Assembly: GCA_030684555.1 (NCBI GenBank)
Contig: JAUXVN010000152.1
Coordinates: forward strand, 1-58,811
Length of the DNA stretch: 58,811 nt
From: Ignavibacteria bacterium
Lineage (GTDB): Bacteria; Bacteroidota; Ignavibacteria; Ignavibacteriales; Ignavibacteriaceae
Direction: 5' to 3'
The notes beneath the pieces were generated by a model that was given only the letters and a program-made list of their open reading frames with translations, was not told the origin of the DNA and did no database searches. The position numbers were made by a program, and so were the translations under genes. This document shows positions 1 to 58,811 of the stretch, piece by piece. Position 1 is the first letter of the stretch. Each line of letters starts with the position of its first letter.

Positions 1-257
1 TCTCATTTTAAAGAAGATTTTTATTGTTTTTAATAATTCACCCGATTGGTGATTTCGTTTTTTTCACGAATTCCCCTTTCTATCATATTAGAAACAACAT
101 TAATGCCATCTTCTTTTCTTCTATATCGGATTTGAGATAAATATATAAGATTTAAGCTAAATTGATCTTTCAATTATATTGTTATTCAAATGTGACCCGG
201 TTATATCCCATTTGTTAGGGCAATTAAAATATAGAAGACTGTTTTTTTAAGATTTTC

Positions 258-288
258 TTGACTTTAAGCTCTTATTCAATTAATTTCG
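258..288 (+). promoter_or_regulatory. Bacteroidota-type promoter of the first gene
   Basis: TTGAC at 258-262 and TAATTTCG at 281-288 (one mismatch to TAnnTTTG) have the same spacing as other candidate promoters in the window. The expected transcription start, about 5-8 nt after the second box, falls on or next to the ATG at 294, so the mRNA may be almost leaderless. This also argues against the TTG at 258 being the start codon. Nothing else is recognised in the 257 bases before it. Confidence 0.4.
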
Positions 289-293
289 AATCC

Positions 294-689
294 ATGAAAA
301 AGTTATCATTTACATTGTTAGTGTTTTTCTTAATTACAACTGCATTTGCAGGTGCTTTCATTGATTTTATCTCTGCACGAAGCGAAGGAGATAATGTTAA
401 AGTTGAATGGAAAACCGGAGAAGAAAAGGATATTCAGGAGTTTGTAATTGAGCGACGCTCGGTTAATGGTTACTTCAGTCAATTAGCTACCATTCAACCA
501 AAAGGTAGTAATTCATATTATTACTATCGCGATGAAAATGCTTACAAATCTAACGACTTCGTTTTTGTTTATCGTCTAAAAATTGTTGATTCCGACAATT
601 CATTATCATACTCAAAAGAAATCACTGTAAGTCATAGTGTCTCCGGTGTAAAAAGAACCTGGGGAAGTATTAAAGCAATGTTCCGATAG
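294..689 (+). CDS. Small exported FN3-like single-domain protein
   Basis: A 131-residue protein with a signal peptide (MKKLSFTLLVFFLITTAFAG, cleaved near residue 20) and one beta-rich module of about 90 residues (VKVEWKTGEEKDIQEFVIERR at its core, ending SYSKEITV). The same module occurs near residues 1080-1170 of the large T9SS protein at 34713-38495 (SLEWKTATETNNSGFIVERR and SYSKEVEV), so this is a stand-alone copy of a secreted-protein building block. The C-terminus is a short basic tail (RTWGSIKAMFR) rather than a sorting domain. I choose the ATG at 294 because it starts the signal peptide and because the upstream in-frame TTG at 258 lies in a probable promoter box. The function is unknown. 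It is probably periplasmic or surface located. Confidence 0.75.
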   Translation: MKKLSFTLLVFFLITTAFAGAFIDFISARSEGDNVKVEWKTGEEKDIQEFVIERRSVNGYFSQLATIQPKGSNSYYYYRDENAYKSNDFVFVYRLKIVDSDNSLSYSKEITVSHSVSGVKRTWGSIKAMFR

Positions 690-743
690 GTTCGATTGCT
701 TTTTATCCCTTCTCAAAATCAAGCAACTAATTTTATTTCTCTA

Positions 744-2006
744 ATGTTCGATATTTCACTTCGAAAAGTAAAAATAAAATTTATTTTATATCTAATCCTT
801 CTAACCGTTTCTACAATATTTTTAAGTTGCTCGGGTTCAAAGCGTTACGGTGAAACACAATTTCCAAAATCAATAAAAAAAACAAAAACCAATAATCTGA
901 TTAATGTACTGCTCCAGGAGAATCTTTCTACTTTTACTTACCTTGTCAAACAAGAAATATCAATTAGTAACGGTTATAAACAGTTAGCTATTGTAAAATC
1001 GGGTAATCAAATTTCATTTAAAATTAACGATGGTGCAATAATCGCCTCAATTGGAAGAAGTTATATGGAATCGGAGGTTTTTGTTTTATCAGAACTTTCG
1101 AAATCACCAGTTTTATTTAATGATAAAAAATATAGAGGTGAAATAATCTTACTTTCAAATAGAGATAGATTACAAATTGTGAATTCTGTTGATTTGGAAG
1201 ATTATTTAAAAGGTGTTTTACCTGTAGAAATGGGTGTTAAAGGAAAACAAGAATATTTTGAAAGCCTGAAAGCATTTGCGATTGCAGCGCGTACATTTGC
1301 GTTGATGAAAATGTCTAAATCAAATAATTTTTTTGATATTTATCCAGATGTTCGTGATCAAGTTTATGGTGGTTATAATGTGGAAACTCAATTAGATAAC
1401 TGTGCGGTAGAAGAGACGAAAGGGGAATATTTATCATACTCCAATGAATATGCAACTATTTTATATCATTCAACTTGCGGTGGTGTAACAGAAGATGTTG
1501 GAAATGTTTTTTCGGCGACCAATATTCCATATCTGATTAGTCAAAAAGATGGTGATGATAATTGTAAGATATCTCCAAGTTTTAATTGGACTGAAACATA
1601 CAGTAATCAAAAAATTATTGAATTTCTATTAAACGCTAGATTAATCAATGATAATTCCTTATCGGTTTCATCAATAAATATTAATGAAAGATTTCCTTCA
1701 GGCAGAATAAAAAAAATATTAATTAATTTAAGTGATGACACTCTTGTAGAAATAGGTTATCGTCAAATTAGATCTTTATTTAGGCGTAACGACAATAACG
1801 GAATTTTGAGAAGTACTAATTTCATAATTAGTACCGAACTCACTGAAGATAGAATTGTATCATTTACTTTAACCGGTAAAGGGAATGGACATGGAGTTGG
1901 ACTTTGTCAATGGGGATCAATGGCTCTATCTTCTAAAGGTTGGAATTACAGAAAAATTTTAGAGTTTTATTTCCCAGCAACATCAATAAGAAAAATAAAT
2001 GCTTAA
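744..2006 (+). CDS. SpoIID/LytB domain lipoprotein
   Basis: A 420-residue envelope protein with a type II signal peptide (lipobox FLSCS near residues 27-31) followed by a SpoIID/LytB (amidase enhancer) domain. Visible landmarks are VDLEDYLKGVLPVEMG near residue 150, the KAFAIAARTFAL helix, STCGGVTEDV near residue 240, and the C-terminal GNGHGVGLCQWGSMALS with the GHGVGLCQ signature. SpoIID proteins are lytic transglycosylases or amidase activators that act on peptidoglycan stripped of stem peptides. In non-sporulating bacteria they are thought to help cell division or wall turnover. An in-frame TTG at 696 lies upstream, but the ATG at 744 directly precedes the signal peptide. The gene overlaps maf by 8 nt, so the two are probably co-transcribed. 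Confidence 0.85.
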   Translation: MFDISLRKVKIKFILYLILLTVSTIFLSCSGSKRYGETQFPKSIKKTKTNNLINVLLQENLSTFTYLVKQEISISNGYKQLAIVKSGNQISFKINDGAIIASIGRSYMESEVFVLSELSKSPVLFNDKKYRGEIILLSNRDRLQIVNSVDLEDYLKGVLPVEMGVKGKQEYFESLKAFAIAARTFALMKMSKSNNFFDIYPDVRDQVYGGYNVETQLDNCAVEETKGEYLSYSNEYATILYHSTCGGVTEDVGNVFSATNIPYLISQKDGDDNCKISPSFNWTETYSNQKIIEFLLNARLINDNSLSVSSININERFPSGRIKKILINLSDDTLVEIGYRQIRSLFRRNDNNGILRSTNFIISTELTEDRIVSFTLTGKGNGHGVGLCQWGSMALSSKGWNYRKILEFYFPATSIRKINA

Positions 2007-2577
2007 GCTTAAACAAAAATTTTATCTCGCTTCACAATCACCCCGCAGAAAAAAACTTCTCCAGCAAATCGGGTTAAACCCTCACATACTCAAGTTGGAT
2101 TTTAATGAGGAATTTCAGGAGAACGAGTCACCAATAAAAACAGTAAAGCGGATCGCACTGCATAAAATGGCTTCTGCAAAAAAAGTAGTGAAAGATGGAA
2201 TAATATTAACAGCCGATACGATTGTTGTATTAGAAAGAACAATAATTGGTAAACCCAATAACAAAAAAGATGCGTTAAGAATTTTAACAGAACTTAGCGG
2301 TAAAACACATTATGTCTATACCGGATTTGTTTTATACAACACTTCAACAAAAAATGAAATATTCAGTTATGAAAAAAGTGCCGTTACATTTCGTGAATTG
2401 ACTAAAAAAGAGATATTGGATTACATTGACTCCGGCAGTCCAATGGATAAAGCCGGAGCCTATGGAATTCAAGATGATTACGGTGCTGTTTTTGTAAAAA
2501 AAATATCGGGTTGTTATTATAATGTTGTTGGACTTCCTCTATCAAAGGTTTTTATGACACTTCAAAAAATAATCTAA
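1999..2577 (+). CDS. maf: Maf family nucleoside triphosphate pyrophosphatase
   Basis: A 192-residue cytoplasmic protein, the usual length for Maf. It has the N-terminal signature LASQSPRRKKLLQQIG (residues 10-25), the catalytic region ILTADTIVVLE with the conserved Asp near residue 73, then IIGKP and the C-terminal YYNVVGLPLSKV. Maf proteins hydrolyse non-canonical or modified nucleoside triphosphates (dTTP/UTP or m7GTP-like) to monophosphates. Which subclass applies cannot be told reliably here. The start overlaps the end of the SpoIID gene, and the next gene begins one base after its stop, so it sits in the middle of a tight operon. Confidence 0.92.
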   Translation: MLKLKQKFYLASQSPRRKKLLQQIGLNPHILKLDFNEEFQENESPIKTVKRIALHKMASAKKVVKDGIILTADTIVVLERTIIGKPNNKKDALRILTELSGKTHYVYTGFVLYNTSTKNEIFSYEKSAVTFRELTKKEILDYIDSGSPMDKAGAYGIQDDYGAVFVKKISGCYYNVVGLPLSKVFMTLQKII

Positions 2578-2578
2578 G

Positions 2579-3544
2579 ATGATCGACAAAGTAAAAAATA
2601 AAATATTTGTAATGATGGCAGTTGCGGGATTGTTATATCTTACCTTAACTATCTACGCAGATTATGAAAATGTAATTAATTCATTTAAAAGTTTTTCATG
2701 GATACTTTTTCCTTTGCTATTAATATTATCATTTTTGAATTACATAAGTAGATTTTACAAGTGGGATTATTATCTCAAACTAATTAATGTTAAAATCTCA
2801 TGGATCGATTCATTTTCCATTTTTATGTCCGGATTGATAATGAGTGTTACACCGGGTAAAATGGGAGAATTATTAAAAGCTTACTTAGTCAAACAAATTA
2901 CAAATGAACCTGTAAGCAAAACTGCCCCGATAATATTGGCTGAAAGAATTACTGACTTTGTTTCGTTGATTATTATAGCTTTAATTGGTGCCTATCTTTT
3001 TGATTACGGAAGAATGATTGTAATAAGTGTTGGATTATTTTTTGCCTTAATTCTCATAATTATCAGCAGCAGAAGGTTAGCCCTCTTTTTTCTACTTCAA
3101 TTAGAACGAATTAATCATTTAAAGAAATTTCTAACCGGAATTCATTCAGCTTACGAAAGTTCATATATATTGCTACAGCCTAAATCCTTACTATTAATGA
3201 CGCTGTTAAGTTTTGTATCCTGGGGTTTTGAATGTTTGGGATATTATATAATTCTGGTTAATTTTAACATTGAAATTCCAATGATGTTTGCATGGGCTTC
3301 ATTCAGTTATGCTTTTGCAACCATCATCGGAGCCGTAACACTTTTACCAGGCGGTTTGGGGGTTACAGATGGTTCTTTAACCTTTTTTATTGTTGACAAA
3401 AATTACCCGATTGATGTTGCAGTCGCATCAACTTTTATAATAAGGGTGGTTACACTCTGGTTTGCAGTATTTGTAGGGATTGTAAGTGTAACATTATATC
3501 AGAAGAGATTTGGAAAATTAACATTCAAACTAACATCAAAATAG
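2579..3544 (+). CDS. Flippase-like integral membrane protein (LPG synthase TM / UPF0104 family)
   Basis: A 321-residue protein with about eight hydrophobic segments. It carries the family hallmarks [16 protein letters not shown] (residues 90-105), [10 protein letters not shown] near 120 and [12 protein letters not shown] near 258-270, which are shared with the membrane half of lysylphosphatidylglycerol synthase and the YbhN/AglD proteins. Some relatives flip lipids or glycolipids, but most are uncharacterised. No soluble acyl-transfer domain (as in MprF) is present, so lysyl-phospholipid synthesis is unlikely. It starts 1 base after maf and ends 10 bases before icd. Confidence 0.82.
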
Positions 3545-3554
3545 GAGTTTCTTA

Positions 3555-4805
3555 ATGAAGAAATACAAAAAAATTGTCGTTCCAACTGATGGCAAAAAAA
3601 TTGAGTTTATTGACGGTAAATTAAATGTTCCCGATAACCCGATTCTACTGTTCATTGAAGGTGATGGTATTGGTCCCGATATTTGGAATGCATCAAAAAG
3701 AGTTTTCGATGCAGCAGTTGAAAAAGTATATAAAGGGAAAAAGAAAATTGCATGGTGCGAAGTATATGCAGGTGAAAAAGCTGTTAAAGTATATGGTAAA
3801 AATAAATGGCTTCCTGATGAAACCGTAGAAGCTATCAGAGAATTTAATGTAGCCATAAAAGGACCACTAACCACACCAATCGGCGGTGGAATTAGAAGTC
3901 TGAATGTAGCTCTGCGCCAACTGCTTGATTTATTTGCTTGCATCCGTCCTGTTAAATATTATACGGGTGTTCCAAGTCCGATGAAAAGACCTCAGGATTT
4001 AGATATTGTTATTTTCCGTGAGAACACTGAAGATGTTTATGCAGGCATTGAATTCAAGTCGGGCACCAAAGAATGTGATGATCTTATTAAATATATCAAT
4101 AAGAAATTTGATAAGAATATTAGACGACCCTCAGGAATTGGAATAAAACCTATAAGTGAATTTGGATCCAAACGATTAGTAAAAAAAGCTATCGAATTCG
4201 CAATTGCCAATAATCGTAAAAGTGTAACTATTGTTCATAAAGGTAACATTATGAAATTTACCGAAGGTTCATTCAAAGAATGGGGATACGAAATTGCTAA
4301 AAAAGAATTTTCTAAACAAGTTGTTACCGAAGATGATTTATACTCCAAGTTCAACGGTAAGATGCCTGAAGGCAAAATCTTAATAAAAGACAGAATTGCT
4401 GATAGTATCTTCCAGCAGCTTCTATTGCGTCCAAATGAATATGACGTATTAGCCACACCAAATCTAAATGGAGATTATTTATCTGATGCAGCAGCTGCTC
4501 AAGTTGGTGGATTAGGAATTGCCCCCGGTGCAAATATGAGTTACTCAACGGCAATTTTCGAAGCTACACACGGTACTGCTCCAAAGTATGCGGGACTTGA
4601 CAAAGTTAATCCTGGTTCAGTTATATTATCAGGTGTGATGATGTTTTCATTTCTTGGATGGAATGAAGTATCAACGACAATTGAAAAAGCTATGAAGAAA
4701 ACTATTAAATCAAAAACTGTAACATACGATTTTGCAAGATTAATGAACGGCGCTAAGGAAGTGAAAGCTAGTGAATTCGCTTCTGCAATCATTAAAAATA
4801 TGTGA
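3555..4805 (+). CDS. icd: NADP-dependent isocitrate dehydrogenase
   Basis: A 416-residue TCA-cycle enzyme that converts isocitrate to 2-oxoglutarate and CO2. It shows the substrate loop RSLNVALRQ (near 115-123), [14 protein letters not shown] (near 155-168), [33 protein letters not shown] with metal-binding Asp residues, and [12 protein letters not shown] near 337-348. Cofactor residues match the NADP class: Lys-Tyr in APKYAG, Val in DKVNPGS, and Tyr plus Arg in TYDFARLM near 390. This contrasts with the NAD-type homologue at 18204-19229. An SD (GGAG, 3544-3547) precedes the ATG. The length is close to the E. coli enzyme (416). The Ser of RSLNVALRQ is the residue phosphorylated in E. coli, but no kinase is in view. 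Confidence 0.95.
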
Positions 4806-4816
4806 TCCCTTGAATT

Positions 4817-4848
4817 GTCAGCCACTTGATTTTCGTCACGTGACTGAC
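4817..4848 (+). terminator. Hairpin after icd
   Basis: Inverted repeat GTCAGCCAC / GTGACTGAC (9-nt arms, one mismatch) lying 11 nt after the icd stop. It lacks a T-run, so it may stabilise the mRNA end rather than terminate. It separates icd from the YtxH gene, which has its own strong SD. Confidence 0.4.
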
Positions 4849-4886
4849 TAAATTAATTATACAATTAAAATTTATTGGAGGTTCTT

Positions 4887-5303
4887 ATGTCACGCGAAAG
4901 TAATTTAAGTAAAGGTTTGATGATCGGTTTTTTAACCGGTGGAATCGTAGGTGCAGCTATTGCCCTGTTATATGCACCAAAAAGTGGAAAAGAATTACGC
5001 AAGGATATTAAAGATAAAGCTGATGAGTATTATGATGAAGCAGAAAAATATCTTGATGTTGCAAAAGATAAAGCAACTGAAGTAATGAATGAAGGGAAAA
5101 AAAAATCAGAAATTTTAGTAGCCGATGCAAAAAGAAAAGCAACTGAATTATATCAGGATGCGGAAAAAGTTTTTCAAGGAGCTAAACAAAAAGCAACTGA
5201 AGCCGTATCATCAACAAAAGAAACTGTGTTAACCGAAGGTGAAAAACTTAAAAGTGCGGTTAAAGCTGGTGTTGATGCTTACAATGAAACAAAAAATTCA
5301 TAA
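4887..5303 (+). CDS. YtxH domain envelope/stress protein
   Basis: A 138-residue protein with an N-terminal glycine-rich membrane segment (GFLTGGIVGAAIALLYAP, residues 10-27) followed by SGKELRKDIKDKADEY, the YtxH/general-stress signature. The rest is a long Lys/Glu/Ala-rich helix with repeats of the type AKxKATE (three copies near residues 60-110), which looks apolipoprotein- or LEA-like. Family members are often stress-induced, but their biochemical role is unknown. The ATG at 4887 is chosen over the in-frame TTG at 4875 because GGAGG at 4877-4881 is an excellent SD for 4887. It is followed after 12 nt by a second coiled-coil membrane protein, a common pairing. Confidence 0.85.
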   Translation: MSRESNLSKGLMIGFLTGGIVGAAIALLYAPKSGKELRKDIKDKADEYYDEAEKYLDVAKDKATEVMNEGKKKSEILVADAKRKATELYQDAEKVFQGAKQKATEAVSSTKETVLTEGEKLKSAVKAGVDAYNETKNS

Positions 5304-5315
5304 TAGCTTATTATA

Positions 5316-5699
5316 ATGATTTTAGAAATTTTCGAAGTCGTTTTATTGATTTCAGCAACAGCACTTTGTGTTTTTTTGATAATCTTTCTTAAAGACTTAT
5401 CAAAGAGTGTTTCAGAAATGCAAACCGATATTCACAGAATAGCTGATCAAATTAATCCGTTGCTGGAATCATTACAAAGCCTCAGCAATTCAGTTATTAT
5501 TGTTTCGGATGAAGTCAAATCTCAACTAAGTAAAACAAAGTGGATTGTTGACGAAGCTAAATCTAAAGTTGAAAGTATTTTAAATTTTGAAAGGAAAGTG
5601 ATGGAAAAAGTTGATTCACCTCTCCAGGATTTACTTTCAAATTTAAACGCTATTAAAAGGGGAGTTATAACTTTCTTTGAGGCATTAAGAAAAAATTAA
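5316..5699 (+). CDS. DUF948-like membrane-anchored coiled-coil protein
   Basis: A 127-residue protein with one N-terminal transmembrane helix (IFEVVLLISATALCVFLIIF, residues 4-23) followed by a heptad-rich amphipathic helix (LSKSVSEMQTDIHRIADQIN onward). This is the layout of DUF948 proteins, which frequently sit beside YtxH proteins as here. No catalytic motif is seen. No clear SD precedes the ATG, and the 12-nt gap suggests co-transcription with the YtxH gene. The function is unknown. A role in envelope stress is an inference from the neighbour only. Confidence 0.7.
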   Translation: MILEIFEVVLLISATALCVFLIIFLKDLSKSVSEMQTDIHRIADQINPLLESLQSLSNSVIIVSDEVKSQLSKTKWIVDEAKSKVESILNFERKVMEKVDSPLQDLLSNLNAIKRGVITFFEALRKN

Positions 5700-5734
5700 T
5701 AAAGTTCTAAGTCAAAAGAAAAGGAGATAGTCTT

Positions 5735-7828
5735 GTGAAAGAATTCAGTCCAGACGCAATACGCAATATCACATTAATTGGTCATGGTGGTTCGGGTAAA
5801 ACTACACTATCTGAATTAATGTTATATACCGCGGGGGAAACAAATAGAATCGGTTCAGTACTTGAAGGAAATACTGTATCGGATTATACTGCAAATGAAA
5901 TTGAACGACAGTTTTCAATTTCACTATCCTTATTACACATCGAACATGACAATACAAAAATTAATATAATTGATACTCCCGGATACTCAGATTTTGTAGG
6001 TGATGTTAAAGCCGGAATGAAGGTTTGTGATACTGCTGTTATGTTACTTAAAGCAGTTGAAGGAATTGAAGTCGGTTCTGAAAATGCAGGTCATTATGTT
6101 GATGAATTTAATTTAGCTTCTGCAATAGTTATTAATAAATGCGATAACGAACATTCCCGTTTTGATGAAGTTGTTGATCTTGCGAAAGAACGATTAACTA
6201 ATGGAGCTATTATAGTTACTTTCCCTGCAAATCAAGGACTCGGTTTTAATACAGTTGTTGATGTATTGAAAATGAAAGCCTGCAAATACGGTGAGCCCGG
6301 TTCACGTTCAGTAACAGAGATAGAGATCCCTGATGATTTAGTTTCAAAAGCTGAAGCATTAAGGACTGAATTAATTGAGAAAGTTGCTGAGTTGGATGAA
6401 AATTTGATGAATACCTATTTTGAAAACGGCACTTTAACCGATGAGGAGCTTTCAAATGGTATTACTGCTTCGATGATTAAAAGATCATTTACACCTGTAT
6501 TTGCTGTCTCTGCCGATAAAGCGGTTGGGGTTAATAATTTCCTTGACTTTGTAGTAAAATATTTTCCATCACCGTTGAATTGTAGTTCCATCGGAGCAAT
6601 GAATAAAGATACAAACACAGAAGTTAATCTTAGATGTGATACATCAGGTGATCCTGTAATGTTTATTTTTAAAACTATTTCTGAACAACATGTCGGTGAA
6701 CTATCATTATTCAGAGTTTATTCCGGTAAAGTTGGTGCTGGTTTAGATTTGTTAAATGTTAACAATGGAAAATCTGAGAGATTAAGTCAGATATCCGTGC
6801 TTAACGGTCGTACTAGAAAAGAAATCACAAATCTATTTGCCGGTGATATCGGAGCTGTTGTAAAACTGAAAGATACACATACAAATAATACTTTATCTCC
6901 TAAATCAAAACCCCTCCTAATAAAACCAATTGAGTTCCCTGACCCAATTATTCGTGGCGCAATTGTCCCAAAAGCTAAAGGGGATGAAGATAAAATTTCC
7001 GCCTGTTTACATACTTTACATGAAGAAGATCCTTCATTCAATGTTAAATTTGATCCCGAACTTTCTCAAACAATTATTTCTGGACAGGGAGAACTTCATT
7101 TAGCACTTGCTGTTAAAAGACTAAAGGAAAGATATAAAGTTGAAGTTGACTTAGTTGAACCGAGAATCCCTTATCGCGAAACAATAAAGGGACGTGTCGA
7201 GGATGTTGAATATAAACATAAAAAACAATCAGGTGGTCGAGGGCAGTTTGGTCATGTCCATTTCAAAATGGAACCACAATCGCGTGGAGTCGGATTTGAA
7301 TTTGTAGATGCTATTGTGGGTGGTGTTGTTCCGGGTAGATTTATTCCTGCAGTTGAAAAGGGAATAATAGATACAATGGGTAGAGGTGTCCTTTCAGGGA
7401 ATCAGGTTGTTGACGTTAAAGTTACATTACATTTTGGTTCTTATCACGATGTCGATTCTGATGAAATGTCATTTAAATTGGCAGCATCTCAATGTTTTAA
7501 AAAAGGATTTTTGGAAGCGAAACCATGTTTACTTGAACCAATTTATGAGGTTGAAGTGAAAGTCCCGGATGAATGTATGGGAGATGTTATGGGTGATATT
7601 TCCAGTAGACGAGGAAAAATATTAGGTATGGATAGTGATGGTCACTTCCAAATAATTAAAGCAAACGTGCCTTTGTCAGAATTGTATAAATACTCATCTA
7701 CATTAAGAAGTCTTACCGCAGGACGTGGAGCGCATAAGAGAAAATTTGCTTATTATGAAGAAGTTCCAAAAGAAATAGAAAATAAAATAGTCGAAGAATA
7801 CAAAAAAGCGCGCGCAGAAGGCGCATAA
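5735..7828 (+). CDS. Elongation factor G paralogue (EF-G2 type GTPase)
   Basis: A 697-residue translational GTPase with full EF-G architecture: G domain (P-loop GHGGSGKTT at 16-24, DTPGYSDF near 79-86, NKCD near 133), domain II, domain III (GQGELHLALAVKRL), domain IV (GGRGQFGHVHFKM) and domain V (GDISSRRGKILGM). Canonical EF-G has AHIDAGKTT and DTPGH. Here the P-loop is glycine-rich and the switch II His that positions the hydrolytic water is Tyr. Both features are typical of the EF-G2/EF-G-like subgroup, whose cellular role is not settled. It starts with GTG at 5735, supported by AAGGAGA at 5721-5727. A strong terminator follows at 7840. It is unlikely to be the primary fusA, since no rpsL, rpsG or tuf is adjacent. 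Confidence 0.9.
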   Translation: MKEFSPDAIRNITLIGHGGSGKTTLSELMLYTAGETNRIGSVLEGNTVSDYTANEIERQFSISLSLLHIEHDNTKINIIDTPGYSDFVGDVKAGMKVCDTAVMLLKAVEGIEVGSENAGHYVDEFNLASAIVINKCDNEHSRFDEVVDLAKERLTNGAIIVTFPANQGLGFNTVVDVLKMKACKYGEPGSRSVTEIEIPDDLVSKAEALRTELIEKVAELDENLMNTYFENGTLTDEELSNGITASMIKRSFTPVFAVSADKAVGVNNFLDFVVKYFPSPLNCSSIGAMNKDTNTEVNLRCDTSGDPVMFIFKTISEQHVGELSLFRVYSGKVGAGLDLLNVNNGKSERLSQISVLNGRTRKEITNLFAGDIGAVVKLKDTHTNNTLSPKSKPLLIKPIEFPDPIIRGAIVPKAKGDEDKISACLHTLHEEDPSFNVKFDPELSQTIISGQGELHLALAVKRLKERYKVEVDLVEPRIPYRETIKGRVEDVEYKHKKQSGGRGQFGHVHFKMEPQSRGVGFEFVDAIVGGVVPGRFIPAVEKGIIDTMGRGVLSGNQVVDVKVTLHFGSYHDVDSDEMSFKLAASQCFKKGFLEAKPCLLEPIYEVEVKVPDECMGDVMGDISSRRGKILGMDSDGHFQIIKANVPLSELYKYSSTLRSLTAGRGAHKRKFAYYEEVPKEIENKIVEEYKKARAEGA

Positions 7829-7839
7829 CACATTTTGAA

Positions 7840-7873
7840 AGGAGTCTATTTTTCTAATAGACTCCTTTTTTTT
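7840..7873 (+). terminator. Intrinsic terminator after the EF-G paralogue
   Basis: A perfect 11-bp stem (AGGAGTCTATT at 7840-7850 with AATAGACTCCT at 7856-7866), a 5-nt loop and a run of seven T (7867-7873). Confidence 0.93.
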
Positions 7874-7900
7874 AAATTCCAATTTAGTTAAGAGTGTTCT

Positions 7901-8401
7901 ATGGAAAAGTTATGGTCACCCTGGAGGTCTCAATATATTGAATCGTTTCAGAAACCTCAAAATTCAAATAACTGCATTTTTTGTGAAGCTCTGATAAATC
8001 CGAAAGAAGAAAACTCATTAGTTGTTGATTTAGGTGAATATACATTTACGGTTTTGAATCTTTATCCATATAATAACGGACACTTAATGGTAGTTCCCCA
8101 TAGACACATTTCTGAATTTTCTCTCCTTAATAAAGATGAGTGTGTTGAGGTTATGGAGAAACTGCAATTATCTCAAAAAGCTCTGCAAATCGTAAGTAAA
8201 CCGGATGGTTTTAATATTGGTGCGAATATCGGGAAAGTTAGTGGTGCCGGAATTGCTGATCACATTCATTTTCATATAGTACCAAGATGGAATGGTGATA
8301 CTAACTTTATGCCTGTATTGGGTGATGTAAAAGTTCTCTCACAGGATTTGTTGATTACTAAAAATAAATTAATTGAAGCATTTCAAACACTTGCTACATA
8401 A
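7901..8401 (+). CDS. HIT family hydrolase / Ap4A phosphorylase-like
   Basis: A 166-residue protein of the histidine-triad family. The triad is DHIHFHIVPRW (near residues 126-136), where the middle His is the nucleophile. The N-terminus has LWSPWRSQYIE and a CIFC pair (residues 25-28), the layout of the bacterial HIT branch annotated as Ap4A phosphorylase or diadenosine polyphosphate hydrolase. It therefore probably cleaves dinucleoside polyphosphates or nucleotide conjugates in the cytoplasm. The precise substrate is not deducible. It is a single gene between two terminators. Confidence 0.9.
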   Translation: MEKLWSPWRSQYIESFQKPQNSNNCIFCEALINPKEENSLVVDLGEYTFTVLNLYPYNNGHLMVVPHRHISEFSLLNKDECVEVMEKLQLSQKALQIVSKPDGFNIGANIGKVSGAGIADHIHFHIVPRWNGDTNFMPVLGDVKVLSQDLLITKNKLIEAFQTLAT

Positions 8402-8406
8402 TAAAA

Positions 8407-8427
8407 AAGAGAAGTTAAACTTCTCTT
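8407..8427. terminator. Bidirectional terminator between HIT and MarR genes
   Basis: A 10-bp inverted repeat (AAGAGAAGTT / AACTTCTCTT) flanked by A-run and T-run, between two convergent genes ending at 8401 and 8450. It can serve both strands. Confidence 0.85.
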
Positions 8428-8449
8428 TTTTATCGGTATCGTAAGAATA

Positions 8450-8896
8450 TTATTTAGCGATCCATTTTTCCAACGCACTCAACAATTGTTTCATTGCTAC
8501 GATTAATGGTTGATGCTGGTCGCTATCAATGTTTTTAAGAATTTCTTCGTGGATATGTACATAAGCCAAGTTTAAATTTTGTACAAGGTGAGTTCCTTTT
8601 GCTGAAAGGAACACTCTCATATTTCTTCTGTCATTTGGTTCAATCTCTCTTATAACATATTCTTTTTGTACCAATCCATCAATTATTCGAGTTAATCGAC
8701 TGGCACTTAAATTCATTCTCTCTGCTATTTCTTTATTATTGATGTTCTCATTTTCATGAATTTGACGTAAGCATCTGAATTCAGCCTGGGTCAATCCATA
8801 AACTTTGGCAAGTTTTTCTTCTTTTTCATGACACCCGGCTAAAAGCTTAAACGTCAATTCAGCCAGTGCATTTGCGACATAAGTTCTATCTTCCAT
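8450..8896 (-). CDS. MarR family transcriptional regulator
   Basis: A 148-residue winged-helix regulator. The HTH is LTQAEFRCLRQIHENENINNKEIAERMNLSASRLTRIID (residues 35-75), given here as a span, with the wing near NDRRNMRVFLSAKG (93-106). This matches MarR/SlyA dimer-type regulators that usually respond to small ligands or oxidation. It lies 193 bp downstream of, and in the same direction as, the cytochrome operon, with its own candidate operator upstream, so it is probably separately transcribed and autoregulated. Whether it controls the cytochromes is a guess. An SD-like AGGGGA sits about 9 nt before the ATG. Confidence 0.88.
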   Translation of the reverse strand: MEDRTYVANALAELTFKLLAGCHEKEEKLAKVYGLTQAEFRCLRQIHENENINNKEIAERMNLSASRLTRIIDGLVQKEYVIREIEPNDRRNMRVFLSAKGTHLVQNLNLAYVHIHEEILKNIDSDQHQPLIVAMKQLLSALEKWIAK

Positions 8897-8941
8897 TTAC
8901 ACTATCCCCTAAGGACTAATTATTACACTTAATTTATCTGA

Positions 8942-8959
8942 TTCAATAACACAATTGAA
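8942..8959. promoter_or_regulatory. Candidate MarR operator
   Basis: A perfect 6-6-6 inverted repeat TTCAAT-N6-ATTGAA, 46 nt upstream of the MarR start. MarR proteins typically bind such 16-20 bp palindromes over their own promoter. The identity of the bound protein is an inference. Confidence 0.35.
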
Positions 8960-9089
8960 CTTTTTTTTGTTACTGCATTGAGATTCGAATTAAATCAATA
9001 TCTCTGTTTAAAGAAATTCTTCATTTTTTTCTGAAATGAAGCATACTTTTATATCAAGTCTCTATTTCAGGAAACTGATAATTAAAAAC

Positions 9090-9974
9090 CTAATTAAAGT
9101 CAATTAAACCATTAACATGTTTACTTTTATCAATAATTCTCCCATCCCCATCAACAACACTTCCATGACAAAGATTACAATTTCTTAATGGATCATCAGT
9201 AAACACTTTATGACCTTTTGGTGGTAGGTCATGGCAGGTACCACAAGCTGCTTGATTTTGATTAACTTTATTCCATGTTACGGTTACGTTATTACCTTCC
9301 ATTTTATCTGTGAGATATACACCATAATTATTATTCAACGATGAGTCTCTATAAAAAGCGAAGTTCCCATGACAATAAGTGTTTGCACAAGTTAAATTAG
9401 CAGGATCATAAACAGGTGCCGTAATTGTTCTAAATGATGCCAAATGATTTAATAAAACTTCTGCATGTGGTGAGGAATCTAAATGACCCGGTGAATAAAT
9501 AGATGAAGGTACATTATGACAAATAAGGCATGTCAATGTTTTACCAAATGTATTTGTGTAAAGATGTTTGGAATGTGCCCCAACACCACGATAATCTGTA
9601 TTGAATTGCCCATCAATTGCACGCGGAGGAGCAATTTGACCAGGTGAGTTAAAATCACCATGGCAAGTGTTGCACGCTTCAGGTCCATTTGGAGAAGTAT
9701 GACAGGTCAAACAACTTTTGTTAGTTAACCCCCCCGAATAGTCAGCAGAGTGACAATCTTGACATTGTTTCACATCCCAGTTACTGTCTTTTATTAACTT
9801 CCCATGAAAGTTTGGTGATGATACATCACTAATTCCTTCAACATGGATTGAAATTTTATTAATTGGTTGTGGAATATCAGTTTGTAAATCACTACATCCC
9901 CAAAAAATTACAATTAAAAAAAGTGAAGAAAGAAATTTTATCATAATTTTCATTTTGTTTCCAGCTTCTTTCAT
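9090..9974 (-). CDS. Seven-heme c-type cytochrome lipoprotein
   Basis: A 294-residue exported cytochrome with a lipoprotein signal (FLIVIFWGCSD, Cys near residue 27). It has seven heme-binding motifs: CQDCH, CLTCH, CNTCH, CLICH, the expanded CANTYCH (CxxxxCH), CGTCH and CNLCH. The CxxxxCH plus CxxCH mix is characteristic of the cytochrome domain family expanded in Geobacter. As the last gene of the barrel/cytochrome operon and a lipoprotein, it is the likeliest outer-surface partner, although an inner-leaflet location cannot be excluded. Its ATG overlaps the stop of the 12-heme gene (ATGA at 9971-9974), implying translational coupling. An in-frame ATG at 9953 would give a more standard signal peptide. 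Confidence 0.88.
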   Translation of the reverse strand: MKEAGNKMKIMIKFLSSLFLIVIFWGCSDLQTDIPQPINKISIHVEGISDVSSPNFHGKLIKDSNWDVKQCQDCHSADYSGGLTNKSCLTCHTSPNGPEACNTCHGDFNSPGQIAPPRAIDGQFNTDYRGVGAHSKHLYTNTFGKTLTCLICHNVPSSIYSPGHLDSSPHAEVLLNHLASFRTITAPVYDPANLTCANTYCHGNFAFYRDSSLNNNYGVYLTDKMEGNNVTVTWNKVNQNQAACGTCHDLPPKGHKVFTDDPLRNCNLCHGSVVDGDGRIIDKSKHVNGLIDFN

Positions 9975-11002
9975 TTTAAAACATCAGTATGACAGGTTAT
10001 ACAAACAGGATCAGCATTTTTAGTATCATGGCATGAGATACATCTCTCAAGGTCACGTCTCGCAAGACGTGCATGTTCTCCGCCACCTGAACCTTTTCCT
10101 ATTAGCACAAAGGTTGGCGATAAGTGAGTTGAAGGCATTATCCCACCAAGTGATATATCACCAGAAGTGGTATTGTGACAATCCATACAAAATACTTCTA
10201 CCTGATGACATGTTTGACACTCTGAATTTTTCCCTTTAAGATCAATTCCGTGTGTAAACCGATAATTCAAGTCATGTACTCGAGTAATTTGTTGTTGTGT
10301 TTGTCCATCAACAAATCCGGTAGGGGAGTATGGTAAATTCAGTTCGAAACCCACACCGGTTTTTAACATAGTTGTACCAACATGGCACGATTCACAAGAA
10401 TTATTATCATGGCACATCATACAATTTGCATCTTTTGTGTTTGCAAGAATTTTGTGAGACTTTTTAAAATCAACAACCTTATGCGTTTGAGGTGTTAAAT
10501 TTACTGTTGATATATGACATGATTCGCATGCATTTGTAGCAACCGACTTATCATTATGACATGTATAACAACTCTCCATCGGAGGGTTTTTATGTTTAGC
10601 TTCTGAAATGTTATCAAAATCTGTAATGCCTCTATGACAATCTGTACATTCAAGATTTATTGTCAAATGTAGTTTATGATTGAATAACAATTCTGAGGTT
10701 TTAATCGGAAGTGGTTCATAAACATCTTCATAATGACAAGTATTGCATGCGTCAGTGTCTTCTACATCATGACATGTTTTGCAGTCTTCTTTAAGCGGTA
10801 GAAGTCTATCAGTCAATGATTTAGCATCCGATATAGGCGAGTGACATGTTTTACAGTCAGCTAATTCGCTATGCAGTTTATGAGAAAATTTTATTTTTGA
10901 TCCGCTGGCATCTTCATTCTTTGTTAAAGATGTAGAAGCCGATAAAATTAGAGCGGATAAAAGTAAAACAGTCAAAATTCCGTAGTAATATTTTATCTTC
11001 AT
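9971..11002 (-). CDS. Twelve-heme c-type cytochrome
   Basis: A 343-residue exported cytochrome with signal peptide MKIKYYYGILTVLLLSALIL and twelve CxxCH sites (CKTCH twice, CNTCH, CTDCH, CYTCH, CESCH twice, CMMCH, CQTCH, CMDCH, CISCH, CITCH). Many distal His residues of the form FxHKLH occur between them, as in class III/c7-type multiheme cytochromes with bis-His hemes. It lies between the barrel gene and the lipoprotein cytochrome, so a periplasmic or barrel-embedded electron wire is the natural reading. The preferred ATG at 11002 sits one base after the barrel stop. An in-frame ATG at 11014 would overlap the barrel gene. Confidence 0.9.
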   Translation of the reverse strand: MKIKYYYGILTVLLLSALILSASTSLTKNEDASGSKIKFSHKLHSELADCKTCHSPISDAKSLTDRLLPLKEDCKTCHDVEDTDACNTCHYEDVYEPLPIKTSELLFNHKLHLTINLECTDCHRGITDFDNISEAKHKNPPMESCYTCHNDKSVATNACESCHISTVNLTPQTHKVVDFKKSHKILANTKDANCMMCHDNNSCESCHVGTTMLKTGVGFELNLPYSPTGFVDGQTQQQITRVHDLNYRFTHGIDLKGKNSECQTCHQVEVFCMDCHNTTSGDISLGGIMPSTHLSPTFVLIGKGSGGGEHARLARRDLERCISCHDTKNADPVCITCHTDVLK

Positions 11003-11003
11003 T

Positions 11004-12293
11004 TTACAACACATCTAAATTAGTGTTAAACCAATAATTAACTTTAAAGAATAATCTATAATCATTCTTATAAATTCTATTATTAACATACTGTCCTTGA
11101 AGATCAAGAGAAAGAATTCTCCAGGGGCGTACATTAAATCCTGCTGAAACTGCCATTAAATCATTTTTAGGTGAAGTAGAACTCACTTTGTAGGATGAGT
11201 AATTAAACGCTAAACTTGGAGTGACAAGTCCATCTAAAAAAGTATATGCTGATGAGAGGGATAATCCATCTAATTCACCAGCATAACCCAAATTCTTTCT
11301 ATATGATACGGATGCAAATCTACTGAAAACCCCAAAAGTAATTCTTTGAGAATTTTCATTTGAATAATTTACATTTCCATATCTTCCTGAAAAAGAGAAG
11401 TATTTATTTAATTTATAGTCAGCACCTAATTCAATTTCAGAAGTATTTTCAATGTTGTTGAAAATAGTAAAGTACGAGTTGTATCTGATTAGTGGTTCTC
11501 TAAAATTGTAATAGAAATTAACGGCTAAGTCTTCAATCTGAATATAACTTCCAAAAAACTCAACTTTGTGAGTCCTTGCATAATTTACATCATAATCAAA
11601 TTTTAAATCACTACTAAAATATTTTTCCATTGTGTAACCGGCTTCAGCAGTTAGAAATTTGAATTGAGAAGAACCTCTTGAAACAATAACTTGATATGGA
11701 TTATTATCCTCATCAAGCCGCAGAGCGGAATACTCTTCGGGTTTATAATCTTTTTGAACATAACCTAAACCAAGGTTGAGTCCGCTGATAGGAAACACAT
11801 TTAATTTTGCTCCTGCAACAAAGTCTTTTCCAAATTGATCGGTTAATTCTAATTTATTATAAGCCGGCACATTTCCACCGAAATAACCTGATACTCTGAA
11901 ATACTCCTTGTTAACATTCACCATTAAACCGTCAAATGAACCGCTGGCTATTGAATGGAATAAAGTTTGTCTCCCTAATTTGAAGGAGAAAAGATCAGCT
12001 ATGTTTCTTCCTTCAAGATATAAAGAGAAGAAACGCAATCTTGGATCTGAATCAAATTTCTTCAGTAAGTCATTTTCAAGACTTAGAGAAGTTCTTAAAC
12101 TGAACTTGTTATAATTAACATTTAGTAAAAGATTCTGATAAGATCTCAGATACTTATTAGAAATAGTTTCTGATTCAGCTCTCTCAAACGCATAGTAGGA
12201 GGAAGTTACTCTTCCGTTAATATTTTGAGCATTACCATCATCAACTATCGTAGCAATAAGAACTAACAGTGTGATTATAAGTTTCATTATCAT
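11004..12293 (-). CDS. Outer-membrane beta-barrel protein of the cytochrome operon
   Basis: A 429-residue protein with an N-terminal signal peptide (cleavage near NAQN, residues 22-24) and alternating aromatic/polar beta strands throughout, for example FSLRTSLSLENDL, FSLYLEGRNI and LDLQGQYVNNR. It has no heme motifs. The predicted barrel between two cytochrome genes is the arrangement expected of a porin-cytochrome conduit, in which the barrel insulates a multiheme wire across the outer membrane (MtrB in Shewanella, unrelated porins in Geobacter). I cannot assign it to MtrB by sequence. The barrel call rests on strand pattern and context. Confidence 0.72.
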   Translation of the reverse strand: MIMKLIITLLVLIATIVDDGNAQNINGRVTSSYYAFERAESETISNKYLRSYQNLLLNVNYNKFSLRTSLSLENDLLKKFDSDPRLRFFSLYLEGRNIADLFSFKLGRQTLFHSIASGSFDGLMVNVNKEYFRVSGYFGGNVPAYNKLELTDQFGKDFVAGAKLNVFPISGLNLGLGYVQKDYKPEEYSALRLDEDNNPYQVIVSRGSSQFKFLTAEAGYTMEKYFSSDLKFDYDVNYARTHKVEFFGSYIQIEDLAVNFYYNFREPLIRYNSYFTIFNNIENTSEIELGADYKLNKYFSFSGRYGNVNYSNENSQRITFGVFSRFASVSYRKNLGYAGELDGLSLSSAYTFLDGLVTPSLAFNYSSYKVSSTSPKNDLMAVSAGFNVRPWRILSLDLQGQYVNNRIYKNDYRLFFKVNYWFNTNLDVL

Positions 12294-12306
12294 TAACCAA
12301 AATTAA

Positions 12307-12864
12307 TTATTTAGCTGGAACTGAGTGTTTAATTTTATCCCATGATGTTTGGAAATTGAATTCTTTGAAAGTCGGACTTTCTGAATTATGGCAGGTAACA
12401 CAAAATTTTTCAATATCTTCAACAACGACTAATCCGTTATTAATTGCTTCTTCACGATTTTTCATAATTTTCATATCTTTATAATCAGCACCGGCGCCAT
12501 GGCAGGTTTCACATTGTACACCATCTTCAACTTTGAATTTTTTACCAATTAATGATGCATCTGCATTGTAACCTGAAGCGTGACAAACTAAACATGCTTC
12601 TGTTTTAGCTGCAGGAGTGGTAAAACCTTTTTCGGCTGCAATTTTATTTGCTTCTTCGGTAAGAAGGACTTCGTATGCTTTTGAATGTTTGCTGCTTTTC
12701 CAAATATCAAGCTGTTTTCCCTGTTTTTCTGATTTATGACACATGGTACAAGCATCAACGCCTATATAACCTCGTTTTTTGTCATCCAACTTCTTAAATG
12801 GATTTGAAGCTAAAAGTAAGATCGAAGATATAAGAAAGACGAAAAGAATTTTAGATAAATGCAT
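12307..12864 (-). CDS. Tetraheme cytochrome c554-like protein
   Basis: A 185-residue exported protein with signal peptide (ILFVFLISSILLLAS) and four CxxCH motifs: CTMCH, CLVCH, CETCH and CVTCH. The pattern CTMCHKSE...W..SKHSKAY...CLVCH...GVQCETCHGAG matches the cytochrome c554/c'-like family, periplasmic electron carriers. It is the promoter-proximal gene of the operon, preceded by a good SD (AAGGAG) and a promoter at 12910-12940. It is the most likely periplasmic shuttle feeding the 12-heme protein. Confidence 0.9.
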   Translation of the reverse strand: MHLSKILFVFLISSILLLASNPFKKLDDKKRGYIGVDACTMCHKSEKQGKQLDIWKSSKHSKAYEVLLTEEANKIAAEKGFTTPAAKTEACLVCHASGYNADASLIGKKFKVEDGVQCETCHGAGADYKDMKIMKNREEAINNGLVVVEDIEKFCVTCHNSESPTFKEFNFQTSWDKIKHSVPAK

Positions 12865-12909
12865 GTTTTCTCCTTTATTTAGTTTATTTCAAAATTCGAA
12901 TTTATTACT

Positions 12910-12940
12910 CAAAAATTATTCCAAAAAATGCTGGCGTCAA
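12910..12940 (-). promoter_or_regulatory. Promoter of the cytochrome operon
   Basis: Read on the minus strand: TTGAC (12940-12936) and AATTTTTG (12917-12910), one mismatch to TAnnTTTG at the common spacing. The predicted start near 12903 gives a leader of about 40 nt with SD AAGGAG before the ATG at 12864. The 305-bp gap up to 13169 is otherwise AT-rich, with only the divergent promoter of the hydrolase gene. Confidence 0.5.
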
Positions 12941-13131
12941 TTCATTGTATTAGGTACAAAATAAGGTTAAAAATCAATTCTCAATTAACAATTTTTAAGA
13001 ATTGAAAATTATTTCTATAATTTGAGAAAAATACTCTCACTATGAAACTACACATTAATTGAATCTTGTATCTTTTGGAATACACATAACGAAAATAAAC
13101 TTTTTTTATTTATTTCAAAAATTTGATTTTC

Positions 13132-13162
13132 TTGACTTTTCATCCCATTAATGGCATATTTG
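13132..13162 (+). promoter_or_regulatory. Promoter of the alpha/beta hydrolase gene
   Basis: TTGAC at 13132-13136 and CATATTTG at 13155-13162 (one mismatch to TAnnTTTG). The predicted start is at about 13168-13170, that is, on the ATG at 13170. No SD precedes the ATG, so a leaderless mRNA is plausible. Confidence 0.4.
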
Positions 13163-13169
13163 TCAATCT

Positions 13170-14000
13170 ATGAATAAAAATTATGTTCTAAATACTTCCG
13201 AAGGTAATAAACTGAATATCACAACTTTTGGAAATGGATTAGATGAAGAGAAATCTACTATTATCTTTGTTCATGGATTTAAGGGTTTTAAGGATTGGGG
13301 ATTCGGACCATATTTGGCAAGCTCTTTCTCAGACTTTGGGTTTAATGTAGTTACATTTAACTTTTCACATAACGGGGTTGGCGATAGTCTAACGGAATTT
13401 GTTGAACTTGATAAATTTGCTGCTAATACATTTTCACTTGAGATAAGTGAATTAGAGCAGGTTATTGAAGCACATCAGAAAAATTTATTTGAGTTTAATA
13501 AGAACGATAAAATATTTCTGTTAGGACATAGTCGTGGTGGAGCTATCGCACTATTGACTGTAGTAAAAAATCGAAATGTTACGGCAGTAGTTGTTTGGGC
13601 TTCTATTGCAAAATTAGATAGATATTCTGAACGACAAAAATTAAAATGGCGTGAGACAGGCTCTTTCGATATTATCAATACTAGGACCAAACAGACAATG
13701 AAATTGAATGTTTCTTTACTTGATGATATTGAAGCAAATAAGAATGATTTATTGAATATTGAAAAAGCTATCAGAGAATTTAATAGAGAATTACTAATCA
13801 TTCATGGTGAACAAGATTTAGCAGTCCCGGTTTCTGAAGCACAGTTACTTTATTCTTGGTCTGATAAATCAAAAACTCAATTTGAATTAATCCCTAATGC
13901 AGGGCACACTTTTGATATTAAACATCCATTTGAAGGTTCAAATCAAAAGTTTGAAAAGGTTATCAGTTTAACAAAAGATTTTTTACAAAAATTTAATTAG
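13170..14000 (+). CDS. Alpha/beta hydrolase
   Basis: A 276-residue cytoplasmic alpha/beta-hydrolase fold protein. Landmarks are the oxyanion segment FVHGFKGFKDWGF (residues 32-44), the nucleophile elbow LGHSRGGAI (near 117-125, Ser), the acid HGEQDLAVP (Asp near 215) and the catalytic His in AGHTF near 250. The residues match serine esterases, acyl-peptidase-like and lipase-like hydrolases. The substrate is not predictable. It is 18 nt upstream of bioY. Some carboxylesterases (BioH) work in biotin synthesis, but similarity here does not go beyond the fold, so that link is only suggested by position. Confidence 0.85.
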   Translation: MNKNYVLNTSEGNKLNITTFGNGLDEEKSTIIFVHGFKGFKDWGFGPYLASSFSDFGFNVVTFNFSHNGVGDSLTEFVELDKFAANTFSLEISELEQVIEAHQKNLFEFNKNDKIFLLGHSRGGAIALLTVVKNRNVTAVVVWASIAKLDRYSERQKLKWRETGSFDIINTRTKQTMKLNVSLLDDIEANKNDLLNIEKAIREFNRELLIIHGEQDLAVPVSEAQLLYSWSDKSKTQFELIPNAGHTFDIKHPFEGSNQKFEKVISLTKDFLQKFN

Positions 14001-14018
14001 CAAGGAGATTAACGAAAT

Positions 14019-14591
14019 ATGGAATCAATAATGAAATCTACATTTGTACTTCGTCTTTCGAAACTACTTTCACACAAACTAACTTTAGTTATTTCATTTG
14101 CCCTTTTAACTGCGGTTGCAGCACAAATAGCTGTTCCTGTAAAACCGGTTCCTTTCACTTTGCAAACAATGGCAGTAGTTCTCGCAGGAGCTTTCTTAGG
14201 TTCCAAAAGAGGATTCCAAAGTCAGATCATATATCTTGCACTTGGTTTAGTAGGTTTACCGGTTTTTGCGTTGAGTGCTGATGCTACATTCGGATTTGCA
14301 AGATTAATAGGTCCTACCGGCGGATATTTATTAGCATTCCCATTGGCTGCTTATTTGGTGGGTTTTATTATCGAGCGTTATAAGAATTACATTTCAGTAA
14401 TTGCTGCAATGTTTTTGGGAAATGTAGTAATTGTCGCATCTGGTTCATTTTATTTAGATGCTTTCTTTATTCATAACCTAAGTGAATCCCTAAAAGTTGG
14501 TGCTGTCTTATTTTCGGTTTGGACAGTTATAAAAGTTATGTTATCGGCTTCAATTTATTTTGGGATCAAAAAGAGTACTGAATCTAAATAG
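14019..14591 (+). CDS. bioY: Biotin transporter BioY
   Basis: A 190-residue integral membrane protein, the S component (biotin-binding subunit) of an ECF-type or solitary biotin importer. It shows the BioY signatures VPFTLQTMAVVLAGAFLGSK (near 44-63), YLALGLVGLPVF and GPTGGYLLAFPLAAYLVGF (near 101-119), with about six transmembrane segments. No ECF ATPase or EcfT gene is adjacent, which is common for BioY and means it either works alone or shares a distant energising module. A good SD (AAGGAG near 14002) precedes the ATG. No biotin synthesis genes are nearby. Confidence 0.93.
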   Translation: MESIMKSTFVLRLSKLLSHKLTLVISFALLTAVAAQIAVPVKPVPFTLQTMAVVLAGAFLGSKRGFQSQIIYLALGLVGLPVFALSADATFGFARLIGPTGGYLLAFPLAAYLVGFIIERYKNYISVIAAMFLGNVVIVASGSFYLDAFFIHNLSESLKVGAVLFSVWTVIKVMLSASIYFGIKKSTESK

Positions 14592-14633
14592 TTCACTTAC
14601 TAGTATCAATTCTATAAACATTCATAGAAAATT

Positions 14634-16628
14634 ATGGAGCTAAAGAATTTTATCTTTATTCCGATTTTTATTGCTGCCATTACAATATTTGTAATAAGCA
14701 TTAAAGAATTAATAAGTAAAATTAATGTTGGGCAGCCTGAAAATCGCTTCAGCAATATCGGAGAACGTATAAAAAATGTGCTTTTCGTTGCATTCGGACA
14801 ATCTAAACTTTTAAGAGAACCGATTGCGGGTACTTTACATTTTCTGATTTTTTGGGGATTTATACTTTTTGTTTTTGCTGTTCTTGAAGTTATAATTCAA
14901 GGATTTTATTCTCCATTCTCATTCGAATTCCTAGGACCAATTTTCTCATTAATTACGATTACACAGGATATTTTTGGTCTCCTTGTATTTATTGCAATTA
15001 TTTTTTCATTATATAGAAGATTCATCCAAAAGGTACCGAGATTACAGGTTGATAAACACGGGCAATTTGAAGCTGCTTTAATTTTAACACTTATTCTTGT
15101 TGTTGTAATATCAATGTTTGGACAGAATATGTCTCATGTTGCGAAGAATAATTTTATTCTTGCAGAGTATGAAATTCGTCCGATTACAGATCCATTAAGT
15201 GCGGTTTTCTTTAGTAATTCAGCTTCTGGATTTATTCCCTTTGAAATATTTTGGTGGATTCACATACTTGTAGTTTTTCTCTTTTTGAATTTATTACCAA
15301 CATCAAAACATCTACATGTAATAACATCGATACCAAATGTTTTTTTCGGGAAATTGAAAGTTGATAAGAATATTCTTAAACCGATCAATTTGGATGATGA
15401 TAATTTAGATTCCTTCGGTGTGGATGATATTGATAAATTCAGTTGGAAACAAATACTCGATGGCTATTCATGTACCGAATGTGGAAGATGTACATCTGTT
15501 TGCCCTGCTGCTTATTCGGGAAAATCTCTTTCACCAAAAAAAATAATGGTGGATATTAGAAGACGTAGTAATGACAAAGCCCCTTTACTTCTTCAAGGCA
15601 AAACTGAAGGTGAACTTTTTGAGAAAACTTTAGTTCATAACTATATTTCCGACACAGAGCTTTGGCAGTGTACAACATGTATGGCTTGTGTTCAAGAATG
15701 TCCGGTTATGATTGAACATATTGATTCTATTGTTGATATGAGACGACATTTGGTTTTAACCGAATCAAATTTTCCACCGGAACTTAATAATGTGTTTAAG
15801 AGTTTAGAAACGAATGGTTCTCCATGGGCTTTTAATCAAGCCGATAGAGCACTTTGGGCTGAAGATTTAAATATCAAAACTATGTCAGAAGACTCAAATG
15901 GTGAAGTTTTATTTTGGGTAGGATGTGCCGGTTCTTATGATGCACGTTATAAAAAAGTTTCCCGAGCATTTGCTCAGCTTATGCAGAAAGGGGGAGTTGA
16001 TTTCAGAATATTAGGAACCGAAGAAGTGTGTAATGGTGATACTGCGCGACGTTTAGGCAATGAATATCTTGCTCAAGAACTAATTAAGCAAAATGTTGAA
16101 ACCCTTAACAATTATAATGTAAAGAAAATTGTAACAGCTTGTCCGCATTGCTTTAATTCTTTGAGCAAAGAATTCAAACAATTCGGAGGGAATTATGAAG
16201 TTCAACATCATACTGAAATGTTGAATGAACTAATTGAGAACGGAAAAATTTCAGTTAAAGATGAAAAAATTATTTCAAAAATTACGTATCATGATTCTTG
16301 TTATTTAGGCAGATATAACGATATTTACAGTCCACCACGTGAATCTTTAAGTAAAATTAAAGGCGTAGAGTTAGTTGAGATGGAAAGAAATAAAAGCCGT
16401 GGATTTTGTTGTGGTGCAGGCGGCGGAAGAATGTTCTTAGAAGATGTTGAAGGTGGACGTATCAATGAAGAAAGAACAAAAGAAGCTCTTCAAACTAATG
16501 CAGATACAATCGGAACTGCTTGTCCATTTTGTATGACAATGATGACCGATGGAGTAAAGGCATTTAACAAGTCTGAAGAAGTAGAAGTAAAAGATATTGC
16601 AGAAATTATTCTAGAAAACATAAAATAA
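14634..16628 (+). CDS. Membrane-bound Fe-S oxidoreductase (HdrD/GlpC-type, EtfAB-quinone oxidoreductase-like)
   Basis: A 664-residue fusion. Residues 1-230 form a membrane-embedded, nitrate-reductase-gamma-like cytochrome b region with about five TM helices. Next come two 4Fe-4S sites (CTECGRCTSVCP near 280, CTTCMACVQECP near 345) and then two CCG-type modules (VGCAGSYDAR..., ACPHCF; then SCYLGRYND, GFCCGAGGG near 591, ACPFC). In the first module the usual CCG is VCNGD. This architecture matches proteins that move electrons between EtfAB or acyl-CoA dehydrogenases and menaquinone, often called FadF-like. No Etf genes are adjacent, so the partner is inferred. Confidence 0.85.
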   Translation: MELKNFIFIPIFIAAITIFVISIKELISKINVGQPENRFSNIGERIKNVLFVAFGQSKLLREPIAGTLHFLIFWGFILFVFAVLEVIIQGFYSPFSFEFLGPIFSLITITQDIFGLLVFIAIIFSLYRRFIQKVPRLQVDKHGQFEAALILTLILVVVISMFGQNMSHVAKNNFILAEYEIRPITDPLSAVFFSNSASGFIPFEIFWWIHILVVFLFLNLLPTSKHLHVITSIPNVFFGKLKVDKNILKPINLDDDNLDSFGVDDIDKFSWKQILDGYSCTECGRCTSVCPAAYSGKSLSPKKIMVDIRRRSNDKAPLLLQGKTEGELFEKTLVHNYISDTELWQCTTCMACVQECPVMIEHIDSIVDMRRHLVLTESNFPPELNNVFKSLETNGSPWAFNQADRALWAEDLNIKTMSEDSNGEVLFWVGCAGSYDARYKKVSRAFAQLMQKGGVDFRILGTEEVCNGDTARRLGNEYLAQELIKQNVETLNNYNVKKIVTACPHCFNSLSKEFKQFGGNYEVQHHTEMLNELIENGKISVKDEKIISKITYHDSCYLGRYNDIYSPPRESLSKIKGVELVEMERNKSRGFCCGAGGGRMFLEDVEGGRINEERTKEALQTNADTIGTACPFCMTMMTDGVKAFNKSEEVEVKDIAEIILENIK

Positions 16629-16666
16629 TAACTATCATTCATTTAATTAATTAGGAGTACTATAAA

Positions 16667-16858
16667 ATGGGTAAATACGAACAATTGCTTCAGCAAGTTC
16701 AATCACTTGAAGCAGATTTTGTAAAATTCTATGAAAAAGGACAAGCTGCTGCAGGAACACGTTTAAGAAAAGGTTTGAGCGATCTCAAAAAATTAGCTCA
16801 AGATATTCGTAACGATGTTCAACAAACAAAACAATCACGCAAGACAGATCAAGTCTAA
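16667..16858 (+). CDS. Histone H1-like nucleoid protein
   Basis: A 63-residue basic protein. The sequence from LEADFVKFYEKGQAAAGTR to LRKGLSDLKKLAQDIRNDV matches the small histone H1-like proteins found across Bacteroidota, which are thought to bind DNA and help organise the nucleoid. It is entirely helical with no catalytic motif. A good SD (AGGAG near 16653) precedes the ATG. It is monocistronic in appearance, since a terminator follows immediately (16868-16936). Confidence 0.82.
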   Translation: MGKYEQLLQQVQSLEADFVKFYEKGQAAAGTRLRKGLSDLKKLAQDIRNDVQQTKQSRKTDQV

Positions 16859-16867
16859 TATTTTCTC

Positions 16868-16936
16868 AAGGCTGTTTCACAATAATTTCTCGACATTTTT
16901 AAAATAGATTTTATTTTTGAGACAGCCTTTTTTTTT
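16868..16936 (+). terminator. Long-loop terminator with an embedded promoter
   Basis: A 12-bp stem (AAGGCTGTTTCA at 16868-16879 with TGAGACAGCCTT at 16918-16929, one wobble) followed by nine T (16928-16936). The unusually long 38-nt loop contains promoter boxes for the next gene, whose ATG lies two bases after the T-run. Confidence 0.75.
16890..16919 (+). promoter_or_regulatory. Promoter of the CapA gene inside the terminator loop
   Basis: TCGAC (16890-16894, one mismatch to TTGAC) and TATTTTTG (16912-16919, exact TAnnTTTG) at the usual spacing. The predicted start near 16926 leaves a leader of about 12 nt, without an SD, before the ATG at 16939. Confidence 0.45.
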
Positions 16937-16938
16937 AT

Positions 16939-18108
16939 ATGAAAAACTCTCTTTTATCATTTTCTTTTATTTTGTTAACCTCATTTTCGACCTTCCAGAT
17001 TTTTTCCGGGAGTTATTATTCTGAATCAAAACCAATAACTGTTGATTCAGCTACAACAGTAAAATTGAGTTTTGTAGGCGATTTGATGTGTCACTCTGTT
17101 CAGTATCAATATGCCCGAATAGAAAAAGATAGCTTTGATTTTACAGGTGTTTACCGTTTTGTAAAAAAATATTTTGATGAGAGTGATTTCGTTCTTGGAA
17201 ACCTCGAAACAGTTACTGCAGGAAAATCAAAGAACTATTCCGGATATCCTTTTTTTAATTCCCCAAATCAATTTGTCTCTGATCTAAAAACTGTTGGATT
17301 TGATTTCCTTTTTACTTCCAATAACCACTCTCTTGATAGAGGTGAAATAGGGGTAATAAAAACAATTGAAAATCTTACAGCTAATAATCTCCATTATACA
17401 GGGACACACTCAAGTTCTAATGATAGAGATTCTGTAAGAATAATTAACATTAAGGGGATTAACTTTGCCTTCCTTTCATATAGTTATGGAACAAACGGAA
17501 ATCCAATTCCCAAAGGGAAAAGCTTTTTGATAAACTTGATCGATGAAAAATTAATTGAAATAGATATTGAATTAGCTAAAGCAAAAAATGCAGATTGTAT
17601 TATTGTTTATTTTCATTTCGGTGAGGAGTATCAGAGAGAGCCTAATTTATTCCAACGGGAAATTGTAAATAAGACAATTTCATTTGGTGCGGATATGATA
17701 ATAGGAAGCCACCCACATGTAATACAACCTGTTCAAATTTATCCTTCAAAGGGAAAAATTGATTCTGTTTTAGTTGCATTTTCACTCGGCAATTTTATTT
17801 CGAATCAGCGTTGGAGGTACTCAGATGCGGGTGTAATACTTCAAGTTGAGGTTAGTAAATTTACTGCAAAAGATTCTATCAGCCTTTCAAAAGTCGATTT
17901 CATTCCGACATATGTATTTAAGGGTAATACTGAACGTGGCAGAGAATATATTATTTTCCCATCTGAAATTGCAATAGCAGATTCACTTCCATATTTCTTC
18001 ACTTCAGAAGATAAAAAAAATGCGAGGATAGCTTTTAACGATACATACAACATCATGTCTAAGTATTCTAATAAAGTAAACCTCCGCAAATTATTTTCAG
18101 ACAAATAG
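16939..18108 (+). CDS. CapA family metallophosphatase-like protein
   Basis: A 389-residue exported protein (signal peptide about residues 1-24). It has the CapA/PgsA domain motifs FVGDLMCH (near 47-54), VLGNLETVT, TSNNHSLDRG (near 131-140), YFHFGEEY and IGSHPHVIQPVQIY (near 255-268), then SLGNFISNQ. This is a calcineurin-like fold with metal-binding Asp, Asn and His residues. CapA was described in poly-gamma-glutamate capsule synthesis, but most homologues lie outside capsule loci and have unknown substrates, as here. It has an atypical leader: it begins directly after the terminator T-run with no SD. Confidence 0.85.
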   Translation: MKNSLLSFSFILLTSFSTFQIFSGSYYSESKPITVDSATTVKLSFVGDLMCHSVQYQYARIEKDSFDFTGVYRFVKKYFDESDFVLGNLETVTAGKSKNYSGYPFFNSPNQFVSDLKTVGFDFLFTSNNHSLDRGEIGVIKTIENLTANNLHYTGTHSSSNDRDSVRIINIKGINFAFLSYSYGTNGNPIPKGKSFLINLIDEKLIEIDIELAKAKNADCIIVYFHFGEEYQREPNLFQREIVNKTISFGADMIIGSHPHVIQPVQIYPSKGKIDSVLVAFSLGNFISNQRWRYSDAGVILQVEVSKFTAKDSISLSKVDFIPTYVFKGNTERGREYIIFPSEIAIADSLPYFFTSEDKKNARIAFNDTYNIMSKYSNKVNLRKLFSDK

Positions 18109-18203
18109 TAACACGATAATTCACTTAATCATCATTTTTTTTCTCCTTATATTAAAACTTACTTTTTAAATATTCTATAAAATAATTTAGTTAGGTAGAT
18201 GAA

Positions 18204-19229
18204 TTGAGTTATACATTTTCTTTGATCCCGGGTGATGGAATAGGTCCTGAAATAACTGAAGCAACAAAAAGAGTACTTGAACATTCAGGGATAAAAATTG
18301 ATTGGGAAATTGTTGAAGCAGGAATGACTGCATTAGAAAAATATAGGGATCCACTTCCACAAGATGTTATTGATTCAATAACCAGAAATAAAGTTGCTTT
18401 GAAAGGTCCACTTACCACTCCAATAGGCAAAGGTTTTCGAAGTGTTAACGTAGCTCTTAGGAAAGAATTTGATCTTTATGTTAATCAGCGTCCTGCAAAG
18501 ACATTTAAAGGTATTCGAACCTTATATTTTGATCATATTGATCTGATTATTTTTAGAGAAAATACCGAAGAATTTTATTCAGGAATAGAGCATTATATCG
18601 ATAGCAGTAAATCTGCAGCAGAAACAATTGGGATAATCACTAAACGAGGTTCAGAAAGAATTATTCGATACGCACTTGAGTACTCCAGAAAACATAAAAG
18701 AAAGAAAGTTACGATTGTTCATAAAGCAAATATATTAAAATATACCGGAGGACTTTTTCTCGATGTAGCTCAAGAAATTGCGAAAGAATTTCCTGATCTT
18801 TTAGTTGATGATAAAATCGTTGATAATATGGCAATGCAGATGGTAATGAATCCTTATCAATTCGATGTCATTGTTACAACAAATCTTTTTGGTGATATTC
18901 TGTCAGATTTAGCTTCGGGGTTGGTTGGTGGACTTGGCATGGCACCCGGATCAAATATCGGTAACGGGATAGCAATTTTCGAAGCGGTTCATGGTTCAGC
19001 ACCAGATATAGCCGGAATGAATGTAGCTAATCCATCTGCAATTATTCTTGGAGCTGTAATGATGCTTGATTACGTTGGTGAGTTTGAAGCTGCATCCAAA
19101 ATTGAACGCGCGGTTGCTAATGTAATTGCTGAAGGAAAACATGTAACACGCGATATAAATCCGAGTAGTTCAGTTTCAACAATTCAAATGACAGATGCAA
19201 TCTTACGTGAATTGGATAAGCTCGGATGA
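18204..19229 (+). CDS. NAD-type isocitrate dehydrogenase
   Basis: A 341-residue beta-decarboxylating dehydrogenase. It has IPGDGIGPEI (residues 8-17), RSVNVALRKEFDLY (near 76-89), IFRENTEEFYSGIEH, TIVHKANILKYTGG and NLFGDILSDLASGLVGGLG. The substrate loop (S-N in RSVNVALRK) and ENTEEFYSGIE fit isocitrate rather than isopropylmalate. The cofactor site HGSAPDIAG...VANPSA (near 262-276) has Asp-Ile where the NADP enzyme has Lys-Tyr, indicating NAD. It resembles mitochondrial IDH3-type enzymes. Homoisocitrate dehydrogenase is an alternative. It starts with TTG at 18204, since no ATG precedes the conserved beta strand. It overlaps the MFS gene by 4 nt. Confidence 0.85.
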   Translation: MSYTFSLIPGDGIGPEITEATKRVLEHSGIKIDWEIVEAGMTALEKYRDPLPQDVIDSITRNKVALKGPLTTPIGKGFRSVNVALRKEFDLYVNQRPAKTFKGIRTLYFDHIDLIIFRENTEEFYSGIEHYIDSSKSAAETIGIITKRGSERIIRYALEYSRKHKRKKVTIVHKANILKYTGGLFLDVAQEIAKEFPDLLVDDKIVDNMAMQMVMNPYQFDVIVTTNLFGDILSDLASGLVGGLGMAPGSNIGNGIAIFEAVHGSAPDIAGMNVANPSAIILGAVMMLDYVGEFEAASKIERAVANVIAEGKHVTRDINPSSSVSTIQMTDAILRELDKLG

Positions 19230-20422
19230 GAAAAAATATCCCTTTGGTTTTGATTTTTTTTGTTGTTTTCGTTGATCTTCTTGGTTTTGGTTTATTAATT
19301 CCTATACTTCCTACATTTGCAACAAAATTTCTTCATGTAGATGAGTTTGCGGTTGGTGTTGCACTTGCAGTTTATAGTTTGGTACAGTTTATTTTTAATC
19401 CTTTCTTCGGTAGCCTTTCCGATAAATATGGGCGGCGTAAAATAATTCTTTACACTTTACTATTAAACGCAGTTGGATATTTCTTGTTTTCATTTGCGAC
19501 TACATTTACAATATTGATAATAAGCAGGATCATCGCTGGGATTGGAGGGAGCAGCATCGGTGTAGCCCAAGCCTATATTGCTGATGTAACAACTAAGGAA
19601 GAGCGTTCTAAAGGTATGGGTTTAATTGGTGTCGCATTTGGTTTAGGATTCGTATTCGGTCCAATTCTAGGAGGAATTTTAGCCAATTTTGGTTATATGA
19701 TTGTAGGATTTGTTGCAGCTTCTTTTTCTATAACCGCTTTCTTATTGAGCTTGTTTTTGTTACCTGAAACAGATGCGCACACAAAATCAACTTCAGTTAT
19801 TAAAAGAAAAATATTTGATTATAAAACCTTATTAAACATATTGAAAAGTCCCTCAATAGGAATTCTTATAATTTTATTTTTCATAATAACATTCTCGGTA
19901 GCTAATATATATGGGACTTTTGCTTTGTTAGGTTACAAAATTTATCACTTCACTGACATGCAGAATGGATATGTATTTGGGATTGTGGGAATTGTTTCTG
20001 CTTTGGTTCAAGGGGGATTGATAGGAAGATTATCTAAAAAATTCAATGATTCAAAATTAATTATTGCTGGTTCATTTTTTATGATGTTGGGATTGGGTTT
20101 CTTACCGTATGGAATTAATTTTATCGGAATAACTATAATCACAATAATATTATCAATTGGCACAGGAATCTTGCAGCCAACCGTTTTAAGCTTAATTTCA
20201 AAAGTGACACCGGAATCTGAGCAAGGAACGGTCTTAGGAGTAAATCAATCAATGTCAGCATTTGCACGAATGTTAGGTCCATTATGGGGTGGATTTGCGT
20301 TCGAATATCTTGGTTATCAAATCCCTTTTTTAACAGGTGCATTTTTTACATTATTAATCCTGGTTTTCAGTATTGTTTGGCTCGGTAAATTTGTTCCTGT
20401 AACATTAACAAGGCAACAGTAG
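19226..20422 (+). CDS. MFS drug/metabolite exporter (TetA-like DHA1 family)
   Basis: A 398-residue, 12-TM major facilitator. It has FVVFVDLLGFGLLIPILP in TM1, the motif A loop GSLSDKYGRRKIIL (near 66-79), and motif C in TM5 GFVFGPILGG (near 145-154). This is the pattern of DHA1 drug:H+ antiporters such as TetA and related exporters. Substrate is not predictable, and resistance should not be assumed. The ATGA overlap with the isocitrate dehydrogenase stop, and the 1-nt overlap with dusB downstream, indicate a single transcript. Confidence 0.85.
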   Translation: MRKNIPLVLIFFVVFVDLLGFGLLIPILPTFATKFLHVDEFAVGVALAVYSLVQFIFNPFFGSLSDKYGRRKIILYTLLLNAVGYFLFSFATTFTILIISRIIAGIGGSSIGVAQAYIADVTTKEERSKGMGLIGVAFGLGFVFGPILGGILANFGYMIVGFVAASFSITAFLLSLFLLPETDAHTKSTSVIKRKIFDYKTLLNILKSPSIGILIILFFIITFSVANIYGTFALLGYKIYHFTDMQNGYVFGIVGIVSALVQGGLIGRLSKKFNDSKLIIAGSFFMMLGLGFLPYGINFIGITIITIILSIGTGILQPTVLSLISKVTPESEQGTVLGVNQSMSAFARMLGPLWGGFAFEYLGYQIPFLTGAFFTLLILVFSIVWLGKFVPVTLTRQQ

Positions 20423-21408
20423 TGTTCAAAATTGGAAAAATAAATATTGATAAGGCAATTTTACTCGCTCCAATGGAAGATGTTACGGATGTATCATTTC
20501 GATTAATATGTAAAGAACTTGGCGCAGATGTAGTTTATACAGAATTTGTTAACGCAGAAGGTTTGGTTCGTGCTTCTGAAAAAACTCACAAAAAATTAAA
20601 AATCATAGAAGAAGAAAGACCCGTTGGAATACAAATTTACGGGAGCAATCTTATCTCAATGGTTAATGCAGCAAAAATTGCTGAAGAGGAAAATCCGGAT
20701 CTAATTGATATAAACGCGGGTTGCTGGGTAAAAAATGTAGTTAATTGTGGTGCTGGAGCCGGATTATTAAAGGATCCGATTTATTTGCAATCATTAGTAA
20801 AATCTGTTGTTGATTCAGTTTCACTTCCCGTTACTGTAAAAACGAGAATAGGGTGGGATTTTGACTCAATACAAATTGTTGAGGTAGCAAAACGTTTGGA
20901 AGATGCAGGTGCCGAAGGTTTGGTTATCCATTGTAGAACACGTTCTCAGGGACATAAAGGTGAACCTGATTGGAGCTGGATTCCAAAAATTAAGGAAGTT
21001 GTAAAAATTCCGGTAGCTCTAAACGGTGGAATTATGACCGCAGCAGATGCAAAATCTGCTTTTGAGCAGACAAACGCTGATGCAGTAATGATTGCTCGCG
21101 GTGCAATCGCAAATCCATGGATTTTCCGTGAAGCAAAAGAAATTGTGGAGCATGGTAGAATTTTAACTGAAGTTACAAATGAATTAAAAATTAAAACATG
21201 TATTCGTCACCTCGAATTATCACTTCCGGTAAAAGGGGATAGACGTGCAATTTTGGAGCATCGAAAATTTTATTCAGGATATCTTAAAGGTATGAGGAAC
21301 GCTTCACATACTAGGATGAAACTTATGCAGACAACTAATATGAATGAAATTAGAGAAATTCTATTATCGTTTTTAGAAGAATTAGAAACTTCTCAAGTTG
21401 AAAATTAG
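20422..21408 (+). CDS. dusB: tRNA-dihydrouridine synthase
   Basis: A 328-residue FMN-dependent enzyme that reduces uridines in tRNA. Signatures are ILLAPMEDVTDVSFRLICKE (near 12-31), VYTEFVNAEGL, DINAGCWVKNVV with the catalytic Cys near 98, GAGAGLLKDP, VTVKTRIGWD and the FMN-phosphate region LNGGIMTAADA...ADAVMIARGAIANPW. The gene starts with GTG at 20422, overlapping the last base of the MFS stop. The C-terminal helical tRNA-binding domain (HLELSLPVKGDRRAILEHRK) is complete. The paralogue letter B is by overall pattern. Confidence 0.92.
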   Translation: MFKIGKINIDKAILLAPMEDVTDVSFRLICKELGADVVYTEFVNAEGLVRASEKTHKKLKIIEEERPVGIQIYGSNLISMVNAAKIAEEENPDLIDINAGCWVKNVVNCGAGAGLLKDPIYLQSLVKSVVDSVSLPVTVKTRIGWDFDSIQIVEVAKRLEDAGAEGLVIHCRTRSQGHKGEPDWSWIPKIKEVVKIPVALNGGIMTAADAKSAFEQTNADAVMIARGAIANPWIFREAKEIVEHGRILTEVTNELKIKTCIRHLELSLPVKGDRRAILEHRKFYSGYLKGMRNASHTRMKLMQTTNMNEIREILLSFLEELETSQVEN

Positions 21409-21432
21409 TTTGCAAAAGAAACTGCTAAGATA

Positions 21433-22035
21433 ATGTTAAATAAGAGGTTAAATCTTATCGCCAGGACTATTTCTACCATCTTTATCCCTCCGGTAAATCT
21501 TTTCGCGGTGATTGTTTATATCGCATTCCTTTTAGAAAACAATATTGGAAAACAGACCTCAATAATTGTAATCTCATTTGTTTTCACGCTGTTTGCTCCG
21601 ATACTTTACTTCATATTAATGCTGAAGCAAAAAAAAATTGTTAATAAAGATGCGACTAATAAGGAAGAAAGAACTATCCCTTACTTGTTTGGAATTCTAT
21701 TTTTATCGTTAGGATTATTAGCACTTTACCTCATTCAGATAAATCAGATTTTGTTGGTATTCTTTATTATTCAAATTGTGAATTCGTTCCTTCTAATTGC
21801 TGTAAATTATTTTTGGAAGATTAGTGCGCATATGATTGGTTTTTCTTCACCGGTAGTATTTCTTTTTTTCTTTTCTGGGAATCAAGTTATTATTCCGATT
21901 TCATTAGTACTCTTAATTATTCTTGGATGGTCGCGATACTATTTGAAATGTCATTCTTTTTCTCAAATTTTAGCAGGTGTTATTTTTGGATTCGGATTAA
22001 CTTTATTACAATTATTTATTTTTCTGGGTAAATAG
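21433..22035 (+). CDS. PAP2-like membrane phosphatase family protein
   Basis: A 200-residue protein with about six TM helices. Weak PAP2 landmarks are present: a Lys-Glu-Glu-Arg-Thr-Ile-Pro stretch near residues 75-81 (in place of KxxxxxxRP), ISAHMIGFSSP (near 132-142, in place of the PSGH loop) and SRYYLKCHSFSQILAGVIFG (near 165-184, matching SRxxxxxHxxxQxxxG). The last motif is the most convincing. Related Bacteroidota proteins act on, or are presumed to act on, polyprenyl or lipid phosphates. Because the central Ser is replaced by Ala in the SxxxH region, activity is uncertain. It is directly followed by the PolX-like gene with no gap. Confidence 0.6.
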   Translation: MLNKRLNLIARTISTIFIPPVNLFAVIVYIAFLLENNIGKQTSIIVISFVFTLFAPILYFILMLKQKKIVNKDATNKEERTIPYLFGILFLSLGLLALYLIQINQILLVFFIIQIVNSFLLIAVNYFWKISAHMIGFSSPVVFLFFFSGNQVIIPISLVLLIILGWSRYYLKCHSFSQILAGVIFGFGLTLLQLFIFLGK

Positions 22036-23688
22036 ATGACGAGAAAAGAAATTATTAATGTGCTCGAAGAAATCTCTGATCTGATGGAATTTTCAGGAGA
22101 AAACCCTTTCAAAATCAGCGCTTTTAAAAATGGTGCAAATACTATCCGCCGGTTTGAAGGTGACTTTGAAATTTTAATAGAAGAAAAGAATCTTGATTCT
22201 ATAAAAGGCATTGGTAAGGGACTTCAAAACATCATCTACGAAATGTTTCAATCGGGAAACTCGTCGTTATTATCTGAATTGAAATTACAAATTCCTGAAA
22301 CATTGCCTGAGTTGTTCAAAGTAAGAGGACTTGGACCAAAAAAAATAAGAATGCTCTACAAAGAATTAGGAATAAAGTCCATAATCGAATTGGAAAGAGC
22401 TTGCTCAGAGGGAAGACTTACAGTCATCTCCGGTTTTACTGATAAAACTGAAAAGAAGATTTTTGAAGAAATTGAGAAAATTAGAGAAAATGAAAAGTTT
22501 GTTCTGATTTATCATGCCGATATGATGAACGATTCTTTCATCAAAATTCTCGAAGGTATTGATTCAATAATTAAATATGAAGTTTCGGGAGAATTCCGGC
22601 GTCATTGTGAAGTAATTTCTAAACTTGAATATGTAGTTTTCGCTTCATCAGCGGAAAATGTTAAATCGAAACTGATGAATACTTATCATAACCTAAATCT
22701 GTCCGAGGACTTTATTGAAATTAATGAATTCAAAATTCCTATTCTGTTGCATATTGTTACTTCTGAAGACGAATTCACTTCTAAATTATTTGTTACAACA
22801 GGGTCTTCTCAATTCATAGCAATTCAAAATTTCGAGTTTGATAATAATGTTAAAACTGAAGAAGATATTTTTAAATCAAACAAATTACCTTATCATGCTC
22901 CTATTTTTAGAGAAAAAGAATATTTAGATAATTCTTGCGCCGTAAAAAAAATAACAGAACTTGTTGAAGAAAAAGATTTTCACGGATTTTTTCACTTCCA
23001 TACCACTTATTCAGATGGTAGTAATTCATTAAAAGAAATGGTTCTTGGTGCAAAAGAAAAGGGATATTCATATTTTGTAGTATGCGATCATAGCAAATCT
23101 GCATTTTATGCTAACGGTTTGACCGAAGAGCGTATCTTATTACAACACAAAGAGATAAAGGCTTTATCAGAAGAAATTAAATTGCCAATATTTAAGGGAA
23201 TTGAAGCAGATATTCTTTCAAATGGTGATTTGGATTATTCTGATGACTTTTTACATAATTTTGATTTTGTAGTGGCATCGGTTCATTCAAGATTCAATTT
23301 GAACGAAGATGAAATGACGAAACGAATCATCAGAGCGGTTGAAAACCCGAAGACTAATCTACTTGGACACCCGACAGGAAGATTATTACTTTCCCGTGAT
23401 CCATATCAGGTTAATATTAAAATGGTTATTGAAGCGTGCTCCCAAAATAATGTTGCTATTGAAATAAATGCGAATCCAAGAAGATTAGATTTGGATTGGC
23501 GACATATTTTTTATGCGAGAGAAATGGGATGTAAATTTTCAATTAATCAAGATGCTCATTCAGTTGATGATATTAAGTATCTCAAATATGGAGTTTGGAT
23601 GGCTCAAAAAGGAGGGATTTCGTCAAATGAAGTGATTAATTGTTACTCCCTCGAGGAATTTCAATCATATCTAAAGACAAAAAGGTGA
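22036..23688 (+). CDS. polX: PolX-like HhH/PHP protein with degenerate polymerase site
   Basis: A 550-residue family X DNA polymerase/PHP fusion. Residues 1-160 are the HhH region (IKGIGKGLQNII and VRGLGPKKIRMLYKELG). The palm, near 180-290, keeps SGEFRRHCE, but the catalytic Asp-Leu-Asp is Lys-Leu-Glu (ISKLEY), and the third Asp strand reads IPILLHIV. All three metal-binding acids therefore appear lost. The C-terminal PHP nuclease domain looks intact: FHFHTTYSDGS (near 320), VCDHSK, GIEADIL, VASVHSRF, LLGHPTGR and INQDAHS. It is probably a Mn-dependent 3'-5' exonuclease or phosphoesterase in DNA repair rather than a polymerase. Confidence 0.85.
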   Translation: MTRKEIINVLEEISDLMEFSGENPFKISAFKNGANTIRRFEGDFEILIEEKNLDSIKGIGKGLQNIIYEMFQSGNSSLLSELKLQIPETLPELFKVRGLGPKKIRMLYKELGIKSIIELERACSEGRLTVISGFTDKTEKKIFEEIEKIRENEKFVLIYHADMMNDSFIKILEGIDSIIKYEVSGEFRRHCEVISKLEYVVFASSAENVKSKLMNTYHNLNLSEDFIEINEFKIPILLHIVTSEDEFTSKLFVTTGSSQFIAIQNFEFDNNVKTEEDIFKSNKLPYHAPIFREKEYLDNSCAVKKITELVEEKDFHGFFHFHTTYSDGSNSLKEMVLGAKEKGYSYFVVCDHSKSAFYANGLTEERILLQHKEIKALSEEIKLPIFKGIEADILSNGDLDYSDDFLHNFDFVVASVHSRFNLNEDEMTKRIIRAVENPKTNLLGHPTGRLLLSRDPYQVNIKMVIEACSQNNVAIEINANPRRLDLDWRHIFYAREMGCKFSINQDAHSVDDIKYLKYGVWMAQKGGISSNEVINCYSLEEFQSYLKTKR

Positions 23689-23692
23689 TATT

Positions 23693-24448
23693 ATGATTCT
23701 TACTGAAATTATTGGTTCAATAGGAATAATAAAATTAAACAGACCTGAGAAGCGAAACTCACTTCATCCGGAAATGATTAAGGAATTTGTTGAAACCATT
23801 AGAACTTTTAATAATGACTCACAGGTTAAAGTTATAATTATTACCGGGGTTGAAAATAGTTTTTGTGCAGGTGCAGATTTAGGATATTTGCAAGAATTAA
23901 GAAGCAATTCTGTTTTATTGAATGAATCAGATTCCTCTTTACTTGGCTCTTTCTTTTTGTCTGTTTATGAATCCTCAAAACCAACAATTGCTGCAGTTAA
24001 TGGTCCGGCAATTGCCGGTGGATGTGGTTTAGCAACGGCATGTGATTTTATTTTTGCAGATTCAGAGAAATCGAAATTCGGATATTCTGAAGTTAAAATC
24101 GGATTTTTACCTGCAATAGTTTCATTTTTACTTTTAAGAAGAGTATCTGAATTCAAGGCTAAGCAGCTATTGCTAACTGCTGAAATTATGAATGCCAAAA
24201 AAGCTCAAGAAATTGGATTAATAGAATACATTTCTGATTCAGAAAAAGTTTTGCAAGATTCAATTGATTTTGCAAAAGAATTATGTACCAATAGTCAATT
24301 CAGTATGAGTGAAACTAAAAAGATGATTCGGCAAATTTATTCTTTACGTTATGATGATGCAGTCAAATATTGCCTAAATTTAAATGTAATAGGTAGAACT
24401 TCAGAAGATTTTCAAAAAGGATTAGATAAATTTTTAAATAAAAAGTGA
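23693..24448 (+). CDS. Enoyl-CoA hydratase/isomerase (crotonase) family
   Basis: A 251-residue crotonase-fold protein. It has LNRPEKRNSLHPEMI (residues 15-29), the oxyanion motif SFCAGADLGYLQEL (near 58-71), and AVNGPAIAGGCGLATACDF (near 101-119), then FGYSEVKIGFLPAIVS. Of the two general acid/base Glu residues of rat enoyl-CoA hydratase, the one in SEVKIGF is present and the one in GGCxL is Gly. That pattern, with LPAIVS, resembles methylglutaconyl-CoA hydratase-like members, so a role in branched-chain acid or leucine breakdown is possible. No beta-oxidation neighbours are present to confirm this. Confidence 0.85.
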   Translation: MILTEIIGSIGIIKLNRPEKRNSLHPEMIKEFVETIRTFNNDSQVKVIIITGVENSFCAGADLGYLQELRSNSVLLNESDSSLLGSFFLSVYESSKPTIAAVNGPAIAGGCGLATACDFIFADSEKSKFGYSEVKIGFLPAIVSFLLLRRVSEFKAKQLLLTAEIMNAKKAQEIGLIEYISDSEKVLQDSIDFAKELCTNSQFSMSETKKMIRQIYSLRYDDAVKYCLNLNVIGRTSEDFQKGLDKFLNKK

Positions 24449-24455
24449 GGGAAAG

Positions 24456-24986
24456 ATGAGTTCAGATATTAAAAATTATATTCGAAGCATAAAAGATTTT
24501 CCGAAACAGGGAATTATGTTCAGGGATATAACTACAATATTAAAAAATCCAATGGCTATGAAACAAGCAGAAATTGAGTTGTTTGAATTTACAGTTGGAA
24601 AACAGGTTGACAAAGTTGTTGGAATAGAATCTCGCGGATTTATTTTCGGAAGTATTCTTGCAAGAAGATTGAATGTTGGATTTATACCAATTCGAAAACC
24701 TGGAAAACTCCCGGCTGAAAAAGTCAGTCAAACTTATCAACTTGAATATGGGACTGATACAATAGAAATTCATAAAGATGCGATTTCAAAAGGTGATAAA
24801 GTTCTAATTCATGACGATCTTCTTGCAACCGGCGGAACAGCAAAAGCTGCATGTGAACTTATCGAAAAATTGGGTGGGGAAGTAGTTCAATTTTCTTTTC
24901 TTGTTGAATTAACTTTTTTACCGGGGCGAGAAAAACTGAGCAATTATGACGTGCGTTCTATTGTTCAATATGAAGATGAGAATTAA
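24456..24986 (+). CDS. apt: Adenine phosphoribosyltransferase
   Basis: A 176-residue purine salvage enzyme (adenine plus PRPP to AMP). It has the N-terminal IRSIKDFPKQGIMFRDIT, VGIESRGFIFGSILARRL (near 53-70), the flexible loop RKPGKLPAEK, and the PRPP-binding motif VLIHDDLLATGGTAKAA (near 116-132). It is of standard length. The SD GAGGGAAAG precedes the ATG. The 3' end overlaps the convergent rsmI gene by 29 nt. Confidence 0.96.
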   Translation: MSSDIKNYIRSIKDFPKQGIMFRDITTILKNPMAMKQAEIELFEFTVGKQVDKVVGIESRGFIFGSILARRLNVGFIPIRKPGKLPAEKVSQTYQLEYGTDTIEIHKDAISKGDKVLIHDDLLATGGTAKAACELIEKLGGEVVQFSFLVELTFLPGREKLSNYDVRSIVQYEDEN

Positions 24987-25662
24987 CGGAGTCATGTTTC
25001 CATGATATTGGAGAAATGATAACAACGAATTCTCCTTTGGGCTCTTTCTTTTCAAAATAGAGATGAATTTCTTGAGGAAATCCTCTCACGATTTCCTCAA
25101 ATTTTTTTGTTAATTCCCTGCAAACCACTATTAATCTTTCCGGTGTGTAGTTCGTTAATTCATCAAGTAGTTTTTTTATTCTGTAAGTTGATTCATACAA
25201 AATAATCGTTCGGTCCTCTGTTAGTAAATTTTGAAGTTTTTTTTGACGCCCTTTTTTCTGTGGTAAAAATCCCTCAAATACAAATGAATCAGTTGGTAAA
25301 CCAGCGATAGAGAGTGCTGTAATTGCGGCTGAAACACCCGGGATTGGTATCACGTTTATATTTCGTTTAATTAATTCTGAAATTAATCTTACACCGGGAT
25401 CAGAAATTCCGGGAGTTCCGGCATCAGAAACTAATGCGCAAGATGAACCACTTTCAATTCTATCAGCTATAAAATTTAATTTATTCTTTTCACTGAAAGC
25501 GTTCATTGAAACGAGTTCTTTTTTTATTTCAAAGTGATGAAGCAGAAAAGAAGTAACACGCGTATCTTCACATACTACAAAGTCGACATTGCGCAAAGTT
25601 TCCAAAGCGCGTAATGTTATATCTTGCAGATTACCAATTGGAGTTGAGACGATATAAAGCAT
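24958..25662 (-). CDS. rsmI: 16S rRNA (cytidine-1402-2'-O)-methyltransferase
   Basis: A 234-residue SAM-dependent methyltransferase of the SUMT/tetrapyrrole methylase fold. It has LYIVSTPIGNLQDITLRALE (residues 2-21), VCEDTRVTSFLLHHF (near 30-44), ALVSDAGTPGISDPG (near 77-91), PIPGVSAAITALSIAG (near 101-116) and FVFEGFLPQKKGRQ. It 2'-O-methylates C1402 in the ribosomal P site. It is slightly short compared with about 280 residues in E. coli, and lacks the extra C-terminal domain. It is convergent with apt, with overlapping 3' ends. Confidence 0.93.
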   Translation of the reverse strand: MLYIVSTPIGNLQDITLRALETLRNVDFVVCEDTRVTSFLLHHFEIKKELVSMNAFSEKNKLNFIADRIESGSSCALVSDAGTPGISDPGVRLISELIKRNINVIPIPGVSAAITALSIAGLPTDSFVFEGFLPQKKGRQKKLQNLLTEDRTIILYESTYRIKKLLDELTNYTPERLIVVCRELTKKFEEIVRGFPQEIHLYFEKKEPKGEFVVIISPISWKHDSVNSHLHIEQ

Positions 25663-25677
25663 AATTTAAAACGATTA

Positions 25678-25699
25678 CGGCTTCGAATTATCGAAGCCG
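25678..25699 (-). terminator. Hairpin downstream of the lysine aminotransferase gene
   Basis: A perfect 8-bp stem CGGCTTCG / CGAAGCCG with a 6-nt loop, 29 nt past the lat stop on the minus strand, followed by a short interrupted T-rich stretch (TAATCGTTTT). It is probably the lat terminator. It also lies just upstream of the rsmI start. Confidence 0.6.
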
Positions 25700-25728
25700 C
25701 ACCGTGCAAGTAGTATTCCTAAATAATT

Positions 25729-27084
25729 TTATTTCGAAAGCAAAATTAAAACATTTCGAATAATATCCAAACCACGATCTAAATCACTTTTTGAAATATT
25801 TAATGCAGTACGAAATCTAACCGATTTAGAACCGCAGCCAAGCATAATTAATTTTTCTTCATATATTTTTTTCAAGAATTCGGCTCTGATCTCCGAATTT
25901 GGAAAATCAAAAGCAGCAATTAATCCAAGTCCTCTTGCATTTGAAATAATATCCGGAAAATCTGATTGAATTTGATATAACTCATTCAATAAATATTCAC
26001 CCATTAATCTTGCATTTTCAACCAAATTTTCTTCCTGAATAATTTGTAAAATCTTGGTAGATCGAACCATGTCTGTGAGATTTCCACCCCATGTTGAATT
26101 GATTCTACTTGATTTTCTAAAACAGTGTTCTTTTACATCATCAATTCTATCGCTTACCATAATTCCGCATACTTGAACTTTTTTTCCGAATGAAATAATA
26201 TCCGGCATAACATAATGCTCCGCAGCCCACATTTTACCGGTCATTCCTAATCCGGTTTGCACTTCATCAAACATAAGAAGAATCTCATTTTGATCGCAAA
26301 TTTCTCTTAGTTTAACAAAAAATTCCCTTCTGAAATAATTGTCCCCTCCTTCAGCTTGAATTGGCTCAAGAATTATAACTGCGATGTCATCCGGATTTTC
26401 CTTAATCGCTTTATTGATTTCAGATATTGCTTTTTCTTCACTTGATATCACTTCATTTAGATGATTATCAAGCGGAAATTTTATTTTTGGATTTGTTATT
26501 CTTGGCCAGTCGAATTTCGGAAAGTAGTTGATTTTATTGGGATCAGTGTTGGTTAGTGAAAGCGTATAACCGGTGCGTCCATGAAAAGCTTCTTTAAGAT
26601 GAATAACTTTTTGCCCCTTTTCCTCAGTATAACCTTTCGCAAAGTTTTTTTGAACTTTCCAATCGAAAGCTACTTTTAAACCATTTTCAACTGCTACCGA
26701 ACCCCCTTCAACAAAAAAGAGATATTTGAAATGTTCGTGTTTTGCTATGGTTCCAAAAGCATCAATAAACTCAGCCATTTCGGTTGTATAAATATCTGAA
26801 TTTGAAGGTTTGTTCATTGCTGAAGCCAGCAACTTTTCTTTGAACTCAGGATCATCCATTTTAGGATGATTCATGCCAAGTGCATTTGAAGCAAAGAACG
26901 TGAAAAAATCTAAATAAGATTTTCCCGTTTTTGAATCAACCAAATAGGCTCCATGACTTTTTTCCAAATCAAGAACTAAATCGAATCCGTCAGCCAAAAT
27001 ATACTTTGACAAAGTTTCGTGTACTTGATTAGGGGAAATATTTTGATTTATGATTTCGACATCTGCAATTTCATTTAGATTCAT
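25729..27084 (-). CDS. lat: L-lysine 6-transaminase
   Basis: A 451-residue class III PLP aminotransferase. The N-terminal DGFDLVLDLEKSHGAYLVD (near 33-51) and FLDFFTFFASNALGMNHP-type segment (near 60-76) are diagnostic of lysine epsilon-aminotransferase. AFHGRTGYTLSLTNTDP, EPIQAEGGDNYFRREF, FDEVQTGLGMTGKMWAAEH and SFGKKVQVCG (PLP Lys near 300) follow. It transfers the epsilon-amino group of lysine to 2-oxoglutarate, giving 2-aminoadipate semialdehyde. No dehydrogenase for the next step is adjacent. It is monocistronic, with 216 bp upstream that contains only a weak hairpin (CACTAA / TTAGTG at 27254-27274) and no convincing promoter. Confidence 0.92.
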   Translation of the reverse strand: MNLNEIADVEIINQNISPNQVHETLSKYILADGFDLVLDLEKSHGAYLVDSKTGKSYLDFFTFFASNALGMNHPKMDDPEFKEKLLASAMNKPSNSDIYTTEMAEFIDAFGTIAKHEHFKYLFFVEGGSVAVENGLKVAFDWKVQKNFAKGYTEEKGQKVIHLKEAFHGRTGYTLSLTNTDPNKINYFPKFDWPRITNPKIKFPLDNHLNEVISSEEKAISEINKAIKENPDDIAVIILEPIQAEGGDNYFRREFFVKLREICDQNEILLMFDEVQTGLGMTGKMWAAEHYVMPDIISFGKKVQVCGIMVSDRIDDVKEHCFRKSSRINSTWGGNLTDMVRSTKILQIIQEENLVENARLMGEYLLNELYQIQSDFPDIISNARGLGLIAAFDFPNSEIRAEFLKKIYEEKLIMLGCGSKSVRFRTALNISKSDLDRGLDIIRNVLILLSK

Positions 27085-27300
27085 TATATCCTCAATGAAT
27101 TAATAAAGGTTTAAAAAAATATTTAAGTTGAAAAGAAAATGGGGAGCAGTTTAAAATACATTTTCGAAGCGGGAAACAAAGTAACTCCGCATCGGTTTTG
27201 ATCGTATCAATTTGATTTTAGATGAGTAATACATTCTTCTGAATAAAAATTTGCACTAAAATAAGAAGTTAGTGAAAAGTTTCCAAATACATATTTTGAA

Positions 27301-28122
27301 CTAAATAAGGGTTATTGTCCGTTTTATGAATTTTTCGAACATTGATTCAACACGTGTTGCTGTTTCGGTAACATCAGCATGTGCAAGTTTGACTTTGGAA
27401 ATTCCGGCAGCAAAATTTGTTATACATGATACGCCGACAGTTTGTATTCCTAAAGCCGTTGCATACAAAATTTCATGGGCGGTCGACATTCCGACTGCAT
27501 CAGCACCTAATCGCCGCATCATTTCAACTTCAGCAGGAGTTTCATAACTTGGTCCTTTTGAAATCCAGTATAATCCCTCTTTAAGATGAAATTTTTCCTC
27601 AAGAGAAGCTTCTAATAGGGCATCCACAATTTTTTTTGATGGATAATTGGATATGTTTTCTCTCTCAACAAGACTTAAAGGCTCAACAATTTGAGCAATT
27701 TCTTTTTTTATCATTGAAGCGTTAAATGATTTAATCAACATTAAGTCACCAGGAATAAAATATTGATTAATTCCGCCTGCAGCATTAGTTACTATTAGAT
27801 TTTTGCATCTAAGCGATTTAATAATCTGTACAGGAAGTAAGCATTGAGAAAGGGAATAGCCTTCGTAAAAATGTATTCTTCCCTGAAATAAAATTAACTT
27901 CTTACCTTCATATTCAGCGAAATGAATTTTTCCGGCATGACCTTCAACGCTGCTTGTCGGGTAATTTAAAATATCGTTTGTTTTTATTGAAAAAATTGTG
28001 TTTACAGATTTAGCGAAATTTCCGAGACCACTTCCGAGAATTATAGCAATATCGGGTTGGAAAGGAGTCTTGCTTTTTATATCGCTAATTGTCTGTTCGA
28101 ATAAGTTTTCTATTTTTCTCAT
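27301..28122 (-). CDS. punA: Purine-nucleoside phosphorylase
   Basis: A 273-residue trimeric-class purine nucleoside phosphorylase. It shows ILGSGLGNFA (near 28-37, phosphate site), PTSSVEGHAGKIHFAEYEGK (near 55-74), QGRIHFYEGYS, VTNAAGGIN (near 112-120), SKGPSYETPAEVEMMRRLGADAVGMST (near 189-215) and TNFAAGIS. It phosphorolyses inosine/guanosine-type nucleosides to base and ribose-1-phosphate. It is the last gene of the cdd-tdk-nupC-punA salvage operon, 6 nt after nupC. Confidence 0.94.
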   Translation of the reverse strand: MRKIENLFEQTISDIKSKTPFQPDIAIILGSGLGNFAKSVNTIFSIKTNDILNYPTSSVEGHAGKIHFAEYEGKKLILFQGRIHFYEGYSLSQCLLPVQIIKSLRCKNLIVTNAAGGINQYFIPGDLMLIKSFNASMIKKEIAQIVEPLSLVERENISNYPSKKIVDALLEASLEEKFHLKEGLYWISKGPSYETPAEVEMMRRLGADAVGMSTAHEILYATALGIQTVGVSCITNFAAGISKVKLAHADVTETATRVESMFEKFIKRTITLI

Positions 28123-28128
28123 AATTAT

Positions 28129-29481
28129 TTAAAATAAAATTCCTGCTAAAGTTGCTGTCATTAAAGTAGCCAATGAACCTCCTAATAATGCTTTAAACCC
28201 TAATTTAGATAAATCTGATTTTCGCTCAGGTGCAAGTGGACCAATCCCACCGATTTGTATAGCAATTGAACTGAAGTTTGCAAAACCGCATAACGCATAA
28301 GTTGCCATAAGAATTGCTCTATCATCAGTTAATATTTTTGCTTCTATCATCTTACCAAGTTCAAGATAAGCTACGAATTCATTAAGTACTATTTTCGTTC
28401 CAAATAAACTTCCGAAATTTAATGCTTCATGCCAGGGGACACCGATTGCAAAAGCAAGCCATTGTAATATCCAACCAATTATCAATTGAAAGTTCAATGG
28501 TTTACCAAATGTGCTTATTAAATAACCATTTATTCCGATGAGATCTCCAAAACCGGTTAATAGATAATTTACTAAAGCAATTATCGCAATGAAAGCAATT
28601 AACATTGCACCTACGTTTAGCGAAAGAGCTAAACCGTCTGATGCACCATTAGCAGCAGCCTCAACTATGTTGGAAGCATTTTTTTCGACATTAATTTTTA
28701 CGCTACCTTTTGTTTCGGGTTCTTCAGTCTCAGGAAAGAGGATTTTTGAAATCAGCAATGCTGCGGGGGCTGCCATAACACTCGCTCCAAGTAGATGAGT
28801 AGCAAATATTAATTGAGCTTGATCGAGCGGGATGTTATGTGTTGCGGCAAATGAAGTTCCTAATATTTGAATATAAGCCGCCATTACACCGCCGGCTATC
28901 GTTGCCATTCCGCCAACCATTATTGTTGTTAATTCACTTTTTGTCATCCCCTTAATAAATGGTTTAATCATTAACGGAGCTTCTGTTTGTCCTACAAAAA
29001 TATTAGCGGTGCAAGATAACGATTCAGCACCGCTGGTTCCCATAACTTTTGCCATCACCCAAGCCATAGCCTGAACAATTTTCTGCATTATGCCTAAGTA
29101 GTAAAGAATTGACATCAAACTTGCAAAAAATATTATTGTTGGTAATACTTGAAATGCGAAGAACATTCCGAGACTTTCAGGACTTCCCGGACCGACTGCA
29201 AGATTACCGAAAACAAACTTTGCCCCTTCGGTAGTAAAATTCAAAATGAGTACAAAAAAACTACTTACAAATCTGAAAAATTCTTTTGGCCATGCAAAGG
29301 GTGAAAAGAATTTTCCTAAATCTTCTCCTTTAATAATCAAAATTGCAAAAATTATTTGGAGTGATAATCCACCACCTACTAACTTCCAGTTAATTTTCTT
29401 TTTATTGTTTGAAAAGAGATATGCTATTCCAATTAAAACTGCTAACCCAATAATTCCACGAATGATATTTATAAAGTCCAT
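28129..29481 (-). CDS. nupC: NupC/CNT family concentrative nucleoside transporter
   Basis: A 450-residue inner-membrane symporter. It has GLSLQIIFAILIIKGEDLG at the N-terminus, VGQTEAPLMIKPFIKGMTKSEL (near 162-183), TIAGGVMAAYIQILG (near 193-207), and the C-terminal GFANFSSIAIQIGGIGPLAPERK (near 405-427). These are core CNT motifs for Na+- or H+-coupled nucleoside uptake. It starts immediately after the tdk stop, without a gap. Together with PNP, thymidine kinase and cytidine deaminase it forms an uptake-and-salvage unit. Confidence 0.93.
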   Translation of the reverse strand: MDFINIIRGIIGLAVLIGIAYLFSNNKKKINWKLVGGGLSLQIIFAILIIKGEDLGKFFSPFAWPKEFFRFVSSFFVLILNFTTEGAKFVFGNLAVGPGSPESLGMFFAFQVLPTIIFFASLMSILYYLGIMQKIVQAMAWVMAKVMGTSGAESLSCTANIFVGQTEAPLMIKPFIKGMTKSELTTIMVGGMATIAGGVMAAYIQILGTSFAATHNIPLDQAQLIFATHLLGASVMAAPAALLISKILFPETEEPETKGSVKINVEKNASNIVEAAANGASDGLALSLNVGAMLIAFIAIIALVNYLLTGFGDLIGINGYLISTFGKPLNFQLIIGWILQWLAFAIGVPWHEALNFGSLFGTKIVLNEFVAYLELGKMIEAKILTDDRAILMATYALCGFANFSSIAIQIGGIGPLAPERKSDLSKLGFKALLGGSLATLMTATLAGILF

Positions 29482-30069
29482 CTATTCTCCATATTCTTCC
29501 GAAGGGATATAATGACATTTTCTGCAACGTGCTTCATAGAGATCAGCCGCACCAACAATAACTCTCTCTTTTGAAGCGGTTTTTCTTTGAGTTCTATCTG
29601 CAGGGTTACCGCATTCGACACATATAGCTAAAGTCTTTGTAATATATTCGGCAATCGCGAGCAATTGCGGTACTGGTTCGAAAGGTATTCCTTTGTAATC
29701 TTGATCCAGTCCTGCAACAATTACTCGTTTACCTTGATTTGCAAGAATATTACAAACATCAATAATTTCATTTGAAAAAAATTGAACCTCATCAATCCCT
29801 ATAACTTTAGCATCTTTTGACAATTCTAATATTTCTTCATGTGATGTTACTAATATTGAAGGGAGTGATTGATCACTATGCGAAACAATTTCTGTTTCAG
29901 AATAACGCGTGTCAATTTTTGGTTTGAAGACGAGAACATTTTGTTTAGCAATTTTTGCTCTGCGAAGTCGTCTTATTAATTCTTCAGTTTTTCCGCTAAA
30001 CATGCAGCCGGCTATCACTTCTATCCAGCCTGTTTCGTTAGGAATTGAGTGGGGGAATATTTCTGTCAT
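29482..30069 (-). CDS. tdk: Thymidine kinase
   Basis: A 195-residue type II thymidine kinase. It has the P-loop [18 protein letters not shown] (near 21-38), [11 protein letters not shown], the Walker B-like [10 protein letters not shown] (near 87-96), [14 protein letters not shown], and zinc-binding Cys pairs CVECG (near 144) and CRKCH (near 184). It phosphorylates thymidine or deoxyuridine. It is located between cdd and nupC in the salvage operon. Confidence 0.96.
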
Positions 30070-30095
30070 TTAAATCCTTTGAGTAGAAGTATAAG

Positions 30096-30488
30096 TTAGA
30101 CTAAATCTTTATCACTAAAAGCCAATGGAAGCAGCTCCGATATTTTCATTATTTTCAAATTATCTGAATGATCAATCATAACTACATCAATATCACCGCA
30201 TAAATCTGAAATTACCTGCCTACAGGCACCGCAAGGAGGGCAAAAACCGGGTGCATCGGCTGCGATTGCAATCGCTTTAAATTTACGAGCACCTTCTGAA
30301 ATAGCTTTAAATATCGCCGTTCTTTCAGCGCAAATTGTTAAACTGTATGAACTACTCTCAATATTACAACCGATAAATAATTCATCATTTTCTGTTAGAA
30401 GTGCCGAACCGACATGAAAGTTCGAATATGTTGGAAGTGCTTTAGACTTTGCTTCAACAGCTTTTTGTGCTAGCGTGGTATAATCCAT
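30096..30488 (-). CDS. cdd: Cytidine deaminase
   Basis: A 130-residue zinc enzyme that converts cytidine/deoxycytidine to uridine/deoxyuridine. It has YSNFHVGSALLT (near 21-32), the zinc/catalytic motif CAERTAIFKAI (Cys and Glu near 51-54) and PCGACRQVI (near 83-91). The ATG at 30488 is preferred because MDYTTLAQKAVEAKSKALP aligns with the normal N-terminus of this family. An in-frame ATG at 30533 would add 15 residues and sits 13 nt after the glycosyltransferase stop. It is the first gene of the salvage operon. Confidence 0.95.
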   Translation of the reverse strand: MDYTTLAQKAVEAKSKALPTYSNFHVGSALLTENDELFIGCNIESSSYSLTICAERTAIFKAISEGARKFKAIAIAADAPGFCPPCGACRQVISDLCGDIDVVMIDHSDNLKIMKISELLPLAFSDKDLV

Positions 30489-30546
30489 AATTCTTTCTTT
30501 TTTTGAATCTAAAATAGAAGTTTCGTTTAACATTTCAAACTGAAGT

Positions 30547-31632
30547 TTATTTCCACTTAGGTTTTTGAAAAATTGAATTAATAAAGTGAATAATCAAAAG
30601 GTAAGAATAGGTTAGTTCACCAATAAAGAACTCTCTCCACAAAAAACTATACCCAAATTTCGAATCAAATACTATTATGTAAATAATTGCGAATAAAAAT
30701 TTTGCCAGGAATATCAGCATGAACAACGGATTTACAAAGCTTAACCAGATTGAGAAATCTGAGATGATATTGAGGAAATACCAGAAAGACAAAATTATTT
30801 TATGTGATAATAAATAAACATGAGAACTTTGTGTATGTCTTGAACGCTGTATAAAGTATTCCTTCAGAGTTCTTTTTGTCTCTGAAAAAACCATCGAATC
30901 TTTTTCAATTACAGAAGATATTTTGAATTTATTTTTAACCGCTTCTCTCAACAAAAGATCATCATCGCCGCTTAATGTGTCTGTAGTGTTTTTATAACCG
31001 TTTAATTTATAAAAATTTTCTTTTGAAAAACCAAAACTACGAGCTGCAGCAGTATATGGGAATCCAATTTCAATTAAGAAAAAACTAAGCAGATTGTTTT
31101 TAAAATTTTCATAACGGGAGAAAAGATTTGCTAAACCACTACTTTTCAGAAATGGTGCAATCCCAATTAAAAAATCATTGCCCTGATTAAATTTTGAAGA
31201 AAATGAATTTATCCAATTAGTTTGAGGCTGGCAGTCAGCATCCGTAATTAAAATGAAATTAAATTTTGATTTAGAAATACCATACTGTAATGCTCCTCTT
31301 TTACCAGGGAGAGTTTTCTCTTCGTTTTTATAAACGAAAAAATTATTCAGTTCCATAATTTCATTTTGTACAGTTGAAAAAGTTGAATCTGAAGAATTGT
31401 CATCAACTAATATTACTTCAAACAATTCATTTGGGTATTGCTGATTTTTAAGATATTTGATTACTGTTTTTATATTTTGTTCTTCGTCTCTTGCAGCAAC
31501 AATTATTGATATTCCAAGATTTGAAGTTGTATCAATTGCGGGATTATTCTTAAATATTTTTGTTAACAAAAAAAGTTGAAAGAGATAAACAGTAAGTTGC
31601 AGAAGTATGATTATTATAATAGTTTCAATCAT
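30547..31632 (-). CDS. Membrane-associated family 2 glycosyltransferase
   Basis: A 361-residue GT2 enzyme. An N-terminal membrane helix (residues 3-24) is followed by the GT-A domain: ISIIVAARDEEQNIKTVI (near 43-60), VILVDDNSSDST (near 73-84), and the metal motif ITDADCQPQ (near 132-140). A GDDDLLLRE acceptor motif near 225 and an RSRHTQSS segment follow, and then two to three C-terminal TM helices. The topology resembles processive or lipid-linked glycosyltransferases at the inner membrane. Acceptor and sugar are unknown. It lies 13 nt upstream of the longer cdd frame and may share its transcript. Confidence 0.85.
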   Translation of the reverse strand: MIETIIIIILLQLTVYLFQLFLLTKIFKNNPAIDTTSNLGISIIVAARDEEQNIKTVIKYLKNQQYPNELFEVILVDDNSSDSTFSTVQNEIMELNNFFVYKNEEKTLPGKRGALQYGISKSKFNFILITDADCQPQTNWINSFSSKFNQGNDFLIGIAPFLKSSGLANLFSRYENFKNNLLSFFLIEIGFPYTAAARSFGFSKENFYKLNGYKNTTDTLSGDDDLLLREAVKNKFKISSVIEKDSMVFSETKRTLKEYFIQRSRHTQSSHVYLLSHKIILSFWYFLNIISDFSIWLSFVNPLFMLIFLAKFLFAIIYIIVFDSKFGYSFLWREFFIGELTYSYLLIIHFINSIFQKPKWK

Positions 31633-31663
31633 CAGACTAAAAAAAGTTTGTAAATATTTGAAT

Positions 31664-31671
31664 CAAAGTTA
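31664..31671 (-). promoter_or_regulatory. TAnnTTTG box for the glycosyltransferase gene
   Basis: On the minus strand TAACTTTG exactly matches TAnnTTTG, 32 nt before the ATG at 31632. The upstream -33 element is poor, so this is a weak call. The 54-bp gap is shared with the divergent gene at 31687. Confidence 0.3.
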
Positions 31672-31686
31672 AAAGATTTAACCCAA

Positions 31687-32952
31687 TTGTTTAGAATTAT
31701 TTTTATCCTCTTAATTATTAGTGCCAACATTCAACCTCAAAATTGGATTGACAAACGATACCAAAACGGAAATGATCTTTTTGGTGTTGCTTTTCTCGAT
31801 TCGTTAAAAGGTTTTGCTGTTGGTGATTCCGGACTTATTTTACAGACTATTGATGGCGGTGAAGTATGGTTTCCACGTGATGATTTTTCATTTTCCGGTT
31901 CGTTGATTAATCTTCAAAAAATTGATTCATCTACACTGTATGCATTGGGAAGGTCATTCTCAGGCGAGAGTTATTTTATTACATCTATCGATTTTGGTGA
32001 AAGTTGGAATCTAAAGCAATTCACTTTTCTAAATACTTATCTGACCGATATTAATTTTATTAATAGGGACACCGGATGGGTTTGCGGACTTTACGGAAAA
32101 ATTTTTAGAACGATTGATAGGATGGAGTCTTGGGAGGAAATTTCAGATCAAAATTATACATTTCCCTTAAGAAGAGTCTATTTTTCAGATGTTGATAATG
32201 GGTGGGTGCTTGGTGGTAAAATAGATATGATAGGATTTATAAGACGCACATCCGATGGTGGATTAACCTGGCGAAATTTGGTAATGACTGTAGAGCCACT
32301 ATATGATATTTATTGGATGAATGAAGATACAGTTTTTGTTGCCGGTGGTGATCCTGAATTTGGAGGCTGGGTTTATATTTCTTCTGATAGGGGAGAGACT
32401 TGGAGACTTCAAAATGTTCCTCCCGGTACAATAACTCTTGCAAGAATTAATTTTGTAAATCCCGAACTTGGATGGGCTTCAGGTTCAGGTTCAATAATAC
32501 AAACTATAGATAAGGGTGAAACCTGGACAACTGCAATTGAAGCGAACGAAAGTATCCTTTCCATCTTTTCCTATAACAAGAAAGATTTTTGGTTTGCAGG
32601 AACAAACGGATTTTTAATCTGTTATAAAGATACAAGTAATTTGGATACAATACCGAATTCAATATATCGCTTTAATGAAATTGACAAACAAGCAAGTGTA
32701 GAGCTTTCTACCTATCCTAATCCATTTAACAATAGTCTTAAATTAAGTTTTAATTTGTGGAAAAATAGTTTTGTAAGAATTGAACTTTATGATATTTTAG
32801 GTGCCAAGGTTCAGACAATTTTCGAAAATGAAATGTTTGAAGGGAATAATGTCCTCCATGTCACGCTTTTAGATTGCTCTTCAGGTGTTTATTTTATTGT
32901 ATTAACCACGCTGGATGCTATTTCGACAAAAAAAATCTTTTTAATAAAATAA
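31687..32952 (+). CDS. T9SS-secreted YCF48-like beta-propeller protein
   Basis: A 421-residue exported protein. After a signal peptide (IIFILLIISANIQPQ) come repeated blades of the form G.ILQTIDGGEVW, FRTIDRMESWEEI, RRTSDGGLTWRNL, YISSDRGETWRL and IQTIDKGETWTT, the YCF48/BNR-type propeller repeat. It ends in a T9SS type A sorting domain (TYPNPFNNSLKLSFNLW, near 335, then IELYDILGAKVQ). It is predicted to be released or attached at the cell surface. It starts with TTG at 31687, since no ATG precedes the signal peptide. It is first of three consecutive secreted propeller genes. Confidence 0.82.
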   Translation: MFRIIFILLIISANIQPQNWIDKRYQNGNDLFGVAFLDSLKGFAVGDSGLILQTIDGGEVWFPRDDFSFSGSLINLQKIDSSTLYALGRSFSGESYFITSIDFGESWNLKQFTFLNTYLTDINFINRDTGWVCGLYGKIFRTIDRMESWEEISDQNYTFPLRRVYFSDVDNGWVLGGKIDMIGFIRRTSDGGLTWRNLVMTVEPLYDIYWMNEDTVFVAGGDPEFGGWVYISSDRGETWRLQNVPPGTITLARINFVNPELGWASGSGSIIQTIDKGETWTTAIEANESILSIFSYNKKDFWFAGTNGFLICYKDTSNLDTIPNSIYRFNEIDKQASVELSTYPNPFNNSLKLSFNLWKNSFVRIELYDILGAKVQTIFENEMFEGNNVLHVTLLDCSSGVYFIVLTTLDAISTKKIFLIK

Positions 32953-32962
32953 TGGAGTCATA

Positions 32963-34675
32963 ATGAAGACCGGAAAAATTTACTCCGTCTTATCGCTTGT
33001 TCTTTTAGTTACAGTTAGTTTTTTTACATACCAATTCATTCAGAATGGGGGAAACGATAAATCAACTAAAAAACCTAAATCTTTACTTTATTCAGAAAAG
33101 TTTGGTGAACAAAAACCAATATCTCAACCAGCTTTAAGTATTGAAAAGGGGATTACTAATATTAGGCTAAATAATGTATCGGGAGTTTCAGAACCGAAAG
33201 CAGCAATAAATCCAAATGATGAATTAAATGTTGTTGCCGCCTCAAATGATTTTATGTTGTCAGGAAATGGAGCAAGATTTTTTTATTCACTTGATGGTGG
33301 AATGAATTGGAATTCAAAAGTTGTTCCGCTTTCAGGATTATCAGGTTATGATGATGCTACTGATCCATCAATTACATTTGATGCAGATGGAACAATATAT
33401 TATGCGATGATACATTATCAACTATTTGGTTCAGGTGACGGACTTTTTGTTAATAAATCTATTGACAAAGGTTTAACATGGAATCAGACTGCAACTGAAG
33501 TCAAGAAAAATAGTGATGCCGTTATATTTGAAGATCGACCTTCAATAACAACGGATGTTTCAAACTCATTATTTAAAAATAATATTTATGTCATCTGGAC
33601 TTCTATCGGAAGAAACTCAAATCAAATTCTTTTTGCTAAAAGTACCGATGGCGCAAATAGTTTTTCTTCACCTTTAGTATTAGCGCAAGGTGTAGTTCAT
33701 ACTGCAGATATTAAAGTTGACAATAATGGTAGAATATTTGCAGCCTATTTAGTAGATAACTCGAAAATGGCTGTTCGAAAATCACTTAATGGTGGTGATA
33801 GTTTTGAACAATCAGTTATTGCTTCTACTTTTGAACATTCCGGTGAATTAGTTAACAACCAATATTTACTAAAAAGAAATAGTGCTAATAACGGAATTAG
33901 AATTAAAAGTTATCCGTCATTGGCGATCGATCAAAATAGTAATGAAGTCTATTTGGTTTATTCAGCTAAAAACGGTAATGATTTATCAGATGTTTTTATG
34001 GTTAAATCATTAGATAACGGAACAACTTGGAGTGATGCAATTAGAGTTAATAATGATAATGGAACTACTGATCAGTTTATGCCAGAGATTGCAGTAGTAA
34101 ACGGAAAAATCTATATTGCTTTTCAAGATTCAAGAAACGATAACAGCAACAATTCAGTTGAAACTTTTTTAGCTGTATCTCAGAATAATGGAAATGATTT
34201 TGATAATACATTGATTTCAACATCATCATTTAATCCTTCAAATATTCTATTAGGTAATTACATTGGTGATTATATCGGTCTTGCAGTTTCAAAAAGTGTG
34301 GTAATTCCGGTTTGGACTGATGGCAGAAATAATAATTTTGATCTTTACTCAAGTATAATTTCTAATAGTGTTACAGATATAAAAGAAAATTCAATCCCAA
34401 CAAGTTTTATTGTTGAACAAAATTATCCGAATCCATTTAACCCTTCAACCATTTTGAGTTTTACTATTCCAAACGAAGGTAATGTTACAATTAAACTTTA
34501 TGATATAACCGGAAAAGAATTGGCTGTACTGCTAAATTCCAATTTGACATCAGGGAAACATTCGTTGGCTGTAGATTTTTCAAAGATATCAAAGGGATTA
34601 TCGAGCGGAACGTATCTATATTCAATAAAGAACTCGGGAATTACCCTAACAAAAAAAATGATTTTTGCCAAATAA
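32963..34675 (+). CDS. T9SS-secreted sialidase-fold (BNR) protein
   Basis: A 570-residue exported protein with an N-terminal membrane/signal segment (VLSLVLLVTVSFFTYQFI) and a propeller with Asp-box repeats (SLDGGMNWNSK, SIDKGLTWNQT, STDGANSFSS, SLNGGDSFEQ, SLDNGTTWSD). It ends in a T9SS sorting domain (NYPNPFNPSTILSFTIP near 490, then IKLYDITGKELAVLL). Asp boxes are structural. The Arg triad and Tyr/Glu of true sialidases are not evident, so enzymatic activity is not claimed. A good SD (GGAG) precedes the ATG, 10 nt after the previous stop. Confidence 0.82.
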   Translation: MKTGKIYSVLSLVLLVTVSFFTYQFIQNGGNDKSTKKPKSLLYSEKFGEQKPISQPALSIEKGITNIRLNNVSGVSEPKAAINPNDELNVVAASNDFMLSGNGARFFYSLDGGMNWNSKVVPLSGLSGYDDATDPSITFDADGTIYYAMIHYQLFGSGDGLFVNKSIDKGLTWNQTATEVKKNSDAVIFEDRPSITTDVSNSLFKNNIYVIWTSIGRNSNQILFAKSTDGANSFSSPLVLAQGVVHTADIKVDNNGRIFAAYLVDNSKMAVRKSLNGGDSFEQSVIASTFEHSGELVNNQYLLKRNSANNGIRIKSYPSLAIDQNSNEVYLVYSAKNGNDLSDVFMVKSLDNGTTWSDAIRVNNDNGTTDQFMPEIAVVNGKIYIAFQDSRNDNSNNSVETFLAVSQNNGNDFDNTLISTSSFNPSNILLGNYIGDYIGLAVSKSVVIPVWTDGRNNNFDLYSSIISNSVTDIKENSIPTSFIVEQNYPNPFNPSTILSFTIPNEGNVTIKLYDITGKELAVLLNSNLTSGKHSLAVDFSKISKGLSSGTYLYSIKNSGITLTKKMIFAK

Positions 34676-34712
34676 TTTAACATCAAAATAAAAAATGAAT
34701 TTTGGAGCATAA

Positions 34713-37700
34713 ATGAAAAATAGTTTTCTTCTAACTACTCTCGCACTCTTAGTTGTCAGTAGTTTTATGTACGGTCAAATCGATTTAGTTACAGGTAGTA
34801 GCGGTGATTCGAAACCCAACGAAAAAATTTGGTCGAAGATGAACATTGATAAAAATTTACAACAGGGGATACAAGTTGATTATACTTATCAACCAGTACC
34901 TCAAATTTATCAAAAGCATAAATTATTTGGTTCTGAAGCGATTGTCTCCCCAAACTTTAGACCATTACCGACAACATCATCAACACAATCTGAAATGAGT
35001 ATTGATATTCACCCATTAAACATGAATATTGTGTTTGGCTCGGCAAATACTACCTCATGGCCTGTATCAGGACTTTATGGGACCGGCGGGTATTATACTA
35101 CAAATGGAAGCCAATCATGGAGTGGATTTGATATTCCGCCGTTTGGATCAAATTCCGGTGACCCCGCATCTGTGATTGGTACAAATGGTTATTTCTATCT
35201 GGGCTTTATTGATGGACTTTCGAATGATGGTGGACAAGGAGTTGCTGTTTCTACAAATTATGGTGTAAATTGGAATAGATATGTAGTTGCTCCGGCACCT
35301 TCAGGTTTTAATGATTTATTAGATAAAAATCATCTGTGGGTTGATAAACAAGTTGGAAGCCCGTATGAGAATCGAGTTTATGCGGCTTATACAGCTTTTA
35401 TTGCTTCAAGTGCAAACAATAATAAAATTGAGTTCAGATATTCTTCAAATAATGGAGTTAACTGGAGTAGTGCAGCAAATATTAGCACTGGAACAGCTTC
35501 AGGAAGTCATGATCAAGGAGTAAATATTGCAACAGGACCGAACGGAGAAGTATATGCAGCCTGGGCTGTTTATGATCAATTCTCTACAGGTACTTTTGGT
35601 GAAGATGCAATGGGTTTTAATATTTCCACAAATGGTGGACAAACATGGGGAACTGCAAAGAGAGTTTACGCAGCTCCAAATTTTGGTGTTAGAACAAATC
35701 CAAATTCACCCAACCCTGTTAGGTTAGCGTCATTTCCTTCAATGGCGGTTGACCGTTCTAATGGTGCACGACAAGGAACTATCTATATGAGTTGGCCACA
35801 AATTGGAGTTACTCCAGCCGGTTCTGATATGGATATTGTATTAATTAAATCGACCAATAACGGAGTAACATGGACATCACCTGTTCGTGTAAATGATGAT
35901 GCACTCAATAATGGTAAACGCCAATATTTTAATTGGATGACTGTTGATGCAGCTACAGGTCATGTTTACCTTGTTTTTTATGATCAAAGAAATACATCTT
36001 CTGATTCAGCAGAAGTTTACATGGCAAGGTCAATTGATGGAGGCGTAACTTTTGAAAATTTTAAAGTAAGTGATGCAAGATTTAAACCTAAACCTATCGC
36101 TGGTTTAGCGGGCGGTTATCATGGTGATTACATTGGTATTACAGCATTAAATAATACAGTTTATCCTTTTTGGACTGATGATAGAACCGGTAATTATCAA
36201 GGTTGGGCAGCAAAAGTTACTTTCGGTCCAAATATTATTCACACTCCATTAGGAAATACTGAAAACTTGAATGGTCCTTATAAAGTTACTGCTAAGTTCA
36301 ACACAAATTTACCTTTAGTTAATTCAAGTATCAAAGTATTTTGGGGAAGAGGAACATCTGGTCAAATTACCGATTCATTATTAATGACTCCTGTGACGTC
36401 AGACTCGTTTTATGCAAACATTCCCGGTAATGGAAACATTGCTACTTATAATTATTATATTTCAGGTACTGATGAAACCGGTGGAAATAGTAAATTCCCT
36501 CCCGGAGCCCCATCCGAATATATCTCTTTTACCGCAAGCCCGGATGAGACATTACCCGTAGTTACTCACACTTCACTTCCAAATCAGTATCGTGAAACCT
36601 GGCCAGCGCTTGTCAATGCTGTTGTAACAGACAATATCGGTGTTGATACTGTAAAAGTTTTATATAAATTGAATTATAATGGTTTAGAAAATTCATTTCT
36701 GCTAAGTAATACTTCGGGTTCTACTTATAGTGGTTTATTCAATAATGATACAACCTCAATTCAATTAGGCGATACTCTTTATTATAAAATTGTTGCCAGA
36801 GATGCATCGATAGTTGGAAATTATGGTTATAGTCCACTTTCAGGTTATCATAGTTTTATATTTATTCCGGATACAGAATTTCCTGTTGTTACTCATATAC
36901 CTTTGAATAATCAATCACGATTACGCTGGCCTGCACTTGTAAAATCTACTGTAACGGATAATATGGGAGTTCGAAGTGTTGTTGCAGAATATTCTGTTAA
37001 TAATGGTTCATTAACCGGTTCTTTCCCGTTATCACTGCAAGGTAATAATATTTATCAAGGTTTCTTCAACTTAGATACTACTCAGATTTTTGTAGGTGAT
37101 ACAATAAAGTATAGAGTAAAAGCGGTTGATAATTCAACTTCAAATAATACTACATATAGTCCGGCATCAGGGTACAATTCATTTGCAGTAATTAGTACGC
37201 TTGGTATTGTTTTAGTTGTTGATGATGATGTTACTCTTGAGTTTAGAACCTCATTGGATAAAGCGGGTGCCCCGGATCTGTTGACTCCACTTGGTGTTTC
37301 AGCAGATATTTTTACAAATACACTTAATGCTGCCGGATATATTGCAGAAAAGGTTTCGTTCGCGAATTTTGATACTAATTCCATTCAATCATACGATGTA
37401 TTAGTTTTATCTGCTGGAGTAAAAACTACCTCCATATTTAATAATGCAGCTAAGAGAGCCGCAATTGTCAGTTTTGCAAAAGCAGGTGGCAGAACAATTG
37501 TTGAAGGGGGAGAAGTTGGATATGTTTACCGTCAAAACGCTGAAGTTGATAAGCAGTTCAGATGGCATACACTTTTTGACAGCACATGGGTAAGTGATGC
37601 AACAACGGGTACTTTGAAAAAAAGAATTGTTGGTCACGAAATTTTTACTACACCATATGCTATTCCCGATAATGTTGCTTTGACAGGCACTGGTTATGGC

Positions 37701-38495
37701 ATTCGAGATGTTATGAGAATTATGCCTAACAGAAATGGAATTTTCAAATTAGGTAGTTGGTCAAGTTATCCTGATACTGCAGGTATTTTTGCATATTCAC
37801 CAACAAATGATCCATACAATATTACAAATATGCATCTTACCTTTTCAATCGGTAGTATTACAAATTCAACTATTGCGTCTAATCTTGTTGAAAATGTGTT
37901 AAGGTTGATTATGTCAAGCGGCAATATCATTCCTGTTGAATTAACCTCATTTGATGTGGTTGTAAACGGAAATTCAGTTTCGTTAGAATGGAAAACTGCT
38001 ACTGAAACAAATAATTCCGGATTTATTGTTGAAAGAAGAAATGTTTTAGATAAAAATGAATTTCAGTCAAGAGGTTTTATTGAAGGAAAAGGAACATCTT
38101 TACAAACTCAAATTTATAAGTTTAATGATACAGGTTTGGAAGAAGGGAAATACGTATATCGACTTAAACAAACTGATTTTGATGGGACATTCAGTTATTC
38201 AAAAGAAGTTGAAGTTGATATCTCAACTCCTTTAACTTTTGAATTGTCACAAAATTATCCGAACCCTTTTAATCCGTCAACATTAATTAAATTCTCGATT
38301 CCAACTGAAGGTATGGTAAATTTATCAATCTATAATTTACTTGGAGAAAAAGTCTCCACCTTAATTAATGAAGTTAGAAAAGCCGGAAATTATGAATTTA
38401 ATTTTTCTGCATCAGGGTTTGCATCTGGACTTTATTTCTATAGATTGGAATCAGGTAATAACATAAGTATTAAAAAAATGTTATTGCTTAAATAA
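34713..38495 (+). CDS. Large multidomain T9SS-secreted surface protein
   Basis: A 1260-residue exported protein. Signal peptide residues 1-21 precede a BNR-like propeller of about 60-510 (STNNGVTWTSP and SIDGGVTFEN boxes). Next comes an FN3-like linker and two tandem about 100-residue modules, each with LP..QYRETWPALVNA/QSRLRWPALVKS and a VTDN[IM]GV motif (near 620-830). A Rossmann-like flavodoxin/GATase-fold segment follows (GIVLVVDDD to GGRTIVEGGEVGYV, near 830-935). The C-terminus has the SLEWKTATETNNSGF module and a T9SS sorting domain (NYPNPFNPSTLIKFSIP). It is the third gene of the secreted trio, with its own SD. The substrate or ligand is unknown. Confidence 0.82.
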   Translation: MKNSFLLTTLALLVVSSFMYGQIDLVTGSSGDSKPNEKIWSKMNIDKNLQQGIQVDYTYQPVPQIYQKHKLFGSEAIVSPNFRPLPTTSSTQSEMSIDIHPLNMNIVFGSANTTSWPVSGLYGTGGYYTTNGSQSWSGFDIPPFGSNSGDPASVIGTNGYFYLGFIDGLSNDGGQGVAVSTNYGVNWNRYVVAPAPSGFNDLLDKNHLWVDKQVGSPYENRVYAAYTAFIASSANNNKIEFRYSSNNGVNWSSAANISTGTASGSHDQGVNIATGPNGEVYAAWAVYDQFSTGTFGEDAMGFNISTNGGQTWGTAKRVYAAPNFGVRTNPNSPNPVRLASFPSMAVDRSNGARQGTIYMSWPQIGVTPAGSDMDIVLIKSTNNGVTWTSPVRVNDDALNNGKRQYFNWMTVDAATGHVYLVFYDQRNTSSDSAEVYMARSIDGGVTFENFKVSDARFKPKPIAGLAGGYHGDYIGITALNNTVYPFWTDDRTGNYQGWAAKVTFGPNIIHTPLGNTENLNGPYKVTAKFNTNLPLVNSSIKVFWGRGTSGQITDSLLMTPVTSDSFYANIPGNGNIATYNYYISGTDETGGNSKFPPGAPSEYISFTASPDETLPVVTHTSLPNQYRETWPALVNAVVTDNIGVDTVKVLYKLNYNGLENSFLLSNTSGSTYSGLFNNDTTSIQLGDTLYYKIVARDASIVGNYGYSPLSGYHSFIFIPDTEFPVVTHIPLNNQSRLRWPALVKSTVTDNMGVRSVVAEYSVNNGSLTGSFPLSLQGNNIYQGFFNLDTTQIFVGDTIKYRVKAVDNSTSNNTTYSPASGYNSFAVISTLGIVLVVDDDVTLEFRTSLDKAGAPDLLTPLGVSADIFTNTLNAAGYIAEKVSFANFDTNSIQSYDVLVLSAGVKTTSIFNNAAKRAAIVSFAKAGGRTIVEGGEVGYVYRQNAEVDKQFRWHTLFDSTWVSDATTGTLKKRIVGHEIFTTPYAIPDNVALTGTGYGIRDVMRIMPNRNGIFKLGSWSSYPDTAGIFAYSPTNDPYNITNMHLTFSIGSITNSTIASNLVENVLRLIMSSGNIIPVELTSFDVVVNGNSVSLEWKTATETNNSGFIVERRNVLDKNEFQSRGFIEGKGTSLQTQIYKFNDTGLEEGKYVYRLKQTDFDGTFSYSKEVEVDISTPLTFELSQNYPNPFNPSTLIKFSIPTEGMVNLSIYNLLGEKVSTLINEVRKAGNYEFNFSASGFASGLYFYRLESGNNISIKKMLLLK

Positions 38496-38544
38496 ATCTT
38501 TAAATAGATTTTCTTGAATTAGAAACTATGTTTCGTACTTAGTG

Positions 38545-38574
38545 AAAAGTGGAGTCAATAGACTCCACTTTTTT
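38545..38574 (+). terminator. Intrinsic terminator of the secreted-propeller operon
   Basis: A perfect 12-bp stem AAAAGTGGAGTC / GACTCCACTTTT with a 4-nt AATA loop and a T-run to 38574. Confidence 0.92.
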
Positions 38575-38702
38575 ATTTTTACTTGTTCTCCATTTTGAAT
38601 TAAAAATAACCGATCTGAAATTAACCTACCGATTTTTATTTCAAAATAGTTTAATAGTACCTATCTTAAAAAATATTATTCTAATTTTTTATACGAGAAA
38701 CA

Positions 38703-40031
38703 ATGAAGAATGAAGCAAGCAAAACACCAATAGAAAAAATTACATTTCCAATTCAAGAATTCCTTCACAAAGAAGCTTCGGGAGGAATTTTACTGATTAT
38801 TGCAACAGTTGTTGCTTTAATTTGGGCTAATTCAGCATTTGCTGATTCCTACAATAATTTATGGCATACTTATCTAACATTGGAATTAGGAAACTTTGCT
38901 TTAAAATATTCACTTCATCATTGGATTAATGATGGATTGATGGTCATTTTCTTTTTTGTCGTTGGATTAGAAATCAAAAGAGAATTATTAGTTGGCGAAC
39001 TTTCATCTGTTAAAAAAGCATCGTTACCCATTGCTGCAGCTTTGGGTGGAATGATTTTACCTGCACTTTTTTATGTTCTGTTTAATAGCGGTGGTGAAGG
39101 TGCGGCAGGATGGGGAATCCCGATGGCTACCGATATTGCGTTTGTTGTCGGTATTCTTGCACTTCTTGGTAAGCGAGTTCCATTAGCTTTAAAAATATTT
39201 GTTCTTGCATTAGCTATTGTAGATGATATTGGAGCAGTTATGGTAATAGCGATATTCTATACTGCTGATATTTCTTTGGCGAGTCTTGCTTTCGCCGGTG
39301 GAATTCTAGTGCTTTTAGTCATCATGAACAAAATGGGTTTTCGAAATATTTTAGTTTATTCCATTGTTGGTATTTTCTTATGGTTAGCATTTCTAAAATC
39401 GGGAGTACATGCAACCGTTGCCGGTGTTTTATTGGCGTTTACAATTCCATCTTCTTCAAGAATAAATACGAAAAAATTCTCCAATGAAACTGGTGAACTG
39501 ATCAAAAAGTTTAATGACTCAGGGGAACATGGCGCAAATGTTTTAACCAATGAAACAAGATTGTACGCAATCCATAAAATTGAAATGAACTGTGAAAAAT
39601 TGTTAACTCCATTGCAAAGATTTGAACATGGTTTACATCCATGGGTTTCTTTTTTGATAATGCCTCTATTTGCTTTAGCAAACGCTGGTGTTTCTATTGG
39701 ATCAGGATTGGCTTCTGCAATTACACATCCAATTAGCCTTGGAATTATTGTTGGGCTATTTGTAGGGAAACAATTAGGGATTTTTGCTTTTTCATATCTT
39801 GCAATCAAATTTGGTTTAGCATCAAAACCGGATGGGGTTAGCTGGAAGAAGATTTATGCTGCCTCGATTTTAGCTGGTATCGGATTTACAATGTCGCTAT
39901 TCATAGCAAATCTCGCCTTAGGTACAGAAGAATTATTGAATATCTCTAAAGTTGGAGTTTTATCCGGATCAATTCTTTCAGGCATTGTTGGATTTATAAT
40001 CCTAAAAATAAGTCTAAACAAAGTTGAATGA
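38703..40031 (+). CDS. nhaA: Na+/H+ antiporter NhaA
   Basis: A 442-residue inner-membrane antiporter with 11-12 TM helices. It has LHHWINDGLMVIFFFVVGLEIKRE (near 79-102), GIPMATDIAFVVGIL (near 145-159), and the essential paired Asp motif LAIVDDIGAVMVIAIFYT (near 175-192). LPLQRFEHGLHPWVSFLIMPLFALANAGV (near 301-329, with LTP in place of LPL at the start) follows. It exports Na+ in exchange for H+ at alkaline pH. A central loop of about 50 residues (near 250-290) is a little longer than in E. coli NhaA (388 residues). It stands alone between two stem-loops. Confidence 0.95.
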   Translation: MKNEASKTPIEKITFPIQEFLHKEASGGILLIIATVVALIWANSAFADSYNNLWHTYLTLELGNFALKYSLHHWINDGLMVIFFFVVGLEIKRELLVGELSSVKKASLPIAAALGGMILPALFYVLFNSGGEGAAGWGIPMATDIAFVVGILALLGKRVPLALKIFVLALAIVDDIGAVMVIAIFYTADISLASLAFAGGILVLLVIMNKMGFRNILVYSIVGIFLWLAFLKSGVHATVAGVLLAFTIPSSSRINTKKFSNETGELIKKFNDSGEHGANVLTNETRLYAIHKIEMNCEKLLTPLQRFEHGLHPWVSFLIMPLFALANAGVSIGSGLASAITHPISLGIIVGLFVGKQLGIFAFSYLAIKFGLASKPDGVSWKKIYAASILAGIGFTMSLFIANLALGTEELLNISKVGVLSGSILSGIVGFIILKISLNKVE

Positions 40032-40082
40032 TTAAAATATTATTCTAACCAAATAGTCTTAAAACAATTAAAATTTAATTAA

Positions 40083-40123
40083 AAGAGGAGAATTTCTCAG
40101 CTTAAAGATGAAATTCTCCTCTT
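40083..40123. terminator. Hairpin after nhaA
   Basis: A perfect 13-bp inverted repeat AAGAGGAGAATTT / AAATTCTCCTCTT with a 15-nt loop. There is no T-run directly after it on either strand, so termination is likely but imperfectly supported. Confidence 0.55.
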
Positions 40124-40162
40124 CACTTCAAAAAACCTTTTCTTAATAAATCTCAAATTCCG

Positions 40163-40170
40163 TATATTTG
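40163..40170 (+). promoter_or_regulatory. TAnnTTTG promoter box of the helicase gene
   Basis: TATATTTG exactly matches the Bacteroidota -7 element. The predicted start near 40176 gives a leader of about 19 nt containing the SD AAAGG before the ATG at 40195. The -33 element is weak (TTTC-like). Confidence 0.42.
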
Positions 40171-40194
40171 CATTCTTAAAAAACGAAAGGTTTT

Positions 40195-42378
40195 ATGCTA
40201 AGTTTAAAATCACTCAATCCTGAACAGAAAAAAGCTGTTGAGTTTGATGGTGCCCCATCTATTATTATTGCCGGTGCCGGTTCCGGTAAGACGAGAGTAT
40301 TAACCTACAAAATTGCTTATCTGATTGAACAGGGATATAACCCCGGCGAAATTCTGGCTTTAACTTTTACCAATAAAGCCGCCAAAGAGATGAAAGAGAG
40401 AATAAAAAAACTCATCGGTGTGAAAGCACAAGAATTGTGGATGGGTACTTTTCATTCGACTTTTGCCAAAATATTAAGAATAGAAGCAAAAAGTATTAAT
40501 TACGATAATAATTTTTCTATTTATGATGCAGAAGATTCACTTGCACTTGTAAATAGTGCGATGACGGGTTTAAATATTTCATCTGATACAGTAAATGCTA
40601 ATTCAGTTCGTCACAGAATAAGTTATTTGAAAAATCATATGATTTTTCCAAAAGAGTTTAAAGAGAGAATGATGGCTTCATTTCTCGACGAAAAAATTGC
40701 TGAGATTTATGAAGAATATCAGTTTCGAATAACAGAAAATAATGCGATGGATTTTGAAGATCTTCTTTTAAAACCAATCGAATTATTCGAAAATAATCCT
40801 AAAATTCTCCAAAAGTATAAAAAGAAATTTAGTTATTTATTAGTTGATGAATTTCAGGATACTAATAAAGCCCAGTATGAATTACTTAAACTACTCGCCA
40901 CTAAAGATGGTAAAATTTGTGTTGTTGGTGATGATGCCCAAAGTATTTATAGCTGGCGCGGTGCTGAAATAACAAATATGCTCAACTTCGAGAAAGATTT
41001 TCGAAAAGTTAAAGTATTTCGTCTTGAACAAAATTACAGATCAACAAAGAATATTCTTGCAGCGGCAGATTCTATTATAAAAAATAATAGAGATCAACTT
41101 GAAAAAACGTTATGGACTTCAAATGAAGAAGGCGAGCCGCTTTCTCTCTTAAAATGCTCAGATGAAAAAGATGAAGCATATCAAATTGCAAAATTCATAA
41201 AAGAAGAAATTCACGAAAATAAATTATCGATGAAGGATTTTGCAATTCTTTATCGCACTAACGCACAATCACGCGCTCTTGAAGATATTTTCAGGAGGGA
41301 GAAAATTCCGTATGTGATTATTGGTGGTATTGAGTTTTATAAACGTAAAGAAGTGAAAGATATTGTCGCATATTTAAGAGTTATTACAAATCAGCAAGAT
41401 GAAGAGAGTTTATTGCGAATAATGAATTTCCCTCAACGTGGGATAGGTTCAACAACAATTGGCAGAATGATAGGATTTGCCCGCAAACATGGAATAACAC
41501 TCTTCGACACTATGTCAAGAGTTTTTGAAGTTATTGATATTAAAGAACGAATTCAAAAAAATGTAAAAGGTTTTAAGATACTGTTAGATAAATATATCGG
41601 ATTAAGAACAAAACTTTCGGCAAGCGAATTAACGCGCTCTTTAATTGATGAACTAGGGTTAATCAGAATGTTTCGTGAGGAAAATAATCCTGAGTCATTA
41701 AACCGGCTTCAAAATATAGAAGAATTACTCTCTGCTATAACAGACTATTCAAAAGAAAAACCTGAAGCTAAACTTGAAGATTATCTGCAGGAAGTTGCAT
41801 TAATTAATGATCTTGATCTTGCAAAAGATGATACCAATCTTGTCACCATGATGACGATTCATGCGGCTAAAGGTTTGGAATTCCCGGTAGTATTTATGTC
41901 CGGTTGTGAAGAAGATATTTTCCCTCTTTCCACAAAATTCAGTAGTGATGCAAGCGTTGAAGAAGAGAGACGACTTTTTTATGTAGCTATGACACGAGCA
42001 CAGAAAAAAGTTTACATCTCCCACGCACGTTCGCGTTATAGATTTGGTGAGGTCGCTTATCAGAATCGTTCACGATTTATTGATGAACTTGATGCAAAAA
42101 CTCTTAGTGAAATGAATGGAAATGCAGGTCGTAAGGCAAACAGAAAATCAAAAAAGGAAATTTATTACGAATATTTTGAAAATTTGGATTACGAAGATTT
42201 TACCCAGGAAAACCGCTCACTGAAAATCGGCAGCCGGGTTATGCATGACAAATTCGGAATGGGTAAGGTTATTCAACTTATTGGTGCCGGTGAAAATCAA
42301 AAAGCAACAGTTTCTTTCGAAGGAAATAATGTAAAACAGTTAATGTTGAAGTTTGCAAAGTTGAAAGTGTTAAATTAA
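40195..42378 (+). CDS. pcrA: ATP-dependent DNA helicase PcrA/UvrD
   Basis: A 727-residue superfamily 1A 3'-5' helicase. Motif Q LNPEQKKAVEFDGAPSIIIAGAGSGKT (near 7-33, includes Walker A), motif Ia ALTFTNKAAKEMKERI, motif II LLVDEFQDTNKAQYELL (near 219-235), motif III VVGDDAQSIYSWRGAE, motif IV FRLEQNYRST, motif V MTIHAAKGLEFPVVFM and motif VI RRLFYVAMTRAQKK are all present. A C-terminal SH3-like tail (VMHDKFGMGKVIQL) is typical of PcrA, and binds RNA polymerase in other species. It acts in excision repair and in removing protein roadblocks. It is 5 nt upstream of the secreted glycoside hydrolase. Confidence 0.95.
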   Translation: MLSLKSLNPEQKKAVEFDGAPSIIIAGAGSGKTRVLTYKIAYLIEQGYNPGEILALTFTNKAAKEMKERIKKLIGVKAQELWMGTFHSTFAKILRIEAKSINYDNNFSIYDAEDSLALVNSAMTGLNISSDTVNANSVRHRISYLKNHMIFPKEFKERMMASFLDEKIAEIYEEYQFRITENNAMDFEDLLLKPIELFENNPKILQKYKKKFSYLLVDEFQDTNKAQYELLKLLATKDGKICVVGDDAQSIYSWRGAEITNMLNFEKDFRKVKVFRLEQNYRSTKNILAAADSIIKNNRDQLEKTLWTSNEEGEPLSLLKCSDEKDEAYQIAKFIKEEIHENKLSMKDFAILYRTNAQSRALEDIFRREKIPYVIIGGIEFYKRKEVKDIVAYLRVITNQQDEESLLRIMNFPQRGIGSTTIGRMIGFARKHGITLFDTMSRVFEVIDIKERIQKNVKGFKILLDKYIGLRTKLSASELTRSLIDELGLIRMFREENNPESLNRLQNIEELLSAITDYSKEKPEAKLEDYLQEVALINDLDLAKDDTNLVTMMTIHAAKGLEFPVVFMSGCEEDIFPLSTKFSSDASVEEERRLFYVAMTRAQKKVYISHARSRYRFGEVAYQNRSRFIDELDAKTLSEMNGNAGRKANRKSKKEIYYEYFENLDYEDFTQENRSLKIGSRVMHDKFGMGKVIQLIGAGENQKATVSFEGNNVKQLMLKFAKLKVLN

Positions 42379-42383
42379 TTCTA

Positions 42384-44246
42384 ATGAAAAGAATTTTAAT
42401 TTTAATATTTTTAATGTCAGTTCATTTAATTGGACAGGAATTAAGAGGAACATGGATTGCAAGAAATTCTCTTAACAATAAAGAAACACTCGCTGCTGCA
42501 ATGGATTCACTCGCAGCAAATAATTTTAATGTCGTTTATATTAATGCCTGGAGCCGTGGTTATCCGCTTTGGCAAAGTGAAGTTTTTAAGAGTTATACGG
42601 GTGTATCGATTGATCCAATTTTTGGTAAAAGGGATATTCTCGCTGAAGCTATTGCAGAAGGACATAAACGAGGACTTCACGTTGAAGCGTGGTTCGAATA
42701 TGGATTTGTTGGTGGCTGGACAGGAAATCAACCGGTAGGAGGCAAAGGTCCAATATTTAATGCAAAACCCGATTGGGTTGCTAAGAAAATTGATGGGACA
42801 GAAATGGACAACAGTAATTTTTACTGGATGATTCATACTCATAAAGACGTTCAAGATTTTTTAATTGCATTAACAACTGAAGTTAGCCGCAATTATGATA
42901 TTGATGGAATTGAGTTAGATCGAATAAGATACTCAAGTTTATTGTACGGTTATGATTCCTATACAGATAGTTTGTATCGATTGGAAAATAATGGTAATCC
43001 GCCGCCTCAACAATATAACGATACATCATGGATACGTTGGAGAGCCAATAAATTAAATGATTTTATGGAAAGAACTTATGATTCTATAAAAGCAGTTAAT
43101 TCGCACGTAAATGTTTCAAATGCGCCAAGTTTGTATTCATCATCTTCATATACCGCTTATAATGATTATTGTCAAGATTGGGTTTGGTGGGTAAACAATA
43201 ATAAAGTTGATAATGTGCAAGTACAATCTTATGTGGGATCGTCTTCATCCTTTCAAGCAATATTAAATTATTTAGGGACATTAATTCCAGATAAAAGCAA
43301 AGTTTTTCCTGCGTTTGCTCTAAAACCAAATGGGAATCCTATATCAAATTCTGAAGTAATTAATTTTATAACAACAACGCGTACCAGAGGTTACAATGGA
43401 AATTCTATTTGGTATTTCACCGATTTGGCGACTTATTTTTCAGATTTAAAATCCACTGTGTATGCGCAAAAAACTCACCCACCTTACACAATAGCGGAGT
43501 GGAGAGAGTTTTATAAAATCCTTCCCTTTTCAGATACGACTAATGCAATAAGAACAGGGAATTGGATAAAGAGTACAATTTTTGGATTTGATGGAGCATC
43601 GTATTACACAAATAATCAACTTCCTTCTAAAGTAGAGTATTACCTTGATGTTCCTGCAGAAGGTTATTATGAAGTTTACGCATTTAATGTTGTAGCGTCG
43701 AATCGAAATGATTCAGCTATTTATAAAGTGTTTGATAAAAATGGAATTGAGCATCAAGTTTTAGTAAATCAAACAATCTCTGATTATAGACGTTGGATAA
43801 AATTAGGTGATTACCTTCTTTCAAAAGGAAGAAATAAAGTTATATCAATTTCAAATGAAAATCTTGCATCATCTAAAAATCTAAGTGCAGATGCAATAAT
43901 GATTTCACTCAATAGAAGACTTTCACCTGATGTTGTTTTGAGTAACAAAGAGGAGAGCAGTCTTCAAATAAAAAAAAAAGATAATTCCGAATTTGGATTA
44001 AAAAGTTACCCGAATCCTTTTAATAATAGTACAAAAATCCATTTTACAATTTTTGATTTGGAACCGATTCAAATAAGGATATATAACACGATTGGTCAAC
44101 AAGTGTTCACCGAAATTTTCAACCCAACAAACTTGGGTGAGCAGTCTTTTAGTTTAGAAAAATTTTCAGTCTCAGGCGGAGTTTATTTTTTTGAAGTAGT
44201 TCAAAAACAGAACCGGGAGACCTTAAAAATAGTAATGATAAAATAA
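42384..44246 (+). CDS. T9SS-secreted family 10-like glycoside hydrolase with golvesin-like domain
   Basis: A 620-residue exported protein. After a signal peptide (MKRILILIFLMSVHLIG) comes a TIM-barrel of the glycosylhydrolase-like 10 (GHL10/DUF187) family: ELRGTWIARNSL (near 19-30), NFNVVYINAWSRGYPLW, GLHVEAWFEYGF, and DIDGIELDRIRY (near 172-183) with conserved acids. A carbohydrate/golvesin-C-terminal-like beta module (YYLDVPAEGYYEVYAF to KGRNKVISISN, near 415-500) and a T9SS sorting domain (SYPNPFNNSTKIHF near 535) follow. It probably acts on peptidoglycan- or polysaccharide-like glycans outside the cell. The exact bond is unknown. Confidence 0.85.
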   Translation: MKRILILIFLMSVHLIGQELRGTWIARNSLNNKETLAAAMDSLAANNFNVVYINAWSRGYPLWQSEVFKSYTGVSIDPIFGKRDILAEAIAEGHKRGLHVEAWFEYGFVGGWTGNQPVGGKGPIFNAKPDWVAKKIDGTEMDNSNFYWMIHTHKDVQDFLIALTTEVSRNYDIDGIELDRIRYSSLLYGYDSYTDSLYRLENNGNPPPQQYNDTSWIRWRANKLNDFMERTYDSIKAVNSHVNVSNAPSLYSSSSYTAYNDYCQDWVWWVNNNKVDNVQVQSYVGSSSSFQAILNYLGTLIPDKSKVFPAFALKPNGNPISNSEVINFITTTRTRGYNGNSIWYFTDLATYFSDLKSTVYAQKTHPPYTIAEWREFYKILPFSDTTNAIRTGNWIKSTIFGFDGASYYTNNQLPSKVEYYLDVPAEGYYEVYAFNVVASNRNDSAIYKVFDKNGIEHQVLVNQTISDYRRWIKLGDYLLSKGRNKVISISNENLASSKNLSADAIMISLNRRLSPDVVLSNKEESSLQIKKKDNSEFGLKSYPNPFNNSTKIHFTIFDLEPIQIRIYNTIGQQVFTEIFNPTNLGEQSFSLEKFSVSGGVYFFEVVQKQNRETLKIVMIK

Positions 44247-44272
44247 AAAGAATAATTTGTGGAGAGTCAAGA

Positions 44273-45658
44273 ATGATAGCACCAAAAAAATTGGCAATAT
44301 TAGTTGGTGGTGGTCCGGCACCCGGTATTAATAGTGTTATTGGAGCAGCAACAATCCGTGCGGCGGTTGAAGGGATTGAAGTTATAGGTATTAGAGATGG
44401 TTTCAAATGGATTTCTGAAGGGGACATAACTCACTTTAAGGAATTGACAATTCATAATGTATCCAGAATCCACTTCCGTGGTGGTTCGTATATAGGGATA
44501 TCTAGGAGTAATCCTACAAAAAATCCAAAAAATTTAGAGAACACAGTAACCTCTCTATTAAGATTGAATGTTGATAAATTAATTACAATCGGTGGAGATG
44601 ATACTGCTTACAGCGCAATGAAAGTTGAAGAAATGGCTGCCGGAAGAATTCGCGTGGTACATGTTCCTAAAACAATCGATAACGATTTGGATTTACCACA
44701 TGGTATCCCAACATTCGGATTTCAAACAGCACGCCACCTCGGAGTAGAAATTGTTAAAAGCCTAATGGTTGATGCTCAAACTACTTCACGTTGGTATTTT
44801 GTTGTTACGATGGGTAGAAAAGCTGGTCACTTAGCTTTAGGAATTGGAAAAGCAACCGGTGCAACGATGACATTAATCCCGGAAGAATTTGAATCACCAA
44901 CAATAAAATTAAATCATATTGTCGATATTATTGTAGGTGCAATGATTAAAAGATTAAGCTACGGTAAAACCGATGGGGTAGCGATTTTAGCTGAAGGGCT
45001 GGTAGAACAACTCGACCACAAAGATCTTGAAGCGTTAGTAAATGTTGAACGCGATGCACATGATAACATCAGAATTGCCGAAATTAATTTCGGTGAGATT
45101 ATGAAATTCAAAGTTCAAGAGAGACTAAAAGATTTTGGAATTAAGATGACCATTGTTGCAAAAAATATTGGTTATGAATTACGTTGTGCAGATCCGATTC
45201 CTTTTGATATGGAATATACCCGCGATTTAGGTTATTCTGCTGCTCAATTTATTTTGAATGGCGGAAATGGGGCTATGGTTTCAATTCAAAACGGTCGCTT
45301 TGTTCCTTTATTTTTTAAGGATATTCTTGATCCGAAAACAAATAAGACTAAAATCAGAATGGTAGACCCGGGTTCAGAATCATATTACATAGCTAGAAGA
45401 TACATGCTGAGATTAGCACAAGCTGATTTTGATGATCCACACGAATTGGCAAAATTTGCCGCGACATGCGGGTTATCATTGGAAAAATTTAAAGAGCAGT
45501 TCTATTATTTAATTGAACAAGATATGCTTTATAAAAAAATGAAAGAAGGGAAGATTAATCTTACTTCACAGGAAAGTAATATTATTCATGAACCAACATC
45601 TAATCCCAAAAGTAAAACCAAACATACTGGTGGTCTACCTGTATTAAATAAGGAATAG
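44273..45658 (+). CDS. Phosphofructokinase, pyrophosphate-type signature
   Basis: A 461-residue PfkA-superfamily kinase. It has ILVGGGPAPGINSVIGAA (near 9-26), the phosphoryl-donor site ITIGGDDTAYSAM (near 104-116), and HVPKTIDNDLDLPHGIPTFGF (near 129-149). The catalytic MGRKAGHLALGIG follows (near 182-194). ATP-dependent enzymes have GGDGS and PGTIDND. Here the Gly is Asp (GGDD) and PGT is PKT, the paired substitutions that block ATP and favour pyrophosphate. Reversible PPi-dependent conversion of fructose-6-phosphate and fructose-1,6-bisphosphate is therefore expected. The C-terminal 90 residues are extra relative to the 320-residue bacterial form. A good SD (GGAGAG) precedes the ATG. Confidence 0.88.
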   Translation: MIAPKKLAILVGGGPAPGINSVIGAATIRAAVEGIEVIGIRDGFKWISEGDITHFKELTIHNVSRIHFRGGSYIGISRSNPTKNPKNLENTVTSLLRLNVDKLITIGGDDTAYSAMKVEEMAAGRIRVVHVPKTIDNDLDLPHGIPTFGFQTARHLGVEIVKSLMVDAQTTSRWYFVVTMGRKAGHLALGIGKATGATMTLIPEEFESPTIKLNHIVDIIVGAMIKRLSYGKTDGVAILAEGLVEQLDHKDLEALVNVERDAHDNIRIAEINFGEIMKFKVQERLKDFGIKMTIVAKNIGYELRCADPIPFDMEYTRDLGYSAAQFILNGGNGAMVSIQNGRFVPLFFKDILDPKTNKTKIRMVDPGSESYYIARRYMLRLAQADFDDPHELAKFAATCGLSLEKFKEQFYYLIEQDMLYKKMKEGKINLTSQESNIIHEPTSNPKSKTKHTGGLPVLNKE

Positions 45659-45678
45659 ATATAATATTTTATTTACTG

Positions 45679-45802
45679 ACCTTACGCAGAAGATATGAAA
45701 AAAAGACTATTTGTCGTTCTGAACTTGTTTCAGAATCTGTTTTCCCATAATATTTAGATGCTGACCCGCCTGAGGCGGGCAAGCATGACATCTGCGTAAG
45801 GT
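45679..45802. repeat. Small inverted-repeat element (MITE-like)
   Basis: A 124-bp block bounded by perfect 12-bp inverted repeats ACCTTACGCAGA (45679-45690) and TCTGCGTAAGGT (45791-45802). Inside lie two further palindromes: TTCTGAA-N5-TTCAGAA (45717-45735) and CCCGCC-TGA-GGCGGG (45765-45779). No coding potential. The GC-rich core and composition differ from the surrounding AT-rich gap. It is likely a non-autonomous mobile or dispersed intergenic repeat. Copy number cannot be tested within this window, where I see only one copy. It could also serve as the terminator region between pfk and the convergent small gene. Confidence 0.6.
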
Positions 45803-45805
45803 GAC

Positions 45806-45925
45806 TTACTTAGATGAGTTTGCTTTGGAATCAAAGAGAACTCTCTTATAGCAAAAAACGATAAGTGAGATTATTATAGTCCATGCTGAAATCAGGAATA
45901 TAATTCCATCAGTAGTAATCCCCAT
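45806..45925 (-). CDS. 39-residue single-pass small membrane protein
   Basis: A short reading frame on the minus strand: ATG at 45925-45923, stop TAA at 45808-45806. The protein begins MGITTDGIIFLISAWTIII, continues SLIVFCYKRVLFD and ends KANSSK. It has one hydrophobic helix of about 20 residues followed by a basic, lysine-rich tail, the usual positive-inside design of small membrane proteins. A good SD (AAAGGA) lies 7 nt before the ATG. Such short proteins accompany transporters or respiratory enzymes as accessory subunits, but no partner is adjacent on this strand, and the gene stands alone in a 631-bp gap. It is too short for standard gene-finder length cut-offs. Function unknown. Confidence 0.6.
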   Translation of the reverse strand: MGITTDGIIFLISAWTIIISLIVFCYKRVLFDSKANSSK

Positions 45926-46023
45926 TTGTTAATCCTTTCGTTTTTCGAAAGATAGATTAAAGTGGAGAGAAAACAAAGTAATTAGAAGTATCTAAAAAAA
46001 TAAATAGTTGCTTTAAAATAATA

Positions 46024-46054
46024 TTTGACATTCACTTTTTTTTTGTTAACTTTG
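46024..46054 (+). promoter_or_regulatory. Near-consensus Bacteroidota promoter of the FN3-repeat gene
   Basis: TTTG at 46024-46027, a 19-nt spacer, then TAACTTTG at 46047-46054: a perfect match to TTTG-N19-TAnnTTTG. It is the best promoter in the window. The predicted start near 46061 leaves an untranslated leader of about 230 nt before the ATG at 46290. Confidence 0.7.
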
Positions 46055-46069
46055 CCGTCACAAAGATAG

Positions 46070-46269
46070 CAGGGTATGTGGCTGCCCTGTTTGTTCTTCC
46101 AAATAAGTTACAAAAAAGAGGCAAAGAATTAATCAAGCTATTAATTCTTTTCGAGATAAAATAAAAATTAACAATATAACCGTAAGAAGAAACTTTTTTC
46201 GAAAACTGCTTAAAGTAATTAAGAAGAGTTCACTTCCCTAATGTGATTTACTAAGTGGGGTTAGTAAAT
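46070..46269 (+). promoter_or_regulatory. Structured 5' leader with three stem-loops
   Basis: Hairpin 1: CAGGG / CCCTG (46070-46089). Hairpin 2: an 11-bp perfect stem AAAGAATTAAT / ATTAATTCTTT (46123-46150) followed by a short T-run, terminator-like. Hairpin 3: a 9-bp perfect stem ATTTACTAA / TTAGTAAAT with GTGGGG loop (46246-46269), ending 8 nt before the SD (GAGAGG). AAGTG in hairpin 3 can pair alternatively with CACTT at 46231-46235. No known riboswitch class is recognised. Confidence 0.4.
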
Positions 46270-46289
46270 ACAAATAAAGAGAGGTAAAA

Positions 46290-49200
46290 ATGCGTTCATT
46301 AAAACTTTTTCTATTTATTCAATTTGTGTTGCTGGTATACACAGGAGCTGTATTAGCTCAACCTTCGCTTATATCTCCAGCAAACGGGGCAACAAATATA
46401 GTATTGCCTGTAACACTAAGCTGGTCCGGAATCGCGAATTTTGATGTAGAAGTTCGCCAAGGAATTGCAGGTCCACTGGTATATTCAGAGTATAACACTA
46501 CTTCAACAAGTGTAGTTCTCTCTAATCCAACTTTGGATTATAATACAAATTACTATTGGTTTATTACAGATGTTGGTGGAACATCAATTAGGAATTTCAC
46601 AACTTCGATTGCACCTCCTGCAGTTCCGACTTTAGTAACACCTGCTGATTTAGCAACTGATCAATCTTTAACACCAACTCTGACATGGGCAGATGGAGGT
46701 GGTGGCACAGTAGAATTCTACCATGTGCAAGTTGCAAGCGATAATGGTTTTTCAACAATAGTTTTTGAGGATAATGCAGTTCCGGGTGTAACTACTTCAT
46801 CAGTAGCCTCCGGATTAGCTATTAACACGACTTATTATTGGCGGGTAAAAGCAGCCAATGTTAGTGGTGCTCAAAATTCTGCATTTTCGCCTTATCGTGA
46901 GTTTACAACATTAAATGGAGTTACACTGACTGGTCCTTCAGATGGAGCAACAGGTGTTGCTTTACCAATTTCATTTTCATGGACTGGTGCTGGCGGACCA
47001 TATTGGATACAAATTCAATTAGCCGGCGGAGCGTGGGCACCTCTTGTTTATGAAGATAATGCCGTTGTTGGTTCTCCGGTTAACGTTGGGACACCTGATT
47101 TAGCTTATAATACAGCTTATGACTGGCGTGTGAGTTCAAATGGTGGATCAACCTGGTCTTCAGCTTCATTTACCACACAAGGTCCTCCAAACGCACCTGT
47201 ACTTGATACTCCATTAGATGGAGCAATCAATCAACTTTTGAATTTAAATCTAAGTTGGACAGACGGTGGTGGTGCCTCTGTTGACACTTACGAACTTCAA
47301 TTAGCTACATCCAACACTTTTGGTGGCAGCATTGTTTATCAGAATGCAGCTATACCCGGTGTTACTACAACCTGGGCAGTTGGACCACTGATTTCTAATA
47401 CGACTTATTATTGGAGAGTTAGAGCAACAAATGATTTATCAGGGACTTCTGCTTTCTCTTCAACTTTTAGTTTTACAACTTTACAAGTTCCTGGAGTCCC
47501 GACATTACTACTTCCAGTTGACGGTGATACTTATGTGTTAAACACACCATTTTTCGTTTGGACACCAAATGTTAATGTTTTGGCTGATTCATTCTTAATT
47601 CAAATTACTCCTGATCCTACTTTTTATAATGTTCATTTAAATATTTATGTTACGGCATCCTACATTTTGGGGCAAGATCAAGGATACCAGCTTACCGTTC
47701 CATTAGCAACAGGATCACCTTATTATTGGAGAGTTAGAGGTTATAATGCTGCAGGATATGGTCCTTTTGCTGCACCATTTGACTTCCAGGTTGCAGCTTC
47801 AGGCGATTCTATGCCTCCAGTTCCAATTATTTCATATCCTCGCAACGGAGAGACAGCTTATTCTTTATCACCAGCTTTAAATTGGTATGTGACTCATTAT
47901 GCTGTAGGCGTTACATATGAAATAGAATTCAATAATGATGGAATATTCACGGAAATACCTACACAAACGGGTATTACTGATTATTTTTATCCAGCTCCAG
48001 GTTCTCCTCTTGCTAATAATACTACATATTATTATAAGGTAAGAGCTAATCGTGGTGGAATCTATTCTTTATGGTCAGCTCAAGCAGCTTTCACAACACT
48101 TCCTGTCGATGTTCCTTTTGTACCGATTCAGTCTTGGCCAATCAGTAACGTTACTGTTTGGTCTGATCCAACTCAGTTAAATTGGTACGTTAATGGGAAT
48201 AGCACAACTCTAACTTATGATATCGAATTTAATACAGATAACAATTTTACCGGTACGCCTACTTTAGGTTATGATAATATTAATGCTAATAATATAAATA
48301 TTCCAACCCCTGGAATTGGCGTTACATATTATTGGAGAGCCAGATCATTCAACGGTACAATTTACTCACTTTGGACTGCAACGGAACAATTCAGAACAGC
48401 CGGATGGTCAGGTTCAGCAACACCTATTCCTTCTACTCCGGTAAACGGGCATACTGTCTATTCAAATGATGTGACGATGGCCTGGTTCCTTCGCGGATAC
48501 AGTGCAAGTTATACTTATGATCTGCAATTTAGCACAGATGGAAACTGGGTTAATCCATTAACAACAACAACTTATTTAGGACTTTTAACACAAAGTCATA
48601 CCGAGAACGGATTAACTTTTGGAAGTACTTATTTCTGGAGAGTTCAATCAGTCTCCGGTACTACAACAAGTGCCTGGTCAACTACATCATCATTTACTGT
48701 TGTAGGTCCCAACGGATCAAACATACCGATACCATCCTGGCCTATTGGTAGCGCAAGTATTCCTTCTAGTACGGTTAAGTTACTATGGTACTTAAATGGT
48801 CCAATAGCTGGATTAATATTTGATGTTGAGTACAATACCAATGGTATTTTTTCCGGAACACCAACGGCTTCCGGGTTAACAGCAACTGAATTAGAACTTT
48901 TAGGACTTACAAATGGTGCAAATTATTTCTGGAGAGTTAGATCACGCTCATCAAACGGTGCTAGTACCTCCGCATGGTCTGTAACAGCAGATTTTGTTGT
49001 ACTATCCGGGTTATTAAGTCCGGTTCCAAGAATTGGTGCCCCAGACTTTGGTATAACATTAATGACTGTAGATCCTAACATATCCTGGTATGTACTTACA
49101 CCTTCTAATTCAACAAAGTACGAACTTGAATATGCAACTGATGCTAATTTCACCAATTCTACTATTGTTTCAAATTTAAGTGAGACGAATACAGTTTTAG

Positions 49201-49613
49201 CAAATCTAACTTCGGATGCTACTTATTTCTGGAGAGTCAGATCTGTGAATGGTGATGGAACTTATTCTGCATATTCACCTGTAGCTTCATTTATTCCAAC
49301 TGGAACAACATCCGTTGAGGACAATACTATTCCTGTTGATTTTGAGGTAGCTCAGAACTATCCTAACCCATTCAATCCATCTACTTCAATTAAATTTGCA
49401 CTTCCAACTAAAGAATTGGTTTCAATTCGTATTTATGATGTTCTTGGAAGAGAAATCAAGACATTATTAAACGATGAGAAAGAAGCCGGATATCATTCAG
49501 TTCAGTGGAATGGTGATAATCAATATGGTCAAAAAGTTTCCTCAGGCACTTACATTGTTCGTGTTAATTCAGGTTCAAATGTAAAGACTATGAAAATGAC
49601 CTTAATGAAATAG
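46290..49613 (+). CDS. T9SS-secreted protein with ten FN3-like repeats
   Basis: A 1107-residue exported protein with a signal peptide ending near ALAQ (residues 20-23). It is built from ten tandem modules of about 100 residues. Each opens with P-x-L/I-x-x-P-x-x-G or similar and closes with an aromatic strand (YYWFITD, YYWRVKA, YDWRVSS, YYWRVRA, YYWRVRG, YYYKVRA, YYWRARS, YFWRVQS, YFWRVRS, YFWRVRS), the FN3-like fold. A T9SS sorting domain follows (NYPNPFNPSTSIKFALP near 1025, then IRIYDVLGREIKTLL). There are no catalytic motifs. It is probably an adhesin, surface layer or spacer protein. The gene has the strongest promoter in the window, a long leader and its own terminator, so it is likely abundant. 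Confidence 0.85.
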   Translation: MRSLKLFLFIQFVLLVYTGAVLAQPSLISPANGATNIVLPVTLSWSGIANFDVEVRQGIAGPLVYSEYNTTSTSVVLSNPTLDYNTNYYWFITDVGGTSIRNFTTSIAPPAVPTLVTPADLATDQSLTPTLTWADGGGGTVEFYHVQVASDNGFSTIVFEDNAVPGVTTSSVASGLAINTTYYWRVKAANVSGAQNSAFSPYREFTTLNGVTLTGPSDGATGVALPISFSWTGAGGPYWIQIQLAGGAWAPLVYEDNAVVGSPVNVGTPDLAYNTAYDWRVSSNGGSTWSSASFTTQGPPNAPVLDTPLDGAINQLLNLNLSWTDGGGASVDTYELQLATSNTFGGSIVYQNAAIPGVTTTWAVGPLISNTTYYWRVRATNDLSGTSAFSSTFSFTTLQVPGVPTLLLPVDGDTYVLNTPFFVWTPNVNVLADSFLIQITPDPTFYNVHLNIYVTASYILGQDQGYQLTVPLATGSPYYWRVRGYNAAGYGPFAAPFDFQVAASGDSMPPVPIISYPRNGETAYSLSPALNWYVTHYAVGVTYEIEFNNDGIFTEIPTQTGITDYFYPAPGSPLANNTTYYYKVRANRGGIYSLWSAQAAFTTLPVDVPFVPIQSWPISNVTVWSDPTQLNWYVNGNSTTLTYDIEFNTDNNFTGTPTLGYDNINANNINIPTPGIGVTYYWRARSFNGTIYSLWTATEQFRTAGWSGSATPIPSTPVNGHTVYSNDVTMAWFLRGYSASYTYDLQFSTDGNWVNPLTTTTYLGLLTQSHTENGLTFGSTYFWRVQSVSGTTTSAWSTTSSFTVVGPNGSNIPIPSWPIGSASIPSSTVKLLWYLNGPIAGLIFDVEYNTNGIFSGTPTASGLTATELELLGLTNGANYFWRVRSRSSNGASTSAWSVTADFVVLSGLLSPVPRIGAPDFGITLMTVDPNISWYVLTPSNSTKYELEYATDANFTNSTIVSNLSETNTVLANLTSDATYFWRVRSVNGDGTYSAYSPVASFIPTGTTSVEDNTIPVDFEVAQNYPNPFNPSTSIKFALPTKELVSIRIYDVLGREIKTLLNDEKEAGYHSVQWNGDNQYGQKVSSGTYIVRVNSGSNVKTMKMTLMK

Positions 49614-49633
49614 TTCTTAATTAATTTAGTTAT

Positions 49634-49667
49634 AAAAAGCCATACTTTACGGTATGGCTTTTTTTTT
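49634..49667 (+). terminator. Intrinsic terminator after the FN3-repeat gene
   Basis: Stem AAAAAGCCATAC / GTATGGCTTTTT with a 6-nt loop and a T-run of nine or more. It sits 20 nt past the stop and 18 nt before the next ATG. Confidence 0.92.
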
Positions 49668-49684
49668 AATATTAAGGAAATAGG

Positions 49685-50353
49685 ATGTTCATAAAATTGA
49701 TAATAATAGTTTGTTTGGTATTATATAGTACTTTAATTATTCATCCCCAAAGTGATACAACACTATACAAAAAGAATCCGCTTTACATACAAGAAATGGG
49801 GCTATACGAAATTTATAAAACCAAACAAGCTAATATCGTTATGCTTGGTGATTCACATATTCAGGGTGCAAATTGGGGTGAATTACTTGGTAGAAATGAT
49901 GTTGTTAACCGGGGAATTACGAGTGATGTAATTGAAGGTTATATTTCTAGAATATATTATGTTTTAAAACTAAAACCTAAAGTTTGCTTTATAATGGGTG
50001 GACTTAATGATGTATATATGTGGATTCCAATTCAAACAATATTCCAGAACTACGTTTCACTTGTTAATACTCTAAAAGAAAAAAAAATAAAAGTTGTTAT
50101 TCACTCTGCTCTTTATCCTGCTGAAGGGGCTGATAATCCTAGTAATAGAAATTTATTAGTTGAAGAACTGAATAGTTTATTAAAAGGTTTTGCGGAAAAA
50201 GAAAATATTCCATACATCGATCTAACTAAAACTATGTCAAGAAATCTTTTCACAAAAAAAGAGCTTATAAATCCATGGTTTCACCTTAATGCAGACGGGT
50301 ATAAGCTTTGGACAAATGAGGTTGAAAAAGTTTTGAAAAAACTCAGGATATAA
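49685..50353 (+). CDS. Exported SGNH/GDSL hydrolase-like protein
   Basis: A 222-residue protein with signal peptide (residues 1-22). SGNH block I is VMLGDSHIQGANW (Ser near 57), block II VNRGITSD, block III MGGLNDVYMW (Gly, Asn near 100-103) and block V WFHLNADGY (His near 199). The Asp normally three residues before this His (DxxH) is not present, since the sequence is NPWFH. The active site may thus be a dyad, or the acid may come from elsewhere. Family members de-esterify lipids or deacetylate sugars. It stands just upstream of the two SGNH-ACP-MBOAT cassettes and may remove or edit the group that they add. Confidence 0.8.
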   Translation: MFIKLIIIVCLVLYSTLIIHPQSDTTLYKKNPLYIQEMGLYEIYKTKQANIVMLGDSHIQGANWGELLGRNDVVNRGITSDVIEGYISRIYYVLKLKPKVCFIMGGLNDVYMWIPIQTIFQNYVSLVNTLKEKKIKVVIHSALYPAEGADNPSNRNLLVEELNSLLKGFAEKENIPYIDLTKTMSRNLFTKKELINPWFHLNADGYKLWTNEVEKVLKKLRI

Positions 50354-50480
50354 CACAATTCATTTTGTGAGGGAAAGAGTATTCATTTTGTTTATTCTTG
50401 ATTCCTATATAGATTAATTATTAACTTACTACAACACATTTTTTAAAATCGTGGCTTTATTAGTCATCAATGAGCACATT

Positions 50481-51857
50481 ATGCTATTCAATAAACATCT
50501 TAAATATTTAAACCAAAAAAACATAATTATTTTATGTTTTACATTATTCTTCCTTGTCACTCTTTTTCTAATTGAGGTATCAGAAAATAGTTCAATTCAG
50601 AGAATGGATAATTCGTCTGCTAAAAAGAATGAATTAGCTAACCAAAAAACAATTATGAGGGCAGGATTTTCGCACAGTGAAATGCTTTCTGTGTTAGAAA
50701 ATATGGCAGATGTTTATTTTTCTAATAATGGTCTTATTCAAACAAATCTCGGCAAAGATATTCCGATTTCTGGAAATCTTGATAATATGAAGTATTTTTT
50801 TAATGCGCTTAAGGAATCAAAAACCAGAAAAATCAGAATAGCAGATTATGGTGATTCCGGGCATGAAGGAGATTTAATTTCAGGTGATTTACGGGAATAT
50901 TTACAAAAACAATTTGGTGGGAACGGAGTCGGTTTTTTATCTATAACATCTCAGGATATAATGTTCAGGTCGTCAACCAAACATTCATTTTCTAATAACT
51001 GGAAAACTGTCTCGGTACTTTCCGGTAAAGATAATAATATTCGTTTTGGTATGAATGGATTTGTCTCTGTTCCGGAACAAGCAGGAAGCTGGGTAATGTA
51101 TGAAGCTGGTGAACAGTTTTCGCAGTCATCAAACTTTAGATATGCAAAACTTTACTATTCAAATGCTAAAGAAGGAATGATTAAATATTCATTGGATGAT
51201 GGTCAGGAAAAATCAATAAAATTGAGTACTGCAAAGGGTGTTCAAGAATTAGTTATAGATCTATTAAAACAAACAAAGAAAATTAAAATTACTACAACAA
51301 TGGCAAATCAAGCTCATTTCCATGGTGTCAGTTTGGAAGGGGAGAGTGGTGTTTACGTTGATAATTTTGCTTGGCGGGGAAATACCGGTATTTCATTTAG
51401 GGATATCCCCACTGAAATTCAAAAAGATTTTAGAAAATATTTTGATTATAAATTAATCATTTTAACATTTGGTGCAAATATGCTTAGTGCAGGTAATGTT
51501 AATTACCCATGGTATGAATCACAAATGACAAAAGTTATTGAAGAACTTAAAACAGTTTTTCCGGAGACAAGTTTTTTAATGGTTAGTTTGGGAGATAAAA
51601 GTATTAAAAGAGGATCGAATTTTGTTACTCACCCAAGCGTCAAAAGAATGATTGATACTCAGAAAAAAATTGCTGAAAAGACTAATATCTCATATTGGAA
51701 TAAGTTTGAAGCTATGGGAGGTGAAAATTCAATGGTCGATTGGGTTAATTCAAACCCACCATTAGCGGCTGTAGATTATGGTCATTTAACTTATACCGGT
51801 TCCAAAAGAATTTCGGAATTAATAGCAAGAGCATTAATATCAGGTTCTCGAAAATAG
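50481..51857 (+). CDS. Membrane-anchored SGNH acyl-transfer protein, cassette 1 (DltD/PatB-like)
   Basis: A 458-residue protein with one N-terminal TM helix (IIILCFTLFFLVTLFLIEV, near 14-32) and an extracytoplasmic domain with SGNH motifs. These are ADYGDSGHEGD (Ser near 131), a beta module of about 100 residues, TFGANM (Gly, Asn near 335) and VDYGHLTYTG (Asp and His near 430-435, DxxH). The catalytic Ser, Asp and His are all present. The anchored SGNH layout is that of partner proteins (DltD, PatB, AlgJ/X) which pass an acyl group from a membrane MBOAT enzyme to a polymer. The ATG at 50481 is preferred over the GTG at 50451. It is 25 nt before the ACP gene. It is paralogous to 54499-55884. 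Confidence 0.75.
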   Translation: MLFNKHLKYLNQKNIIILCFTLFFLVTLFLIEVSENSSIQRMDNSSAKKNELANQKTIMRAGFSHSEMLSVLENMADVYFSNNGLIQTNLGKDIPISGNLDNMKYFFNALKESKTRKIRIADYGDSGHEGDLISGDLREYLQKQFGGNGVGFLSITSQDIMFRSSTKHSFSNNWKTVSVLSGKDNNIRFGMNGFVSVPEQAGSWVMYEAGEQFSQSSNFRYAKLYYSNAKEGMIKYSLDDGQEKSIKLSTAKGVQELVIDLLKQTKKIKITTTMANQAHFHGVSLEGESGVYVDNFAWRGNTGISFRDIPTEIQKDFRKYFDYKLIILTFGANMLSAGNVNYPWYESQMTKVIEELKTVFPETSFLMVSLGDKSIKRGSNFVTHPSVKRMIDTQKKIAEKTNISYWNKFEAMGGENSMVDWVNSNPPLAAVDYGHLTYTGSKRISELIARALISGSRK

Positions 51858-51882
51858 TTAACAAATTTTATTTAAGGCGAAT

Positions 51883-52119
51883 ATGATCACTGATAGATTA
51901 AAAAAAGTAATACTGAAAGAATTGAATCTTGAAGATTTTAATTTTGCCGATGATATGATGGCAAATCAAGTTCCCGGTTGGGATTCATTAAATCATATGA
52001 ACATTATAATGGCAGTTGAAAACGAATATGGATTTAAATTTAAAGCTCTTGAAATATTAAAGATGCGTAAAATAGGTGATTTGCAGAAGGCTATTGATTT
52101 GAAAATATCAGATCAATAA
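51883..52119 (+). CDS. Acyl carrier protein, cassette 1 (DltC-like role)
   Basis: A 78-residue acidic carrier protein. The phosphopantetheine attachment Ser is in PGWDSLNHMNII (Ser near 37), followed by helix III (ENEYGFKFKALEILKMRKIGDLQKAID). It is not the housekeeping AcpP, whose motif is LGADSLDTVE and which sits with fatty-acid genes. Being wedged between an SGNH partner and an MBOAT, it should present a thioester-bound acyl or aminoacyl group to the MBOAT, as DltC does for DltB. No cognate ligase or phosphopantetheinyl transferase is in the window. An SD-like AAGG precedes the ATG. Confidence 0.88.
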   Translation: MITDRLKKVILKELNLEDFNFADDMMANQVPGWDSLNHMNIIMAVENEYGFKFKALEILKMRKIGDLQKAIDLKISDQ

Positions 52120-52129
52120 TTCGGATCTA

Positions 52130-53635
52130 ATGGTTATGAGCTTTGCAATTGATTGGGATAAATTATTAAACTTATTTTTATATAATCCTCGTGATCCTAT
52201 TTTATTTGGTTCAAGTTTTTTTCTTTTCTTTTTTGCATTGGTTTTATTTTTCCAGTTTTCTTTCCGAAATAACACTTCTTTAAGAATTTACTCCTTAATA
52301 CTCCTTTCGGTTTTCTTTTATTACAAAGCCTCAGGTGGTTATGTTATGCTGCTTTTCTTTGTGACCATGTTAAATTACTTTTCAGGCAAATTACTATTTC
52401 AATCAAAGAATCCGACACAAAAAAATATCATATTCACAATTTCCATTATAATTAATCTTTCATTACTTGCATATTTCAAATACACAAATTTTTTTATTCA
52501 AATAATTAATGATTTACATCTTGGCAATTTGGATGCTCTTCAAATATTTTTACCTATAGGTATTTCATTTTTTACATTTAGGGCAATGAGTTATCTGATT
52601 GAGATTTATTATGAATTTATAGAACCGACTGACAGTTTCAGAGATTTCACTCTCTTTATTTTCTTTTTCCCGACTGTATTGATGGGACCGATTGATCGCT
52701 CATCGACTTTTTTACCGCAAATTAAGGAATCTCTTAGTGTCAGTAGAGCCTCAATTGGTATTGCTGTTTTTTTATTATCAACCGGATTAATTAAGAAATT
52801 TGTAATTGCTGATTATGTGAATCTAAATTTCACATCAAGGGTATTTGAATTTCCAAATCGTTTTACTGGTACAGAAAATCTCCTTGCTGTGTATGCGAAT
52901 GCTTTACAATCTTATTGTGATTTTTCAGGATATACTGATATGGCTCTTGGAATTGGTTTGTTATTAGGTTTTCAACTGACTGAAAATTTCAATAGACCAT
53001 TTAAAGCCACCAGTGTTGCTGATTACTGGAGACGTTGGCATCTTTCATTGTCTAACTGGCTTCTTGATTTTGTATTCAAACCTGTCAATGTTAGATTTAG
53101 ACGATTTAGAAAACTGGGATTAATAATTGCTATTACGACTACTTTTTTCTGCGTAGGATTATGGCATGGTCCAAATTGGACTTTTATTATTTTTGGTTTA
53201 TTGCACAGTTTTTATTTAGTCTTTTCAATGCTGACTCAAAAACTTAGAGATTCTTTCTATAAAAAAATTGGAATTAAGAAAAATAGACTATTTAGATTTT
53301 TCCAAATTGTTTTCACACTTCATTTATTAGTCTTTACGGCTCTACTATTCAAAGCTCCATCAGTATCCGATGCTTTTATAATTGTTGAGCAAATATTTAC
53401 TTTTCTAAAACCGGAAGTATTCCCACAATTTATTTTAGCATACCCTGAAATTTTCGGATTGATAATATTTGGTTATGTAATTCATTTCTTACCTGATTCA
53501 CTTGAGCTTAAGACAAAAGAGCTAATGTCAAAGCTGCCTATAATTAGTTTAGCGATAATACTGACATTAATAATCTGGATTGTAATTCAGGTAAAATCAG
53601 CAGGAATGCAGCCTTTCATTTACTTCAAGTTTTGA
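52130..53635 (+). CDS. MBOAT family O-acyltransferase, cassette 1 (DltB/AlgI-like)
   Basis: A 501-residue polytopic membrane protein with about 11 TM segments. MBOAT landmarks are FFPTVLMGPIDRSSTFLPQI (near 182-201), YCDFSGYTDMALGIGLLLGF (near 261-280), and NFNRPFKATSVADYWRRWHLSLSNWLLD (span near 285-312). VGLWHGPNWTFIIFGLLHS (near 342-360) follows, with the invariant MBOAT His in LWHG. The family moves acyl groups across the membrane to polysaccharides or teichoic acids (AlgI, PatA, DltB). It starts 10 nt after the ACP stop, so the three cassette genes are one transcript. The next gene is convergent, one base away. Confidence 0.93.
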   Translation: MVMSFAIDWDKLLNLFLYNPRDPILFGSSFFLFFFALVLFFQFSFRNNTSLRIYSLILLSVFFYYKASGGYVMLLFFVTMLNYFSGKLLFQSKNPTQKNIIFTISIIINLSLLAYFKYTNFFIQIINDLHLGNLDALQIFLPIGISFFTFRAMSYLIEIYYEFIEPTDSFRDFTLFIFFFPTVLMGPIDRSSTFLPQIKESLSVSRASIGIAVFLLSTGLIKKFVIADYVNLNFTSRVFEFPNRFTGTENLLAVYANALQSYCDFSGYTDMALGIGLLLGFQLTENFNRPFKATSVADYWRRWHLSLSNWLLDFVFKPVNVRFRRFRKLGLIIAITTTFFCVGLWHGPNWTFIIFGLLHSFYLVFSMLTQKLRDSFYKKIGIKKNRLFRFFQIVFTLHLLVFTALLFKAPSVSDAFIIVEQIFTFLKPEVFPQFILAYPEIFGLIIFGYVIHFLPDSLELKTKELMSKLPIISLAIILTLIIWIVIQVKSAGMQPFIYFKF

Positions 53636-53636
53636 T

Positions 53637-54293
53637 TTATTCCAAAGTTTTTTCCATCAATATTTTCGTGTCTGAGGGTAGAATTTCAAGAGCGGATTTA
53701 TCCTCAATTGTTTTTTCAAGTACAAAGTGAAAACCTATTTTTTCATAAGCACGACATGCTTGAGGATTTGTTTTTATCGGTCTGAGTTGAACTTTCTTTA
53801 AAGTCGGATTTTTCTTAATATAGTTATCAATGTGTTTGAGAATTAGTTTCCCAATTATTCCCTGACCTCTATATTCCGGTTTTACATATGCGTTCACTAT
53901 TTGTAATGTAGCCGGTTCACGTTCAATATTGATTTGATGGAGCATAGGGAAGTATTTTCTTGCTTTAGTGATTCGCTCACCACCCAATTCAGTAAGAAGG
54001 AGATTACCTTTAATTACAGCACTCTCCAAATCATCTTCTGCTTCAATCCATGCACAGCATGCACCTGCAACAGAGTTACCAACTTCTGCAATTAAATATT
54101 GAGAATAACACAATTCCTGCCCGGGAAAATCTAACAATATGATATTTTTGAGATGATTTTTTACTTCATCAATTGATAATGAAAATATTGTAGAATAACT
54201 AAGTTTATCGGTATGACTTTTTTCTGCTTCAATAATTGTTTCAATAATGAAATCAATATCGGTTTCTATTGCCTGACGTATAATAAGATTCAT
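53637..54293 (-). CDS. GNAT family acetyltransferase-like protein
   Basis: A 218-residue protein with GNAT fold. Motif A (VNAYVKPEYRGQGIIGKLILKHID, span near 133-156) has the acetyl-CoA loop R-G-Q-G-I-I-G, and motif B is NPQACRAYEKIGFHFV (near 180-195). The N-terminal half carries an insertion (near 70-125) larger than the usual GNAT domain. The substrate is unknown. It is inserted on the opposite strand between the two acylation cassettes and converges on MBOAT 1. It is cytoplasmic and does not resemble the adenylating ligase that would load the carrier protein. Confidence 0.8.
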   Translation of the reverse strand: MNLIIRQAIETDIDFIIETIIEAEKSHTDKLSYSTIFSLSIDEVKNHLKNIILLDFPGQELCYSQYLIAEVGNSVAGACCAWIEAEDDLESAVIKGNLLLTELGGERITKARKYFPMLHQINIEREPATLQIVNAYVKPEYRGQGIIGKLILKHIDNYIKKNPTLKKVQLRPIKTNPQACRAYEKIGFHFVLEKTIEDKSALEILPSDTKILMEKTLE

Positions 54294-54324
54294 ATAAAGC
54301 CTTTATAATATATATTTCAGATAT

Positions 54325-54357
54325 ATTAGAAGTTTTATTTTGTCACAAGCTTCTAAT
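54325..54357. promoter_or_regulatory. Inverted repeat between divergent genes
   Basis: A perfect 8-bp repeat ATTAGAAG / CTTCTAAT with 17-nt spacer, 31 nt upstream of the GNAT gene start and about 80 nt upstream of the cassette 2 promoter. It may be an operator. No protein can be assigned. Confidence 0.3.
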
Positions 54358-54414
54358 CATAATTTCACTAAAAATAACATACGAAATTTATTGATAAAAC
54401 CATTATTATATCAC

Positions 54415-54444
54415 TTTATTATAGAAAAAAGTTTAGTATCTTTA
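54415..54444 (+). promoter_or_regulatory. Promoter of acylation cassette 2
   Basis: TTTA (54415-54418) and TATCTTTA (54437-54444, one mismatch to TAnnTTTG) with an 18-nt spacer. The predicted start near 54451 leaves a leader of about 48 nt with SD AAGGAA before the ATG at 54499. Cassette 2 therefore appears to have its own promoter, separate from cassette 1. Confidence 0.45.
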
Positions 54445-54498
54445 CAAAGTTATTATTATGATTACCGCTATACAATTAAACAACAAAAAAGGAACACT

Positions 54499-55884
54499 AT
54501 GAATAAAAATAAAAATAATTCTTCTCCATTGATATTAGTGGGGTTAACGATTTTATTTTTAATTGGATTATCATTTTTACCAAAAGATATAACAGTTGCC
54601 GGATATGATATAAAACCGGTTGATTTGTTTATGGACATCAAACCGGATTCTTTATTAGATTATTCTGAAGATAAAACTGATGTAATGAATAATGAATTTT
54701 TATCAGCATCAGTAAATTTAACTTTGATTCATAACCTGTTTACTGAAAAAATAAACTTGAACAATATTGCTTTTTCATCAATTCCACCTGCGTCAGAAAT
54801 TACCGGGAATGTTTCCCAAATGAGTTTTTATTATAACGCATTGAAACAAGCTAAAACAAAATCGGTTCGTATCGCACATTTTGCTGACTCCGGAAATGAA
54901 GGTGATTATATTACTGCTGATGTACGAAGAGCATTTCAGACCAAATTTGGCGGTAATGGCGTCGGTTTTATGAGCATTACAGGGCAGGATATAAATTTCA
55001 GGAAAACAACAAAACAATCATTTTCTGATGATTGGAAAACCATTTCAGTATTAACAACTAATCCGGATAAAAAACCACTTGGTATTAGTGGATTTGTAGC
55101 TATTCCTAAATCAGGAAGTTGGGTAAAGTATGAAACAACACCACATTATAATTATTTGGAAAAATATAAAACGGTTAGACTTTTTTATAGTAATGCAAAA
55201 GCTTCTTCCATTAAATATTCATTCGATAATGAATCGGATAAAACTGTTCAATTAAAACCCGGAACAGGTGTTCAAGAATTAGTTTTAACTCCATCCTCAG
55301 GTTCAGCTTCGTCAGTAAAGATAACGACAACTATGGATGATCAAGCGAGTTTCTTTGGTGTTAGTCTTGAGTCGTCTCCAAATGGTGTTTTTATTGATAA
55401 TTTCCCGTTGAGAGGGAATACTGGCGTTTCTATTAAGGACATTCCCGATAATATTATGAATGATTTTAATAGAATTTTCGATTATAAGCTAATCATTTTA
55501 CAGTTTGGTTTGAATATGGCCGGTTCAAAGAATTATAATTGGTATGAACAAGCTATGACTAAAATGATTAAAGATCTTAAAAAGAATTTTCCGCAAACGA
55601 GTATCTTGCTTGTTGGTGTCGGTGATAAAGGTGTTAAAAGAGGATCAAAGTTTATGACTGATCCTAGCGTTCCATTAATACTTGAAGCACAAAAAAGAAT
55701 TGCCGCAAGTGCTGATGTTGCTTTTTGGAATATATATGATTCAATGGGGGGGGAAAACGCAATTGAGCGCTGGGTAAATTCAAATCCTCCATTGGCATTA
55801 AAGGATTATGTCCATCTTACAACAGAAGGTTATAAAAAGCTTGCCGAACTTATGACCGAAGCCTTATTAAAGTCTTATAAATAA
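54499..55884 (+). CDS. Membrane-anchored SGNH acyl-transfer protein, cassette 2 (DltD/PatB-like)
   Basis: A 461-residue paralogue of the protein at 50481. It has an N-terminal TM helix (LILVGLTILFLIGLSFL, residues 9-25), then SGNH block I AHFADSGNEGD (Ser near 131, with Ala replacing the Gly of GDS). FGGNGVGFMSITGQDI follows and is nearly identical to cassette 1. Later come LQFGLNM (near 334) and KDYVHLTTEG (DxxH near 433). The Ser/Asp/His set is intact. An upstream in-frame TTG at 54340 is rejected: the promoter at 54415-54444 and the SD AAGGAA favour the ATG at 54499. It lies 33 nt before its ACP. Confidence 0.75.
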   Translation: MNKNKNNSSPLILVGLTILFLIGLSFLPKDITVAGYDIKPVDLFMDIKPDSLLDYSEDKTDVMNNEFLSASVNLTLIHNLFTEKINLNNIAFSSIPPASEITGNVSQMSFYYNALKQAKTKSVRIAHFADSGNEGDYITADVRRAFQTKFGGNGVGFMSITGQDINFRKTTKQSFSDDWKTISVLTTNPDKKPLGISGFVAIPKSGSWVKYETTPHYNYLEKYKTVRLFYSNAKASSIKYSFDNESDKTVQLKPGTGVQELVLTPSSGSASSVKITTTMDDQASFFGVSLESSPNGVFIDNFPLRGNTGVSIKDIPDNIMNDFNRIFDYKLIILQFGLNMAGSKNYNWYEQAMTKMIKDLKKNFPQTSILLVGVGDKGVKRGSKFMTDPSVPLILEAQKRIAASADVAFWNIYDSMGGENAIERWVNSNPPLALKDYVHLTTEGYKKLAELMTEALLKSYK

Positions 55885-55917
55885 CAAAAGTATTATTAAA
55901 TCAATAAGGGATAAATT

Positions 55918-56151
55918 ATGATTTCAGAACAATTAGCAAATGTAATTTGTAAAGAATTAAAATTACAATCTTTTGACTTTCAGGATGATACTACCGCTGA
56001 TCAAGTTCCCGGTTGGGATTCATTAAGTCATATTAATATAATCTTAGCAATAGAAAAAGAGTTTGCAGTTAAATTTAAAGGAATTGAAATTCTTAAGGCA
56101 AAGAATCTTGGTGATTTGCAAAGGTTAGTGGATTCCAAATTGGTTAAGTAA
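55918..56151 (+). CDS. Acyl carrier protein, cassette 2 (DltC-like role)
   Basis: A 77-residue carrier protein with phosphopantetheine Ser in PGWDSLSHINII (near 37). By eye about 42 of 74 aligned residues are identical to the cassette 1 carrier, and 27 consecutive nucleotides around the Ser are identical (51965-51991 and 56000-56026). The helix II face after the Ser differs (NHMNIIMAVENEYG versus SHINIILAIEKEFA), so each may recognise its own MBOAT. It is preceded by an AAGGGATAA-type SD and followed by a strong hairpin (56176). Confidence 0.88.
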   Translation: MISEQLANVICKELKLQSFDFQDDTTADQVPGWDSLSHINIILAIEKEFAVKFKGIEILKAKNLGDLQRLVDSKLVK

Positions 56152-56175
56152 TTTAAAAGAATATCTATTAATTAA

Positions 56176-56209
56176 GGATGCTTTATGTTAAAAAGCATCC
56201 TTTCTTTTT
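56176..56209 (+). terminator. Terminator-like hairpin between ACP 2 and MBOAT 2
   Basis: A perfect 9-bp stem GGATGCTTT (56176-56184) / AAAGCATCC (56192-56200) with a 7-nt loop, followed by a T-rich tract TTTCTTTTT (56201-56209). An ATG at 56185, in frame with MBOAT 2, sits exactly in the loop, with an SD-like AAGGA (56174-56178) that runs into the 5' arm. The element may attenuate transcription into MBOAT 2 or gate its translation. Cassette 1 has no counterpart. Confidence 0.7.
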
Positions 56210-56229
56210 ATTATCAAATGCAGGTGTTT

Positions 56230-57729
56230 ATGTTTAATTGGATTGATGTAGAAAAATTAGTTGGTTTGTTCAGCTTTGAGCAATATGATCCCGTAGTATT
56301 TGGCACAAGTTTTTTCCTTTTCTATTTTTTCGCATTTCTATTTGTTTTTAGGATATTGGCTAAAACAAAGGATTTGAAAGTTTGGACAATAATTTTCTTT
56401 TCAATCTTCTTCTATTATAAAGCAGCAGGGATTTATTTTTTATTACTTGTTTTTTCTGCCATTTTCAATTTTTACATTGGTCAATGGATTTTTAATTCAA
56501 AGAATGAGAATTTCAGAAGGATAATATTTTTCGCTTCAATTTTTGTGAACCTCGGGGTTTTGGTCTACTTCAAATACACAAATTTTCTTCTCGAAATATT
56601 AACTGATCTTCAAGTAGGACAATTTAATCCGCTTACTATATTTCTACCAATCGGAATTTCCTTTTACACGTTCAAAGCTATGAGTTATGTTATTGAGATT
56701 TACATGGAAATGCTTGAACCTGTAAAAAGTCTAAGAAATTTTTCCCTGTTTATTTTCTTCTTCCCAAATGTACTCATGGGACCTATTGATAGAGCTTCCG
56801 AGTTTTTACCTCAAATCGAAGGCGATTTTTCGGTTTCAAAAGAAGACATTGGTAGAGCGGTATTTTTGATAATTGTTGGACTTATTAAAAAACATGTTAT
56901 TGCAGATTATATCGGACTCAATTTTGTTGATCGTGTTTTTGAAGTTCCGCTTAGATTCACCGGAACAGAAAATCTATTGGCAATATATGGATATTCTATT
57001 CAAATTTATTGTGATTTTTCCGGTTATACAGATATGGCATTGGGTATTGCACTCTTACTTGGTTTCAAGATGAGGAAAAACTTTAATTTCCCATTTATGG
57101 CAAATAGTGTCATGAATTATTGGCAAAGATGGCACATGTCATTATCGTTATGGTTACTTGATTATTTATTTAAGCCGCTTCAAATGGGTCTAAGAAATAT
57201 GAGAGGGTTTGGAAATGCTTTTGCAGTTCTTATTACTTTTACTACAGTCGGTTTATGGCACGGGGCAAATTGGAACTTTGTAATTTTTGGATTGATTCAT
57301 AGTGTATTCATAATATTTTCAATGTTAACAAAACCTTTACGGACAAAATTTTATGATAAAGTAGGATTAGCTAATTCAAAAGTTGTTAATTTTTTTCAGA
57401 TTGTTTTTACTTTTCATTTGTTAATGTTCTCGGGTGTTTTTTTTAGAGCAATATCGTTTGACTCGGCATTAGAAGTTTTTCATCAGGTGTTCACTTTTAT
57501 GAAACCTGAAGTTTTCCCACAATTTCTGGAATCAAATACATTTATTATTATACTTATCGTACTTGGGTATATTGGTCATTTTACACCACAGAAAATTGTT
57601 GATAAAATAACCTCATTAATAACCCGGATGCCGGTGGTGATGCAAGCATTGTTAATTGCAGTGGTTATTTGGATAGTAATACAAGTTAAGTCGGCAGATA
57701 TTCAGCCGTTTATATACTTCCAGTTTTAA
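56230..57729 (+). CDS. MBOAT family O-acyltransferase, cassette 2 (DltB/AlgI-like)
   Basis: A 499-residue polytopic protein. Landmarks match cassette 1: FFPNVLMGPIDRASEFLPQI, YCDFSGYTDMALGIALLLGF, NYWQRWHMSLSLWLLDYLF and VGLWHGANWNFVIFGLIHS with the conserved LWHG His. The ATG at 56230 (MFNWIDVEKLVGLF) aligns with the start of MBOAT 1 (MSFAIDWDKLLNLF). The in-frame ATG at 56185 would add 15 residues and lies in the loop of a hairpin. The different upstream layout (78-nt gap with hairpin instead of 10 nt) implies different expression of this copy. Confidence 0.92.
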   Translation: MFNWIDVEKLVGLFSFEQYDPVVFGTSFFLFYFFAFLFVFRILAKTKDLKVWTIIFFSIFFYYKAAGIYFLLLVFSAIFNFYIGQWIFNSKNENFRRIIFFASIFVNLGVLVYFKYTNFLLEILTDLQVGQFNPLTIFLPIGISFYTFKAMSYVIEIYMEMLEPVKSLRNFSLFIFFFPNVLMGPIDRASEFLPQIEGDFSVSKEDIGRAVFLIIVGLIKKHVIADYIGLNFVDRVFEVPLRFTGTENLLAIYGYSIQIYCDFSGYTDMALGIALLLGFKMRKNFNFPFMANSVMNYWQRWHMSLSLWLLDYLFKPLQMGLRNMRGFGNAFAVLITFTTVGLWHGANWNFVIFGLIHSVFIIFSMLTKPLRTKFYDKVGLANSKVVNFFQIVFTFHLLMFSGVFFRAISFDSALEVFHQVFTFMKPEVFPQFLESNTFIIILIVLGYIGHFTPQKIVDKITSLITRMPVVMQALLIAVVIWIVIQVKSADIQPFIYFQF

Positions 57730-57765
57730 ATATATTTCATACAATATACAGCAGAAGATTGTCAA

Positions 57766-58692
57766 ATGAAGAAGAGCTTACATAATAACGCCCACTTGCA
57801 AGGTTCACTATTATTAAGCTTTTTAGAAAATATAAAGAAACTATACCCTTGGTATTCTAACTATCTGGTAAATTATATTCCGTTTGATGATTTAAATTAT
57901 TGTACAAATGTAGAAATATTACTTAATAAATTTAATTCATTTTTGAAAGAAAATGGAAAAGATTTCAACTACGGTATTGATTGTTATACAAGAAAGATAT
58001 CTGATCTTTTAGATGAAGAACTAAATTTTTTAAGAACAGGTAAATATAGATATAACTCCTTTGACGAAGTTAAAGAAAGAGTATATAACAATATTGAAAT
58101 AATGGAATATCATACATTTGGATTGTTGCTTATGGAAATATTGCATCAAAATAATTCTAAAAAAATTAGTGATTTTAAAGACTCTTTAACAGAAAATAAA
58201 GATAGAATTAAAAACTATTTAGAAATTGCAGGTGGTCATGGATTATTTGTATGGGAAGCAAATAGAATTTTAGGTAAACATATTAATGTTGATTTTATTG
58301 ACATAAGTGAAACATCAATTAATATTGCAAAATCTTTTTTAAAAGGGATTAAAGTTAATTTTATTTGTCAAGATATATTCAGATTTGTAACAGAAATGAA
58401 GTATGATTTTATTGTTGCGGGTGAAGTACTTGAACATCTTGAAAAACCAGAAGAATTATTATTTAAAATTAAAGATCTTTTAAGTGAAGATGGATTATGT
58501 TTTATCTCTGTCCCATTAAATATTCCTGCGATAGATCATATATACCTTTTTAGAAATGAGCAAGAAATTAAAAATATGATTGTGAATTGTAAATTAAATA
58601 TAAAATATGATCATATAGCCCCAGAATATTTAAGTATTACTAAAGGGCAAAATAATTTAGCGCAATCATATTGGGCATTATTATCAAAATAA
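57766..58692 (+). CDS. Class I SAM-dependent methyltransferase
   Basis: A 308-residue protein. The N-terminal 150 residues are helical and unrecognised. The SAM domain starts at YLEIAGGHGLFVWEA (near 154-168, glycine-rich motif I), continues with FIDISETSINIAKSFLKG (motif II acid near 180-182), ICQDIFRF, and the motif IV region VAGEVLEHLEKPEELLF (near 224-240) with ISVPLN. The Leu-Glu-His core resembles small-molecule or sugar/lipid methyltransferases. It is more AT-rich than its neighbours. It is 36 nt after MBOAT 2. Whether it methylates the transferred group, the acceptor or something unrelated is open. Confidence 0.8.
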   Translation: MKKSLHNNAHLQGSLLLSFLENIKKLYPWYSNYLVNYIPFDDLNYCTNVEILLNKFNSFLKENGKDFNYGIDCYTRKISDLLDEELNFLRTGKYRYNSFDEVKERVYNNIEIMEYHTFGLLLMEILHQNNSKKISDFKDSLTENKDRIKNYLEIAGGHGLFVWEANRILGKHINVDFIDISETSINIAKSFLKGIKVNFICQDIFRFVTEMKYDFIVAGEVLEHLEKPEELLFKIKDLLSEDGLCFISVPLNIPAIDHIYLFRNEQEIKNMIVNCKLNIKYDHIAPEYLSITKGQNNLAQSYWALLSK

Positions 58693-58734
58693 AAGGGTCT
58701 ATGTTGTTTATAGTGGGTAAATAGGAAAATGGGA

Positions 58735-58756
58735 TTAATTTTGGGGCCAAAATTAA
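58735..58756. other. Perfect palindrome near the window end
   Basis: TTAATTTTGG (58735-58744) and CCAAAATTAA (58747-58756) separated by GG. It could be an operator or a terminator-like hairpin, but there is no T-run. The remaining tail (58693-58811) has no supported gene. A TTG at 58785 opens a frame (NSVELFKM) that runs off the window end and might begin the next gene. Confidence 0.4.
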
Positions 58757-58811
58757 CCAATAAAAATAACTGGAATAAAAAAAATTGAACTCAGTAGAAT
58801 TATTTAAAATG

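Follow-up and report, generated by a model that had tools for sequence, protein, structure and literature searches.

Which donor feeds an MBOAT protein whose gene follows one for an acyl carrier protein (ACP), with an SGNH gene in front of both? The question is raised by the last part of a 58,811-nucleotide contig of an Ignavibacteria bacterium (this whole stretch of DNA is called the window here), in which a sequence-only reading had described two SGNH-ACP-MBOAT cassettes in the same order and proposed that their acylation is carrier-dependent, with Dlt-like logic.

Layout of the doubled locus

All genes of both cassettes are present (50451-57729; Table 1), as is the further SGNH hydrolase reported upstream of them (GDSL0), homologues of which lie directly upstream of many cassettes in gene maps made with our own ORF caller and greedy overlap removal. 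Comparison with locus L129 of a same-genus genome, G445, indicates that both SGNH genes probably start later than the first ATG/GTG/TTG, SGNH1 at an ATG near 50481 and SGNH2 at an ATG near 54499. The methyltransferase gene described downstream is there too, but its membership of the cassette is doubtful, and we rejected it as a member: BLASTP at 1e-8 found no homologue in 139 compared neighbourhoods. Between the two cassettes lies a minus-strand GNAT gene that the earlier reading did not mention, which is probably part of a loading module.

Table 1. Features of the acylation locus, in positions of the window
Feature	Positions	Strand	Description
GDSL/SGNH hydrolase GDSL0	49685..50353	+	222 aa; Pfam PF13472 5.7e-22
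SGNH1	50451..51857	+	membrane-anchored, Ape1-like; Ser136 (50856-50858), Asp442 to His445 (51774-51785)
ACP1	51883..52119	+	78 aa; GWDSL with phosphopantetheine Ser35 (51985-51987)
MBOAT1	52130..53635	+	DltB-like, 501 aa; His304, His346; Pfam PF03062 2.5e-24; DltB by profile
MBOAT1 carrier-side helix	53075..53119	+	FKPVNVRFRRFRKLG; aligned to DltB helix HC; without GGN
MBOAT1 C-terminal acyl-shuttle motif	53615..53632	+	FIYFKF
GNAT	53637..54293	-	subfamily found beside DltA-like ligases
SGNH2	54340..55884	+	TM anchor; motif VDLFMDIKPDS
ACP2	55918..56151	+	77 aa; Ser35 at 56020-56022; GWDSL
MBOAT2	56185..57729	+	514 aa; DltB fold predicted, with additional helices at the C-terminus
MBOAT2 carrier-side helix	57169..57213	+	FKPLQMGLRNMRGFG
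MBOAT2 C-terminal acyl-shuttle motif	57709..57726	+	FIYFQF
Class I methyltransferase	57766..58692	+	Pfam PF13489 1.9e-14

Carrier, MBOAT and SGNH proteins beside known systems

Carrier dependence is supported by the ACPs, for which loss of phosphopantetheinylation had been set beforehand as a refuting test. As far as sequence tells, the ACPs can be modified: the phosphopantetheine serine is kept in 77/77 cassette ACPs (56 with an adjacent ligase and 21 without), it lies in GWDSL in both ACPs of the window, as expected of a DltC-like carrier, and the genome has one AcpS match. The cassette is also syntenic, its gene order being conserved in the gene maps of many relatives. Pfam and NCBIfam matches back the assignment of the ACP, GDSL and MBOAT genes, some of them with weak scores: ACP1 falls below the Pfam cut-off (17 bits versus 20.8). 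In NCBIfam, the best matches of the cassette ACPs are to general AcpP models, with no DltC model among them.

The Dlt system (DltA-DltC-DltB-DltX-DltD), which D-alanylates teichoic acid, shares with the cassettes and their candidate loading enzymes an adenylating ligase, a carrier with a phosphopantetheine serine, a DltB-fold MBOAT, a membrane-anchored SGNH protein and an acyl-shuttle tyrosine motif. However, in the cassettes this motif sits at the C-terminus of the MBOAT, with no separate DltX bearing FXYXXF, the SGNH protein is Ape1-like, the loader is, by gene context, a fatty-acyl-AMP ligase (FAAL), a DltA-like ligase with a GNAT, or FkbH, and the host is presumably Gram-negative. A true Dlt system, transferring D-alanine onto a teichoic-acid-like polymer, is very improbable: the small carrier, the DltB fold (predicted for MBOAT2) and DltA-like ligases speak for it, but the curated models do not. 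The two MBOATs score 185.6 and 175.5 bits against a cut-off of 375 for LTA_dltB (TIGR04091), and the DltA-like ligase of G445 scores 283 bits against 476 for PRK04813. No DltD model was matched by the SGNH proteins, whose Pfam matches are GDSL models and which have no NCBIfam match at E 0.01, and FAAL is the commoner loader in the order. The Dlt analogy of the earlier reading holds for the logic but not for membership, given the PatA-type C-terminal motif and the Ape1-fold SGNH.

Both cassette SGNHs score below the PF13472 cut-off of 32.9 (24.6 and 28.2 bits). A profile built from the two matches Ape1, which is also the nearest fold in structure prediction. Catalytic Ser and Asn are found in 89/89 SGNHs compared, a count that excludes proteins of 400 aa or less, and the triad is conserved. 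The MBOATs have an SGNH partner with Ser, Asn and Asp-His, as in PatAB-type systems. The cassette proteins share with the peptidoglycan O-acetylesterase Ape1 an SGNH fold with an inserted beta domain, and differ from it in having an N-terminal membrane anchor and an MBOAT partner; judged from these features, they more probably act as transferases than as esterases.

The C-terminal motif, described as an acyl shuttle in excerpts of PMC12148441, is shared with PatA of the PatA/PatB peptidoglycan O-acetylation system, as is the SGNH partner. Y..[FY] is present at the C-terminus of 121/123 MBOATs, both misses being cut by contig ends; two identical MBOATs were removed before the motif counts and the tree, and 18 genes of other settings (otherB 13, BB 3, AxB 2) were counted apart or named. 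In 10/21 genes of the SCB class, another residue takes the place of the first F of FXYXXF, which the MBOATs of the window keep. Some relatives have stand-alone anchor peptides, whose ends do not show this motif. By its C-terminal motif and its SGNH fold, the MBOAT-SGNH pair is closer to PatA and Ape1/PatB than to DltB/DltD.

Could the cassettes then be an ordinary PatAB-like system on acetyl-CoA, with the ACPs as bystanders or structural proteins? PatA uses acetyl-CoA, and excerpts of PMC12148441 describe such pathways as lacking a carrier. The likeness in motif and SGNH speaks for this explanation, as do related MBOATs of the same order that have no neighbouring ACP (most of 19 SB genes). In contrast to PatA/PatB, however, the cassettes hold carrier and loader genes, with the ACP inside the cassette; the ACP precedes the MBOAT in 77 different genes, always with its serine. 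A further difference lies in the MBOAT helix that aligns with helix HC of DltB, which contacts DltC (PMC11035591). GGN or GGS in this helix (scored as GG[NS] near R[WF]H) is seen in 0/79 ACP- or ligase-linked MBOATs (SACB 56, SCB 21, AxB 2) and in 29/31 SB, BB and SSB MBOATs, classed as without ACP from their neighbouring genes only. One of the two exceptions, L070, does have an ACP; the other, L071, has a carrier-type helix, yet no ACP within 12 kb. A stricter PLGGN-like motif, found in only 5/19 SB genes, was discarded for GG[NS]. The ACP-linked MBOATs also fall on one side of a quick tree (SH-aLRT 94, slightly short of the threshold of 95). We therefore regard a CoA-fed PatAB-like system as distinctly improbable. 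On this tree the SCB label needs two changes, so FAAL may have undergone two losses, or one loss and a regain. By our reading of the alignment, the residues through which DltB contacts DltC are not conserved one for one (K317, N320, V321 and R324 replace M302, V305, I306 and M309), and docking of the ACP need not be the same as in Dlt.

Candidate loading enzymes and the proposed acyl relay

The earlier argument, from the absence of an adenylating ligase in the window to an unknown donor, is not supported in the form in which it was put. The contig ends at 58811, so the lack of a ligase in the window means little, and most relatives' ACP cassettes hold a different ligase inside. A FAAL gene precedes the ACP gene in 57/79 ACP-cassette genes (SACB 57, SCB 22; SACB includes loci reduced to ligase-ACP-MBOAT because the contig ends or a gene is missing); one example is L036, on a contig titled Melioribacter roseus, with the order SGNH-FAAL-ACP-MBOAT. 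Polyketide and lipopeptide pathways have similar FAAL-ACP pairs, although here the carrier stands beside an MBOAT and not a PKS/NRPS. These FAALs have a long A5-A6 spacing (68 aa, versus 38 in one CoA ligase of the window's own genome), and in 5/77 FAAL genomes the matches are only weak (6e-70 to 1e-63) and may be other ligases. We rejected the relatives' FAAL as the ligase of the window's own genome, which has no match to it at 1e-60; the best match to one FAAL query is 29% identical and looks like an ordinary acyl-CoA synthetase.

A genome search for an adenylation domain that could load the ACPs, as the sequence-only reading had suggested, gave two candidate DltA-like ligases on contig C11, in the order LuxC, LuxE, AMP ligase, SDR, ACP, GNAT, ligase, GNAT, ligase. 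The same gene order directly follows cassette 2 in G445, whose DltA-like ligase is 77% identical to its C11 counterpart, and because of this order we infer that the window's contig (C38) adjoins C11. Among hand-compiled genome sets, DltA-like ligases occur in 14/18 genomes with a ligase-less cassette, 1/60 with a FAAL cassette and 4/86 others; since these genomes are related, few independent events underlie this association. In two of the four ligase-less genomes that lack them, G404 and G410, the cassette contigs soon end, a third (G408) is 79% complete, and the fourth (G449) has FkbH, the gene for which lies behind the MBOAT at two loci. FD[LF]S is kept in 10/10 DltA-like ligases aligned; in adenylation domains, the Asp of this motif is the residue that binds the amino group.

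LuxC, LuxE and a separate ACP are encoded within the C11 cluster, and its ligases may thus serve another product. Accordingly, the cassettes could be carrier-dependent while the C11 cluster is a separate small-molecule pathway, the cassette ACPs being charged by enzymes that make fatty acids or by some other enzyme encoded elsewhere. The SDR and second kind of AMP ligase in the cluster fit this alternative, as do the AcpP-like character of the cassette ACPs, a lone FAAL kept elsewhere in three ligase-less genomes, and genome G345, which has its DltA-like ligases on contig C10 and its cassette on C6. Against it, in G418 (L151) the MBOAT gene is followed after 15 bases by a DltA-like ligase gene of the same strand, and on the Flavobacteriales contig L070, ligase-GNAT-ACP-SGNH-SGNH-MBOAT form one run; neither locus has LuxC/E in the stretch compared. 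In G456, the genes right behind the MBOAT, on the opposite strand, are two GNATs and two ligases, with no second ACP among them, and the GNAT family occurs in 2/395 phylum genomes, both with ligase-less cassettes. We consider a separate C11 pathway unlikely.

It is fairly probable, judging by gene set and order, conserved catalytic residues, predicted folds, the ligase genes linked to cassettes in relatives and the ligases of this genome, that the cassettes and the C11 loaders form a carrier-dependent MBOAT-SGNH envelope acylation system, for which we infer acyl group, acceptor and ligase-ACP pairing as follows. AcpS would place phosphopantetheine on each ACP, and the C11 DltA-like ligase (two copies) would adenylate an amino acid and charge the ACP with it. 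The GNAT of the ligase module probably N-acylates the bound amino acid, which makes an (N-acyl-)aminoacyl group the likely cargo. Once loaded, the ACP would dock on its MBOAT at the carrier-side helix, and the MBOAT could then hand the group, on the periplasmic face, to the Tyr in the FIYF(K/Q)F motif at its own C-terminus. From there, the Ape1-like SGNH may take it on its Ser and esterify a glycan of the cell envelope, either peptidoglycan or some other polysaccharide.

More tentatively, these loci could represent a third general design for envelope acylation in bacteria, in which one conserved unit of ACP, MBOAT with built-in shuttle and Ape1-like SGNH accepts interchangeable loaders (FAAL, DltA-like ligase with N-acylating GNAT, or FkbH), such that the acyl groups of related species differ (fatty, N-acyl-aminoacyl, glyceryl) and the MBOAT helix tells carrier-fed from CoA-fed proteins. 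If so, the existing rule would be broken by a PatA-type MBOAT that has a carrier and more than one type of loader, and surface acylation chemistry would widen beyond acetate and D-alanine. The carrier-side helix would offer a sequence signature for finding carrier-fed MBOATs, and what feeds an MBOAT would become a testable question. In one open-access library, we found no paper that brings together MBOAT, SGNH and acyl carrier protein, or fatty acyl-AMP ligase and MBOAT; by title and abstract start, FkbH with MBOAT led only to cyanobacterial peptide work, and no carrier-fed Gram-negative MBOAT-SGNH system was recognisable.

Age and meaning of the doubling

At E 0.001, PF03062 matches no protein of the genome other than MBOAT1 and MBOAT2. 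BLASTP identities between cassettes 1 and 2 are 48% for SGNH, 56% for ACP and 55% for MBOAT (45%, 55% and 55% over whole alignments). The doubled order is also present at L129 in G445, and is therefore not due to chance. Recent tandem copying was rejected, as a tree that groups the four window and G445 copies together fails (AU p 0.00059), and each window copy pairs with its own G445 counterpart; by these groupings, the two cassettes are old paralogues. Since relatives with a single cassette still carry two ligases, the doubling is not the defining feature of the system, and in the gene content compared, ligase number does not track cassette number.

Cassette composition in the window and its relatives

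The window is an entire contig (C38) of a 4.34-Mb genome of 152 contigs. Its gene map bears out the sequence-only reading of two same-order SGNH-ACP-MBOAT cassettes with a GDSL hydrolase upstream and a methyltransferase downstream (Table). Identity between the cassettes is 48% for the SGNH proteins, 56% for the ACPs and 55% for the MBOATs (BLASTP), and the two MBOATs are the genome's only PF03062 matches; AcpS has one match.

Table. Features of the window (C38), a second contig of the same genome (C11) and a Flavobacteriales contig (L070)
Feature	Position	Remark
Cassette 1, SGNH-ACP-MBOAT	C38:50451-53635	
SGNH of cassette 1 (SGNH1)	C38:50451-51857	
Cassette 2, SGNH-ACP-MBOAT	C38:54340-57729	
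GDSL hydrolase		upstream of the cassettes
GNAT		between the cassettes, opposite strand
Methyltransferase		downstream of the cassettes
1107-aa protein	C38:46290-49613	fibronectin-like repeats, C-terminal sorting domain
LuxC-to-ligase cluster	C11:174-9360	
DltA-like ligase homologue	C11:5640-7136	77% identity to copy in same-genus genome G445
DltA-like ligase homologue	C11:7876-9360	50% identity to G445 copy
Ligase-GNAT-ACP-SGNH-SGNH-MBOAT	L070:7283-14245	single run

We mapped 139 neighbourhoods, comprising the window, loci with the same gene family (named loci in Melioribacter, Melioribacteraceae, Ignavibacteria and Bacteroidetes; the window's genome itself probably belongs to the Ignavibacteria), locus L125 and further stretches. 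In these, 125 MBOAT genes reach 400 aa (123 after dropping two identical sequences). Of the 125, 57 follow ligase-ACP, mostly with an SGNH in front (SACB); 22 have the window's arrangement and follow SGNH-ACP with no ligase (SCB); 19 follow one SGNH and lack an ACP (SB); nine follow a pair of SGNHs (SSB); and the remaining 18 have other settings. The ligase-free block thus recurs in relatives, a check that had been proposed from the sequence. The ACP serine is kept in 56/56 SACB ACPs and, even though the window's lineage is without the fatty-acyl-AMP ligase (FAAL), in 21/21 SCB ACPs. A tree of the MBOATs puts those linked to an ACP on one side (SH-aLRT 94) with SCB interspersed among SACB, and the SCB label requires two changes.

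The MBOAT of cassette 1 stands apart from that of cassette 2, clustering with relatives where one cassette was seen (bootstrap 100), and a single group of the four window and G445 copies was rejected (AU p 0.00059). Two genomes showed the tandem pair; in a third, G407, there are likewise two SCB MBOATs, each on a short contig of its own.

Homologues of the 1107-aa protein lie near 10 other SCB loci (single-linkage clustering). Three related genomes carry tandem MBOATs of the GGN type (described below) behind one SGNH without an ACP (L188, L189, L190).

Carrier and transfer ends

The system would work as Dlt does at the carrier end and as PatAB does at the transfer end, and by membership tests belongs to neither. 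The earlier Dlt-like reading keeps its carrier-end logic and loses Dlt membership. According to PMC12148441, PatA acetylates the Tyr of its own C-terminal FXYXXF motif, in Dlt that motif is carried by DltX, and other MBOAT-SGNH pathways have no comparable carrier. FIYFKF and FIYFQF are the C-termini of the two window MBOATs. Y..[FY] forms the C-terminal end in 121 of the 123 MBOATs, and the two that miss it are truncated by the end of their contig; 10/21 SCB MBOATs have another residue in place of the motif's first F. The predicted cassette 2 MBOAT has the DltB fold (TM 0.65/0.78 to 8jem) plus extra C-terminal helices, with a mean pLDDT of 85.5 that falls below 60 at the shuttle motif.

DltC contacts M302, V305, I306, M309, K312 and R317 of DltB helix HC, as described in PMC11035591. 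Because these residues are not conserved in the aligned window helix, the carrier-side helix of the window MBOATs is remodelled, not copied from DltB. GGN or GGS occurs in this helix in 29/31 SB, SSB and BB genes vs 0/79 SACB, SCB and AxB genes (BB and AxB being other settings). One of the two exceptions, L070, has an ACP; at the other, L071, no ACP was seen. Among the remaining MBOAT genes 10/13 have it, and each of the three that lack it belongs to a genome whose FAAL genes lie on a different contig, in two cases within SGNH-FAAL-ACP runs.

SGNH2 is predicted to adopt the Ape1 fold (TM 0.57/0.81 to 4k3u; mean pLDDT 82.9), and of 89 SGNH proteins 89 keep the Ser, 89 the Asn, 85 the Asp and 87 the His. 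The anchor motif VDLFMDIKPDS is present in SGNH2 and absent from SGNH1, and the G445 copies differ likewise. At nine loci (L149, L151, L153, L155, L157, L170, L182, and also L145 with 87 aa and L215 with 76 aa) the SGNH slot holds only a single-TM peptide of 55-87 aa. These resemble the SGNH2 anchor, most with a VDLFMDIKPDS-like motif, and have no catalytic domain. Could they be separable docking peptides?

Candidate loaders

The SACB-slot ligases match AMP-binding in Pfam, FAAL structures by profile and, for the two tested, fatty-acyl-AMP ligases in NCBIfam at scores under the curated cut-offs. All five compared (5/5) have 68 residues between A5 and A6, vs 38 in one acyl-CoA synthetase of the window's genome. 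Our best guess for the cargo of these cassettes is a fatty acid. At 1e-60, FAAL was found in 77/164 genomes of the order, five of these weakly, and gave no match in the window's genome; 3/18 SCB genomes have one elsewhere, and the stretch covered there shows no cassette genes. Seven loci (L146, L147, L149, L153, L172, L182, L184) carry a pair of neighbouring FAAL-type ligases ahead of a single ACP (SAACB).

When the genes around 20 SCB loci were clustered, a GNAT and a 500-aa AMP ligase recurred. The G445 ligase matches amino-acid adenylation domains (2.3e-87) and scores 283 bits against the DltA model (cut-off 476). The sequence-only reading, finding no adenylating ligase, had left the donor unknown; there is none in the window, but two DltA-like ligases lie on C11 of the same genome. 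The C11 order (LuxC, LuxE, AMP ligase, SDR, second ACP, GNAT, ligase, GNAT, ligase) is that of the G445 cluster, which in G445 starts at most 10 bases from the end of the cassette 2 MBOAT. This makes C38 and C11 probable neighbours, and the methyltransferase would sit between the cassettes and the C11 cluster. FD[LF]S, whose Asp binds the amino group in adenylation domains, is kept in 10/10 aligned DltA-like ligases; each of four genomes with two complete aligned copies has one FDLS and one FDFS. An amino-acid-derived cargo is our best guess for the window's genome.

A DltA-like ligase occurs in 19/164 genomes of the order: 14/18 with SCB, 1/60 with a FAAL cassette and 4/86 others (Fisher's p 5e-13 for the SCB association, kinship of genomes ignored). 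In one genome (G418) it lies behind the MBOAT in the same orientation. At 1e-25 the GNAT subfamily is in 2/395 genomes of the phylum sample, the window's and G345, which are, judged by handles, its sole SCB genomes. Across 24 loci picked for the ligase-GNAT module, some overlapping, 28/35 GNATs are no more than three genes away from a ligase. The L070 run shows that the DltA-like version extends beyond the window's order. An FkbH gene directly follows the MBOAT in genome G419, which also bears a piece of DltA-like ligase elsewhere, and follows it in G449 with a 139-aa gene between. By gene context, then, at least three loader types (FAAL, DltA-like ligase and FkbH) accompany one kind of cassette. 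Another G419 locus (L218, on C58) reads adenylation ligase piece, 262-aa gene, ACP, 295-aa gene and a more distant MBOAT.
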